Source: Alphaproteobacteria bacterium MarineAlpha3_Bin7
GTDB lineage: Bacteria > Pseudomonadota > Alphaproteobacteria > Rhodospirillales > UBA2165
Direction: 5' to 3'
DNA: 35,168 nt
NCBI GenBank assembly: GCA_002937995.1
Contig: PTLG01000008.1
Span: forward strand, 1 to 35,168
Part shown: one piece after another, positions 1 to 35,168 of the stretch
Layout of the letters: every line of letters starts with the position of its first letter
How positions within the stretch are numbered: position 1 is the first letter of the stretch
The notes under the pieces: model-generated
The model's input: only the letters and a program-made list of their open reading frames with translations
Database searches by the model: none
What the model was told of the DNA's origin: nothing
Program-made: the position numbers and the translations under genes

Positions 1-1
1 T

Positions 2-373
2 GGCCAATGTCGGATGGTTGTAGCAGAACCAGCTAGCTTGGCAAAAGAAGATAACCCAAAATTACTAAGTCATATTAGAGTGGCTACGAAATACCCAGAA
101 ATTACCCGTCGGCACTTTGCCGCACAGGGAATACATGCGGAATGTATAAAACTAAACGGTGCAATAGAGGTTGCGCCATCTCTCGGGCTATGTCGCAGAA
201 TAGTTGATTTGGTGTCAACAGGCTCGACCCTAAAGGCGAACGGCTTGGTTGAGGTGGAAAAAATCATGGATGTAAGTTCAAAGCTAGCAATCAACCGCTC
301 AGCTATGAAAACAAGACCTCAAGAGCTATCAGATTGGATTAATAATTTTAGAGAAGTAGTAAAAAGTGCTTAA
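2..373 (+). CDS. hisG: ATP phosphoribosyltransferase, 3' part (5' end outside window)
   Basis: HisG catalyses the first step of histidine synthesis, joining ATP and PRPP. Only the last ~123 codons are here; the frame is open from base 2, so the gene starts upstream of the window and the internal ATG at 14 is not its start. The fragment has the AEPAS stretch and the PRPP-binding loop [16 protein letters not shown]. It ends soon after the catalytic domain, with no ~80-residue C-terminal regulatory domain. That fits the short, HisZ-dependent form common in alphaproteobacteria (family knowledge). Its last 8 bases overlap the GTG start of hisD, so the two are probably translationally coupled. Confidence 0.92.
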
Positions 374-1661
374 ATTACGAACTAAAGATGCAGATTTTGA
401 AGCGCAATTTTCTAGTTTCATCAAAATAAAAAGAGAAAAATCAGAGGATGTGTATGCGTCTGTGTCAAAAATACTCGAGGCGGTTAGGTCTAGAGGTGAC
501 GAAGCCTTGGTTGAATTTACGAAAGCTTACGATGATTTCGATATTACCCCAGCGAAGATGAGGATCGCTGAAGATGATATAGATATAGAAGTAAAATCAT
601 GCTCAGCCTCTGAGATAGAAGCACTAAATTTAGCAGCTGATAGAATAAAGGATTATCACAAAAAGCAAATGCCAGAGGATTTGCAATATATCGATGCTAT
701 GGGTGTCACGTTAGGTTATAGATGGAGCCCTGTTAATTCTGTCGGTATTTATGTTCCTGGTGGAATGGGTGCATATCCCTCTTCTGTATTAATGAATGCT
801 ATACCAGCAAAAATAGCTGGTGTTAAAAGATTAGTAATGGCGGTTCCCACCCCAAAAGGTAATATCAATTCATTAGTGCTCGCAGCCGCAAAAATAGCGG
901 GTGTCGATGATATATTTAGGATAGGTGGCGCTCAAGCTGTAGCGGCTCTCGCATATGGTACCGATAGCGTACCAGCGGTGGACAAAATTGTCGGGCCTGG
1001 GAATGTGTATGTGGCCACTGCAAAGAAACAAGTCTTTGGGGTAGTAGGGATTGATATGTTTGCTGGACCCTCCGAAGTGTTGGTTGTAGCAGATGCTGAA
1101 AATGATCCAAATTGGATTGCCTCTGATTTGTTAGCACAAGCCGAACACGACGCAAGTGCTCAAGCTATATTGATCACTGATGATGAGGGGTTTGCAAATT
1201 CCGTTGATATTAGATTACAAGAAATAGCAAAGAATTTGTCACGGTCTGATACTGCTTTATCAAGTTGGAAAAATTTTGGGGCTATAATAATAGTGGATGA
1301 CGTAAATCAATCTGTAGCGCTAATTGATAGAATTTCGCCTGAACATTTGCAGTTAGCCCTGAAAAACCCAGAGTCCATATCAAAAGAGGTTTCTAACGCT
1401 GGGGCGATTTTTTTAGGACGTTTTACACCGGAGGCGATGGGTGATTATTTGGCGGGTCCTAGTCACGTTTTGCCGACAGATGGTACGGCAAGGTTTTCTT
1501 CTGGTTTAGGCGTGGCTGATTTTATGAAGAGGAGTTCTATAATAGGCTGCGATAGAGATTCATTGTCTAAACTGGGGCCTCACGCTGCCATCTTAGCCGA
1601 GGCAGAAGGTCTTCAAGCTCACGCCCTCTCTATTACAAGCAGACTGGATAAGAAAAAATAG
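366..1661 (+). CDS. hisD: Histidinol dehydrogenase
   Basis: This 431-aa protein is full length for HisD, the Zn-dependent NAD enzyme that oxidises L-histidinol to L-histidine in the last two steps of the pathway. Visible hallmarks are the [12 protein letters not shown] and [10 protein letters not shown] motifs, the LLAQAEHD segment holding zinc ligands Gln and His, SPEHLQ with the catalytic Glu-His pair, GDYLAGPSH with the Asp ligand, and the C-terminal AHALSITSR His ligand. The start is a GTG inside the end of hisG, an 8-nt overlap. In many alphaproteobacteria a UPF0262 gene and a low-molecular-weight phosphatase gene follow; here about 140 non-coding bases lead straight to infA. Confidence 0.97.
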
Positions 1662-1803
1662 TGATTTGGTTGCTAGAAAAGCAATTAACTATGAATTTAA
1701 GTCTTATTCACCATTGATATTGCTGGTAACATAGTTTTTGGGCTTGATTTACTGAACTAATTTGACCAGTTTGGTTGTTATATTAACAGAAAATGAGTGA
1801 TTA

Positions 1804-2022
1804 ATGGCGAAAGAAGAATTATTAGAGTTTGAAGGTACTGTCCTCGAGTTACTGCCTAATGCTATGTTTAAGGTTAAATTGGATAATGATCACGAAATAC
1901 TTGCACATACGGCAGGTAGAATGCGAAAGCACCGCATCCGTGTTTTAGCTGGTGATAGGGTAAATGTTGAAATGACCCCCTATGATCTAACAAAGGGACG
2001 AATTACTTTCAGGTTCAAATAG
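1804..2022 (+). CDS. infA: Translation initiation factor IF-1
   Basis: IF-1 is a 72-aa S1/OB-fold protein that binds the 30S A site and works with IF-2 and IF-3 at initiation. The length and core are canonical: [13 protein letters not shown] at the N-terminus, [18 protein letters not shown] in the RNA-binding barrel and the ending [17 protein letters not shown]-rich sequence just upstream of the ATG can serve as the ribosome-binding site. The gene is 21 nt before maf on the same strand, as in other alphaproteobacterial infA-maf-rng clusters. Identification is essentially certain from sequence. Confidence 0.97.
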
Positions 2023-2043
2023 TTCTTTGGGGACGGATTTGAT

Positions 2044-2643
2044 ATGGTTGGGCCTAGCCCAAAGTTAGTTTTATCTTCTGCGTCAAAACGGCGCCTGGAA
2101 CTCTTATCTCAAGTACAAATATTTCCCGATGAGGTTTTTGCCCCTAAAATCGATGAAACTCCTCAAGCTAATGAAACTGCGAGACAGTTAGTTACAAGGT
2201 TATCGGTCTTAAAGGCTGGTCAGGGAGTAAAAAAGTTTCCGGGGTCGTTTGTCATAGGGGCAGATACCGTAATTGCTGTGGGTGGACGTGTGCTGGGTAA
2301 GGCCAAGAATAAGGAAGAGGAGAGAGAATACTTGGCTAAATTATCGGGTCGCCGTCATAGGGCAATATCCGGCATTGCTATTTTCAACCCAGAAGGTGAA
2401 TCCAGGACTAAAGTAGTCGAGACAAAAGTTACTTTTAAAAGGCTAAATAAACTTGAGATTGAGTCCTATGTAGAAATGGATGAGTGGAGAGATGCCGCCG
2501 GCGGCTATGCGATCCAGGGATATGCAGCCTGTTTTGTAAGACAAATTAACGGAACCTATCATAATGTTGTGGGTTTACCGCTTTTGGAAGTAGTAAATTT
2601 ATTACAAGGGATGGGATATAGAAAAATGGATGCCAAAACTTAA
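2044..2643 (+). CDS. maf: Maf-type nucleoside triphosphate pyrophosphatase
   Basis: Maf proteins hydrolyse non-canonical or excess nucleoside triphosphates to monophosphates and pyrophosphate, a housekeeping role also linked to septum control. The 199-aa product has the family pattern in order: LVLSSASKRRLELL near residue 9, the DET motif, VIGADTVIAVGGRVLGK with the presumed catalytic Asp, the SGRRHRAISG segment and AAGGYAIQGYAACFV. The TAA stop is immediately followed by the ATG of the RNase gene with no gap, so the two are almost certainly co-translated. Which Maf subfamily (dTTP/UTP or m7GTP) cannot be settled by eye. Confidence 0.93.
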   Translation: MVGPSPKLVLSSASKRRLELLSQVQIFPDEVFAPKIDETPQANETARQLVTRLSVLKAGQGVKKFPGSFVIGADTVIAVGGRVLGKAKNKEEEREYLAKLSGRRHRAISGIAIFNPEGESRTKVVETKVTFKRLNKLEIESYVEMDEWRDAAGGYAIQGYAACFVRQINGTYHNVVGLPLLEVVNLLQGMGYRKMDAKT

Positions 2644-3906
2644 ATGGTTTCGCAGATATTTATTCGTGTTGGTCCAGGTGAACGCAGGCTGTCTCTCCTA
2701 GAAAATGGAAAATTGGTCCGAGCGGTTGTTGATAGGGAAACCACTCACAATGTGATTGACGGAATCTATTTGGGGCGTGTTTGCAAAGTAAATAAAATGC
2801 TCGATGCCGCCTTTGTCGATATCGGTAATGGTATTCAGGGCTTTTTATCAGCCACTCAAGCCCAGATTTTTGATCCAGCAAAAGATAAGCCTAAGCCCAT
2901 TTCCAAAATTGTCTTTGAGGGAAAATCAATACTTGTTAGGGCGCTGTCTAACCCCTTTGGAGGGAAAGGCCCAAAACTCACCGCAAATATTGATAAGTCC
3001 TTTAGTCCAAACTTAGGTCGTAAAATTAAAATTGATAAAAAAGCATTGGACGAAATAACCCCTCCGGCTGAAATAGTTTGTCCACCTGACACCCTGGAAT
3101 TATTTTTATTGGAACATCTAGACCAAGACATTCAGAGGATATGTGTAAACGAAAGGTCAGAAGTTCAGAAAGTTCAAAAAGTCATAAAGGGTTTAGAGTT
3201 GGACAATCTACCGCAAATTGAATTTGTTCAAGCTGGGGATGAATCTTTTGACCAAGAGGATTTGGAGGGACAATGGGATGATATCTTTTACCCAACAATA
3301 AACCTTGTTTCGGGTGGTAATATTATAATTGAAGAACTCTCTACAGTGACTTTTATTGATGTAAATAGCGGAGACAGATTAGCTCAGGTATCCAAGGAGG
3401 AGTTTAATCTTCAGATCAACATTGAGGCATTAGAAACTGTGTCGGCTCAGTTGAGGCTTAGAAATATAAGTGGCCAAATTTTTATAGACCTGTTGCCGAT
3501 CAAGCGAAAAAAAAGTAGAGAAATGCTGCAAGAGGCTATCTTAAGAATTCCAGGTTTTAATAATGAAGACGTAAAAGTTTTTGGGTTTTCCAGGCTCGGT
3601 TTGCTTGAAATTACACGAAGACGGGGGGATAGGCCTCTATCCGAATTACTATTTAAATCCTACCAGAGACAAAAAACACTCAGCACTATATGTTACGAGA
3701 TATTATATAATTTAAAAAAGGAAATGCTTTCAAACCAAGGCAAGCCCTATTCAGTTTCTGTATCTCCTGGGATATTTTCAGAATTAAAAAAGGATATTCT
3801 TCAAGGTGCTCTTGAGCAGCTACAAAAAGAGACATTCATTGAGATAAAAGTTACAGAGGACCCTAAATTGGAGACAGAAGAATACAAAATCGATTTAAAA
3901 AATTAG
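2644..3906 (+). CDS. rng: Ribonuclease E/G family protein (RNase G-like)
   Basis: This 420-aa protein is the short RNase G type of the RNase E/G family, an endonuclease of mRNA decay and rRNA maturation. The N-terminal S1 domain lies around residues 35-100 (IDGIYLGRVCKVNKMLDAAFVD, split here for length, then GIQGFL). The DNase-I-like catalytic core carries FIDVNSGDR and IFIDLLPIKRKK; by comparison with E. coli RNase E these hold the two Mg-binding aspartates. The cysteine pair CPxCxGxG that forms the Zn-link in E. coli RNase E is not visible. The protein ends without the long disordered scaffold of RNase E. yacG, often next in related genomes, is absent; a convergent CoA-transferase gene follows after 7 nt. 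Confidence 0.9.
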   Translation: MVSQIFIRVGPGERRLSLLENGKLVRAVVDRETTHNVIDGIYLGRVCKVNKMLDAAFVDIGNGIQGFLSATQAQIFDPAKDKPKPISKIVFEGKSILVRALSNPFGGKGPKLTANIDKSFSPNLGRKIKIDKKALDEITPPAEIVCPPDTLELFLLEHLDQDIQRICVNERSEVQKVQKVIKGLELDNLPQIEFVQAGDESFDQEDLEGQWDDIFYPTINLVSGGNIIIEELSTVTFIDVNSGDRLAQVSKEEFNLQINIEALETVSAQLRLRNISGQIFIDLLPIKRKKSREMLQEAILRIPGFNNEDVKVFGFSRLGLLEITRRRGDRPLSELLFKSYQRQKTLSTICYEILYNLKKEMLSNQGKPYSVSVSPGIFSELKKDILQGALEQLQKETFIEIKVTEDPKLETEEYKIDLKN

Positions 3907-3913
3907 AGGTTTT

Positions 3914-4579
3914 TTAGAGTACGGGAGGAGAGAGTTCCTTAATATCCGATTCTATTAGGGGAGCTCCGGTTTTATTCTGTAATTCCATGAAGCTAATCTC
4001 ATTTATTTTTTCTCTTACCTTTAACCCCTCAGACGTAATATCTATAACGGCTAAATCGGTAAAAATTGTATTTACAACTCCTTGGCCCGTGAGCGGATAG
4101 CTACATTCCTCCATAATCTTGGGGGTCCCATCTTTAGTGCAATGTTCTGTCATTACAAAAATGCTTTTGGCCCCTACGGCGAGATCCATCGCACCTCCCA
4201 CACCTGGCGGTTTGGAATTATCTAAAGTTGCCCAGTTGGCTAAATCCCCGTTTTTAGAAATTTGAAAAGCCCCGAGCACGCACAGGTCTATATGACCACC
4301 CCGAACCATAGCGAACGAATCTGTATGATTGAAATAACTACCTCCAGTCAATAGTGTGACTGGTTTTTTCCCAGCGTTAATTAAGTCGCCGTCCTCTTCG
4401 CTTTTTTCAGGCTGGGGCCCCATGCCAAGAATACCATTCTCACTATGGAAAATTATTTCCCTGTTTTCTGGAATATAGTTGGCTACTAATTCTGGCATGC
4501 CAATTCCTAAATTTACATAGTTACCATCTTCAATTTCTTGTGCTATGCGCCAGGCAATTTGGTTGCGGTTTAAAGGCAT
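3914..4579 (-). CDS. scoB: 3-oxoacid CoA-transferase, beta subunit (ScoB/PcaJ/AtoA type)
   Basis: The beta subunit of a class I CoA-transferase moves CoA from a donor such as succinyl-CoA to a 3-oxoacid such as acetoacetate or 3-oxoadipate. The 221-aa sequence has YVNLGIGMPELVANY and the SENGILGMGP motif whose Glu (about residue 47) forms the glutamyl-CoA intermediate. It also has LLTGGSYFNHTDSFAMVRGGH and VGGAMDLAVGAK. The gene starts directly after the stop codon of the alpha-subunit gene, so both are one operon. Substrate choice between acetoacetate and 3-oxoadipate cannot be read from sequence. A PcaF-like thiolase and a BKACE enzyme elsewhere in the window make either plausible. Confidence 0.93.
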   Translation of the reverse strand: MPLNRNQIAWRIAQEIEDGNYVNLGIGMPELVANYIPENREIIFHSENGILGMGPQPEKSEEDGDLINAGKKPVTLLTGGSYFNHTDSFAMVRGGHIDLCVLGAFQISKNGDLANWATLDNSKPPGVGGAMDLAVGAKSIFVMTEHCTKDGTPKIMEECSYPLTGQGVVNTIFTDLAVIDITSEGLKVREKINEISFMELQNKTGAPLIESDIKELSPPVL

Positions 4580-5251
4580 TTAGTTCTCCAGTTTTACTTC
4601 AAGGACTCGGTTAACAAATATACCAGGTGTCACAACATGCTCTGGGTCTATTTCTCCTAGATTTGTTATCTCTTGGACCTGGGCAATTGTTAAGTCTGCG
4701 GCCATCGCCATGGCAGGACCAAAGTTTCTCGCAGATTTATTATAAGTTAGGTTTCCCCACCTATCGGCAGTGTGTGCCTTAATAAGAGCTACGTCGGCTT
4801 TTAAGGGTTTTTCAAATACATAGTCTTTGCCGTCAATTTGCCTGACTTCCTTATCCTGGGAAAGAAGTGTACCTGCAGAGGTGGGAGTAAAAAAACCACC
4901 TATACCTGCACCGGCTGCCCGCATACGTTCGCTTAGTGTTCCTTGAGGAACTATTTCCAGCTCAATTTTACCGCTCTCATATAACTCCTCGAAGATAAAC
5001 GAGCCTGAGCTTCTAGGATAAGAGCATATAACCTTTCTTATGCGTCCTGCCTTCATTAGGGCAGCAAGACCAAATTCTCCCTCACCTGCGTTATTGGATA
5101 CAACGGTTAAGTTGGTTGCTCCCTGATCTATCAAAGCTTCAATCAGTTCAACTGGAGAGCCCGCTTGTCCAAAACCACCTAGAAGTACGGTAGACGAGTC
5201 AGCTATACCCTGTAGCGCTTCTTCAAAATTATTTACTCGTTTGTCTATCAT
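4580..5251 (-). CDS. scoA: 3-oxoacid CoA-transferase, alpha subunit (ScoA/PcaI/AtoD type)
   Basis: This is the partner subunit of the adjacent beta-subunit gene. Family signatures include TVLLGGFGQAGSPVELIEAL, VVSNNAGEGEFGLAAL, the PQGTLSERMRAAGAGI region, GFFTPTSAGT, and ADRWGNLTYNKSARNF. I place the start at the ATG at 5251 (MIDKRVNNFEEAL), which matches the usual N-terminus and gives 223 aa. A TTG at 5287 would add 12 atypical residues. The region between this gene and the divergent Gfo/Idh gene (5252-5411) must hold both promoters. Confidence 0.93.
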   Translation of the reverse strand: MIDKRVNNFEEALQGIADSSTVLLGGFGQAGSPVELIEALIDQGATNLTVVSNNAGEGEFGLAALMKAGRIRKVICSYPRSSGSFIFEELYESGKIELEIVPQGTLSERMRAAGAGIGGFFTPTSAGTLLSQDKEVRQIDGKDYVFEKPLKADVALIKAHTADRWGNLTYNKSARNFGPAMAMAADLTIAQVQEITNLGEIDPEHVVTPGIFVNRVLEVKLEN

Positions 5252-5411
5252 CTTAATTTCTAAAACCTGAACAACTTTATCGCGCAATATTCACTATTTT
5301 TAAAGCCATGGACAATTAAAAAAGTTATCATCTTAAAAAAATATACTGAAAAATCTTCCCAGTCCATTAAAGTAGAAGGTTCTACAATTTCTTAAAATTG
5401 GAGTTAAATGT

Positions 5412-6407
5412 ATGATTAATGCTGGCATAGTGGGATTAGGTTGGTGGGGATCCCATATTTTATCTACTGTACAGGGTAAAAGTGATAAGTTGAAGTTTGT
5501 ATCTGCCGTCGAGCCGCAATTTGATGAAACTTCAGAAATCATCATTAAAAATGATTTAGAACTCCAACCTGATCTCGATACCTTGCTCCAGGACGCCAAT
5601 ATTGACGCAGTCGTATTGGCTACACCTCACTCCCTACATGAGGAACAGATTTGCAGTGCAGCAGCAGCCGGAAAGCATGTTTTTTGTGAAAAACCGCTAG
5701 CTTTAACAAAAGAAAGCGCTCAAAAATCTATAAATATGTGTGAGAAGGCTGGTGTTGTATTGGGTGTAGGTCACGAAAGGCGTTTTGAGGCTTCAATGAG
5801 GGAAATTAAAGAGCTAATTTCAATAGGAGCACTTGGGGAAATTATGCACGTAGAGGCAAATTTTTCTCATGATATGTTATCTAATTTGCCTCCAGGCAGT
5901 TGGAGAGTGTCTGAAACGGAGAGCCCGGCTGCTGGGATGACAGCCACCGGAATACATTTGACAGATGCATACATAAATATGTTTGGGAAGATAAAAGAGG
6001 TTTACGCAGCCACAGCTTTACGCAACCCAGCCAATCAAAACGGGGATATATTATCTTTTCATCTAAAGTTCGAAAGTGGGGTTACGGGTTATTTTAACTC
6101 TGTATTAGAAACACCTCTATACATACGCTTTTGTCTATTTGGTACCAAGGGCTGGGTAGAGGCAAAAAACTACCACCATCCCAGTAACCCAGGGCCTACA
6201 TACCTAAGCATTTGCAAAAAACCAGGTGAAATCGAAGAAAAAGAATTAGACTGGGAGGATTCTGTGCTGATGAATTTTGAAGCTTTTGCAGATGCGTGCC
6301 TGGGTAATCAGGAGTATCCATTTTCTAATGAAGAAAAGATCCAAAATATAGAAGTATTTGAGGCGATTTGCCTTTCTGCCAGAAAAGGTAATGTGGTTGT
6401 TATTTAG
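5412..6407 (+). CDS. Gfo/Idh/MocA family oxidoreductase
   Basis: This is an NAD(P)-dependent dehydrogenase of the Gfo/Idh/MocA family, which mostly act on sugars, inositols and related polyols. The Rossmann fingerprint GIVGLGWWGSH is at residues 5-15. It is followed by DAVVLATPHSLHEEQ and the family CEKPLA motif near residue 93, with the Lys-Pro pair that closes the cofactor site. The C-terminal alpha/beta domain includes GIHLTDAYINMFG, carrying a histidine in the usual catalytic region. Length 331 aa is normal. A GGAG sequence 8 nt before the ATG supports the start. The next gene, 80 nt downstream, is a BKACE enzyme, so this enzyme might prepare a keto acid for it. The substrate is unknown. 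Confidence 0.88.
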   Translation: MINAGIVGLGWWGSHILSTVQGKSDKLKFVSAVEPQFDETSEIIIKNDLELQPDLDTLLQDANIDAVVLATPHSLHEEQICSAAAAGKHVFCEKPLALTKESAQKSINMCEKAGVVLGVGHERRFEASMREIKELISIGALGEIMHVEANFSHDMLSNLPPGSWRVSETESPAAGMTATGIHLTDAYINMFGKIKEVYAATALRNPANQNGDILSFHLKFESGVTGYFNSVLETPLYIRFCLFGTKGWVEAKNYHHPSNPGPTYLSICKKPGEIEEKELDWEDSVLMNFEAFADACLGNQEYPFSNEEKIQNIEVFEAICLSARKGNVVVI

Positions 6408-6487
6408 TCTAATTAAGTTTTTTATAAATAAGAATTAAAATGACCGAATATTAGAAAGCTGGGTAAATGCTATTTTTGAAAGTTTAA

Positions 6488-7378
6488 ATGATGACAACTA
6501 AAACAATTCTTACTTGTGCGCTAACCGGATCTGTTACACCCCCAAAAAAGCACTTGGGCTTGCCAATTACGCCCAAAGAAATTGCAGAGTCTGGCATCGA
6601 GGCCGCAAAAGCAGGCGCCGCCATCGTACATATTCATGTGCGCGATCCTGAAAAGGGAATACCTAGTATGGACCCGGAATTGTATAGGGAAGTGGTTGAT
6701 AGAATTCGGGATGACGGCACAGACGTAGTTATTAACCTTACCTGTGGTCACGGGGCGCGCCTTAGGCCAAGTGACCCCGACGCCAACGATGCGAGTGGTA
6801 CATCAAATGTACAGACACCTGTAGTTCGAATGAGACATATAGAGGAAAACAAACCAGAAATTTGTACATTGGACTATGGAAGTATGAACTTTGGTGATTT
6901 TGTGATCATCAACACTCCTGAGCATCTCAAGCGTATGGCAGAAATTGCCAAGAAGGTGGGCAGTAAGCCGGAATTAGAGGTGTTTGATACTGGTCATTTG
7001 AGGCTTGCAAAAAAAATGATCGAGGAAGGTATAATCGATAAACCACCGTTGTTTCAGATTTGCCTAGGTATTCCCTGGGGGCTTGAACAAAACTCTGAAA
7101 GTATGATTTTTATGCGCGATGCTTTACCAGATAGCTCTCATTGGGCATCTTTTGGGATCGGTCCAGGAGAATTTCCGATGCTTGCTCAAGCGGCATTGTT
7201 GGGCGGTCATGTGAGGGTAGGGATGGAGGATAATCTATATCTTGAGAAAGGGGTGCCGACACCAAGTAATGCCGCTCTGGTTGAAAAGGGGATAAAGATT
7301 TTGCAGACACTGGGAAAAGAGCCTGCGAGCGCTCAGGAAGCTCGTGAAATTTTGGGATTAAAAAAATTAGTGAACTAA
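6488..7378 (+). CDS. BKACE family beta-keto acid cleavage enzyme (DUF849)
   Basis: BKACE enzymes (type member Kce, 3-keto-5-aminohexanoate cleavage enzyme) condense a beta-keto acid with acetyl-CoA and release acetoacetate plus a new acyl-CoA. The 296-aa sequence shows the TIM-barrel family marks: CALTGS, VHIHVRDP with His48 and His50 as presumed zinc ligands, NLTCGHG, ICTLDYGSMNFGD, EVFDTGHLRLA and VRVGMEDNLY with the third ligand Glu247. The start is one of two adjacent ATGs (6488 or 6491). The substrate cannot be predicted from sequence alone. The neighbouring dehydrogenase and the CoA-transferase operon suggest a small catabolic module. Confidence 0.92.
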   Translation: MMTTKTILTCALTGSVTPPKKHLGLPITPKEIAESGIEAAKAGAAIVHIHVRDPEKGIPSMDPELYREVVDRIRDDGTDVVINLTCGHGARLRPSDPDANDASGTSNVQTPVVRMRHIEENKPEICTLDYGSMNFGDFVIINTPEHLKRMAEIAKKVGSKPELEVFDTGHLRLAKKMIEEGIIDKPPLFQICLGIPWGLEQNSESMIFMRDALPDSSHWASFGIGPGEFPMLAQAALLGGHVRVGMEDNLYLEKGVPTPSNAALVEKGIKILQTLGKEPASAQEAREILGLKKLVN

Positions 7379-7415
7379 TGCAATAAAAATTAATCAAACA
7401 GATGAACTTTGATAA

Positions 7416-8030
7416 CTAGCTTTCTTTTACAAGTTGCTCCAGCATTTCGTAGGGTTGGGCGCCTACTACTCCCCTACCCTTGTATACAAACGTCGGAACA
7501 CCAGTTACCCCATAGCTCCTCGATTTTTCCCAATCTTTATCTATTGCCTCAGAATAACTTCTACTATTAAGCACTTCGGATACTTCATCTACGGGAAGAC
7601 CGCATTGGGATGCAATATCTAGCAACACCTGATCTTCGCCAATATTTAGGCCTTCGACAAAATAAGCCCTATAAAGCCCCATATGTATTTCCTGATAGTC
7701 ATTCCCGTGGTTGAGCTGATCGTCTGCCCACTTTCCTATTTCTTGGGCCTTTCGACTATTGTAGGTGTGTGTCCTTTGTCCATATTCTAGACCCTCTGCC
7801 TCCGTAAGGGCTTTCATTCTCTGGAAGTTGCCATCTATGTCATAATCCCGGCCTCTAAATAATTCTTCAAGAGTGAGTCCAGAATCTGGCGTGTCTGGGT
7901 GCAGCGGAAAGTGAATTAATTCTACTTTCAAGTTATAATTTGTTTTCAGTTTTTCAATACGCCCGGTACAGAGATAACACCATGGTCAAACGTAATCACT
8001 GAAAATTTCTATCGTTTCCAAATCTGACAT
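7416..8030 (-). CDS. DsbA/FrnE-like thiol oxidoreductase, probable selenoprotein (in-frame UGA, UxxC active site)
   Basis: This is a thioredoxin-fold protein of the DsbA family, FrnE subgroup, 204 codons if UGA is decoded. Reading from the ATG at 8030 gives MSDLETIEIFSDYV, then TGA at 7988-7986, then PWCYLCTGRIEKL, continuing in the same frame to a TAG at 7416. FrnE relatives have CPWCYLG here, so UGA sits exactly on the nucleophilic Cys (position 15), with resolving Cys18. The cis-Pro loop GVTGVPTF is intact near residue 179, as are HFPLHPDTP and the helical insert. AGGAG lies 7 nt before the ATG, the best ribosome-binding site in the area. The stretch after the UGA alone has only a TTG and would lack the active site. 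Sec insertion is inferred. The rival reading is a nonsense mutation or sequencing error. Confidence 0.85.
7954..7972 (-). promoter_or_regulatory. Candidate bacterial SECIS hairpin after the in-frame UGA
   Basis: On the minus-strand transcript the stem pairs UCUGUAC with GUAUUGA around the loop CGGGC. It has four contiguous pairs below the loop (one G-U), a U-U mismatch, then two more pairs. The loop begins 21 nt after the UGA. Bacterial SECIS elements are expected about 16-37 nt downstream, with a G in the first two loop positions, and both conditions hold. The stem is modest and was folded by hand. Confidence 0.5.
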
Positions 8031-8068
8031 TTTAGACTCCTAGGGCAATAAGATGACATCTGATTGTG

Positions 8069-8077
8069 ATTATAACA
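8069..8077 (-). promoter_or_regulatory. Extended -10 promoter element for the DsbA-like gene
   Basis: Reading the minus strand gives TGTTATAAT, a perfect extended -10 (TGnTATAAT). It would start transcription near 8062 and give a leader of about 32 nt before the ATG at 8030. No clear -35 is visible, which extended -10 promoters tolerate. It supports 8030 as the real gene start. Confidence 0.4.
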
Positions 8078-8109
8078 ACCGCATTTAAATAATTAGGAAA
8101 TTAGTTTAT

Positions 8110-8115
8110 TATAAT
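8110..8115 (+). promoter_or_regulatory. Possible -10 box for bolA
   Basis: A TATAAT lies 43 nt before the bolA start codon, in the shared divergent region with the DsbA-like gene. The -35 region is poor (TTTAAA with a 20-nt spacer), so support is limited. Confidence 0.3.
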
Positions 8116-8158
8116 ATTACAAGGATAGGCCTAATTATTTTAAAGCGAGGATACGGTT

Positions 8159-8482
8159 GTGTCAGTTCAGGAAACAATTGAGTTAAAAATAGTAGATGCC
8201 ATTAAGATCTCGGGTTTGGAGGTGTTGAATGAGAGCCACATGCATAATGTGCCTCCTGGTTCAGAGTCTCATTTTAAGGTCATTATTATTTCTGATGATT
8301 TTGTTGGTCAAAGTTTAGTTAAACGCCATCAAAAAATTAATGAGTTGTTGGCTTATGAACTTTCAAATGGCGTTCATGCTTTATCTATACAAGCAATGAC
8401 TGCAGAAGAATGGACTAAAAAAGGTGAAAAAGTCATGCCTTCACCAAAATGTTTAGGTGGGGGTAAGGGGGCAAGCCACTAG
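8159..8482 (+). CDS. bolA: BolA family protein
   Basis: BolA proteins pair with monothiol glutaredoxins in [2Fe-2S] handling and also affect morphology and stress responses. The 107-aa product has the class II KH-like BolA fold pattern: SHMHNVPPGSESHFKVIIIS, then VGQSLVKRHQKINELL, then NGVHALSIQAMTAEEW, with the invariant His in VHALSI. Start is GTG with GAGG 8 nt upstream. The usual partner glutaredoxin gene is not adjacent. Instead a divergent DsbA-like probable selenoprotein gene shares the upstream region. Residues after ~90, rich in Gly and Lys, are a variable tail. Confidence 0.9.
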   Translation: MSVQETIELKIVDAIKISGLEVLNESHMHNVPPGSESHFKVIIISDDFVGQSLVKRHQKINELLAYELSNGVHALSIQAMTAEEWTKKGEKVMPSPKCLGGGKGASH

Positions 8483-8507
8483 AAATCCTGTTAGGTGTTA
8501 ATCTAGT
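8478..8507. repeat. Imperfect inverted repeat at the end of bolA
   Basis: ACTAGA at 8478-8483 pairs with TCTAGT at 8502-8507, and an inner CCT-GTT-AGG hairpin lies between them. It overlaps the bolA stop codon and could act as a weak terminator. There is no T-run, so this is only a candidate. Confidence 0.2.
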
Positions 8508-8526
8508 ATTGTTCTGCTTCACGTAA

Positions 8527-8557
8527 TTGACCCTTTGCTTTACACACAGCCTATTTG
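8527..8557 (+). promoter_or_regulatory. Possible promoter for the phosphatase-phoR region
   Basis: TTGACC at 8527-8532 and TATTTG at 8552-8557 are separated by 19 nt, just upstream of the phosphatase gene at 8586. The -35 is good, while the -10 and spacing are mediocre. Confidence 0.3.
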
Positions 8558-8585
8558 TAACAGCGGGTATAAAGTTTGAAGGGGC

Positions 8586-9131
8586 ATGAACAAAAAGAAA
8601 GAAGAACATTATCCAATATTTGAAATTGAAGTAGGCAAGGATCGCGGGGCAATTGGCATTTCCTTTTGTCCTGGAATAAAGGATCCAGAGCCTTCTATAG
8701 GTGCTAGGGATCGGAATATTGATAATGATGTAGGTAAAATAGCGGACTGGGGAGCCGCTGCCATTGTAACCCTTATGGAGAGTGAAGAGCTTATAAAATA
8801 CGGCGTAAGTAATATTGGCGAGACTACACTACGCAATAATATGCTTTGGTATCACAATCCAATAAAGGATATGGAAGTACCAGATAAAAAGTTTGAGAAC
8901 CAATGGGAAGAGATAGGGCCGTTATTGAGGTCTTTTGTTGGGAGTAAAAGAAATATTTTCATTCACTGTCGTGGTGGATTTGGTCGGTCAGGTGTAATCG
9001 CCGCCCGTTTGCTTGTTGAATTTGGTTACCCTGCTATAGAAGCTATTAGAAAAGTGCGAGATGTAAGGCCGGGATCACTTGAAACGATCGGACAGGAAAA
9101 TAACGTAATTGCTTTTTCTAAAGGGATTTAA
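8586..9131 (+). CDS. Dual-specificity/tyrosine phosphatase-like protein (CDKN3-like)
   Basis: This 181-aa protein has the cysteine-phosphatase P-loop HCRGGFGRSG, with Cys128 and Arg134 fitting CX5R followed by Ser. WYHNPIKDMEVPD near residues 88-100 fits the WPD-type general-acid loop, with Asp95 the best candidate. The upstream part (GARDRNID...DWGAAAIVTLMESEEL) resembles the CDKN3-like group of cytosolic dual-specificity phosphatases seen in bacteria. No signal peptide is present. GAAGGGG precedes the ATG. It is 56 nt before phoR on the same strand and may be co-transcribed with it. The substrate is unknown: phosphotyrosine protein, phosphoinositide and small-molecule phosphates are all possible. 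Confidence 0.85.
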   Translation: MNKKKEEHYPIFEIEVGKDRGAIGISFCPGIKDPEPSIGARDRNIDNDVGKIADWGAAAIVTLMESEELIKYGVSNIGETTLRNNMLWYHNPIKDMEVPDKKFENQWEEIGPLLRSFVGSKRNIFIHCRGGFGRSGVIAARLLVEFGYPAIEAIRKVRDVRPGSLETIGQENNVIAFSKGI

Positions 9132-9187
9132 AAAAGTTACCAAAGGCTTATAATTTTGTTGGTTATAGACATGGAGTGCTGAAGTTA

Positions 9188-10270
9188 ATGGTGTCAAAAG
9201 TGAAGAGTGAGGAAAATATACCTTCTTTGTATGATACATTTTCTCTGCTTGAGGGGGTCTTAGATCCTGTGATTGTAGTAGCCCAAGAAAGAACAATTAT
9301 TTATGCCAATACGGCAGCTGAACAAGCACTAGAAAATCTAAAAGTAAATGAAAACCTGTCCATAAGCTTAAGGCACCCGGAAATATTGCAATCAGTAGAC
9401 GCCGTACTGGGCGGGGAAGACGAGAAATTGGGGGAAATAACATTCACCTCACCCATTCCTCGAACCTTTGAATTTCAGGTTAAAATGATAAATATTTTTG
9501 TTGAAGAGCAGGGGTTAGCTATGCTCGCTATGCGAGATATCACCTATTTAAAATCTGCAGACCAAATGCGCCAAGATTTTGTAGCAAATGTTAGCCATGA
9601 ACTGCGCTCACCGATTTCATCTTTGGTGGGCATTATTGAAACACTACAAGGTAGTGCCAGTAAGGACCCAGTCTCGCAAAAGAAATTCTTAAAGATTATG
9701 AGCGAGGAAGCAGCGCGTATGTCTAGATTGATTGACGACCTGCTCTCCCTATCTAGGGTCGAGGTTACAGAGCACGTTCCACCAGATGAGAAAATAAAGT
9801 TACCTGATATTGTTGGCAGCGCTGTTGAAATTTTGAGGGGGATTGCTAATAAAAAAAATATGACCATCCGGTTTGAAGAAAAATCTGAACTCTTTGAAAT
9901 ATTGGGAGACCAAGACGAACTGATGGAGGTCTTTCAAAATTTGATTGATAATGGGATTAAATATGGCGATGAAAACTCAGAAATTGAAATATTAATAGAA
10001 AAAGTAGATAGGGTGCCAGAAACCGATATGCCAGGTGTGTGTATCAGTTTTAAAAACAAAGGGGACGGCATTGATGAAGAACACCTCCCCAGGTTAACGG
10101 AGCGTTTTTATAGGGCTGACAAAGCCCGCTCTCGAAACACGGGTGGGACTGGATTGGGGCTTGCTATAGTTAAGCACATAGTAAGTCGCCATCGGGGACA
10201 CTTGGCGATAGAGAGTTTTCCAGGAGATACTACCACCGTTAGTGTTTTTTTACCTCTATACCTTAAGTAG
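9188..10270 (+). CDS. phoR: PhoR-like sensor histidine kinase, soluble
   Basis: This histidine kinase should phosphorylate PhoB under phosphate limitation. Domains in order: a PAS-like region (about residues 15-115), HisKA with FVANVSHELRSP (phospho-acceptor His137), the N box FQNLIDNGIKYG, and the PhoR-type LPRLTERFYRADKARSR with GGTGLGLAIVKH. No transmembrane segment is visible, unlike most PhoR proteins, so it is predicted cytosolic. The G1 box usually reads DNGxGI but here is NKGDGI, so the adenine-contacting Asp is replaced by Asn (codon 10055-10057). I prefer the ATG at 9188; a GTG at 9176 lies within the GGAG ribosome-binding site. It is followed by pit, phoU and phoB. Confidence 0.88.
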   Translation: MVSKVKSEENIPSLYDTFSLLEGVLDPVIVVAQERTIIYANTAAEQALENLKVNENLSISLRHPEILQSVDAVLGGEDEKLGEITFTSPIPRTFEFQVKMINIFVEEQGLAMLAMRDITYLKSADQMRQDFVANVSHELRSPISSLVGIIETLQGSASKDPVSQKKFLKIMSEEAARMSRLIDDLLSLSRVEVTEHVPPDEKIKLPDIVGSAVEILRGIANKKNMTIRFEEKSELFEILGDQDELMEVFQNLIDNGIKYGDENSEIEILIEKVDRVPETDMPGVCISFKNKGDGIDEEHLPRLTERFYRADKARSRNTGGTGLGLAIVKHIVSRHRGHLAIESFPGDTTTVSVFLPLYLK

Positions 10271-10288
10271 TATGAGGATGTAATAAAA

Positions 10289-10305
10289 CTGTCACAAAAA
10301 TTTAT
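10289..10305 (+). promoter_or_regulatory. Possible PhoB half-site upstream of pit
   Basis: CTGTCAC at 10289-10295 matches one 7-bp repeat of the alphaproteobacterial Pho box (CTGTCAT), followed by AAAA. The second repeat position reads ATTTATT and matches poorly. It lies between phoR and pit, about 90 nt before the pit start, where PhoB control would make sense. Confidence 0.3.
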
Positions 10306-10385
10306 TAGTTTATGTGGATTGCTTAACACTAAGGGCGAGCAGCTGTAATTCACGTGTTTTTTTTAATTTCCGCGGAGTTAATTTA

Positions 10386-11870
10386 ATGACGAAAAAGGCA
10401 GTCGATAAAGACCTAAAAAGATTTGTTCAGCTTGAAAGAGCAACCCTGAGTGTCGGCAGGCGAAATATTAATTTGGGTCTAGGTCTGTTATTTTTAGTTG
10501 CGGTATGGATATTCGCAAGTTTTCACCATACTGGTACTGAGGGGAGTATTGTTTTAATTGTGGCCGCTGTAATTGGTGGTTACATGGCTCTAAATATTGG
10601 TGCCAATGACGTAGCAAATAATGTTGGGCCCGCTGTAGGTTCTAAGGCTATCACCCTAGTTGGAGCTCTAATTATAGCAGCGATATTTGAAGCTGCAGGT
10701 GCAATAATTGCCGGTGGTGATGTAGTGACCACTATTTCCAAGAATATAATTGATACCGAAGCGGTCGCTAGCAAAAGCGTTTTTATCTGGGCTATGATGG
10801 CAGCCCTCCTATCGGCTGCATTGTGGGTTAATTTGGCCACCTGGATAGGTGCTCCAGTATCTACGACACATTCTATAGTTGGCGGCGTAATGGGTGCCGG
10901 GATTGCGTCGGCTGGTTTTTCAGCTGTAAATTGGTTTGTAATGGGTAAAATTGCAGCTAGCTGGGTTATTTCGCCAATAATGGGTGGAGCCATTGCGGCC
11001 GCGTTCTTAGCATTCGTAACATATTTTGTACTTTACAAAGAAGACAAAATTGCAGCCTCCAAGACATGGGTTCCGGTGCTTGTCTCCATAATGGCTGGGG
11101 CTTTTTCGGTATACCTTGTTATGAAAGGCCTGAAAAGAATATGGAAGGTTGATATAGAGTTAGCCTTAGTAATAGGGCTTGTTGCTTTTGTCATATCATA
11201 TCTCATAGTTAAACCCGCGGTTGCTAAAGCATCAGCCAAATTGGAGAATCGTGGAAAATCTGTTAGTGAACTTTTCACCATACCTTTAATATGTGCGGCT
11301 GCCCTTCTCTCCTTTGCCCATGGTGCCAATGATGTTGCAAATGCGGTGGGTCCCTTGGCGGCAATAGTGGGCGCCATTACTGAGGGTACTGTTGCTGCAA
11401 AAGTTACTCTGCCAATTTGGGTTTTGACTATAGGGGCGCTGGGTATTGCGGTTGGATTAGTCCTTTATGGGCCTAAAATTATTGAGATTGTTGGAGAGAA
11501 AATAACAAAGCTTAATAGAGTAAGAGCATTCTGTGTAGCGCTATCAGCCGCTATTACTGTAATTATAGCTTCGACCTTGGGGCTGCCTGTAAGCTCAACC
11601 CACATTGCCGTTGGGGGTGTATTTGGTGTTGGTTTTTTTAGAGAATTTATAGCCAATAAAGAACGGAAGAAGTTTAGGCAGATGCTGAATAAAGATGAAC
11701 AAGTACTTGAAGATGATTCAAAGTCTCTTTCAAGTAGCAATAAGATAACTAAGCGTAAATTGGTACGACGCAGTCATTTGATGACTATATTGGCAGCTTG
11801 GGTAATAACAGTTCCTTCGGCTGCGATCCTCTCTGGTTTGATATTTTTCGGATTAATTTATTTGTTTTAA
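10386..11870 (+). CDS. pit: PiT family inorganic phosphate permease
   Basis: PiT proteins are low-affinity, cation-coupled phosphate transporters of the inner membrane. The 494-aa protein shows the duplicated signature of the family: IGANDVANNVGPAVGSKA in the first half and HGANDVANAVGPLAAIVGA in the second. Each half also has the ISTTH-like VSTTHSIVGG and VSSTHIAVGG repeats. Roughly ten or more hydrophobic segments are separated by a Lys-rich cytoplasmic region near residues 420-465. GGAG 8 nt before the ATG at 10386 fixes the start. It sits between phoR and phoU, a place normally taken by the PstSCAB ABC transporter. Confidence 0.94.
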   Translation: MTKKAVDKDLKRFVQLERATLSVGRRNINLGLGLLFLVAVWIFASFHHTGTEGSIVLIVAAVIGGYMALNIGANDVANNVGPAVGSKAITLVGALIIAAIFEAAGAIIAGGDVVTTISKNIIDTEAVASKSVFIWAMMAALLSAALWVNLATWIGAPVSTTHSIVGGVMGAGIASAGFSAVNWFVMGKIAASWVISPIMGGAIAAAFLAFVTYFVLYKEDKIAASKTWVPVLVSIMAGAFSVYLVMKGLKRIWKVDIELALVIGLVAFVISYLIVKPAVAKASAKLENRGKSVSELFTIPLICAAALLSFAHGANDVANAVGPLAAIVGAITEGTVAAKVTLPIWVLTIGALGIAVGLVLYGPKIIEIVGEKITKLNRVRAFCVALSAAITVIIASTLGLPVSSTHIAVGGVFGVGFFREFIANKERKKFRQMLNKDEQVLEDDSKSLSSSNKITKRKLVRRSHLMTILAAWVITVPSAAILSGLIFFGLIYLF

Positions 11871-11936
11871 TTTGTTTTTGGTCTTGTAATCAAATTAGTT
11901 GATCTGGTTTATTGATTAGCGAAGCAAGAAGGTATA

Positions 11937-12641
11937 ATGACCAAAGATCACATAGTAAAAGACTTTAACGAGGAATTATCCCAATTGGATAATTTGTTGG
12001 CGGAGATGGGGGGGCTCTGTGAGGCCCAGTTATCTAGAGCTATGGAAGCAATGGTTAAGAGAGATGTTGATTTGGCATCAGCTGTGATAGAGGGAGATAG
12101 GAGAATTGATGACTTGGAAAAGCAAGTTGATTCCTTAGCTATAAACCTAATTGCATTGGGTCAACCAATGGCAGCAGATCTGCGTATGATTATCGCTTCT
12201 TTGAAGGTAGCAAATAATCTAGAAAGGGTAGGGGACTATGCAAAAAATATTGGCAAACGTACAATTGCACTTTCAAAGTCACCAGTAATATCTAACACAG
12301 CAAATAGTATTCAAAGAATGTCTACCATGGTGGAGGGGATGATAAAAAATGCGCTCGACGCACTGATCAATAGAGATTCCCAGCGGGCTAAAGATGTTCG
12401 TATCAGCGACCAGGAAGTTGATCAAATGCATTCTAGTCTTTTTAAGGAACTATTGACCTTCATGGCTGAGGATCCTGAGAGTATTTCAACTTGTACACAC
12501 CTTTTATTTGTCGCGAAGAATCTAGAGAGAGTTGGTGATCATATGACTAGTGTGGCGGAGCAAATAGTATTTATTGTCGAAGGTGAGATTTTAGATGATG
12601 AGAGGCCAAAAAAAGACAAAACAAGTTCAACTGTTTTGTAG
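11937..12641 (+). CDS. phoU: Phosphate-signalling regulator PhoU
   Basis: PhoU is a cytosolic metal-binding helical-bundle protein that damps PhoR activity when phosphate is plentiful and also controls phosphate transporters. The 234-aa sequence consists of the two PhoU repeats. Each carries the family pattern, seen as VIEGDRRIDDLE with NLERVGDYAKNIG in the first and ISDQEVDQMH with NLERVGDHMTSVAE in the second; the ERVGD motifs supply metal ligands. AAGAAGG lies just before the ATG. It is 66 nt after pit and 21 nt before phoB. With no Pst transporter here, PhoU may report from the PiT permease instead. Confidence 0.95.
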   Translation: MTKDHIVKDFNEELSQLDNLLAEMGGLCEAQLSRAMEAMVKRDVDLASAVIEGDRRIDDLEKQVDSLAINLIALGQPMAADLRMIIASLKVANNLERVGDYAKNIGKRTIALSKSPVISNTANSIQRMSTMVEGMIKNALDALINRDSQRAKDVRISDQEVDQMHSSLFKELLTFMAEDPESISTCTHLLFVAKNLERVGDHMTSVAEQIVFIVEGEILDDERPKKDKTSSTVL

Positions 12642-12662
12642 TTTCAAATCAGGAGTTTTAGC

Positions 12663-13352
12663 TTGAAACCATTAATTCTCATTGTTGAAGATGAACCACC
12701 CTTAATTGAAATTTTAAAATATAATTTTGAAGATGCGGGGTTTAGGACAAGTCTCGCTACTGATGGTGATGAGGGTATACTTAAGGCACAGGAGGAAGTG
12801 CCAGACCTAATTATTCTCGATTGGATGCTTCCCAAAAGGTCGGGAATAGAAGTGTGTCGAAAGCTTAAGCAAGATAAACACACTAAGACAGTACCAATCA
12901 TAATGTTAACAGCTCGTAGCGAGGAGAGTGATCTTATTCTTGGCTTAGATAGTGGCGCTGATGATTACGTAGTGAAGCCTTTTTCTCCAAGAGAACTTAT
13001 TGCTAGAGTAAATGCAACATTACGTCGGTCAAAACCTAGTTTTGGCGAGGAAAAGCTGATTTATTCTGACATAGAATTTAATGTAAGTTCACAAAAAGTT
13101 TTTCGGAACGGGTCTGCCGTTCCCTTGGGGCCAAAAGAATTCAGAATTCTTAATGTTCTTTTGGAAAAACCAACGAGGGTTTTTTCGCGAGAGCAACTTT
13201 TGGATAGAGTTTGGGGTAGGGACGTATACGTCGAGGAAAGAACAGTTGATGTGCATATTAGAAGATTAAGGAAGGCACTGAATGCTGACAGTAAGGTTAA
13301 CTTAATAAGAACCGTTCGGGGTGGTGGATACTCTATTGATGAGGATCAGTAG
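12663..13352 (+). CDS. phoB: Phosphate regulon response regulator PhoB
   Basis: PhoB is the OmpR-class transcription activator of the phosphate starvation regulon. The 229-aa protein has a receiver domain (VEDEPP acidic pocket, phospho-acceptor Asp53 in ILDWMLP, LTAR, and Lys105 in VVKPFSPREL). A C-terminal winged helix carries LGPKEFRIL, VFSREQLLDRVWG, and the RTVDVHIRRLRKAL recognition region. The start is a TTG with AGGAG 7 nt before it. The stop overlaps the probable start of the downstream peroxidase gene by 14 nt. It is most likely the partner of the PhoR encoded three genes upstream. Confidence 0.95.
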   Translation: MKPLILIVEDEPPLIEILKYNFEDAGFRTSLATDGDEGILKAQEEVPDLIILDWMLPKRSGIEVCRKLKQDKHTKTVPIIMLTARSEESDLILGLDSGADDYVVKPFSPRELIARVNATLRRSKPSFGEEKLIYSDIEFNVSSQKVFRNGSAVPLGPKEFRILNVLLEKPTRVFSREQLLDRVWGRDVYVEERTVDVHIRRLRKALNADSKVNLIRTVRGGGYSIDEDQ

Positions 13353-14544
13353 CCTGTTCTTTTGCTCTCTTAATAGGATTAGTTCTTTGGTTAAGATAAA
13401 ATGCCGAGGTTTTAGGTTAATCTGTTGTCTTCTAGCTTTTCTTATAACTATTGTCCTGCCAACAAATTCCTATTCGACTGATTTAAACAATATTTATAAC
13501 TGGAACCTTCCCTATTGGGCACCCTATCCAAAGATTCCATCAGAAAATAAGATGCTTAAATCAAAAGTTTATCTAGGTAGAAAATTATTTTACGAAAAAA
13601 AATTATCTGGTACGGGAACTATGAGTTGTGGCTCATGCCATAAGCCCGAGAAGGGTTTTGGTGATGGTAGCGATATATCCTCCGGTATTTCCGGACAACG
13701 GTTGTTACACAATACACCTACGCTTGGAAATATTGCCTACATTCCCATTTTTACCTGGTCTAATCCTCGCTCAACTAATTTGGAGGAGCACATACTATTG
13801 CCATTGTTTAAAGAAGAGCCAGTAGAAATGGGTATGGCAAAAAAGAAACAAAAAATAATCAAGTTTCTAGTTAGGGATGGGGAATACAAAGACCTCTTTA
13901 ATCAGTCTTTTCCAGATAGCAAAGACAAAGTAACTATAAAAAATATGGTAAAGGCATTAGCAGCCTTTGTGAGAACGCTCATAAGTTTCAATTCTCCCTA
14001 TGATAATTTCAGATTCAATAAAAAGTATGATGCTTTATCGGAAGGTGCTAAAAGAGGGGAAAAACTTTTTTTCAGCGAGCCATTTAACTGCTTCCAATGC
14101 CATCAGGCCCCGTTCTTTACAGATAACTATACACATCAATCGCTCCCATTTAATGAAATTGCTTACCACAATACAGGGCTTTATAACTCCGGTTCCAATA
14201 AGAAATATGAAGTGAGACATGCTGGATTATACCAATATACAGGCAGACCAAAAGATTTTGGGAAATTTAGAACACCAACGCTTCGAAATATTGAGCTAAC
14301 GGGTCCATATATGCACGACGGCAGTGTTGAGACACTGGGAGAAGTTTTAGATATTTATGCTAGAGGTGGCAGACTAGTGAAAGAGGGCCCACATTCAAGC
14401 GACGGGGCAAATAATATACTAAAGAGTAAATATGTCAGAGGATTTAATCTTTCTAAGCGCGACAAACAGGATTTGATAGAATTTCTAAAATCACTTACCG
14501 ATTATACCTTTATCAAGAACACACAGTTTTCAGATCCAAGCTAG
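13339..14544 (+). CDS. Di-haem cytochrome c peroxidase / MauG family protein
   Basis: This periplasmic c-type cytochrome has two CXXCH haem sites, CGSCH at residues 97-101 and CFQCH at 251-255, as in bacterial cytochrome c peroxidases that reduce H2O2. Other family marks are LGRKLFYEKKLS, KGFGDG, FRTPTLRNIELTGPYMHDGSVETL and the ending SKRDKQDLIEFLKSL. A hydrophobic stretch at about residues 27-45 (LICCLLAFLITIVLP) is the export signal. The start at 13339 overlaps phoB by 14 nt and makes a long N-region; a TTG at 13387 would give a more usual signal peptide. The overlap suggests coupling with phoB. Catalase-type detoxification or a MauG-like modifying role cannot be separated. Confidence 0.88.
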   Translation: MRISSLFFCSLNRISSLVKIKCRGFRLICCLLAFLITIVLPTNSYSTDLNNIYNWNLPYWAPYPKIPSENKMLKSKVYLGRKLFYEKKLSGTGTMSCGSCHKPEKGFGDGSDISSGISGQRLLHNTPTLGNIAYIPIFTWSNPRSTNLEEHILLPLFKEEPVEMGMAKKKQKIIKFLVRDGEYKDLFNQSFPDSKDKVTIKNMVKALAAFVRTLISFNSPYDNFRFNKKYDALSEGAKRGEKLFFSEPFNCFQCHQAPFFTDNYTHQSLPFNEIAYHNTGLYNSGSNKKYEVRHAGLYQYTGRPKDFGKFRTPTLRNIELTGPYMHDGSVETLGEVLDIYARGGRLVKEGPHSSDGANNILKSKYVRGFNLSKRDKQDLIEFLKSLTDYTFIKNTQFSDPS

Positions 14545-14622
14545 ATTTTTTGCCAGATTGCATAAACGTAGAAGAACATTAAAATAGGTGTCATCTGCCT
14601 TATAAAAATACAGGAGAGCAGC

Positions 14623-16305
14623 GTGTCTAGTAACCAATATATCTATGTTATGAATCGGCTAGGAAAAAAACTTCCGGGTGGCAGAGAGCTTTTAAAAGAT
14701 ATTTCTCTCTCCTTTTATCCCGGCGCAAAAATTGGTGTTTTAGGCATTAATGGTGCAGGTAAGTCGACACTTCTGAAAATTATGGCAGGTATAGACACAG
14801 ACTTTGACGGTGAAGCTTGGTCAGCAGAAAACTCAACAGTCGGCTACTTGGAGCAGGAGCCTGAACTTGATGCCAGTAAAAGTGTAGAAGAAAATATCAT
14901 GGATGGGTTGGGCGAGGCTCAGGAATTGCTGAAGGAATTTAACGAAATAAGTGAAAAATTTGCAGAACCCATGGAAGATGACGAGATGACGGTACTGTTG
15001 GAGAAACAGGGGGAACTGCAGGAACGTATAGATGCCATAGAAGGTTGGGAGTTGGAGAGAAAAATAGAGATCGCTATGGATGCTCTTAGATGCCCTAAGA
15101 GTGATGCCGATGTTTCTAAGTTATCGGGAGGAGAAAAAAGAAGAGTAGCTCTTTGCAGGCTCTTGCTTCAGAACCCGGATTTACTCTTGCTGGATGAACC
15201 GACCAACCATTTGGATGCAGAATCGGTAGCATGGCTAGAGAGATTTCTAAAAGACTATCCCGGTACGGTTGTGGCAATTACTCACGATAGATATTTCTTA
15301 GATAACGTTGCAGGCTGGATTTTAGAATTAGACAGAGGTAAGGGTATACCTTATGAGGGCAACTATTCGTCTTGGCTTGAGCAAAAACAAAAGAGACTCC
15401 AGCAAGAGGAAAGCCAAGAAAAGGCCAGGCAACGAACCCTTGCCTCTGAGTTGGAGTGGATCCGTCAGTCACCTCGAGCAAGACAGGATAAAAGTAAAGC
15501 CCGCTTAGCTGCCTACGAGACGCTACTGGCGGAAGCGAAAGAAAAAACACCCGATACGGCGCAAATAATTGTGCCGGTGGGACCGAGGCTCGGTAGTATT
15601 GTGATTGAAGCGGATAGTTTGCAGAAAGGTTACGAAGACAAACTGCTCATTGAGGACTTGTCATTTAAGTTACCCCCCGGAGGTATTGTGGGTGTAATTG
15701 GTGCAAATGGTAGTGGTAAAACCACCTTGTTTAAAATAATTTCCGGGCTTGAAAAACCTGATGGCGGTGCAATCCGCCTGGGAGATACGGTCTCGTTGGG
15801 TTATGTCGACCAATCCCGAGCTGAATTGGAAGGGGATAAAACGGTATGGGAGGAAATTTCCGGGGGATTGGATGAGGTTGATTTAGGTCATAGAAAAATG
15901 CAAAGCCGTGCATATGTGTCCCAGTTTAATTTTAAAGGGGCTGACCAACAGAAGAAGGTTGGTCAACTATCTGGAGGAGAGCGCAACAGAGTTCATTTGG
16001 CCAAAGTTTTAAAAGCCGGAGCCAATGTGATTTTGTTGGATGAGCCGACTAATGATCTAGATGTAGAAACCCTTCGAGCCCTTGAGTCTGCTTTGCTGGA
16101 TTTTCCTGGATGTGCCGTAGTTATAAGTCATGACCGCTGGTTTCTCGATCGCACAGCCACTCATATTCTAGCCTTTGAAGGTAATAGTGAGGTGGTCTGG
16201 TTTACGGGAAATTATGATGATTATGAGAGAGACAGAAAAAGACGCCTAGGGGCGGATGCCGATCAACCACAAGAGATAAAATATAAACCTTTGATAAGGG
16301 ATTGA
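14623..16305 (+). CDS. ettA: Energy-dependent translational throttle protein EttA (ABC-F)
   Basis: EttA is a soluble ABC-F ATPase that binds the ribosomal E site and gates entry into elongation according to ATP/ADP level. The 560-aa protein carries two ATPase domains. The first has Walker A GINGAGKST, signature LSGGEKRRVAL and Walker B LLLLDEPTNHLD. The second has GANGSGKTT, LSGGERNRVHL and VILLDEPTNDLD. Between them is the ABCF linker, a charged helical stretch around residues 240-300 including the ARQDKSKAR region. No membrane segments are present. Start is GTG with AGGAG 6 nt before. Length and motif set match EttA rather than Uup or YheS. Confidence 0.95.
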   Translation: MSSNQYIYVMNRLGKKLPGGRELLKDISLSFYPGAKIGVLGINGAGKSTLLKIMAGIDTDFDGEAWSAENSTVGYLEQEPELDASKSVEENIMDGLGEAQELLKEFNEISEKFAEPMEDDEMTVLLEKQGELQERIDAIEGWELERKIEIAMDALRCPKSDADVSKLSGGEKRRVALCRLLLQNPDLLLLDEPTNHLDAESVAWLERFLKDYPGTVVAITHDRYFLDNVAGWILELDRGKGIPYEGNYSSWLEQKQKRLQQEESQEKARQRTLASELEWIRQSPRARQDKSKARLAAYETLLAEAKEKTPDTAQIIVPVGPRLGSIVIEADSLQKGYEDKLLIEDLSFKLPPGGIVGVIGANGSGKTTLFKIISGLEKPDGGAIRLGDTVSLGYVDQSRAELEGDKTVWEEISGGLDEVDLGHRKMQSRAYVSQFNFKGADQQKKVGQLSGGERNRVHLAKVLKAGANVILLDEPTNDLDVETLRALESALLDFPGCAVVISHDRWFLDRTATHILAFEGNSEVVWFTGNYDDYERDRKRRLGADADQPQEIKYKPLIRD

Positions 16306-16320
16306 TCTAAATCATTTAGA
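16306..16320. repeat. Perfect short palindrome between convergent ettA and mlaC
   Basis: TCTAAAT-C-ATTTAGA begins right after the ettA stop codon, between two convergent genes. Its AT-only stem and short T-runs nearby would make a weak bidirectional terminator at best. Confidence 0.25.
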
Positions 16321-16329
16321 CCTAAATAT

Positions 16330-16947
16330 TTATTTGCTGTTTTTTTCCCTTAAAAGCTTCAGCAGGGCAGATATGGACCCGTCATTGCGTCTTACGACAG
16401 AACTAAACTGCGAACGGTTGGTCTGAACGAGGCTTACGCCCTCTATAATGACGTCAAATAACTTATATTTGTCTTTAATGCCAAAAATACGCCAATCTAT
16501 GCGTACGGGCTTTTCGCCTTTTTTCTTAAATTCAGAGTTAACTAAAATCATTCTACCTCGCTTTGATGACCCAGATACTATTAATCTCTCACCAGAATAA
16601 CTTTTAAAACGCTCGGCATAGGTGTTAACAACCATCGCCTTAAATTGTGTTATAAATTCATTGCGTTCGTCCTTATCCGCCTTTCTCCAGTATCTTCCGA
16701 GTGACATTCTTGCCATACGATTGATATCAAAATAGCGGTCTATAATTTTTTCAAAATTGGATTTTCTATCTGCTTCTGACAATTCTTTTGGCGTGAGTGT
16801 AGATAAAACCTGATCCCTGAGGGAGCGAATAAAATCTTCTCCAGCTGGATCAGGATTAGTTGCGCCCAAAGCACTAAAGCTATTATACAAACCGAGGCAA
16901 AATATAATCACCACTAGCAGGGTTGTTTTGGAATTCTTAATTGACAT
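16330..16947 (-). CDS. mlaC: MlaC-type periplasmic phospholipid-binding protein
   Basis: MlaC (Ttg2D family) shuttles phospholipids across the periplasm between the MlaA-porin complex and the inner-membrane Mla ABC transporter. The 205-aa product begins with a signal peptide (KTTLLVVIIFCLGLYNSFSALGA). It continues with the family features IIDRYFDINRMARMSLGRYWR, EFITQFKAMVVNTYAERFKSY (split here for length) and IDWRIFGIKDKYKLFDVIIE, then GVSLVQTNRSQF. It follows mlaA by 19 nt on the same strand. The transporter genes mlaFEDB are not in the window. Identification is firm from length, signal and the tail motif. Confidence 0.92.
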   Translation of the reverse strand: MSIKNSKTTLLVVIIFCLGLYNSFSALGATNPDPAGEDFIRSLRDQVLSTLTPKELSEADRKSNFEKIIDRYFDINRMARMSLGRYWRKADKDERNEFITQFKAMVVNTYAERFKSYSGERLIVSGSSKRGRMILVNSEFKKKGEKPVRIDWRIFGIKDKYKLFDVIIEGVSLVQTNRSQFSSVVRRNDGSISALLKLLREKNSK

Positions 16948-16966
16948 GCTATTTGAACTTCACAGT

Positions 16967-17773
16967 TTACTCTGTGAGGCTCGGCTCGGCTAATTCATAA
17001 GTTGGTTTTGTAGGTACCAAGTCAGCCTTTGACTGGGAGTTTGAGCCATTACGAATTTCATTATTCCGTCTCTGTCTATACATGCTCCTGTACGAAGCAT
17101 AAGGATCGATAGAGTTTTTGTCTATTTCCTCCAAATTGTCCCATAGGCGGTCGCGTAGATCAATGGCGCTGACTGCGGTTCTAATAATGGGTATCCGGTT
17201 ATCGTCAGGCGCAACCCACCAGTTAATAGGATCAACAAAAAAATCAACAACTCTACCTATTGCATCTCTGGGGTTGGAGGGTCCTAAAATTGGAAGCATG
17301 AGATAAGGTCCCTCGCCAAAGCCCCAAACTGCCAGGGTCTGGCCAAAATCTTCGTTATGTTGTTCAAATCCAAGATTTTCAGCAACATCCACTAGGCCAA
17401 AAATCCCAACTGTGGAGTTTATTACAAATCTGGCGACCGTATCGCCAGCTCGACCAATTTCACCCTGCAATATATCATTCACCAAGATTACTGGAGACTT
17501 CAGGTTATGTAAAAAGTTACTAACCCCTTTTCGAAAGAAGTCCGGGGTAAGGGAGCGATAAGCAAAAGTGACGGGTTTTAAAATAACTTTATCAAATGCT
17601 TGATTAACGCCAAATATCACGCGATTCACATTTTCAACTGGGTCATTGATTTTTTTAAACTCTGCTGCAGCTTCGGGGTCATTTTTAGGAACCGTCGAGC
17701 AACCAGCGAACAGAATAACAGCGCATAGCAACACAACCAGCGATTTAAATTGCTTACTAATTCTCACCACCAT
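16967..17773 (-). CDS. mlaA: MlaA (VacJ) outer-membrane lipoprotein
   Basis: MlaA removes misplaced phospholipids from the outer leaflet of the outer membrane as part of the Mla retrograde pathway. From the ATG at 17773 the 268-aa protein starts with a lipoprotein signal whose lipobox LFAGC places the lipidated Cys at 25. Family motifs follow: NDPVENVNRVIFGVNQAFD, VGIFGLVDVAENLG, FGQTLAVWGFGEGPYLMLP, and LGPSNPRDAIG. AAGGA just before 17773 supports this start over the ATG at 17791 and over the 297-aa reading. The tail after ~235 is polar and variable. mlaC follows on the same strand. Confidence 0.94.
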   Translation of the reverse strand: MVVRISKQFKSLVVLLCAVILFAGCSTVPKNDPEAAAEFKKINDPVENVNRVIFGVNQAFDKVILKPVTFAYRSLTPDFFRKGVSNFLHNLKSPVILVNDILQGEIGRAGDTVARFVINSTVGIFGLVDVAENLGFEQHNEDFGQTLAVWGFGEGPYLMLPILGPSNPRDAIGRVVDFFVDPINWWVAPDDNRIPIIRTAVSAIDLRDRLWDNLEEIDKNSIDPYASYRSMYRQRRNNEIRNGSNSQSKADLVPTKPTYELAEPSLTE

Positions 17774-18155
17774 TTTTTCCTTCCATTGCATGGTACAAAA
17801 ACAACCATTACCACTAAATATAGTAAAAAAGATATTTCTAACACTATATCTGGGGCTCAAACAACAACGGAACTCTTTTTATTTAATTAAACTTAAAATT
17901 ACACTAACAAACTACACCAAAATAACGTTGAAAGAGAGAAAATAAAGTTAACTATTTAGCACTTTTTGTTTCATTCTTATCTCGTGTGATAATTATACAA
18001 CACCCTGGTTGATGAGTAAAAAAGATAATAAAACGGCCTTCTTAATTGCCTCACTAAGTTATGGATAAATATTAGTCTATTGTATGTTTTAATTGTTTCC
18101 TGGATAAGTTATTAACTAACTGACAAATTAGTTCTTGTTTTAAGATTATACTATA
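17774..18155. other. Non-coding divergent region between mlaA and the ClC gene
   Basis: About 380 nt of AT-rich sequence with no convincing ORF on either strand. It must hold the mlaA promoter and the promoter of the ClC gene. An inverted repeat AACTAA (18114-18119) / TTAGTT (18128-18133) lies just before the ClC start. TATACT (18147-18152) and TATAAT (18152-18157) are -10-like boxes that touch the annotated ATG. Confidence 0.5.
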
Positions 18156-19937
18156 ATGCGACATGCTCTCATATTTGTTTATAACTGGGGAAAAAATGTA
18201 GCCAGGTTGCTGCGAAGCGATCACCTGGTCTTGTCGGTATTAGCAGCAATTATTGGTTTAGCAGCAGGTTACGGGACTATTCTCTTGAGGATAACCATCG
18301 AATTTCTTCAATCAATTTTTTTTGGCGCATCTGTGGACGGCTTGGTTATTAGTTTGGCGACGTTGTCTTGGTGGCAGATAATCATAGTTCCAACCATTGG
18401 TGGACTGTTGGTAGGATTACTAGTCTTTTATTTTATGCCCTCAAAAAAACCGGAAGGTATAGCCCAGGTAATCGAGGCAAGCGCGCTGCGGGAAGGCAAA
18501 ATGTCCCTCAGAAATGGAGTGGTTGCCTTACTCGCCAGTGCCACTTCCATTGGTGCCGGCGCCTCTGTGGGGAGAGAGGGCCCGGCTGTCCATATTGGGG
18601 CAACAATTGGATCTTGGCTGGCCGAAAAGCTGCATCTTACCAAGTCTATGTCCCGGACACTTCTTGGGTGTGGAGCTGCTGCGGCTGTTGCAGCATCTTT
18701 TAATGCCCCAATAGCCGGCACATTATTTGCTCATGAAGTTATCGTTGGGCACTTTGCTCTCAGTGCTTTTGCCCCAATAGTCATATCCAGTGTAGTGGGG
18801 ACAATTGTATCAAGGGCATATTACGGTGACTATCCCGCATTTACGGTTTCGGAATATGCAATCGAATCTATCGAGCAGTTTCCGGCAGTGATTGGCTTAG
18901 GTGTGTGTTGCGGAATTTTGGCAATAATATTTATGAAGTCTATAGCGGTATCTCAAGACAAGTTCTCAAAATTAATGGGTCCAGAATGGATTAGGCCGGC
19001 TGTAGCCGGATTTTTGGTAGGATTGATAGCATTGGGATTCCCTCAAGTCATGGGTGTAGGCTACGATGCGACAGATTTAGCACTTAAAGGAGAATTTACA
19101 TTAGCTATTTTGGTAGCCTTGGTAATATTTAAAACCCTTGCAACTGCAATTAGTCTTGGTGGCGGATTTGGGGGCGGAGTTTTTACCCCTTCAATTATGA
19201 TAGGTGCTATGCTTGGAGGTGCTTATGGGCTTATTATTACAGGTATTTTCCCTAATTTAAATATTGATCCAGGCGCATTCACCGTAATCGGCATGGGTGG
19301 CTTAGCGGCTGCCGTTCTGGGTGCTCCGGTGTCCACCACCTTAATCATTTTTGAACTGACGGATGACTATCCACTGACGATAGCAGTTATGGTCTCCGTC
19401 GTAATTTCGTCGTTAATTGCAAAGCAGTTTGTTGGCGGCTCGTTTTTCAAATGGCAGTTGGAGCGTTCAGGTTATGACTTGGAGGGAGGGTTTGAAGCGG
19501 CACTTCTTAGAGGAATACCTGTTAGTCAGATTACACTGCCTTCTGAAGATACGGTTGGAATAGGTACAGGCATTCAACAGGTTCGAAATAAACTACAAAC
19601 TTCTAAAACGGGCGAGTTGTTTGTGTTGCGCGATGACACCCAACTTTATGGCACAATTACTTTGTCGGACCTTAGTGAGATAGCTTTTGATCACGATGTA
19701 GATAATTTAATTAATGCTGGAGATATCGCTCGTATTAATCCACCCGTCTTGAGTTCAAGCCACAATCTCTATGAAGCCATTAAGGTTATTAAAGACTCGG
19801 GAGAGCACTATATCGCTATTGTTGAAAACGATGACTCCATGAAGTTTGTGGGCGTTCTCAGTGAAACAGACTTGATGTCGGCGTATAACAAAGCTTTAGT
19901 GGATCTTCGAAAAGAAGAGCATGAGGGAGGTGTATAA
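18156..19937 (+). CDS. ClC family chloride channel / H+/Cl- exchanger with C-terminal CBS pair
   Basis: This inner-membrane ClC protein of 593 aa has the family anion-path motif GREGPAVHIGA with the gating glutamate at about residue 141, and LGGGFGGGVFTPSIMIGAMLG followed by the hydrophobic APVSTTLIIFELTDD region. The first selectivity motif, GSGIP in E. coli ClcA, reads PEGIAQ here. Residues ~460-590 form two CBS domains (GELFVLRDDTQLYGTI and HYIAIVENDDSMKFVGVLSETD), a nucleotide-sensing module absent from the E. coli protein. The ATG at 18156 has no ribosome-binding site and overlaps a -10-like box, so translation may begin later, for example at TTG 18207. Transport mode is not decidable by eye. 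Confidence 0.92.
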   Translation: MRHALIFVYNWGKNVARLLRSDHLVLSVLAAIIGLAAGYGTILLRITIEFLQSIFFGASVDGLVISLATLSWWQIIIVPTIGGLLVGLLVFYFMPSKKPEGIAQVIEASALREGKMSLRNGVVALLASATSIGAGASVGREGPAVHIGATIGSWLAEKLHLTKSMSRTLLGCGAAAAVAASFNAPIAGTLFAHEVIVGHFALSAFAPIVISSVVGTIVSRAYYGDYPAFTVSEYAIESIEQFPAVIGLGVCCGILAIIFMKSIAVSQDKFSKLMGPEWIRPAVAGFLVGLIALGFPQVMGVGYDATDLALKGEFTLAILVALVIFKTLATAISLGGGFGGGVFTPSIMIGAMLGGAYGLIITGIFPNLNIDPGAFTVIGMGGLAAAVLGAPVSTTLIIFELTDDYPLTIAVMVSVVISSLIAKQFVGGSFFKWQLERSGYDLEGGFEAALLRGIPVSQITLPSEDTVGIGTGIQQVRNKLQTSKTGELFVLRDDTQLYGTITLSDLSEIAFDHDVDNLINAGDIARINPPVLSSSHNLYEAIKVIKDSGEHYIAIVENDDSMKFVGVLSETDLMSAYNKALVDLRKEEHEGGV

Positions 19938-19940
19938 ATA

Positions 19941-21365
19941 ATGAGGCTAAATCTATTACTGGGTTTATTTTGTTTCCTGATTGCGACCCTCTCAAGTTTT
20001 TCTAACGCAAGTTCTTTAACTTTTAGCGAGGCGAGGCATTTGTTGGCGAGGACGGGATTTGGGGTAGTCTCTCCCAAAGAAATAGAAAAATTTTTACCAC
20101 TTAGTTATGAGGATGCAGTTGATGAGATTTTGAGTGGCGTGAGAGAGGTTTCAGTGCAAAGCGCTCCGGTGTTTAAAGCAAATCCATTAGAGAGAAGAAC
20201 TGTTAGGGATATGGATGGACCTACCCGGCAAGCATTCAATAAACGAATTAAAGAGGATCATCATACTCTAAGAAATTGGTGGAACCGCGAAATGTTAATT
20301 ACACCATCACCTTTTACAGAGCGAATGGTTTTGTTTTGGCATAATCATTTTGTTTCTGAGGCTAGCAAGGTCAGATTTGGAAAATGGTTATACGATCAAA
20401 ATGTTACTTTTCGAAAGCACGCCACAGGAGATTTTAGGCAGCTGCTTACTGATATATCTATCGGACCAGCTATGTTAATTTATTTAGACGCAAATAAAAA
20501 TAAGAAGAACAACCCAAATGAGAATTTTGCTCGCGAAATATTGGAATTATTTACGTTGGGTGAGGGGGATCAATATACCGAAGATGATATTCGGGAGTCT
20601 GCACGAGCCTACACCGGTTGGATGGTCAATCCATTTACCGCAAAATTTGAATTCAATATTAGAACACACGATGGGCATATAAAAACGTTCATGGGGGAAG
20701 AGGGTAACTTTGATGGCAAGGACATTATCCGCATAATACTAAAGAAACCGGAAGTGGGAGACTTTCTTGCTTTAAAGCTATGGAAAGAATTTATATCTCT
20801 TGAAGTTGATACCAGTGAGGTCAAAAGGCTCGGAAAGATATTGTTTGAGAATAACTTTGCTTTAAAACCGATGTTGAGAGAATTGTTTTTGACAGAGCAA
20901 TTTAGAAATCCTCAAATTAGGGGTACATTAATTAAGTCTCCTGTAGAATTAACACTAGGTACCATCAGGTTGTTAGGAAATAGTAATCTAGATTTTAGAA
21001 GACTTATTTATTTTCAGAGGTCAATGGGCCAAAACTTATTTCAACCGCCGGATGTAAGAGGTTGGAGGGGTGGAACTAATTGGATTACATCTTCTACAAT
21101 ACTTACGCGGGAGAAATTTCTTAAGAAAGTTTTTCAGGGTGTCGTCAATTCCAAAATTAATATGACAAAAAACATGAATCGAGATAAAAAATTACCTTTC
21201 ATGGATGTCGATTTTAGCCCATTGTTGGCGTCCGAAAAACGTGAGGAGGGATATTTAAAAAAGGTTTTCTTAGCGGCTAACTCAGTGACAGACAAACGCC
21301 AGCACGGAGCCAGATTAAAAACCATAAGAAACCTAATTTTAGACCCGGCTTATCAGGTAAAATAA
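19941..21365 (+). CDS. DUF1800 family exported protein
   Basis: This 474-aa protein of the DUF1800 family starts with a Sec signal peptide (LLLGLFCFLIATLSSFSNASS). Family landmarks are the ARHLLARTGFG opening, MVLFWHNHFVS, ENFAREILELFTLGEGDQYTEDD, ARAYTGW and FQPPDVRGWRGG. No biochemical function is established for the family. GGAGG 9 nt before the ATG lies inside the end of the ClC gene, only 3 nt away. Its TAA stop shares a base with the ATG of the next gene (TAATG), so the two are translationally coupled. DUF1800 and DUF1501 genes commonly occur as such a pair, implying a joint envelope role. Confidence 0.9.
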   Translation: MRLNLLLGLFCFLIATLSSFSNASSLTFSEARHLLARTGFGVVSPKEIEKFLPLSYEDAVDEILSGVREVSVQSAPVFKANPLERRTVRDMDGPTRQAFNKRIKEDHHTLRNWWNREMLITPSPFTERMVLFWHNHFVSEASKVRFGKWLYDQNVTFRKHATGDFRQLLTDISIGPAMLIYLDANKNKKNNPNENFAREILELFTLGEGDQYTEDDIRESARAYTGWMVNPFTAKFEFNIRTHDGHIKTFMGEEGNFDGKDIIRIILKKPEVGDFLALKLWKEFISLEVDTSEVKRLGKILFENNFALKPMLRELFLTEQFRNPQIRGTLIKSPVELTLGTIRLLGNSNLDFRRLIYFQRSMGQNLFQPPDVRGWRGGTNWITSSTILTREKFLKKVFQGVVNSKINMTKNMNRDKKLPFMDVDFSPLLASEKREEGYLKKVFLAANSVTDKRQHGARLKTIRNLILDPAYQVK

Positions 21366-22558
21366 TGAGTAATTTATTGGATAGAAGAATATTTTTGTCT
21401 GGGATGGGGTCGGGTATAGCTCTATCCACCGTAGGCCTAACCCTTGGTGGCGTTTTTAATAATCCAGCTCTGGCTTCTAATATATCCCCATACAAAACAC
21501 TTGTTCTATTGGAGTTAAAAGGAGGTAATGATGGCCTTAACACCGTTATTCCTTTCATGGATAAGGAATATTATTCGTTACGGCCTACACTCGCTGTAAA
21601 AAAAGAGAGAGTAATACAACTATCGGATAGTCTAGGGTTTAATCCAGCGTTTAAGTCCTTACTTCCTTTGTGGAAGAAAAAAGAATTAGCAATCGTGTTG
21701 GGTGTTGGTTATCCGGAACCAAACTTGTCCCATTTCAGAGGGATTGATATTTGGAATACCGCTTCAGATGCTCAGCAATTTCTTGAGACTGGCTGGATTT
21801 CGCGCTTATTTGGTGAGTCCTATCCTGGCTTATCGTTTCCTTGCGATGCAATTAACTTGGGATATAATTTGCTGGGCCCATTCGATGGCGGTAAAACTAG
21901 GACCATAACCCTTGGAAATAATCCTAATAATTTGCTAAAGCAAGCCTCAAGGCTTGTTCCAAATACCAATAGTGTGGACAACCCTGCTCTGATGCACATA
22001 GTCAAACAGAGAACAGATGTTAAAAGTGCCGCAAAAAAAATAATAGAAAATAGGATTGATAACATCCCAAATACTGGTGTTTTTAATACAACAAAGCTTG
22101 GGGATCAATTTGAGACAATGTCACGCTTGATGTTGGCCGGTGTTAGAGTACCCGTTATAAAACTCTCTATAGGTAAGTTCGATACGCATGCTGAACAGGA
22201 ACCCCTGCATACCCAATTATTGAAAGATGTCGGTGACAATATAGCTTCATTCGCAAAGCTTATGAATGGAAAGGGATTATGGGACGATATCTTGGTTATG
22301 ACCTACTCCGAATTTGGTAGGAGACCAAAAGAAAATATAAGCGGAGGGACCGATCACGGTACTTCAGCTCCTCACTTTTTTATGGGGGGCAGAGTTAGGG
22401 GTGGTTTTTATGGTAAACAACCAACTCTTGATGTTCTCGAGGATGGAAATTTACCGTATTTTCAACATTATAGGGAACTTTATGCAACAGTGGCTAGAGA
22501 GTGGTGGGGATTAAGGGCTCCATTTATTCGGGAAAAAGCCATTGGTATAATCGTATGA
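21365..22558 (+). CDS. DUF1501 family exported protein with Tat-like signal
   Basis: This 397-aa DUF1501 protein has a twin-arginine-like signal: DRRIFLSG followed by the hydrophobic GIALSTVGLTLGGVF and a PALA cleavage site. Body motifs are LVLLELKGGNDGLNTVIPF, LSHFRGIDIWNTA, FDTHAEQ, ILVMTYSEFGRRPKENISGG split by GTDHGT, and GGRVRGGFYG. The alkaline-phosphatase-like metal motifs (GGNDG early, Asp/His-rich SEFGR...DHG late) are consistent with a hydrolase fold. Enzymatic activity is unproven for the family. It overlaps the DUF1800 gene by one base. Tat export implies folding or cofactor loading before translocation. Confidence 0.9.
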   Translation: MSNLLDRRIFLSGMGSGIALSTVGLTLGGVFNNPALASNISPYKTLVLLELKGGNDGLNTVIPFMDKEYYSLRPTLAVKKERVIQLSDSLGFNPAFKSLLPLWKKKELAIVLGVGYPEPNLSHFRGIDIWNTASDAQQFLETGWISRLFGESYPGLSFPCDAINLGYNLLGPFDGGKTRTITLGNNPNNLLKQASRLVPNTNSVDNPALMHIVKQRTDVKSAAKKIIENRIDNIPNTGVFNTTKLGDQFETMSRLMLAGVRVPVIKLSIGKFDTHAEQEPLHTQLLKDVGDNIASFAKLMNGKGLWDDILVMTYSEFGRRPKENISGGTDHGTSAPHFFMGGRVRGGFYGKQPTLDVLEDGNLPYFQHYRELYATVAREWWGLRAPFIREKAIGIIV

Positions 22559-22647
22559 AGCGTTGCAAGGCTTTAAGATTAGGTAAGGACGGATCTTATA
22601 TTAGATATATACAACAGCTTACTAGAGTTGCAGATTAAGAAACAATA

Positions 22648-24888
22648 ATGCCAGTTCCAGAATATCTTAAGGGTCTAAATGAGGCACAATCTGAAGCCGT
22701 TAATTTAACAGACGGTCCGGTTCTCGTCTTGGCTGGAGCTGGCACCGGCAAAACTAGAGTGCTAACTACCCGCATGGCACACATCCTGATGAACAGGAAA
22801 GCCCAGCCCTGGGAGATTTTGGCGGTTACATTTACAAATAAAGCCGCACGGGAGATGAAGGAGCGGGTTTCAGGTCTAATTGGCAGACCTGTAGAGGGGT
22901 GGTGGGTTGGCACTTTCCATGCAATTGGTGCAAGAATATTGCGTTCCCACGCAGAGTTAGTCGATCTAAAACCCAATTTTATTATTTTGGATGTAGATGA
23001 CCAGATGCGACTTGTTAAACAGGTGATGGAAGTCCATAGGATTGATGAAAAAAAGTGGCCACCTAGATCTATACTGTCTGTAATTCAGAGATGGAAGGAT
23101 AGAGGGTTAACCCCTGATAAAGTCTCGGATGCAGAGGGACAGGGTCTAGCTGATGGACTGATCTCTGTGATTTACTCGGAGTATCAAGAGCGTCTCAAAA
23201 CCCTAAACACCGTTGATTTTGGAGATCTGTTACTTCATTGCTTGACCATATTTTCAAATTATCCAGATACTCTGGAGATTTATCAAAAAAAATTCAAATA
23301 TATACTGGTTGACGAATATCAGGACACAAATGTTTCCCAATATTTATGGTTAAGGCTCTTGGCTTCTCTCAATAATAACATTTGTTGTGTAGGAGATGAT
23401 GATCAGTCAATTTATTCCTGGAGGGGTGCAGAGGTTGGAAATATTCTAAAGTTTGAAAAAGATTTTAAGGGGTCAGAAGTTATACGGCTCGAACAAAATT
23501 ATCGTTCTACTCCGCATATTCTGGCTGCCGCTTCAGGTCTCATAGCAAAAAATCAGGGTAGATTGGGTAAGAGTTTGTGGACAGGGATAGAGGCGGGAGA
23601 AAAGGTTTCTGTCAGAGGTGTGTGGGATGGAGAGGAAGAAGCCCTCATAACATGTGACGAGATCGAGATCAGAAAAAAAAGAGGCCAATCTCTTGAAGAA
23701 ATCGCGGTTCTAGTCAGGGCCGGTTTTCAAACGAGGGAGTTCGAGGATAGGCTTATTAACTTGGCTATTCCCTATAGAGTGATAGGGGGCCCCCGTTTCT
23801 ATGAGCGGATGGAGACTAGGGACGCTATAGCTTACTTCCGTATTCTACTGAGTGACCAAGATGACCTAGCTTTTGAAAGAATTATTAATGTCCCCAAAAG
23901 AGGTTTGGGCAAAGCCAGCGTTCAAGCATTACATGAAGTTGCACGAAAACAATCTATTCCACTATTTTCAGCTGCTCGCGAAATAGTTGATACCGATGAG
24001 TTAAAACCCAGGGCTCGTAACGCTTTATCCACACTAATCAACGATTTTGATCGTTGGCGAGCTAATCTTGACAGCCTAAATCACGCTGAGGTTGCGACGA
24101 TTGTCATAGAGGAATCGGGTTATACTGAAATGTGGCAAAACGACAGTTCACCTGATGCAGCTGGTAGGTTAGAAAACCTAAAAGAATTAATTTCCGGTAT
24201 GGAGGAGTTTGAAAATCTTCAAGGTTTTTTGGAACATGTAAGCTTAGTTATGGAGAATGAAGAAAATGTCTCAGAGGAAAAAGTAACATTAATGACTTTG
24301 CATTCTGCTAAAGGGCTGGAATTTGATACAGTTTTCTTGCCAGGTTGGGAGGATGGGCTGTTTCCACATCAGCGCAGTATGGATGAGGAAGGTGTGAGTG
24401 GTCTAGAGGAGGAACGTCGCCTGGCTTATGTAGGACTTACTAGAGCAAAGAAAGAGGCGCTGGTAACCTATGCGGCAAATAGAAGGATTTATAATCAGTG
24501 GCAGAATGCACTTCCGTCACGTTTTATAGATGAGTTACCACCAGAAAATATTGATCTTTTGAGTGAGTTGGGGGAATTGTCTGGAGGTTCATGGGCTAAT
24601 AATGAGGCGGTTTTATCAAGGGATATTAGTTCTAAACCACAGAGTTTTGGAAATATTCAGCCGTATAATCGAATAAACAAAATAAATAGAGATGGGCTTG
24701 TTATAGAGCAAGATAGTGAGGACACCTTTGTGGAGGACGCATCTTCAAATTTTGAACAGGGTAATAGGGTTTTTCACCAAAAGTTTGGGTATGGAAAAAT
24801 ATTAAATGTTAGCGGAACTAAGTTAGAAATTGAATTCGATAAGTCGGGAGTAAAGAGAGTGATGGATAGTTTTGTTGAAGCTGTTTAA
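22648..24888 (+). CDS. uvrD: UvrD/PcrA superfamily 1A DNA helicase
   Basis: This 3'-5' DNA helicase of nucleotide excision and mismatch repair is 746 aa, normal for the family. SF1 motifs in order: LNEAQSEAV (Q motif), LAGAGTGKTR (Walker A), FTNKAAREMKER (Ia), VDEYQDTN (II), GDDDQSIYSWRGA (III), EQNYRS (IV), LMTLHSAKGLEFD (V) and EERRLAYVGLTRAKK (VI). The C-terminal FHQKFGYGKILNVSG region is the Tudor-like domain that contacts RNA polymerase in PcrA/UvrD. The ribosome-binding site is weak. prmA starts 3 nt after its stop, an order seen in other alphaproteobacteria. Confidence 0.95.
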   Translation: MPVPEYLKGLNEAQSEAVNLTDGPVLVLAGAGTGKTRVLTTRMAHILMNRKAQPWEILAVTFTNKAAREMKERVSGLIGRPVEGWWVGTFHAIGARILRSHAELVDLKPNFIILDVDDQMRLVKQVMEVHRIDEKKWPPRSILSVIQRWKDRGLTPDKVSDAEGQGLADGLISVIYSEYQERLKTLNTVDFGDLLLHCLTIFSNYPDTLEIYQKKFKYILVDEYQDTNVSQYLWLRLLASLNNNICCVGDDDQSIYSWRGAEVGNILKFEKDFKGSEVIRLEQNYRSTPHILAAASGLIAKNQGRLGKSLWTGIEAGEKVSVRGVWDGEEEALITCDEIEIRKKRGQSLEEIAVLVRAGFQTREFEDRLINLAIPYRVIGGPRFYERMETRDAIAYFRILLSDQDDLAFERIINVPKRGLGKASVQALHEVARKQSIPLFSAAREIVDTDELKPRARNALSTLINDFDRWRANLDSLNHAEVATIVIEESGYTEMWQNDSSPDAAGRLENLKELISGMEEFENLQGFLEHVSLVMENEENVSEEKVTLMTLHSAKGLEFDTVFLPGWEDGLFPHQRSMDEEGVSGLEEERRLAYVGLTRAKKEALVTYAANRRIYNQWQNALPSRFIDELPPENIDLLSELGELSGGSWANNEAVLSRDISSKPQSFGNIQPYNRINKINRDGLVIEQDSEDTFVEDASSNFEQGNRVFHQKFGYGKILNVSGTKLEIEFDKSGVKRVMDSFVEAV

Positions 24889-24891
24889 AGG

Positions 24892-25818
24892 ATGACGCAG
24901 TTACAAAACGACGAATGTATTTTATGCCTAAACTTTAAAGTTTTAACCGATTTCACAGATATTTATATATTTGGTCTTGAGGCTCAAATGGAATCATTGG
25001 TTTGTGTAGCCCTAAACAAACCAAGACACAGCATTGTAACAATATTCTTAGAAGATTTAAGTCTGGAGACTAAAGTTCTCCAATGCATTATTAATATTGC
25101 AAGGGTTAATAATATTACACCTCCAAGAGTTAGTTCTAAAATTAAAAAAAGCTCTAGTTTTGTTGGTGCTAATATTTCCAAATTCAAATCTATAAAAGTA
25201 AAAAATTTTAGAATTAGTCCAGCCTCTTCTCATGACCCTAAAACCGCCTCTCAATTTATTTTGAATATACCGGCGGGTATGGCTTTTGGAACAGGCTCCC
25301 ATGAAACAACCAGGGGGTGTCTACTATCCATGCAATATTTTAAATGGTTCAATGTAAAAAGAGCTTTGGACATAGGTTGTGGTTCAGGGATTTTAGCGCT
25401 GGCAGCAGCGCGTCTTTGGTCGTGTAAAGTAATAGCAGCTGATAATGACCCGGTCGCTATTGATGTTGCAGAAAAGAATATTTCTCAAAACGACAAACTA
25501 GGTTTGGTGAGAGCTCTATTAAGTACTGGTTGTCAGCACGTAAAGATCAGAGATAAAAAATTTGATTTGGTAACGGCTAATATTTTTTCAGGGGAACTTA
25601 TTTCAATGTCCTTTGAAATCAATCGTATCGTTTCACCTAGGGGATTAGTTGTCCTGTCAGGCCTACTTTTTTACCAGGAGGCGGGGGTCTTATCGGCTTA
25701 CCGCAGACATGGTTTTTATTTACAAAGGCGCATAAGAATTGGTGATTGGTCTACTCTGGTAGTATCGAGGCCAGGGATAAATCACAAAAAAGCAAATCAA
25801 CTAAGCACTTTTTTCTAG
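24892..25818 (+). CDS. prmA: Ribosomal protein L11 methyltransferase
   Basis: PrmA trimethylates ribosomal protein L11 using S-adenosylmethionine. The 308-aa protein has a poorly conserved N-terminal substrate-recognition domain (residues 1-105). Its catalytic domain carries the PrmA motif AFGTGSHETTR (132-141), SAM motif I ALDIGCGSGILALAAAR, ADNDPVAIDVAEKN and VTANIFSGELI. The last replaces the usual NILA-type motif but keeps the Asn. The ATG directly follows the uvrD stop, and AAGG abuts it. Its last 18 nt overlap the 3' end of the convergent ferredoxin reductase gene. Confidence 0.9.
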   Translation: MTQLQNDECILCLNFKVLTDFTDIYIFGLEAQMESLVCVALNKPRHSIVTIFLEDLSLETKVLQCIINIARVNNITPPRVSSKIKKSSSFVGANISKFKSIKVKNFRISPASSHDPKTASQFILNIPAGMAFGTGSHETTRGCLLSMQYFKWFNVKRALDIGCGSGILALAAARLWSCKVIAADNDPVAIDVAEKNISQNDKLGLVRALLSTGCQHVKIRDKKFDLVTANIFSGELISMSFEINRIVSPRGLVVLSGLLFYQEAGVLSAYRRHGFYLQRRIRIGDWSTLVVSRPGINHKKANQLSTFF

Positions 25819-27105
25819 GACCGCTAGCATGTCTTCTACTCGGGTAAACCTTTCCCTAGGTCTAGGTGTAATTGCCTGGGCAAATTCTTGCTCGGAAATC
25901 AGTTGCCAATCCTCAAAATTAATTCGCCTAATATTACGTTTTTCTAAAAGAGCGTTAATTGCCTCCCTCCCGGCTTTATTGGTTGATTCTAATTCAGAGG
26001 CAATCAAATCAACCACATCTCTAGAGTCGGGCCCATTTGTGGGAATGGTTCCTGAGGGCCCCCGTTTTGCCCACCCAACAACATATATTCCTCTATCAAC
26101 TCTACCGCCTGAGTTTTTAATAATTCCACCATCTAACGTTACCCCAGAAATGGGCGCTGTGTGGTACCCTATGGCTGTGACTACAGTGCCACAAGGAACT
26201 TCAAATTCTTCACCAGTAGGGACAGCTCGACCGTCAATCACCTCTGTTTTTTCGAGCCTAATACCTTCGACGCGGTCGACCCCCAGTATTTCCTTGGGCG
26301 ATGAATAAAAACTAAAATTCATTGAAATTGGTTTCTTTTCGACAGCTCTATTTGCCAGTTCTTTTAATATATTTAAGTTCTTTTCTTTAATGCCTTTTTC
26401 TCGGCCCTCAAATTCTCCTTCTACTGTCTCTGGCAATTGGCCACTATCAACTAAAGCATGACATCTCTCTAAATCACGTGTCTCCCCTAACTCCTTTGGT
26501 GTAAATCCAGCCTCGATAGGACCCCTACGACCAAACATATGCAATTCTTCAAGTGGAGCTTTTTCAATGGACTGTAAGGCGTATTCCGATATATCCGAAT
26601 TTGAGTGCTCATTTCTAGTTTTAGCTAACACGCGGCATACATCCAAGGCTACATTTCCAATTCCTATTACTGCGACACCCGGCTGATCTAGTTTTGGGTT
26701 GAGGTCGCGAAATTCGGGGTGTCCGTTATACCAACCTACGAATGCGCAGGCGCCATACACACCTGGTAATTTTTCGCCTGGTATACCTAATTCCCTATCA
26801 TTATATGCACCAACTGCTAAAATTATTGCGTTGTAATTTTCTTTTAACTCAGCAAAAGTAATATCTGAGCCGATATCCACGTTGCCAAAATAACCCACAT
26901 TGTTGTCTTCTAGCGTGCGAGCAAATTGTCTGGAAGTATTGCGTGTTTTGTAGTGGTCTGGTGCAACACCATATCTAATTAGCCCGTATGGCGGAGGATA
27001 TTTTTCAAAGACATCAATTTGGGATTCTGGAAGTACTTTCAGGAGTGCATCAGCTGCATATAAACCAGCAGGGCCAGCGCCAACAATAGCAATATTTATG
27101 GTCAT
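25801..27105 (-). CDS. fprA: Ferredoxin-NADP+ reductase, adrenodoxin reductase type (FprA-like)
   Basis: This FAD enzyme passes electrons between NADPH and ferredoxin, for Fe-S assembly or P450-type systems. It is 434 aa from the ATG at 27105. Marks are the FAD fingerprint VGAGPAGLYAAD, EKYPPPYGLIRYGVAPDH, AIILAVGAYNDRELGIPGE, the NADPH-binding GIGNVALDVCRVL, FGRRGPIEAGFTPKEL and the GWAKRGPSGTIPTNGPDS C-terminal motif. All are typical of the adrenodoxin reductase / mycobacterial FprA group and not of the small Fpr type. A GTG at 27120 would add five residues. ATG 27105 places the Rossmann fold at the very N-terminus as usual. Confidence 0.93.
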   Translation of the reverse strand: MTINIAIVGAGPAGLYAADALLKVLPESQIDVFEKYPPPYGLIRYGVAPDHYKTRNTSRQFARTLEDNNVGYFGNVDIGSDITFAELKENYNAIILAVGAYNDRELGIPGEKLPGVYGACAFVGWYNGHPEFRDLNPKLDQPGVAVIGIGNVALDVCRVLAKTRNEHSNSDISEYALQSIEKAPLEELHMFGRRGPIEAGFTPKELGETRDLERCHALVDSGQLPETVEGEFEGREKGIKEKNLNILKELANRAVEKKPISMNFSFYSSPKEILGVDRVEGIRLEKTEVIDGRAVPTGEEFEVPCGTVVTAIGYHTAPISGVTLDGGIIKNSGGRVDRGIYVVGWAKRGPSGTIPTNGPDSRDVVDLIASELESTNKAGREAINALLEKRNIRRINFEDWQLISEQEFAQAITPRPRERFTRVEDMLAVLEKSA

Positions 27106-27241
27106 AATTTCACATTCCACTCATACTAGTTTTGTTTATTAAAATTAAATTTTATGACACTAACTTCAATTAAATATGCAATCAACAAGTAATCAAGCTA
27201 CAGTCCTAGTTTGTGTTTTTCGCCACATTGTAACTTTCTAA

Positions 27242-28447
27242 TTAAACTTTTTCAATTATAGTCGAAATACCCTGACCCACTCCCACACACATTGTACAAA
27301 GAGCTTTGGACCTGTTTCCCTTGAGTAATTGATAGGTAGCGGTGGTAATAAGCCTTGCTCCGCTGGCACCTAGCGGGTGACCAAGAGCTATTGCTCCACC
27401 CTGCGGATTAACCCTCTCGTCATTATCTTTAATATTTAGGCCTCTTAGAACGCCTAGCGACTGTGCGGCGAAGGCTTCATTGAGCTCAATTATATCGAGA
27501 TCATCTATTGTTAGGCCTAGTCGGTCTAATAGTTTGTTTGTAGAAGGGATTGGCCCTATTCCCATTACCCTTGGAGGAACACCCGCACTGGCCATTCCTA
27601 AGATTCTAGCTTTTGGTTCGAGTTTATGTTCTTTTATTCCCTTTTCAGATGCAATTAATATTGCACAAGCCCCATCATTTACACCGGAAGAATTACCAGC
27701 TGTAACTGTACCATCTTTCTTAAAGGCACTTTTTAAATTGGATAATTTTTCATAATTTGTCCCAGCTCTTGGATGCTCATCAACACTGACAACGGTATCA
27801 TCTTTTCTCTTTTGTTTAATTGTTATTGGGACTATCTCTTCGGCCAACCGACCGTCAGCTTGTGCTTCTTCTGTTTTTCTTTGACTGTTAGCCGCAAATA
27901 AATCTTGGTCTTCTCTATTAATATTATGTTCCTCCGCTACATTTTCCGCTGTTTCCCCCATGGAGTCAGTGCCATAAAGTTGTTCCATTTTAGGATTTAT
28001 AAATCTCCAGCCAATAGTCGTATCATATATTTCCGTATTTCTGGAAAAACCTGTTTCTGATTTGGGAATCACAAACGGTGAGCGTGACATACTTTCTACG
28101 CCACCGACGATCAATAAATTAGCTTCTCCGCTCCGTATAGCTTGGGCACCGCTACCTGCGGCATACATTCCGGAACCACAAAGCCGATTTACGGTTACTC
28201 CAGACACCTTGTCAGGAATTCCAGCGAGTAAAGAACCCATTCTAGCAACATTTCTATTGTCTTCACCGGATTGATTTACACATCCATAGATAACGTCATC
28301 AATTTTTTCCCAATCAACATTCGTGTTTCTATTCATTAACTCGGAGATTGGTATAGCCGCTAAATCATCAGTTCTTACAGAGGATAGTGCCCCGCCGTAT
28401 CTTCCTATGGGCGTTCTAATTGCGTCACAGATAAAAGCTTCATTCAT
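27242..28447 (-). CDS. Thiolase, PcaF-like (3-oxoadipyl-CoA / acetyl-CoA acetyltransferase)
   Basis: This thiolase cleaves a 3-oxoacyl-CoA with CoA to acetyl-CoA plus a shortened acyl-CoA. The 401-aa protein keeps all catalytic residues: NRLCGSGM with Cys90, NEAFAAQ, GHPLGASGAR and CTMCVGVGQG. The N-terminus EAFICDAIRTPIGRYGGALS and VIYGCVNQSGEDNRNVARM resemble 3-oxoadipyl-CoA thiolases (PcaF/PaaJ) more than PhaA-type enzymes. I start at ATG 28447 (MNEAF), since the TTG at 28477 adds ten unusual residues. No other phenylacetate or beta-ketoadipate genes are in the window, so a role in acetoacetyl-CoA cleavage with the CoA-transferase is also possible. Confidence 0.92.
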   Translation of the reverse strand: MNEAFICDAIRTPIGRYGGALSSVRTDDLAAIPISELMNRNTNVDWEKIDDVIYGCVNQSGEDNRNVARMGSLLAGIPDKVSGVTVNRLCGSGMYAAGSGAQAIRSGEANLLIVGGVESMSRSPFVIPKSETGFSRNTEIYDTTIGWRFINPKMEQLYGTDSMGETAENVAEEHNINREDQDLFAANSQRKTEEAQADGRLAEEIVPITIKQKRKDDTVVSVDEHPRAGTNYEKLSNLKSAFKKDGTVTAGNSSGVNDGACAILIASEKGIKEHKLEPKARILGMASAGVPPRVMGIGPIPSTNKLLDRLGLTIDDLDIIELNEAFAAQSLGVLRGLNIKDNDERVNPQGGAIALGHPLGASGARLITTATYQLLKGNRSKALCTMCVGVGQGISTIIEKV

Positions 28448-28608
28448 ATTAAATTCGAACCAATTGGCCCGTCCCAAATTATTATTAAGTTTTGAACATA
28501 ATAAAATGAAACCAAACTAGCAATCTAGTCTTAGGAATAATAATATTTGAAGAAGTTTAAGGAAATTAACTATAATGAACTCTGTTTGGTATTTATGGAG
28601 CTATTTTG

Positions 28609-28944
28609 ATGGATACAAATCTAGAAGATAAATTTTGTGAGCCCTGTAGGGGAGGTGTTGCCCCTCTCGGCATCTCTGAGGCTCAGGGATTTTTGTCCGA
28701 GCTTTCAGGTTGGGATTTAAAAGACGAAGGAAAAAAGATTTATAAGGAATATAAATTTAGTAACTTTGTTGAGACCCTAGAATTTGTAAATAAGATTGGA
28801 GCCCTAGCTGAGGATGAGGGCCATCATCCTGATATAACATTTGGTTGGGGGTATGCAAATATAACAATTTTTAGCCATAAAATTGAGGGTCTTCACGAAA
28901 ACGATTTTATCCTGGCATCAAAAATTGATTTAATTCTTAGTTAG
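28609..28944 (+). CDS. phhB: 4a-hydroxytetrahydrobiopterin dehydratase (pterin carbinolamine dehydratase)
   Basis: This enzyme dehydrates the 4a-carbinolamine formed by aromatic amino acid hydroxylases, recycling tetrahydropterin; related proteins also act in molybdopterin contexts. The 111-aa protein has the PCD pattern: GWDLKDEGKKIYKEYKFSNF, NKIGALAEDEGHHPDITFGW with the GHHP catalytic histidines, and the terminal NDFILASKID helix. GGAG lies 9 nt upstream of the ATG at 28609. No phenylalanine hydroxylase gene is nearby, which is common for this family. The ending is only 4 nt from the convergent EamA gene. Confidence 0.92.
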   Translation: MDTNLEDKFCEPCRGGVAPLGISEAQGFLSELSGWDLKDEGKKIYKEYKFSNFVETLEFVNKIGALAEDEGHHPDITFGWGYANITIFSHKIEGLHENDFILASKIDLILS

Positions 28945-28948
28945 ATTT

Positions 28949-29821
28949 TTAGTGGCTTGTTCTGAGAGCAGCTTCTCTTCGGGAAATATATGTAGTAGAA
29001 AATATGATCATAATGCCACCTAACCAAGTCCAAACTGTCGGTATTTCGGCAAAAAATAAAAAACCAAATGCTGACCCGTAAATAAGGCGAGTAAAGTTTA
29101 TAGGTTCCAGCGCGCTTATGTCAGCAAGCTTCACTGCTTTCATCCAGGTAAAATGAGCGAGACTCAACAGGAGCCCGACTAAAATTAGGAGAGGAAAGTC
29201 TGTTAATGACGGGGTCGTCCACACAGGTATTGCGGGGACTAAATTTATAGGTATCATAAATGCCATCAGATAAATGACGCAAGTGGAGCTACTATCTGTT
29301 TTTATTAGTTCTTTTGAGAGTAGTCTCTGCCCTGCACTCAGTACTACGGTTATCGCAACTAAAACCATACCCAAATCTAATTCCTGAAAGCCGGGTCGAA
29401 CTACTACTAGTGCCCCTAAGCCGCCAAAAACCAAAGCTCCCCATCTTCGCAATCCAACTTTTTCCCCAAAAAATATAATGGCCCCAATAGTAATTAGTAA
29501 TGGCGCTATAAGATTTAAAGCTGCGGCATCTGCTAGGGGTATCAGGGTTATGGCCCAAAACCATGCAACTACAGCACTGCCGTTAAACAAGGCTCTTAAA
29601 AAATGCAATGGAGCTCTTTGAGTTGCTAAGACAATTATCCCCTCTTTATATATTGTTGGAATAAAAATTAATAAACCAAAAATACTTGCCCAGAATGGTA
29701 TTTCGAGGGGGTGAATTGTTTCTGATAATTTTCTAACAATTACCCACATTATACTGAGTAAAGCTGAAAAAGCAGCTGCATAAAAAAATGCTAATAGACC
29801 TTCATTTTTATACGAATTCAT
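28949..29821 (-). CDS. EamA/DMT family permease (first of pair)
   Basis: This 290-aa inner-membrane protein is a drug/metabolite transporter superfamily member with about ten hydrophobic helices in two EamA repeats. Diagnostic stretches are FLRALFNGSAVVAWFWAI, IPLADAAALNLIAPLL, GALVVVRPG in repeat one and ALEPINFTRLIYGSAFGFLFF in repeat two. The pattern is like that of S-adenosylmethionine/metabolite carrier-like DMT proteins, but the substrate cannot be assigned. A paralogue lies 117 nt upstream on the same strand, suggesting a tandem duplication or a cooperating pair. Confidence 0.9.
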   Translation of the reverse strand: MNSYKNEGLLAFFYAAAFSALLSIMWVIVRKLSETIHPLEIPFWASIFGLLIFIPTIYKEGIIVLATQRAPLHFLRALFNGSAVVAWFWAITLIPLADAAALNLIAPLLITIGAIIFFGEKVGLRRWGALVFGGLGALVVVRPGFQELDLGMVLVAITVVLSAGQRLLSKELIKTDSSSTCVIYLMAFMIPINLVPAIPVWTTPSLTDFPLLILVGLLLSLAHFTWMKAVKLADISALEPINFTRLIYGSAFGFLFFAEIPTVWTWLGGIMIIFSTTYISRREAALRTSH

Positions 29822-29938
29822 ATGCTCTTTTAATCCTTATCCGACTTAAGAATATTTACTTTCCTGATGGCAGGTGGATCAAGGAAGGTATAATGGTCGT
29901 TGTTGTCCCTAATTTTTGTAAAGATTGTGTTTTGTTTT

Positions 29939-30808
29939 TCAATGGGAATGATTTTCTCTAAATGCAATGAATAGTCCACTAGCTACGATTATGACCACGC
30001 CAAACCAAGTGTAAAAATCTGGAATTTCAGCAAAAAATATGTATCCCAGAATAGTTGCTCCAACCAAGTGCATATAATGAAAAGGTGCAACCACTGTGGC
30101 CTCTCCAAACCGGAAAGCGGTTAACAGTAATGTTTGTCCAATATAGGTCAGCAACATAAATCCAATAATTACTGCTGAGTCATCTATTCTTGGGGATGTC
30201 CAAGTGAGGGGAACAAAGGGGGTTACTAATACTGTTCCAATATATGCGGGATACACAACTACCATTATTGAAGAGCCTTGAATCGCCGCCGTTCGGCGAT
30301 TTGCTGTATAGTATATTCCAAAAGCTATGCCGGAGAGTAGGCCAATTAAATAACCCAGACCTTCTCCAACAAACAGGGGTCTAAGTAAAATTAACGCTCC
30401 AACAAACCCAAATATTACAGCCAGTATCCTATACACTCCAATCCTCTCCTTAAGCAAGAATGGAGATAAAGTTGCTACGACTAAGGGTGCAACAAAGGCC
30501 ATAGCTATAGCATCAGTCATAGGTATTAATATGATTGACCAGTAGGCAAGTGCCATTCCAATGGCAATACTAGCCCCCCTGACAAATTGCCAAAGAAATG
30601 GTCTGGGGAGTAATGAGCGCCAACCGTGATACGCGATTAGGAAAGGAAGCCACATAATTGCCATGAAACTTAACTGTAGCCACATTATTAATATGGGTGA
30701 GTAATAGCCTCCAGTTGATTTTACCAGTGCATCTTTGCAGGCAAATAAGAGAACTGCCGCTGTCATCAATAAAATACCTGTCAGGGAAGACTTTTTATCC
30801 TTGGTCAA
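29939..30808 (-). CDS. EamA/DMT family permease (second of pair)
   Basis: This is a second 289-aa DMT permease with ten predicted helices. Shared family features are FVRGASIAIGMALAYWSI, IPMTDAIAMAFVAPLVVA, GFVGALILLRP and VAPFHYMHLVGATILGYIFF. It resembles its neighbour at the same motif positions but is clearly diverged. Start is a TTG at 30808 (MTKDKKSSLTG), with AAGG about 8 nt upstream. The divergent region 30809-30978 separates it from the coiled-coil gene. Substrate unknown. Confidence 0.9.
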   Translation of the reverse strand: MTKDKKSSLTGILLMTAAVLLFACKDALVKSTGGYYSPILIMWLQLSFMAIMWLPFLIAYHGWRSLLPRPFLWQFVRGASIAIGMALAYWSIILIPMTDAIAMAFVAPLVVATLSPFLLKERIGVYRILAVIFGFVGALILLRPLFVGEGLGYLIGLLSGIAFGIYYTANRRTAAIQGSSIMVVVYPAYIGTVLVTPFVPLTWTSPRIDDSAVIIGFMLLTYIGQTLLLTAFRFGEATVVAPFHYMHLVGATILGYIFFAEIPDFYTWFGVVIIVASGLFIAFRENHSH

Positions 30809-30978
30809 TTAATATACCTTTTTTATTTTTCTTTCTTGAAAAAGCGTTTTTTTAATATGAAATTAAATACAAAATGCGAGGACAACGAATAATAGTTAAA
30901 TTGTTATACTTATTTAATTACACTTAATTTTATTGGGCGTAAATTTATTTTGTTTATACGAAAACATGCGAGGTGGTA

Positions 30979-31644
30979 TTGATTAGGACGCTAACATTAA
31001 TTTTTGTTTTGGGCTTTGCAAGTAATGTCTTAGCTCAAAATCAGGCTGTTCTCGGAAAACAAGGGCTTAGAGAATTTGAAGAAACAAATCGTTTAATAGA
31101 GCGAACTAAGGTTATTATAGAAAAAACTAAATCTGCGTCCAAGTCTCAAGCGGAGGAACTCGAAGGGTTGACAAAAAGAGTGGGCCAATTAATTACGTCG
31201 ATCGGGAGTACCAATCAAGATACCATTAAGTTGCGATCTCAACTTGCTACTACCAAGGATTTACTTAGGCTGGAGCAAAAATCCAATAGTGAGCTACAAA
31301 AACAGTTAAAAGAACTTAATAGTAAATTGTTGCGCCAATCTAAGCGGATGAAAGGAGAGTTGAGTCGATTAAAAACAAAAAATAAGGGTACAAGTAATCA
31401 AAATATTCGACTAGAAGAAGAATTGCAGATTTTAAGGAAAAAATCTAAAAGGCAAAATAAAATAGGTCAGGAACAAAAAAGTGAATTAAGAAAACTCAGG
31501 AAAGAGAACGAAAAAGCCCTGAGGCGGTTAAACCAAGGACTTGAAAAATTTACTAAAAAAGTTGAAGAAAATAAGCAACTGAGGAAAAAATTGGATAGTG
31601 CTCAAAAGCAAATTACCGCATTGACTAAAAAGGGTTTTAAGTGA
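30979..31644 (+). CDS. Secreted or envelope coiled-coil protein, function unknown
   Basis: I do not recognise this protein. It begins with a short signal peptide (LTLIFVLGFASNVLAQ) and then runs about 200 residues with almost no Pro and very high Lys, Glu, Gln and Leu. The leucine-spaced heptads indicate one long coiled coil, for example LRSQLATTKDLLRLEQKSN and LEEELQILRKKSKR. After processing it would be a strongly basic periplasmic rod. GAGG 5 nt before a TTG at 30979 is the best start; a GTG at 30973 is possible. The divergent EamA gene and the convergent 60-aa ORF do not hint at a role. Confidence 0.75.
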   Translation: MIRTLTLIFVLGFASNVLAQNQAVLGKQGLREFEETNRLIERTKVIIEKTKSASKSQAEELEGLTKRVGQLITSIGSTNQDTIKLRSQLATTKDLLRLEQKSNSELQKQLKELNSKLLRQSKRMKGELSRLKTKNKGTSNQNIRLEEELQILRKKSKRQNKIGQEQKSELRKLRKENEKALRRLNQGLEKFTKKVEENKQLRKKLDSAQKQITALTKKGFK

Positions 31645-31711
31645 CCAAATTGGATACCCCAAACAATAATCGGTGTTATGTTTTAGAGAGAAAGTATTTA
31701 ATACAATTATT

Positions 31712-31894
31712 CTAATGCTTTAATTTCATTTTTGTCTCAGTAATTGAAAGTTGGAGTTTCTCCATTTTACGCAATATTTCTAGACGGTCCTCGGGTGTGT
31801 TTTCGATTGTTAGCCAAAGTTCATCAAGCTCCTCTCGATTTGATTTTTTATCTTTAGCGACTCTGGAAGTTTTAGATAGGGTGTTAGTTTTCAA
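31712..31894 (-). CDS. Small hypothetical protein (60 aa)
   Basis: This 60-codon ORF starts with TTG, preceded by GGAGGT 5 nt upstream, an almost ideal ribosome-binding site. The product is charged and helical (EELDELWLTIENTPEDRLE, then RKMEKLQLSITETKMKLKH), with no signal peptide or cysteine. No family is recognised. An overlapping ATG at 31907 is out of frame and stops after seven codons. The strong ribosome-binding site argues that it is real; the short length and TTG keep confidence moderate. The rest of the 323-nt stretch between the flanking genes (31645-31967) shows nothing else. Confidence 0.45.
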   Translation of the reverse strand: MKTNTLSKTSRVAKDKKSNREELDELWLTIENTPEDRLEILRKMEKLQLSITETKMKLKH

Positions 31895-31967
31895 GTCTTA
31901 CCTCCATGATGCTTAATAATATATTCCTATTGTCTAATTCTTGAATTTTTACTAACGAAATATATTT

Positions 31968-32990
31968 TTATTCATTCCAGTGTACCATTGGAAGTCCTGC
32001 AACAGGAGATTGAAAATAAGGGATGTTGGTTGCTCTGAGGCTTCCTACATAGACCGTCTTGAGGTCTTGTCCACCAAAAGTAATGGATGCACACCAGGTG
32101 GCAATGCCCCCCCCACATTGTAGGAGTAATTCAGTGTCTACTGTGCCAGCTTGAAAGGCATCATCGAGCATTTTTACTTCCTCGGGACTAGAGTCATCAA
32201 ATATAATGTGAAGATCTCCATCAGGTTTGATAGCAAAAATACCATCATTCATGACATGTGTTCCCCAAAGGTTTCCATGGGCATCAAAAGCGATACCGTC
32301 GATAAGACGACCATGGTCATTTGGTCCATAAATTTCTTTTGGCCCTAAGGACCCATCTTCCTTGATCCTATATCTGGCTATATTTCGCCCACATGTTTGC
32401 ACAACATATAAATACTCTTCATTCTTATCCAGTTTACACTCATTGGAAAAATGTACATCGTCTGCAACAATCCGAACCCCTTTTCCTTCCTCATATAACA
32501 AAACTCTGCCATCAATAAGGTCCTTGTTTATTGCTTTTGGCCAGTCGTGCAACATTGTCGAGATAGTTATCCATATTCTGTCTTTGCTATCTCGGCATAC
32601 GAAGTTTACTTTACCGATGGGTTCTCCCTCTACGGAGTCAAACATCACTTCAGTATCACCAGTCCTAGTCATACGTTCGAGGCAATCAGTACCAAAATTT
32701 GATATCAGTATGTCGCCATTACTGGCAAAGGCGAGGCCATTTGGTAATGTGCCGTCTACAAATTTCTGAGCATCATTATCTGAGCTTTGGAAAGCCTCTG
32801 CCGAGTGGGACTGGGTAATAACTGTTTGATTTCCGTTTGCATCAATCCTAACAACTCCGCCTCTAGCATCAGCAGACCATAATGTGCCGTCTTTTTCAGC
32901 TAAAATACATTCAGGTCGCTGCAACCCCTCCCCAATAAACTTAAAGTCTTCTTTTTTTATGAAAAATCCATCTATAGGATTATCTGCCAT
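31968..32990 (-). CDS. SMP-30/gluconolactonase/LRE family protein
   Basis: This is a six-bladed beta-propeller lactonase-type hydrolase of the SMP-30 family, which mostly open sugar lactones such as gluconolactone. In the 340-aa sequence the three predicted divalent-metal ligands are conserved: Glu27 in GLQRPECI, Asn183 in HFSNECKLD and Asp231 in RLIDGIAFDAHGNLWG. Repeated D-G/N-L-W type blade motifs (DGTLWSAD, DRIWITIS) recur through the protein. No signal peptide is seen, so it is probably cytosolic. GGAGG lies 5 nt before the ATG. It is divergent from the glyoxalase-fold gene. Natural substrate unknown. Confidence 0.9.
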   Translation of the reverse strand: MADNPIDGFFIKKEDFKFIGEGLQRPECILAEKDGTLWSADARGGVVRIDANGNQTVITQSHSAEAFQSSDNDAQKFVDGTLPNGLAFASNGDILISNFGTDCLERMTRTGDTEVMFDSVEGEPIGKVNFVCRDSKDRIWITISTMLHDWPKAINKDLIDGRVLLYEEGKGVRIVADDVHFSNECKLDKNEEYLYVVQTCGRNIARYRIKEDGSLGPKEIYGPNDHGRLIDGIAFDAHGNLWGTHVMNDGIFAIKPDGDLHIIFDDSSPEEVKMLDDAFQAGTVDTELLLQCGGGIATWCASITFGGQDLKTVYVGSLRATNIPYFQSPVAGLPMVHWNE

Positions 32991-33171
32991 GTGGTCCTCC
33001 CAAATTACTTGTGATCGCTTTAATTATATTTACCAAAACAATTCTAACAAGTCCCGATAACTATTGCATCAGGCTTATTTGAAAAGTTTGCATAAAGTCA
33101 ACTTGTGAATATACTGTTTGTCACGGTAAAAAGTGTTTGAAGCTGATATAAAATAGGAAATGGAGGATAGA

Positions 33172-33708
33172 ATGGCCGTCCAACAACTTCATCATGTTGC
33201 CTATAGGTGCAAGGATGCTAAGGAAACGGCGGATTTTTACGTGAATTTATTAGGATTAGAGTATTATGCGGCAGTTTCAGAAGAGACAGTTCCCTCAACT
33301 GGAGAAAAATGTCCCTATATGCATATATTTTTCGCTATGAAAGATGGAAGTTGTGTTGCTTTTTTTGAAGTTCCTGGTTCCCCACCGGCAATAGAAGATA
33401 CAAACACGCCATCTTGGGTGCAACATCTAGCATTAGTAGTTGAAGATGAGGAAGAACAGTTAGAGAAAAAAAAGGCATTGGAAGCGGTTGGTGTAGAGGT
33501 TATTGGTCCAACAGATCATGGTTTTTGTAAGTCAATATATTTTCACGATCCTAACGGTCACCGTTTGGAACTTACAGTACGAACTGAGACGCCTGAAATG
33601 ATGGAAAAATTACGTTCAAGTTCCGAGGCAATGCTGGACGAGTGGACGAAAACAAAAACAGTTCAAAATCATGCCTCTTGGGTTCACGAAAGTGTTGGGA
33701 AAAACTAG
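33172..33708 (+). CDS. Glyoxalase/bleomycin resistance/dioxygenase (VOC) family protein
   Basis: This 178-aa vicinal-oxygen-chelate protein has two beta-alpha-beta-beta-beta modules. The expected metal ligands are present: His in QLHHVAYRCKD, Glu in FFEVPGSP, His in WVQHLALVVED and Glu in GHRLELTVR. FHDPNGHRLEL is a classic VOC ending. A ~35-residue helical tail (EMMEKLRSSSEAMLDEW) extends past the fold. I choose ATG 33172 because GGAGG lies 6 nt before it; the ATG at 33160 would place that site inside the gene. Reaction unknown: dioxygenase, lyase and isomerase members all share this pattern. Confidence 0.88.
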   Translation: MAVQQLHHVAYRCKDAKETADFYVNLLGLEYYAAVSEETVPSTGEKCPYMHIFFAMKDGSCVAFFEVPGSPPAIEDTNTPSWVQHLALVVEDEEEQLEKKKALEAVGVEVIGPTDHGFCKSIYFHDPNGHRLELTVRTETPEMMEKLRSSSEAMLDEWTKTKTVQNHASWVHESVGKN

Positions 33709-33847
33709 TCTATTTAGGATATATTTATACTAGGAAATTTTCACAAAATAGCTCTGTGTTTAGAAACAACTAAACCAAAAATATTACAGGTCTTGGCCTT
33801 TTTTGGATGTCATTAACTACAAAAAAGAGCAATTGTGACATGTTTTG

Positions 33848-34867
33848 ATGAAGAAGAGAAGTGTACATCTTGTTGGTAGCATCCCTCTGACAAAATCAGC
33901 TGACGTTTTCGATTTGGTTGGTAAATATCTTCGCAATTCGTGTCAAAGGGTCCCTGATGGGGAGACTGGGGTCCGGTTGAACTGGATAGGATGGCAAAAA
34001 AATATTTTTGCCCAGCAACCAGCACTTGTTCAATGTAAATTTAAAGAACGGGACTATCAACTCAATGCTCCTTATGCCGTTCAGAAGGGCAAAAGTACTA
34101 AGGATATTGAATTTGGCATATTGGGTTTTGCCGAGGAGGCTATTCTATCTCACAAAATTTTTTCTCAAAAACAAGATGCTGGTATTTTGTCCCCAAAATC
34201 TAAATTTTTAATTTCTATCCCTACTGCTTTTGCTCCAGTTTACTCATTTATCAGTTACGAATTTCAAGAAGTGATTTATCCTTTATATGAGGAAGCAATT
34301 ATCAATGAGGTAAAATATATTTTTGAAAGGCTTGACCCTGAGACAATAGCCATCCAATGGGACGTGGCCACTGAAATGAGTATTTTTGAGAAAGTATACA
34401 AAGTAACTTTTGATAATGAATGGGACGTATTGATATCCAGATTAGCTAAATTGGGAGAGATAATCCCTGCACAGGCAGAGTTGGGTTATCATCTTTGTTA
34501 TGGGAGTATGAATAATCAACATTGGAAAGAACCGGAAGATTTGTCAACTTGCATTCGGACACTTAATGAGTTGAAAGCACAGATAGATAGAAAAATTAAC
34601 TTCATACACGTGCCAGTTCCTATTAATAGAAAGGACGAGGAATATTTTAAACCTCTTACAAAATGGGAAACTGAGCAAAACCAAGACTTTTTCTTAGGGT
34701 TAATACATGAAGAAGATGGACTTGCTGGTAATCTTGCTCGAATAGGTGTTGCTTCTAAATACATAGAGAATTTTGGAATATCTACCGAATGTGGAATGGG
34801 GAGGCGGAGGCCAGAAGTCATTTCAAGGTGGATGGAATTAATGGCCAAATTGTCAGAAAACGCATAA
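33848..34867 (+). CDS. MetE/UROD-superfamily-like protein of unknown function
   Basis: This 339-aa protein opens with VHLVGSIPLTKSADVFDLVG and has CQRVPDGETGVRLNWIGWQ. It continues with IAIQWDVATEMS, a barrel core ending in LGYHLCYGS, FIHVPVPINRKDEEYF and IGVASKYIENFGISTECGMGRR. The order of Gly-Ser and Asp-Gly-Glu near the N-terminus, a central QWD, a His-Leu-Cys and a terminal STECGMG recalls the C-terminal domain of cobalamin-independent methionine synthase. There the His/Cys/Glu/Cys set binds zinc. The match is by pattern only, and full MetE is more than twice this length. I would call it an uncharacterised MetE/UROD-fold enzyme. ATG 33848 follows an in-frame TTG at 33845. The ribosome-binding site is weak. 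Confidence 0.7.
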   Translation: MKKRSVHLVGSIPLTKSADVFDLVGKYLRNSCQRVPDGETGVRLNWIGWQKNIFAQQPALVQCKFKERDYQLNAPYAVQKGKSTKDIEFGILGFAEEAILSHKIFSQKQDAGILSPKSKFLISIPTAFAPVYSFISYEFQEVIYPLYEEAIINEVKYIFERLDPETIAIQWDVATEMSIFEKVYKVTFDNEWDVLISRLAKLGEIIPAQAELGYHLCYGSMNNQHWKEPEDLSTCIRTLNELKAQIDRKINFIHVPVPINRKDEEYFKPLTKWETEQNQDFFLGLIHEEDGLAGNLARIGVASKYIENFGISTECGMGRRRPEVISRWMELMAKLSENA

Positions 34868-34922
34868 TTTTCAGGGATAATGGTGGGCTAAAGTATTGAC
34901 CTCTCAGTTTTAATACCATCGT

Positions 34923-34950
34923 TAATTTGCTCTATTTTACGGGCAAATTA
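34923..34950. repeat. Inverted repeat between the MetE-like gene and the last gene
   Basis: TAATTTGC and GCAAATTA form a perfect 8-bp inverted repeat around a 12-nt spacer, 56 nt after the MetE-like stop codon. With no T-run it could be an operator or a weak terminator. Confidence 0.3.
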
Positions 34951-35062
34951 CCAAACACGATAATTTTAGTTATATCAATTGCTTAAGCTGCATATTGTTT
35001 GTATCATCTTCAGTAAGGAAAGACTTCTTAAACGAAACCTAATCTCGGGGAGATATATTGAG

Positions 35063-35168
35063 ATGAAGAAAATATTTACCGTATACTTTGCGCTGCTAAC
35101 TGGCCTATTTTTTGTCGTTGATGGGCAACAAGCAAAGGCAGCCGAAGCAAAAATTAAATTGGTAACAA
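35063..35168 (+). CDS. Secreted protein, 5' part only (runs off the window)
   Basis: An ATG at 35063 opens a frame that continues to the end of the window. The visible 35 residues are a clear signal peptide (MKKIFTVYFALLTGLFFVV) with cleavage likely after AKA in QQAKAAEA, and then EAKIKLVT. That start of the mature chain is common in periplasmic substrate-binding proteins of TRAP or ABC transporters, but too little is present to name a family. GGGGAG lies about 12 nt upstream. Confidence 0.65.
   Translation, partial: MKKIFTVYFALLTGLFFVVDGQQAKAAEAKIKLVT

Follow-up and report, generated by a model that had tools for sequence, protein, structure and literature searches.

A FrnE/DsbA-like gene with TGA at the first active-site cysteine: a probable selenoprotein gene in a Rhodospirillales-type alphaproteobacterium

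A predicted FrnE/DsbA-like selenoprotein gene occupies positions 7416–8030 on the minus strand of the window, the 35,168-nucleotide stretch of alphaproteobacterial DNA analysed here. The frame runs from an ATG at 8030-8028 to a TAG at 7418-7416, and its sole interruption is a TGA at 7988-7986, codon 15, just as an earlier note on this DNA had claimed in placing a single TGA at the first Cys of a CPWC motif. Read as selenocysteine (Sec), as comparison of the TGA and Cys forms of the gene suggests, this codon would give a 204-aa product with U15 as the first residue of a UPWC motif, in the context FSDYV-U-PWCYL; the assignment of the gene draws on its frame, a Pfam match, conservation of the TGA and dN/dS. 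The codon of the resolving Cys18 is a TGT (7977–7979, minus strand), and the cis-Pro loop reads GVPTF (V178-P179). Under translation table 11 the locus contains only a 171-aa TTG-started fragment (7416-7931), the truncated annotation that had been foreseen.

A Shine-Dalgarno sequence, AGGAG (8037–8041, minus strand), precedes the ATG by 6 nt rather than the 7 nt given earlier. The extended -10 proposed further upstream corresponds to TGT-TATAAT at 8077-8069 on the same strand, a possible element that matches the consensus when read by eye and was not listed by a simple promoter scan. Divergently oriented, a BolA-like gene (8159–8482, plus strand) is identified by the Pfam BolA model and by its conservation as a neighbour. 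It also adjoins the DsbA-like gene in the three nearest Sec relatives, L003, G008 (L084) and G005 (L085), a pattern that suggests conserved adjacency only.

The 204-aa protein matches Pfam DSBA (PF01323) over residues 6-201 (E 1.1e-35; 123.6 bits against a curated cut-off of 25.6), and no NCBIfam model scores above its cut-off. Its best profile match is Deinococcus FrnE (E 3e-37). FrnE entries are also the top Foldseek matches of the predicted model (pLDDT 93), with a TM-score of 0.85-0.88 to FrnE of Deinococcus radiodurans. In a 34-sequence alignment the (C/U)PWC motif at 15-18, Cys18 and V178-P179 are invariant. The DsbA/FrnE fold is intact on both sides of the TGA, cis-Pro loop included, as originally described. 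No signal peptide is evident in the product, which is likely cytoplasmic.

Eighteen further genomes or loci have TGA at the same codon, with protein identities as low as about 51%. Among 41 genomes of the family and order, 17 others have a close homologue carrying exactly one TGA at about 54-65% identity (divided between two contigs in the case of G038), while two, G001 and G011, have a close homologue without it. Codon 15 is TGA in the window, in the Rhodospirillaceae MAG locus L003 (97% identical), in the SAR324 MAG locus L005 and in the 16 genomes for which the retrieved locus covers the codon; at this position the other GTDB homologues carry TGT or TGC. In a broader sample of the order, 37 of 199 genomes have a close homologue; TGA forms are confined to G025, G030, G038 and members of the window's family, and the remaining matches are free of stops. 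Both comparisons proposed in the earlier note, with related genomes and with aligned Cys homologues, came out in favour of Sec. Since the DSBA match spans residues 6-201 and the identical codon is TGA in 18 other sequences, its position is not due to chance.

The TGA form in the SAR324-labelled MAG (L005:5001-5600; about 57% identity) has a betaproteobacterial Cys form as its neighbour in the tree, and either horizontal transfer or mis-binning would account for it. Phage and plasmid collections contain homologues only below 60% identity, and so give no sign of a mobile origin.

The codons downstream of the TGA evolve under purifying selection. Between the window and L003, dS is 0.118 and dN 0.011 over the 187 codons after the TGA (dN/dS 0.10), and the other computable pairs give dN/dS of 0.09-0.18 for the codons after the TGA. 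A gene terminated at codon 15 would not show such selection.

A SECIS-like stem-loop lies at 7954–7972 on the minus strand, pairing 7972-7966 with 7960-7954 around a CGGGC loop at 7965-7961. In the family element, UCAGUAC-CGGGC-GUAUUGA, a 7-bp stem encloses a 5-nt loop, which begins 20 nt beyond the UGA. Over codons 19-28, synonymous-codon identity is 0.76 in the TGA forms versus 0.45 in the Cys forms; three later parts of the gene give 0.40, 0.43 and 0.39 in the TGA forms, whose most conserved 9-codon stretch in the whole gene begins at codon 19. The seven-pair stem is paired in 96.8% of alignment cells, against 27-46% in slid controls. Pair 21-31 changes from U-A to C-G in four sequences of one clade, and pair 19-33 from A-U to U-A in one sequence.

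The published bacterial SECIS model specifies a spacing of 16-37 nt, a loop of 3-9 nt and a G in its first two positions, and the stem-loop agrees with it in spacing (20 nt), loop size (CGGGC) and early G. The window's own copy carries a U·U mismatch at pair 19-33; its stem in isolation has -1.2 kcal/mol, and the local minimum free energy of -4.3 kcal/mol is worse than that of shuffled sequences. This copy falls short of the published search cut-off of -7.5 kcal/mol, which several relatives pass over the same 52 nt; the value is a search threshold, not a defining property, and some established SECIS elements fall short of it too. As the window copy folds weakly, assignment as a SECIS element draws on family conservation and not on the energy of the window sequence. 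Searched with the FrnE-family SECIS model, the host genome has no second convincing element (next best E 0.19).

The host genome, G000, is a 2.58-Mb MAG of 92.5% completeness and 1.8% contamination. It encodes selB (C203:3244-5133, 443.9 bits) and, adjacent to it, selA (C203:5166-6512, 571.4 bits), as well as selD on contig C200 (400.3 bits). Of the four genes the earlier note had proposed to look for, selC (tRNA-Sec) is the one missing from this assembly: the best match, at 44.2 bits, is a tRNA-Ser, searching the window and the selAB contig for tRNAs returned nothing, and tRNA-Sec was likewise not found in the assembly of the 97% relative. An enoyl-CoA hydratase-like gene (272-aa frame) has tRNA-Sec immediately upstream of it in G008; this gene is also next to tRNA-Sec in G002, G012 and G017 and lies about 1.7 kb from it in G007. 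In the host orthologue (C20:25-804, 58% identity), 18-19 nt separate the ATG from the end of the contig; in G008 there are several tens of nucleotides between the end of tRNA-Sec and the equivalent start. With the selC of relatives located farther out, the host site falls off the contig. Contig C203 also ends within a gene located between selB and selC in G007. The earlier note had named absence of selB and selC from the complete genome as grounds against a selenoprotein. Because selB is present, and the MAG is incomplete with its selC site beyond a contig end, this condition does not strictly apply.

At least one of selA, selB and selC occurs in 16 of the 18 TGA-form genomes, and at least one of selA-D in all 18; none of the four was found in either Cys-form genome, G001 or G011. 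This co-occurrence has a one-sided Fisher p of 0.03 for selA/B/C, a value based on small numbers and uncorrected for kinship. Apart from the host selC, all gaps in the sel genes belong to MAGs that are 57-89% complete. G001, which is reported as 100% complete, retains a SECIS-like sequence with broken pairs immediately behind its TGT (49.5 bits, E 3e-11). This sequence (L209, G001:C12:106808-106852) is likely a fossil of Sec-to-Cys replacement. A quick tree needs at least four Sec/Cys changes, two of them forced by starred branches; replacement of Sec by Cys together with loss of the machinery in the genus of G001 fits best, though the tree does not prove the direction.

The host SelD (L216, G000:C200:10800-12100) has Cys, encoded by TGC, in the motif HGGGCGCK, where all relatives read have TGA (HGGGUGCK). 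The formate dehydrogenase alpha subunit of the host (G000:C22:4283-6331) has no in-frame TGA and is presumably a Cys form, and no SelW-type selenoprotein (PF10262) was found in the host genome. One tentative and rather doubtful reading is that the lineage has a shrinking selenoproteome and retains the complete Sec machinery for a very small number of proteins, the FrnE-like enzyme among them. G001 would then represent the end state, with Cys in place of Sec, all sel genes lost and a decayed SECIS behind the Cys codon.

The gene could in principle be an ordinary CPWC gene spoiled at its first active-site Cys by a nonsense mutation or a sequencing error, as TGA is one base away from TGT and TGC and table 11 yields only the truncated TTG frame. 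This pseudogene reading is rejected: the same TGA recurs in 18 other separately assembled sequences diverged to about 51% protein identity, which already refutes it, the frame beyond is under purifying selection and synonymous positions shortly after the TGA show special conservation. A random nonsense mutation, which the earlier note had judged unlikely on the position of the TGA, retains a negligible probability. Still less credible is a general recoding of UGA to another amino acid such as Trp or Cys. No specific point favours it, while there is a single TGA, at a Cys site, the other window genes are normal table-11 frames, and both the sel genes and the SECIS-like conservation indicate Sec.

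It is also improbable, if somewhat less so, that a gene inherited as a selenoprotein gene now sits in a species that has lost selC, leaving UGA as a stop or misread codon. The lack of tRNA-Sec in the host MAG and the nearest genome would fit such a loss, as would the Cys form of the host SelD where all relatives read have TGA, the formate dehydrogenase without TGA and the mismatch in the window's SECIS stem. Against it, selA and selB lie side by side and intact, the selC neighbour stops at a contig edge at just the place where selC should lie, dN/dS relative to L003 is still 0.10 after the TGA, and G001 and G011, which are free of Sec, have Cys rather than TGA. Decoding of codon 15 as Sec is supported by the TGA/Cys pairing, purifying selection, the covarying SECIS-like element, the presence of selA, selB and selD, and the contig break at the selC site; the points against it are the tRNA-Sec missing from the host and 97%-relative assemblies and the weak window stem. 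The selenoprotein interpretation of the earlier note is upheld: judged from sequence, the gene at 7416-8030 is very probably an intact FrnE/DsbA-like selenoprotein gene with UGA 15 predicted to be decoded as Sec.

In this interpretation, a Rhodospirillales-type alphaproteobacterium carries an intact gene for a thiol-disulfide oxidoreductase of the DsbA-like FrnE subfamily. SelB and Sec-tRNA-Sec would decode the UGA, directed by the stem-loop just downstream. By analogy, Sec15 of UPWC would carry out the nucleophilic attack, with Cys18 as the resolving residue; this makes disulfide reduction or isomerisation the most likely activity. The FrnE of D. radiodurans has been studied as a disulfide reductase/isomerase and linked to cadmium and diamide tolerance (PMC8945050); most likely the predicted product would similarly reduce or isomerise disulfides in stress defence.

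FrnE of D. radiodurans (DR0659; PDB 5cnw, 5cp1) is the best match in both profile and fold. Its CPWC region aligns with the predicted selenoprotein, but it has Cys in place of Sec. It also has a C-terminal CXXXXC at 239-244 that is absent from the 204-aa protein; because FrnE of S. roseofulvus and D. maricopensis lack it too, this motif, though shared by many FrnE proteins, does not define FrnE.

UxxC DsbA-like selenoproteins are indeed known from marine bacteria, as the earlier note had stated. 'The microbial selenoproteome of the Sargasso Sea' (2005) described a DsbA-like selenoprotein of COG2761 with UXXC in nine sequences (PMC1088965), and COG2761 is the COG of frnE/DR0659 (PMC1978522). 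The present gene shares with it the COG, the UXXC motif, widespread Cys homologues and a predicted SECIS, a match by description only. Likewise by description, and not by the reference sequence NIP15863.1, it resembles the marine-enriched 'DsbA 1' family of the GOS survey (PMC2398784) and the 'DsbA-like protein form 1' of a 2026 review (PF01323, UxxC; PMC13188914). Given the 2005 description, this is not a new kind of selenoprotein; the gene is a well-supported further example with genome context, and one that standard gene calling would truncate. The family permits direct comparison of Sec with Cys forms, and of presence with loss of the Sec machinery. Whereas the Sargasso Sea set consisted of nine metagenomic sequences without host genomes, a type first seen in anonymous ocean sequences is now placed within a family-wide comparison and in a host genome that carries selAB and selD.
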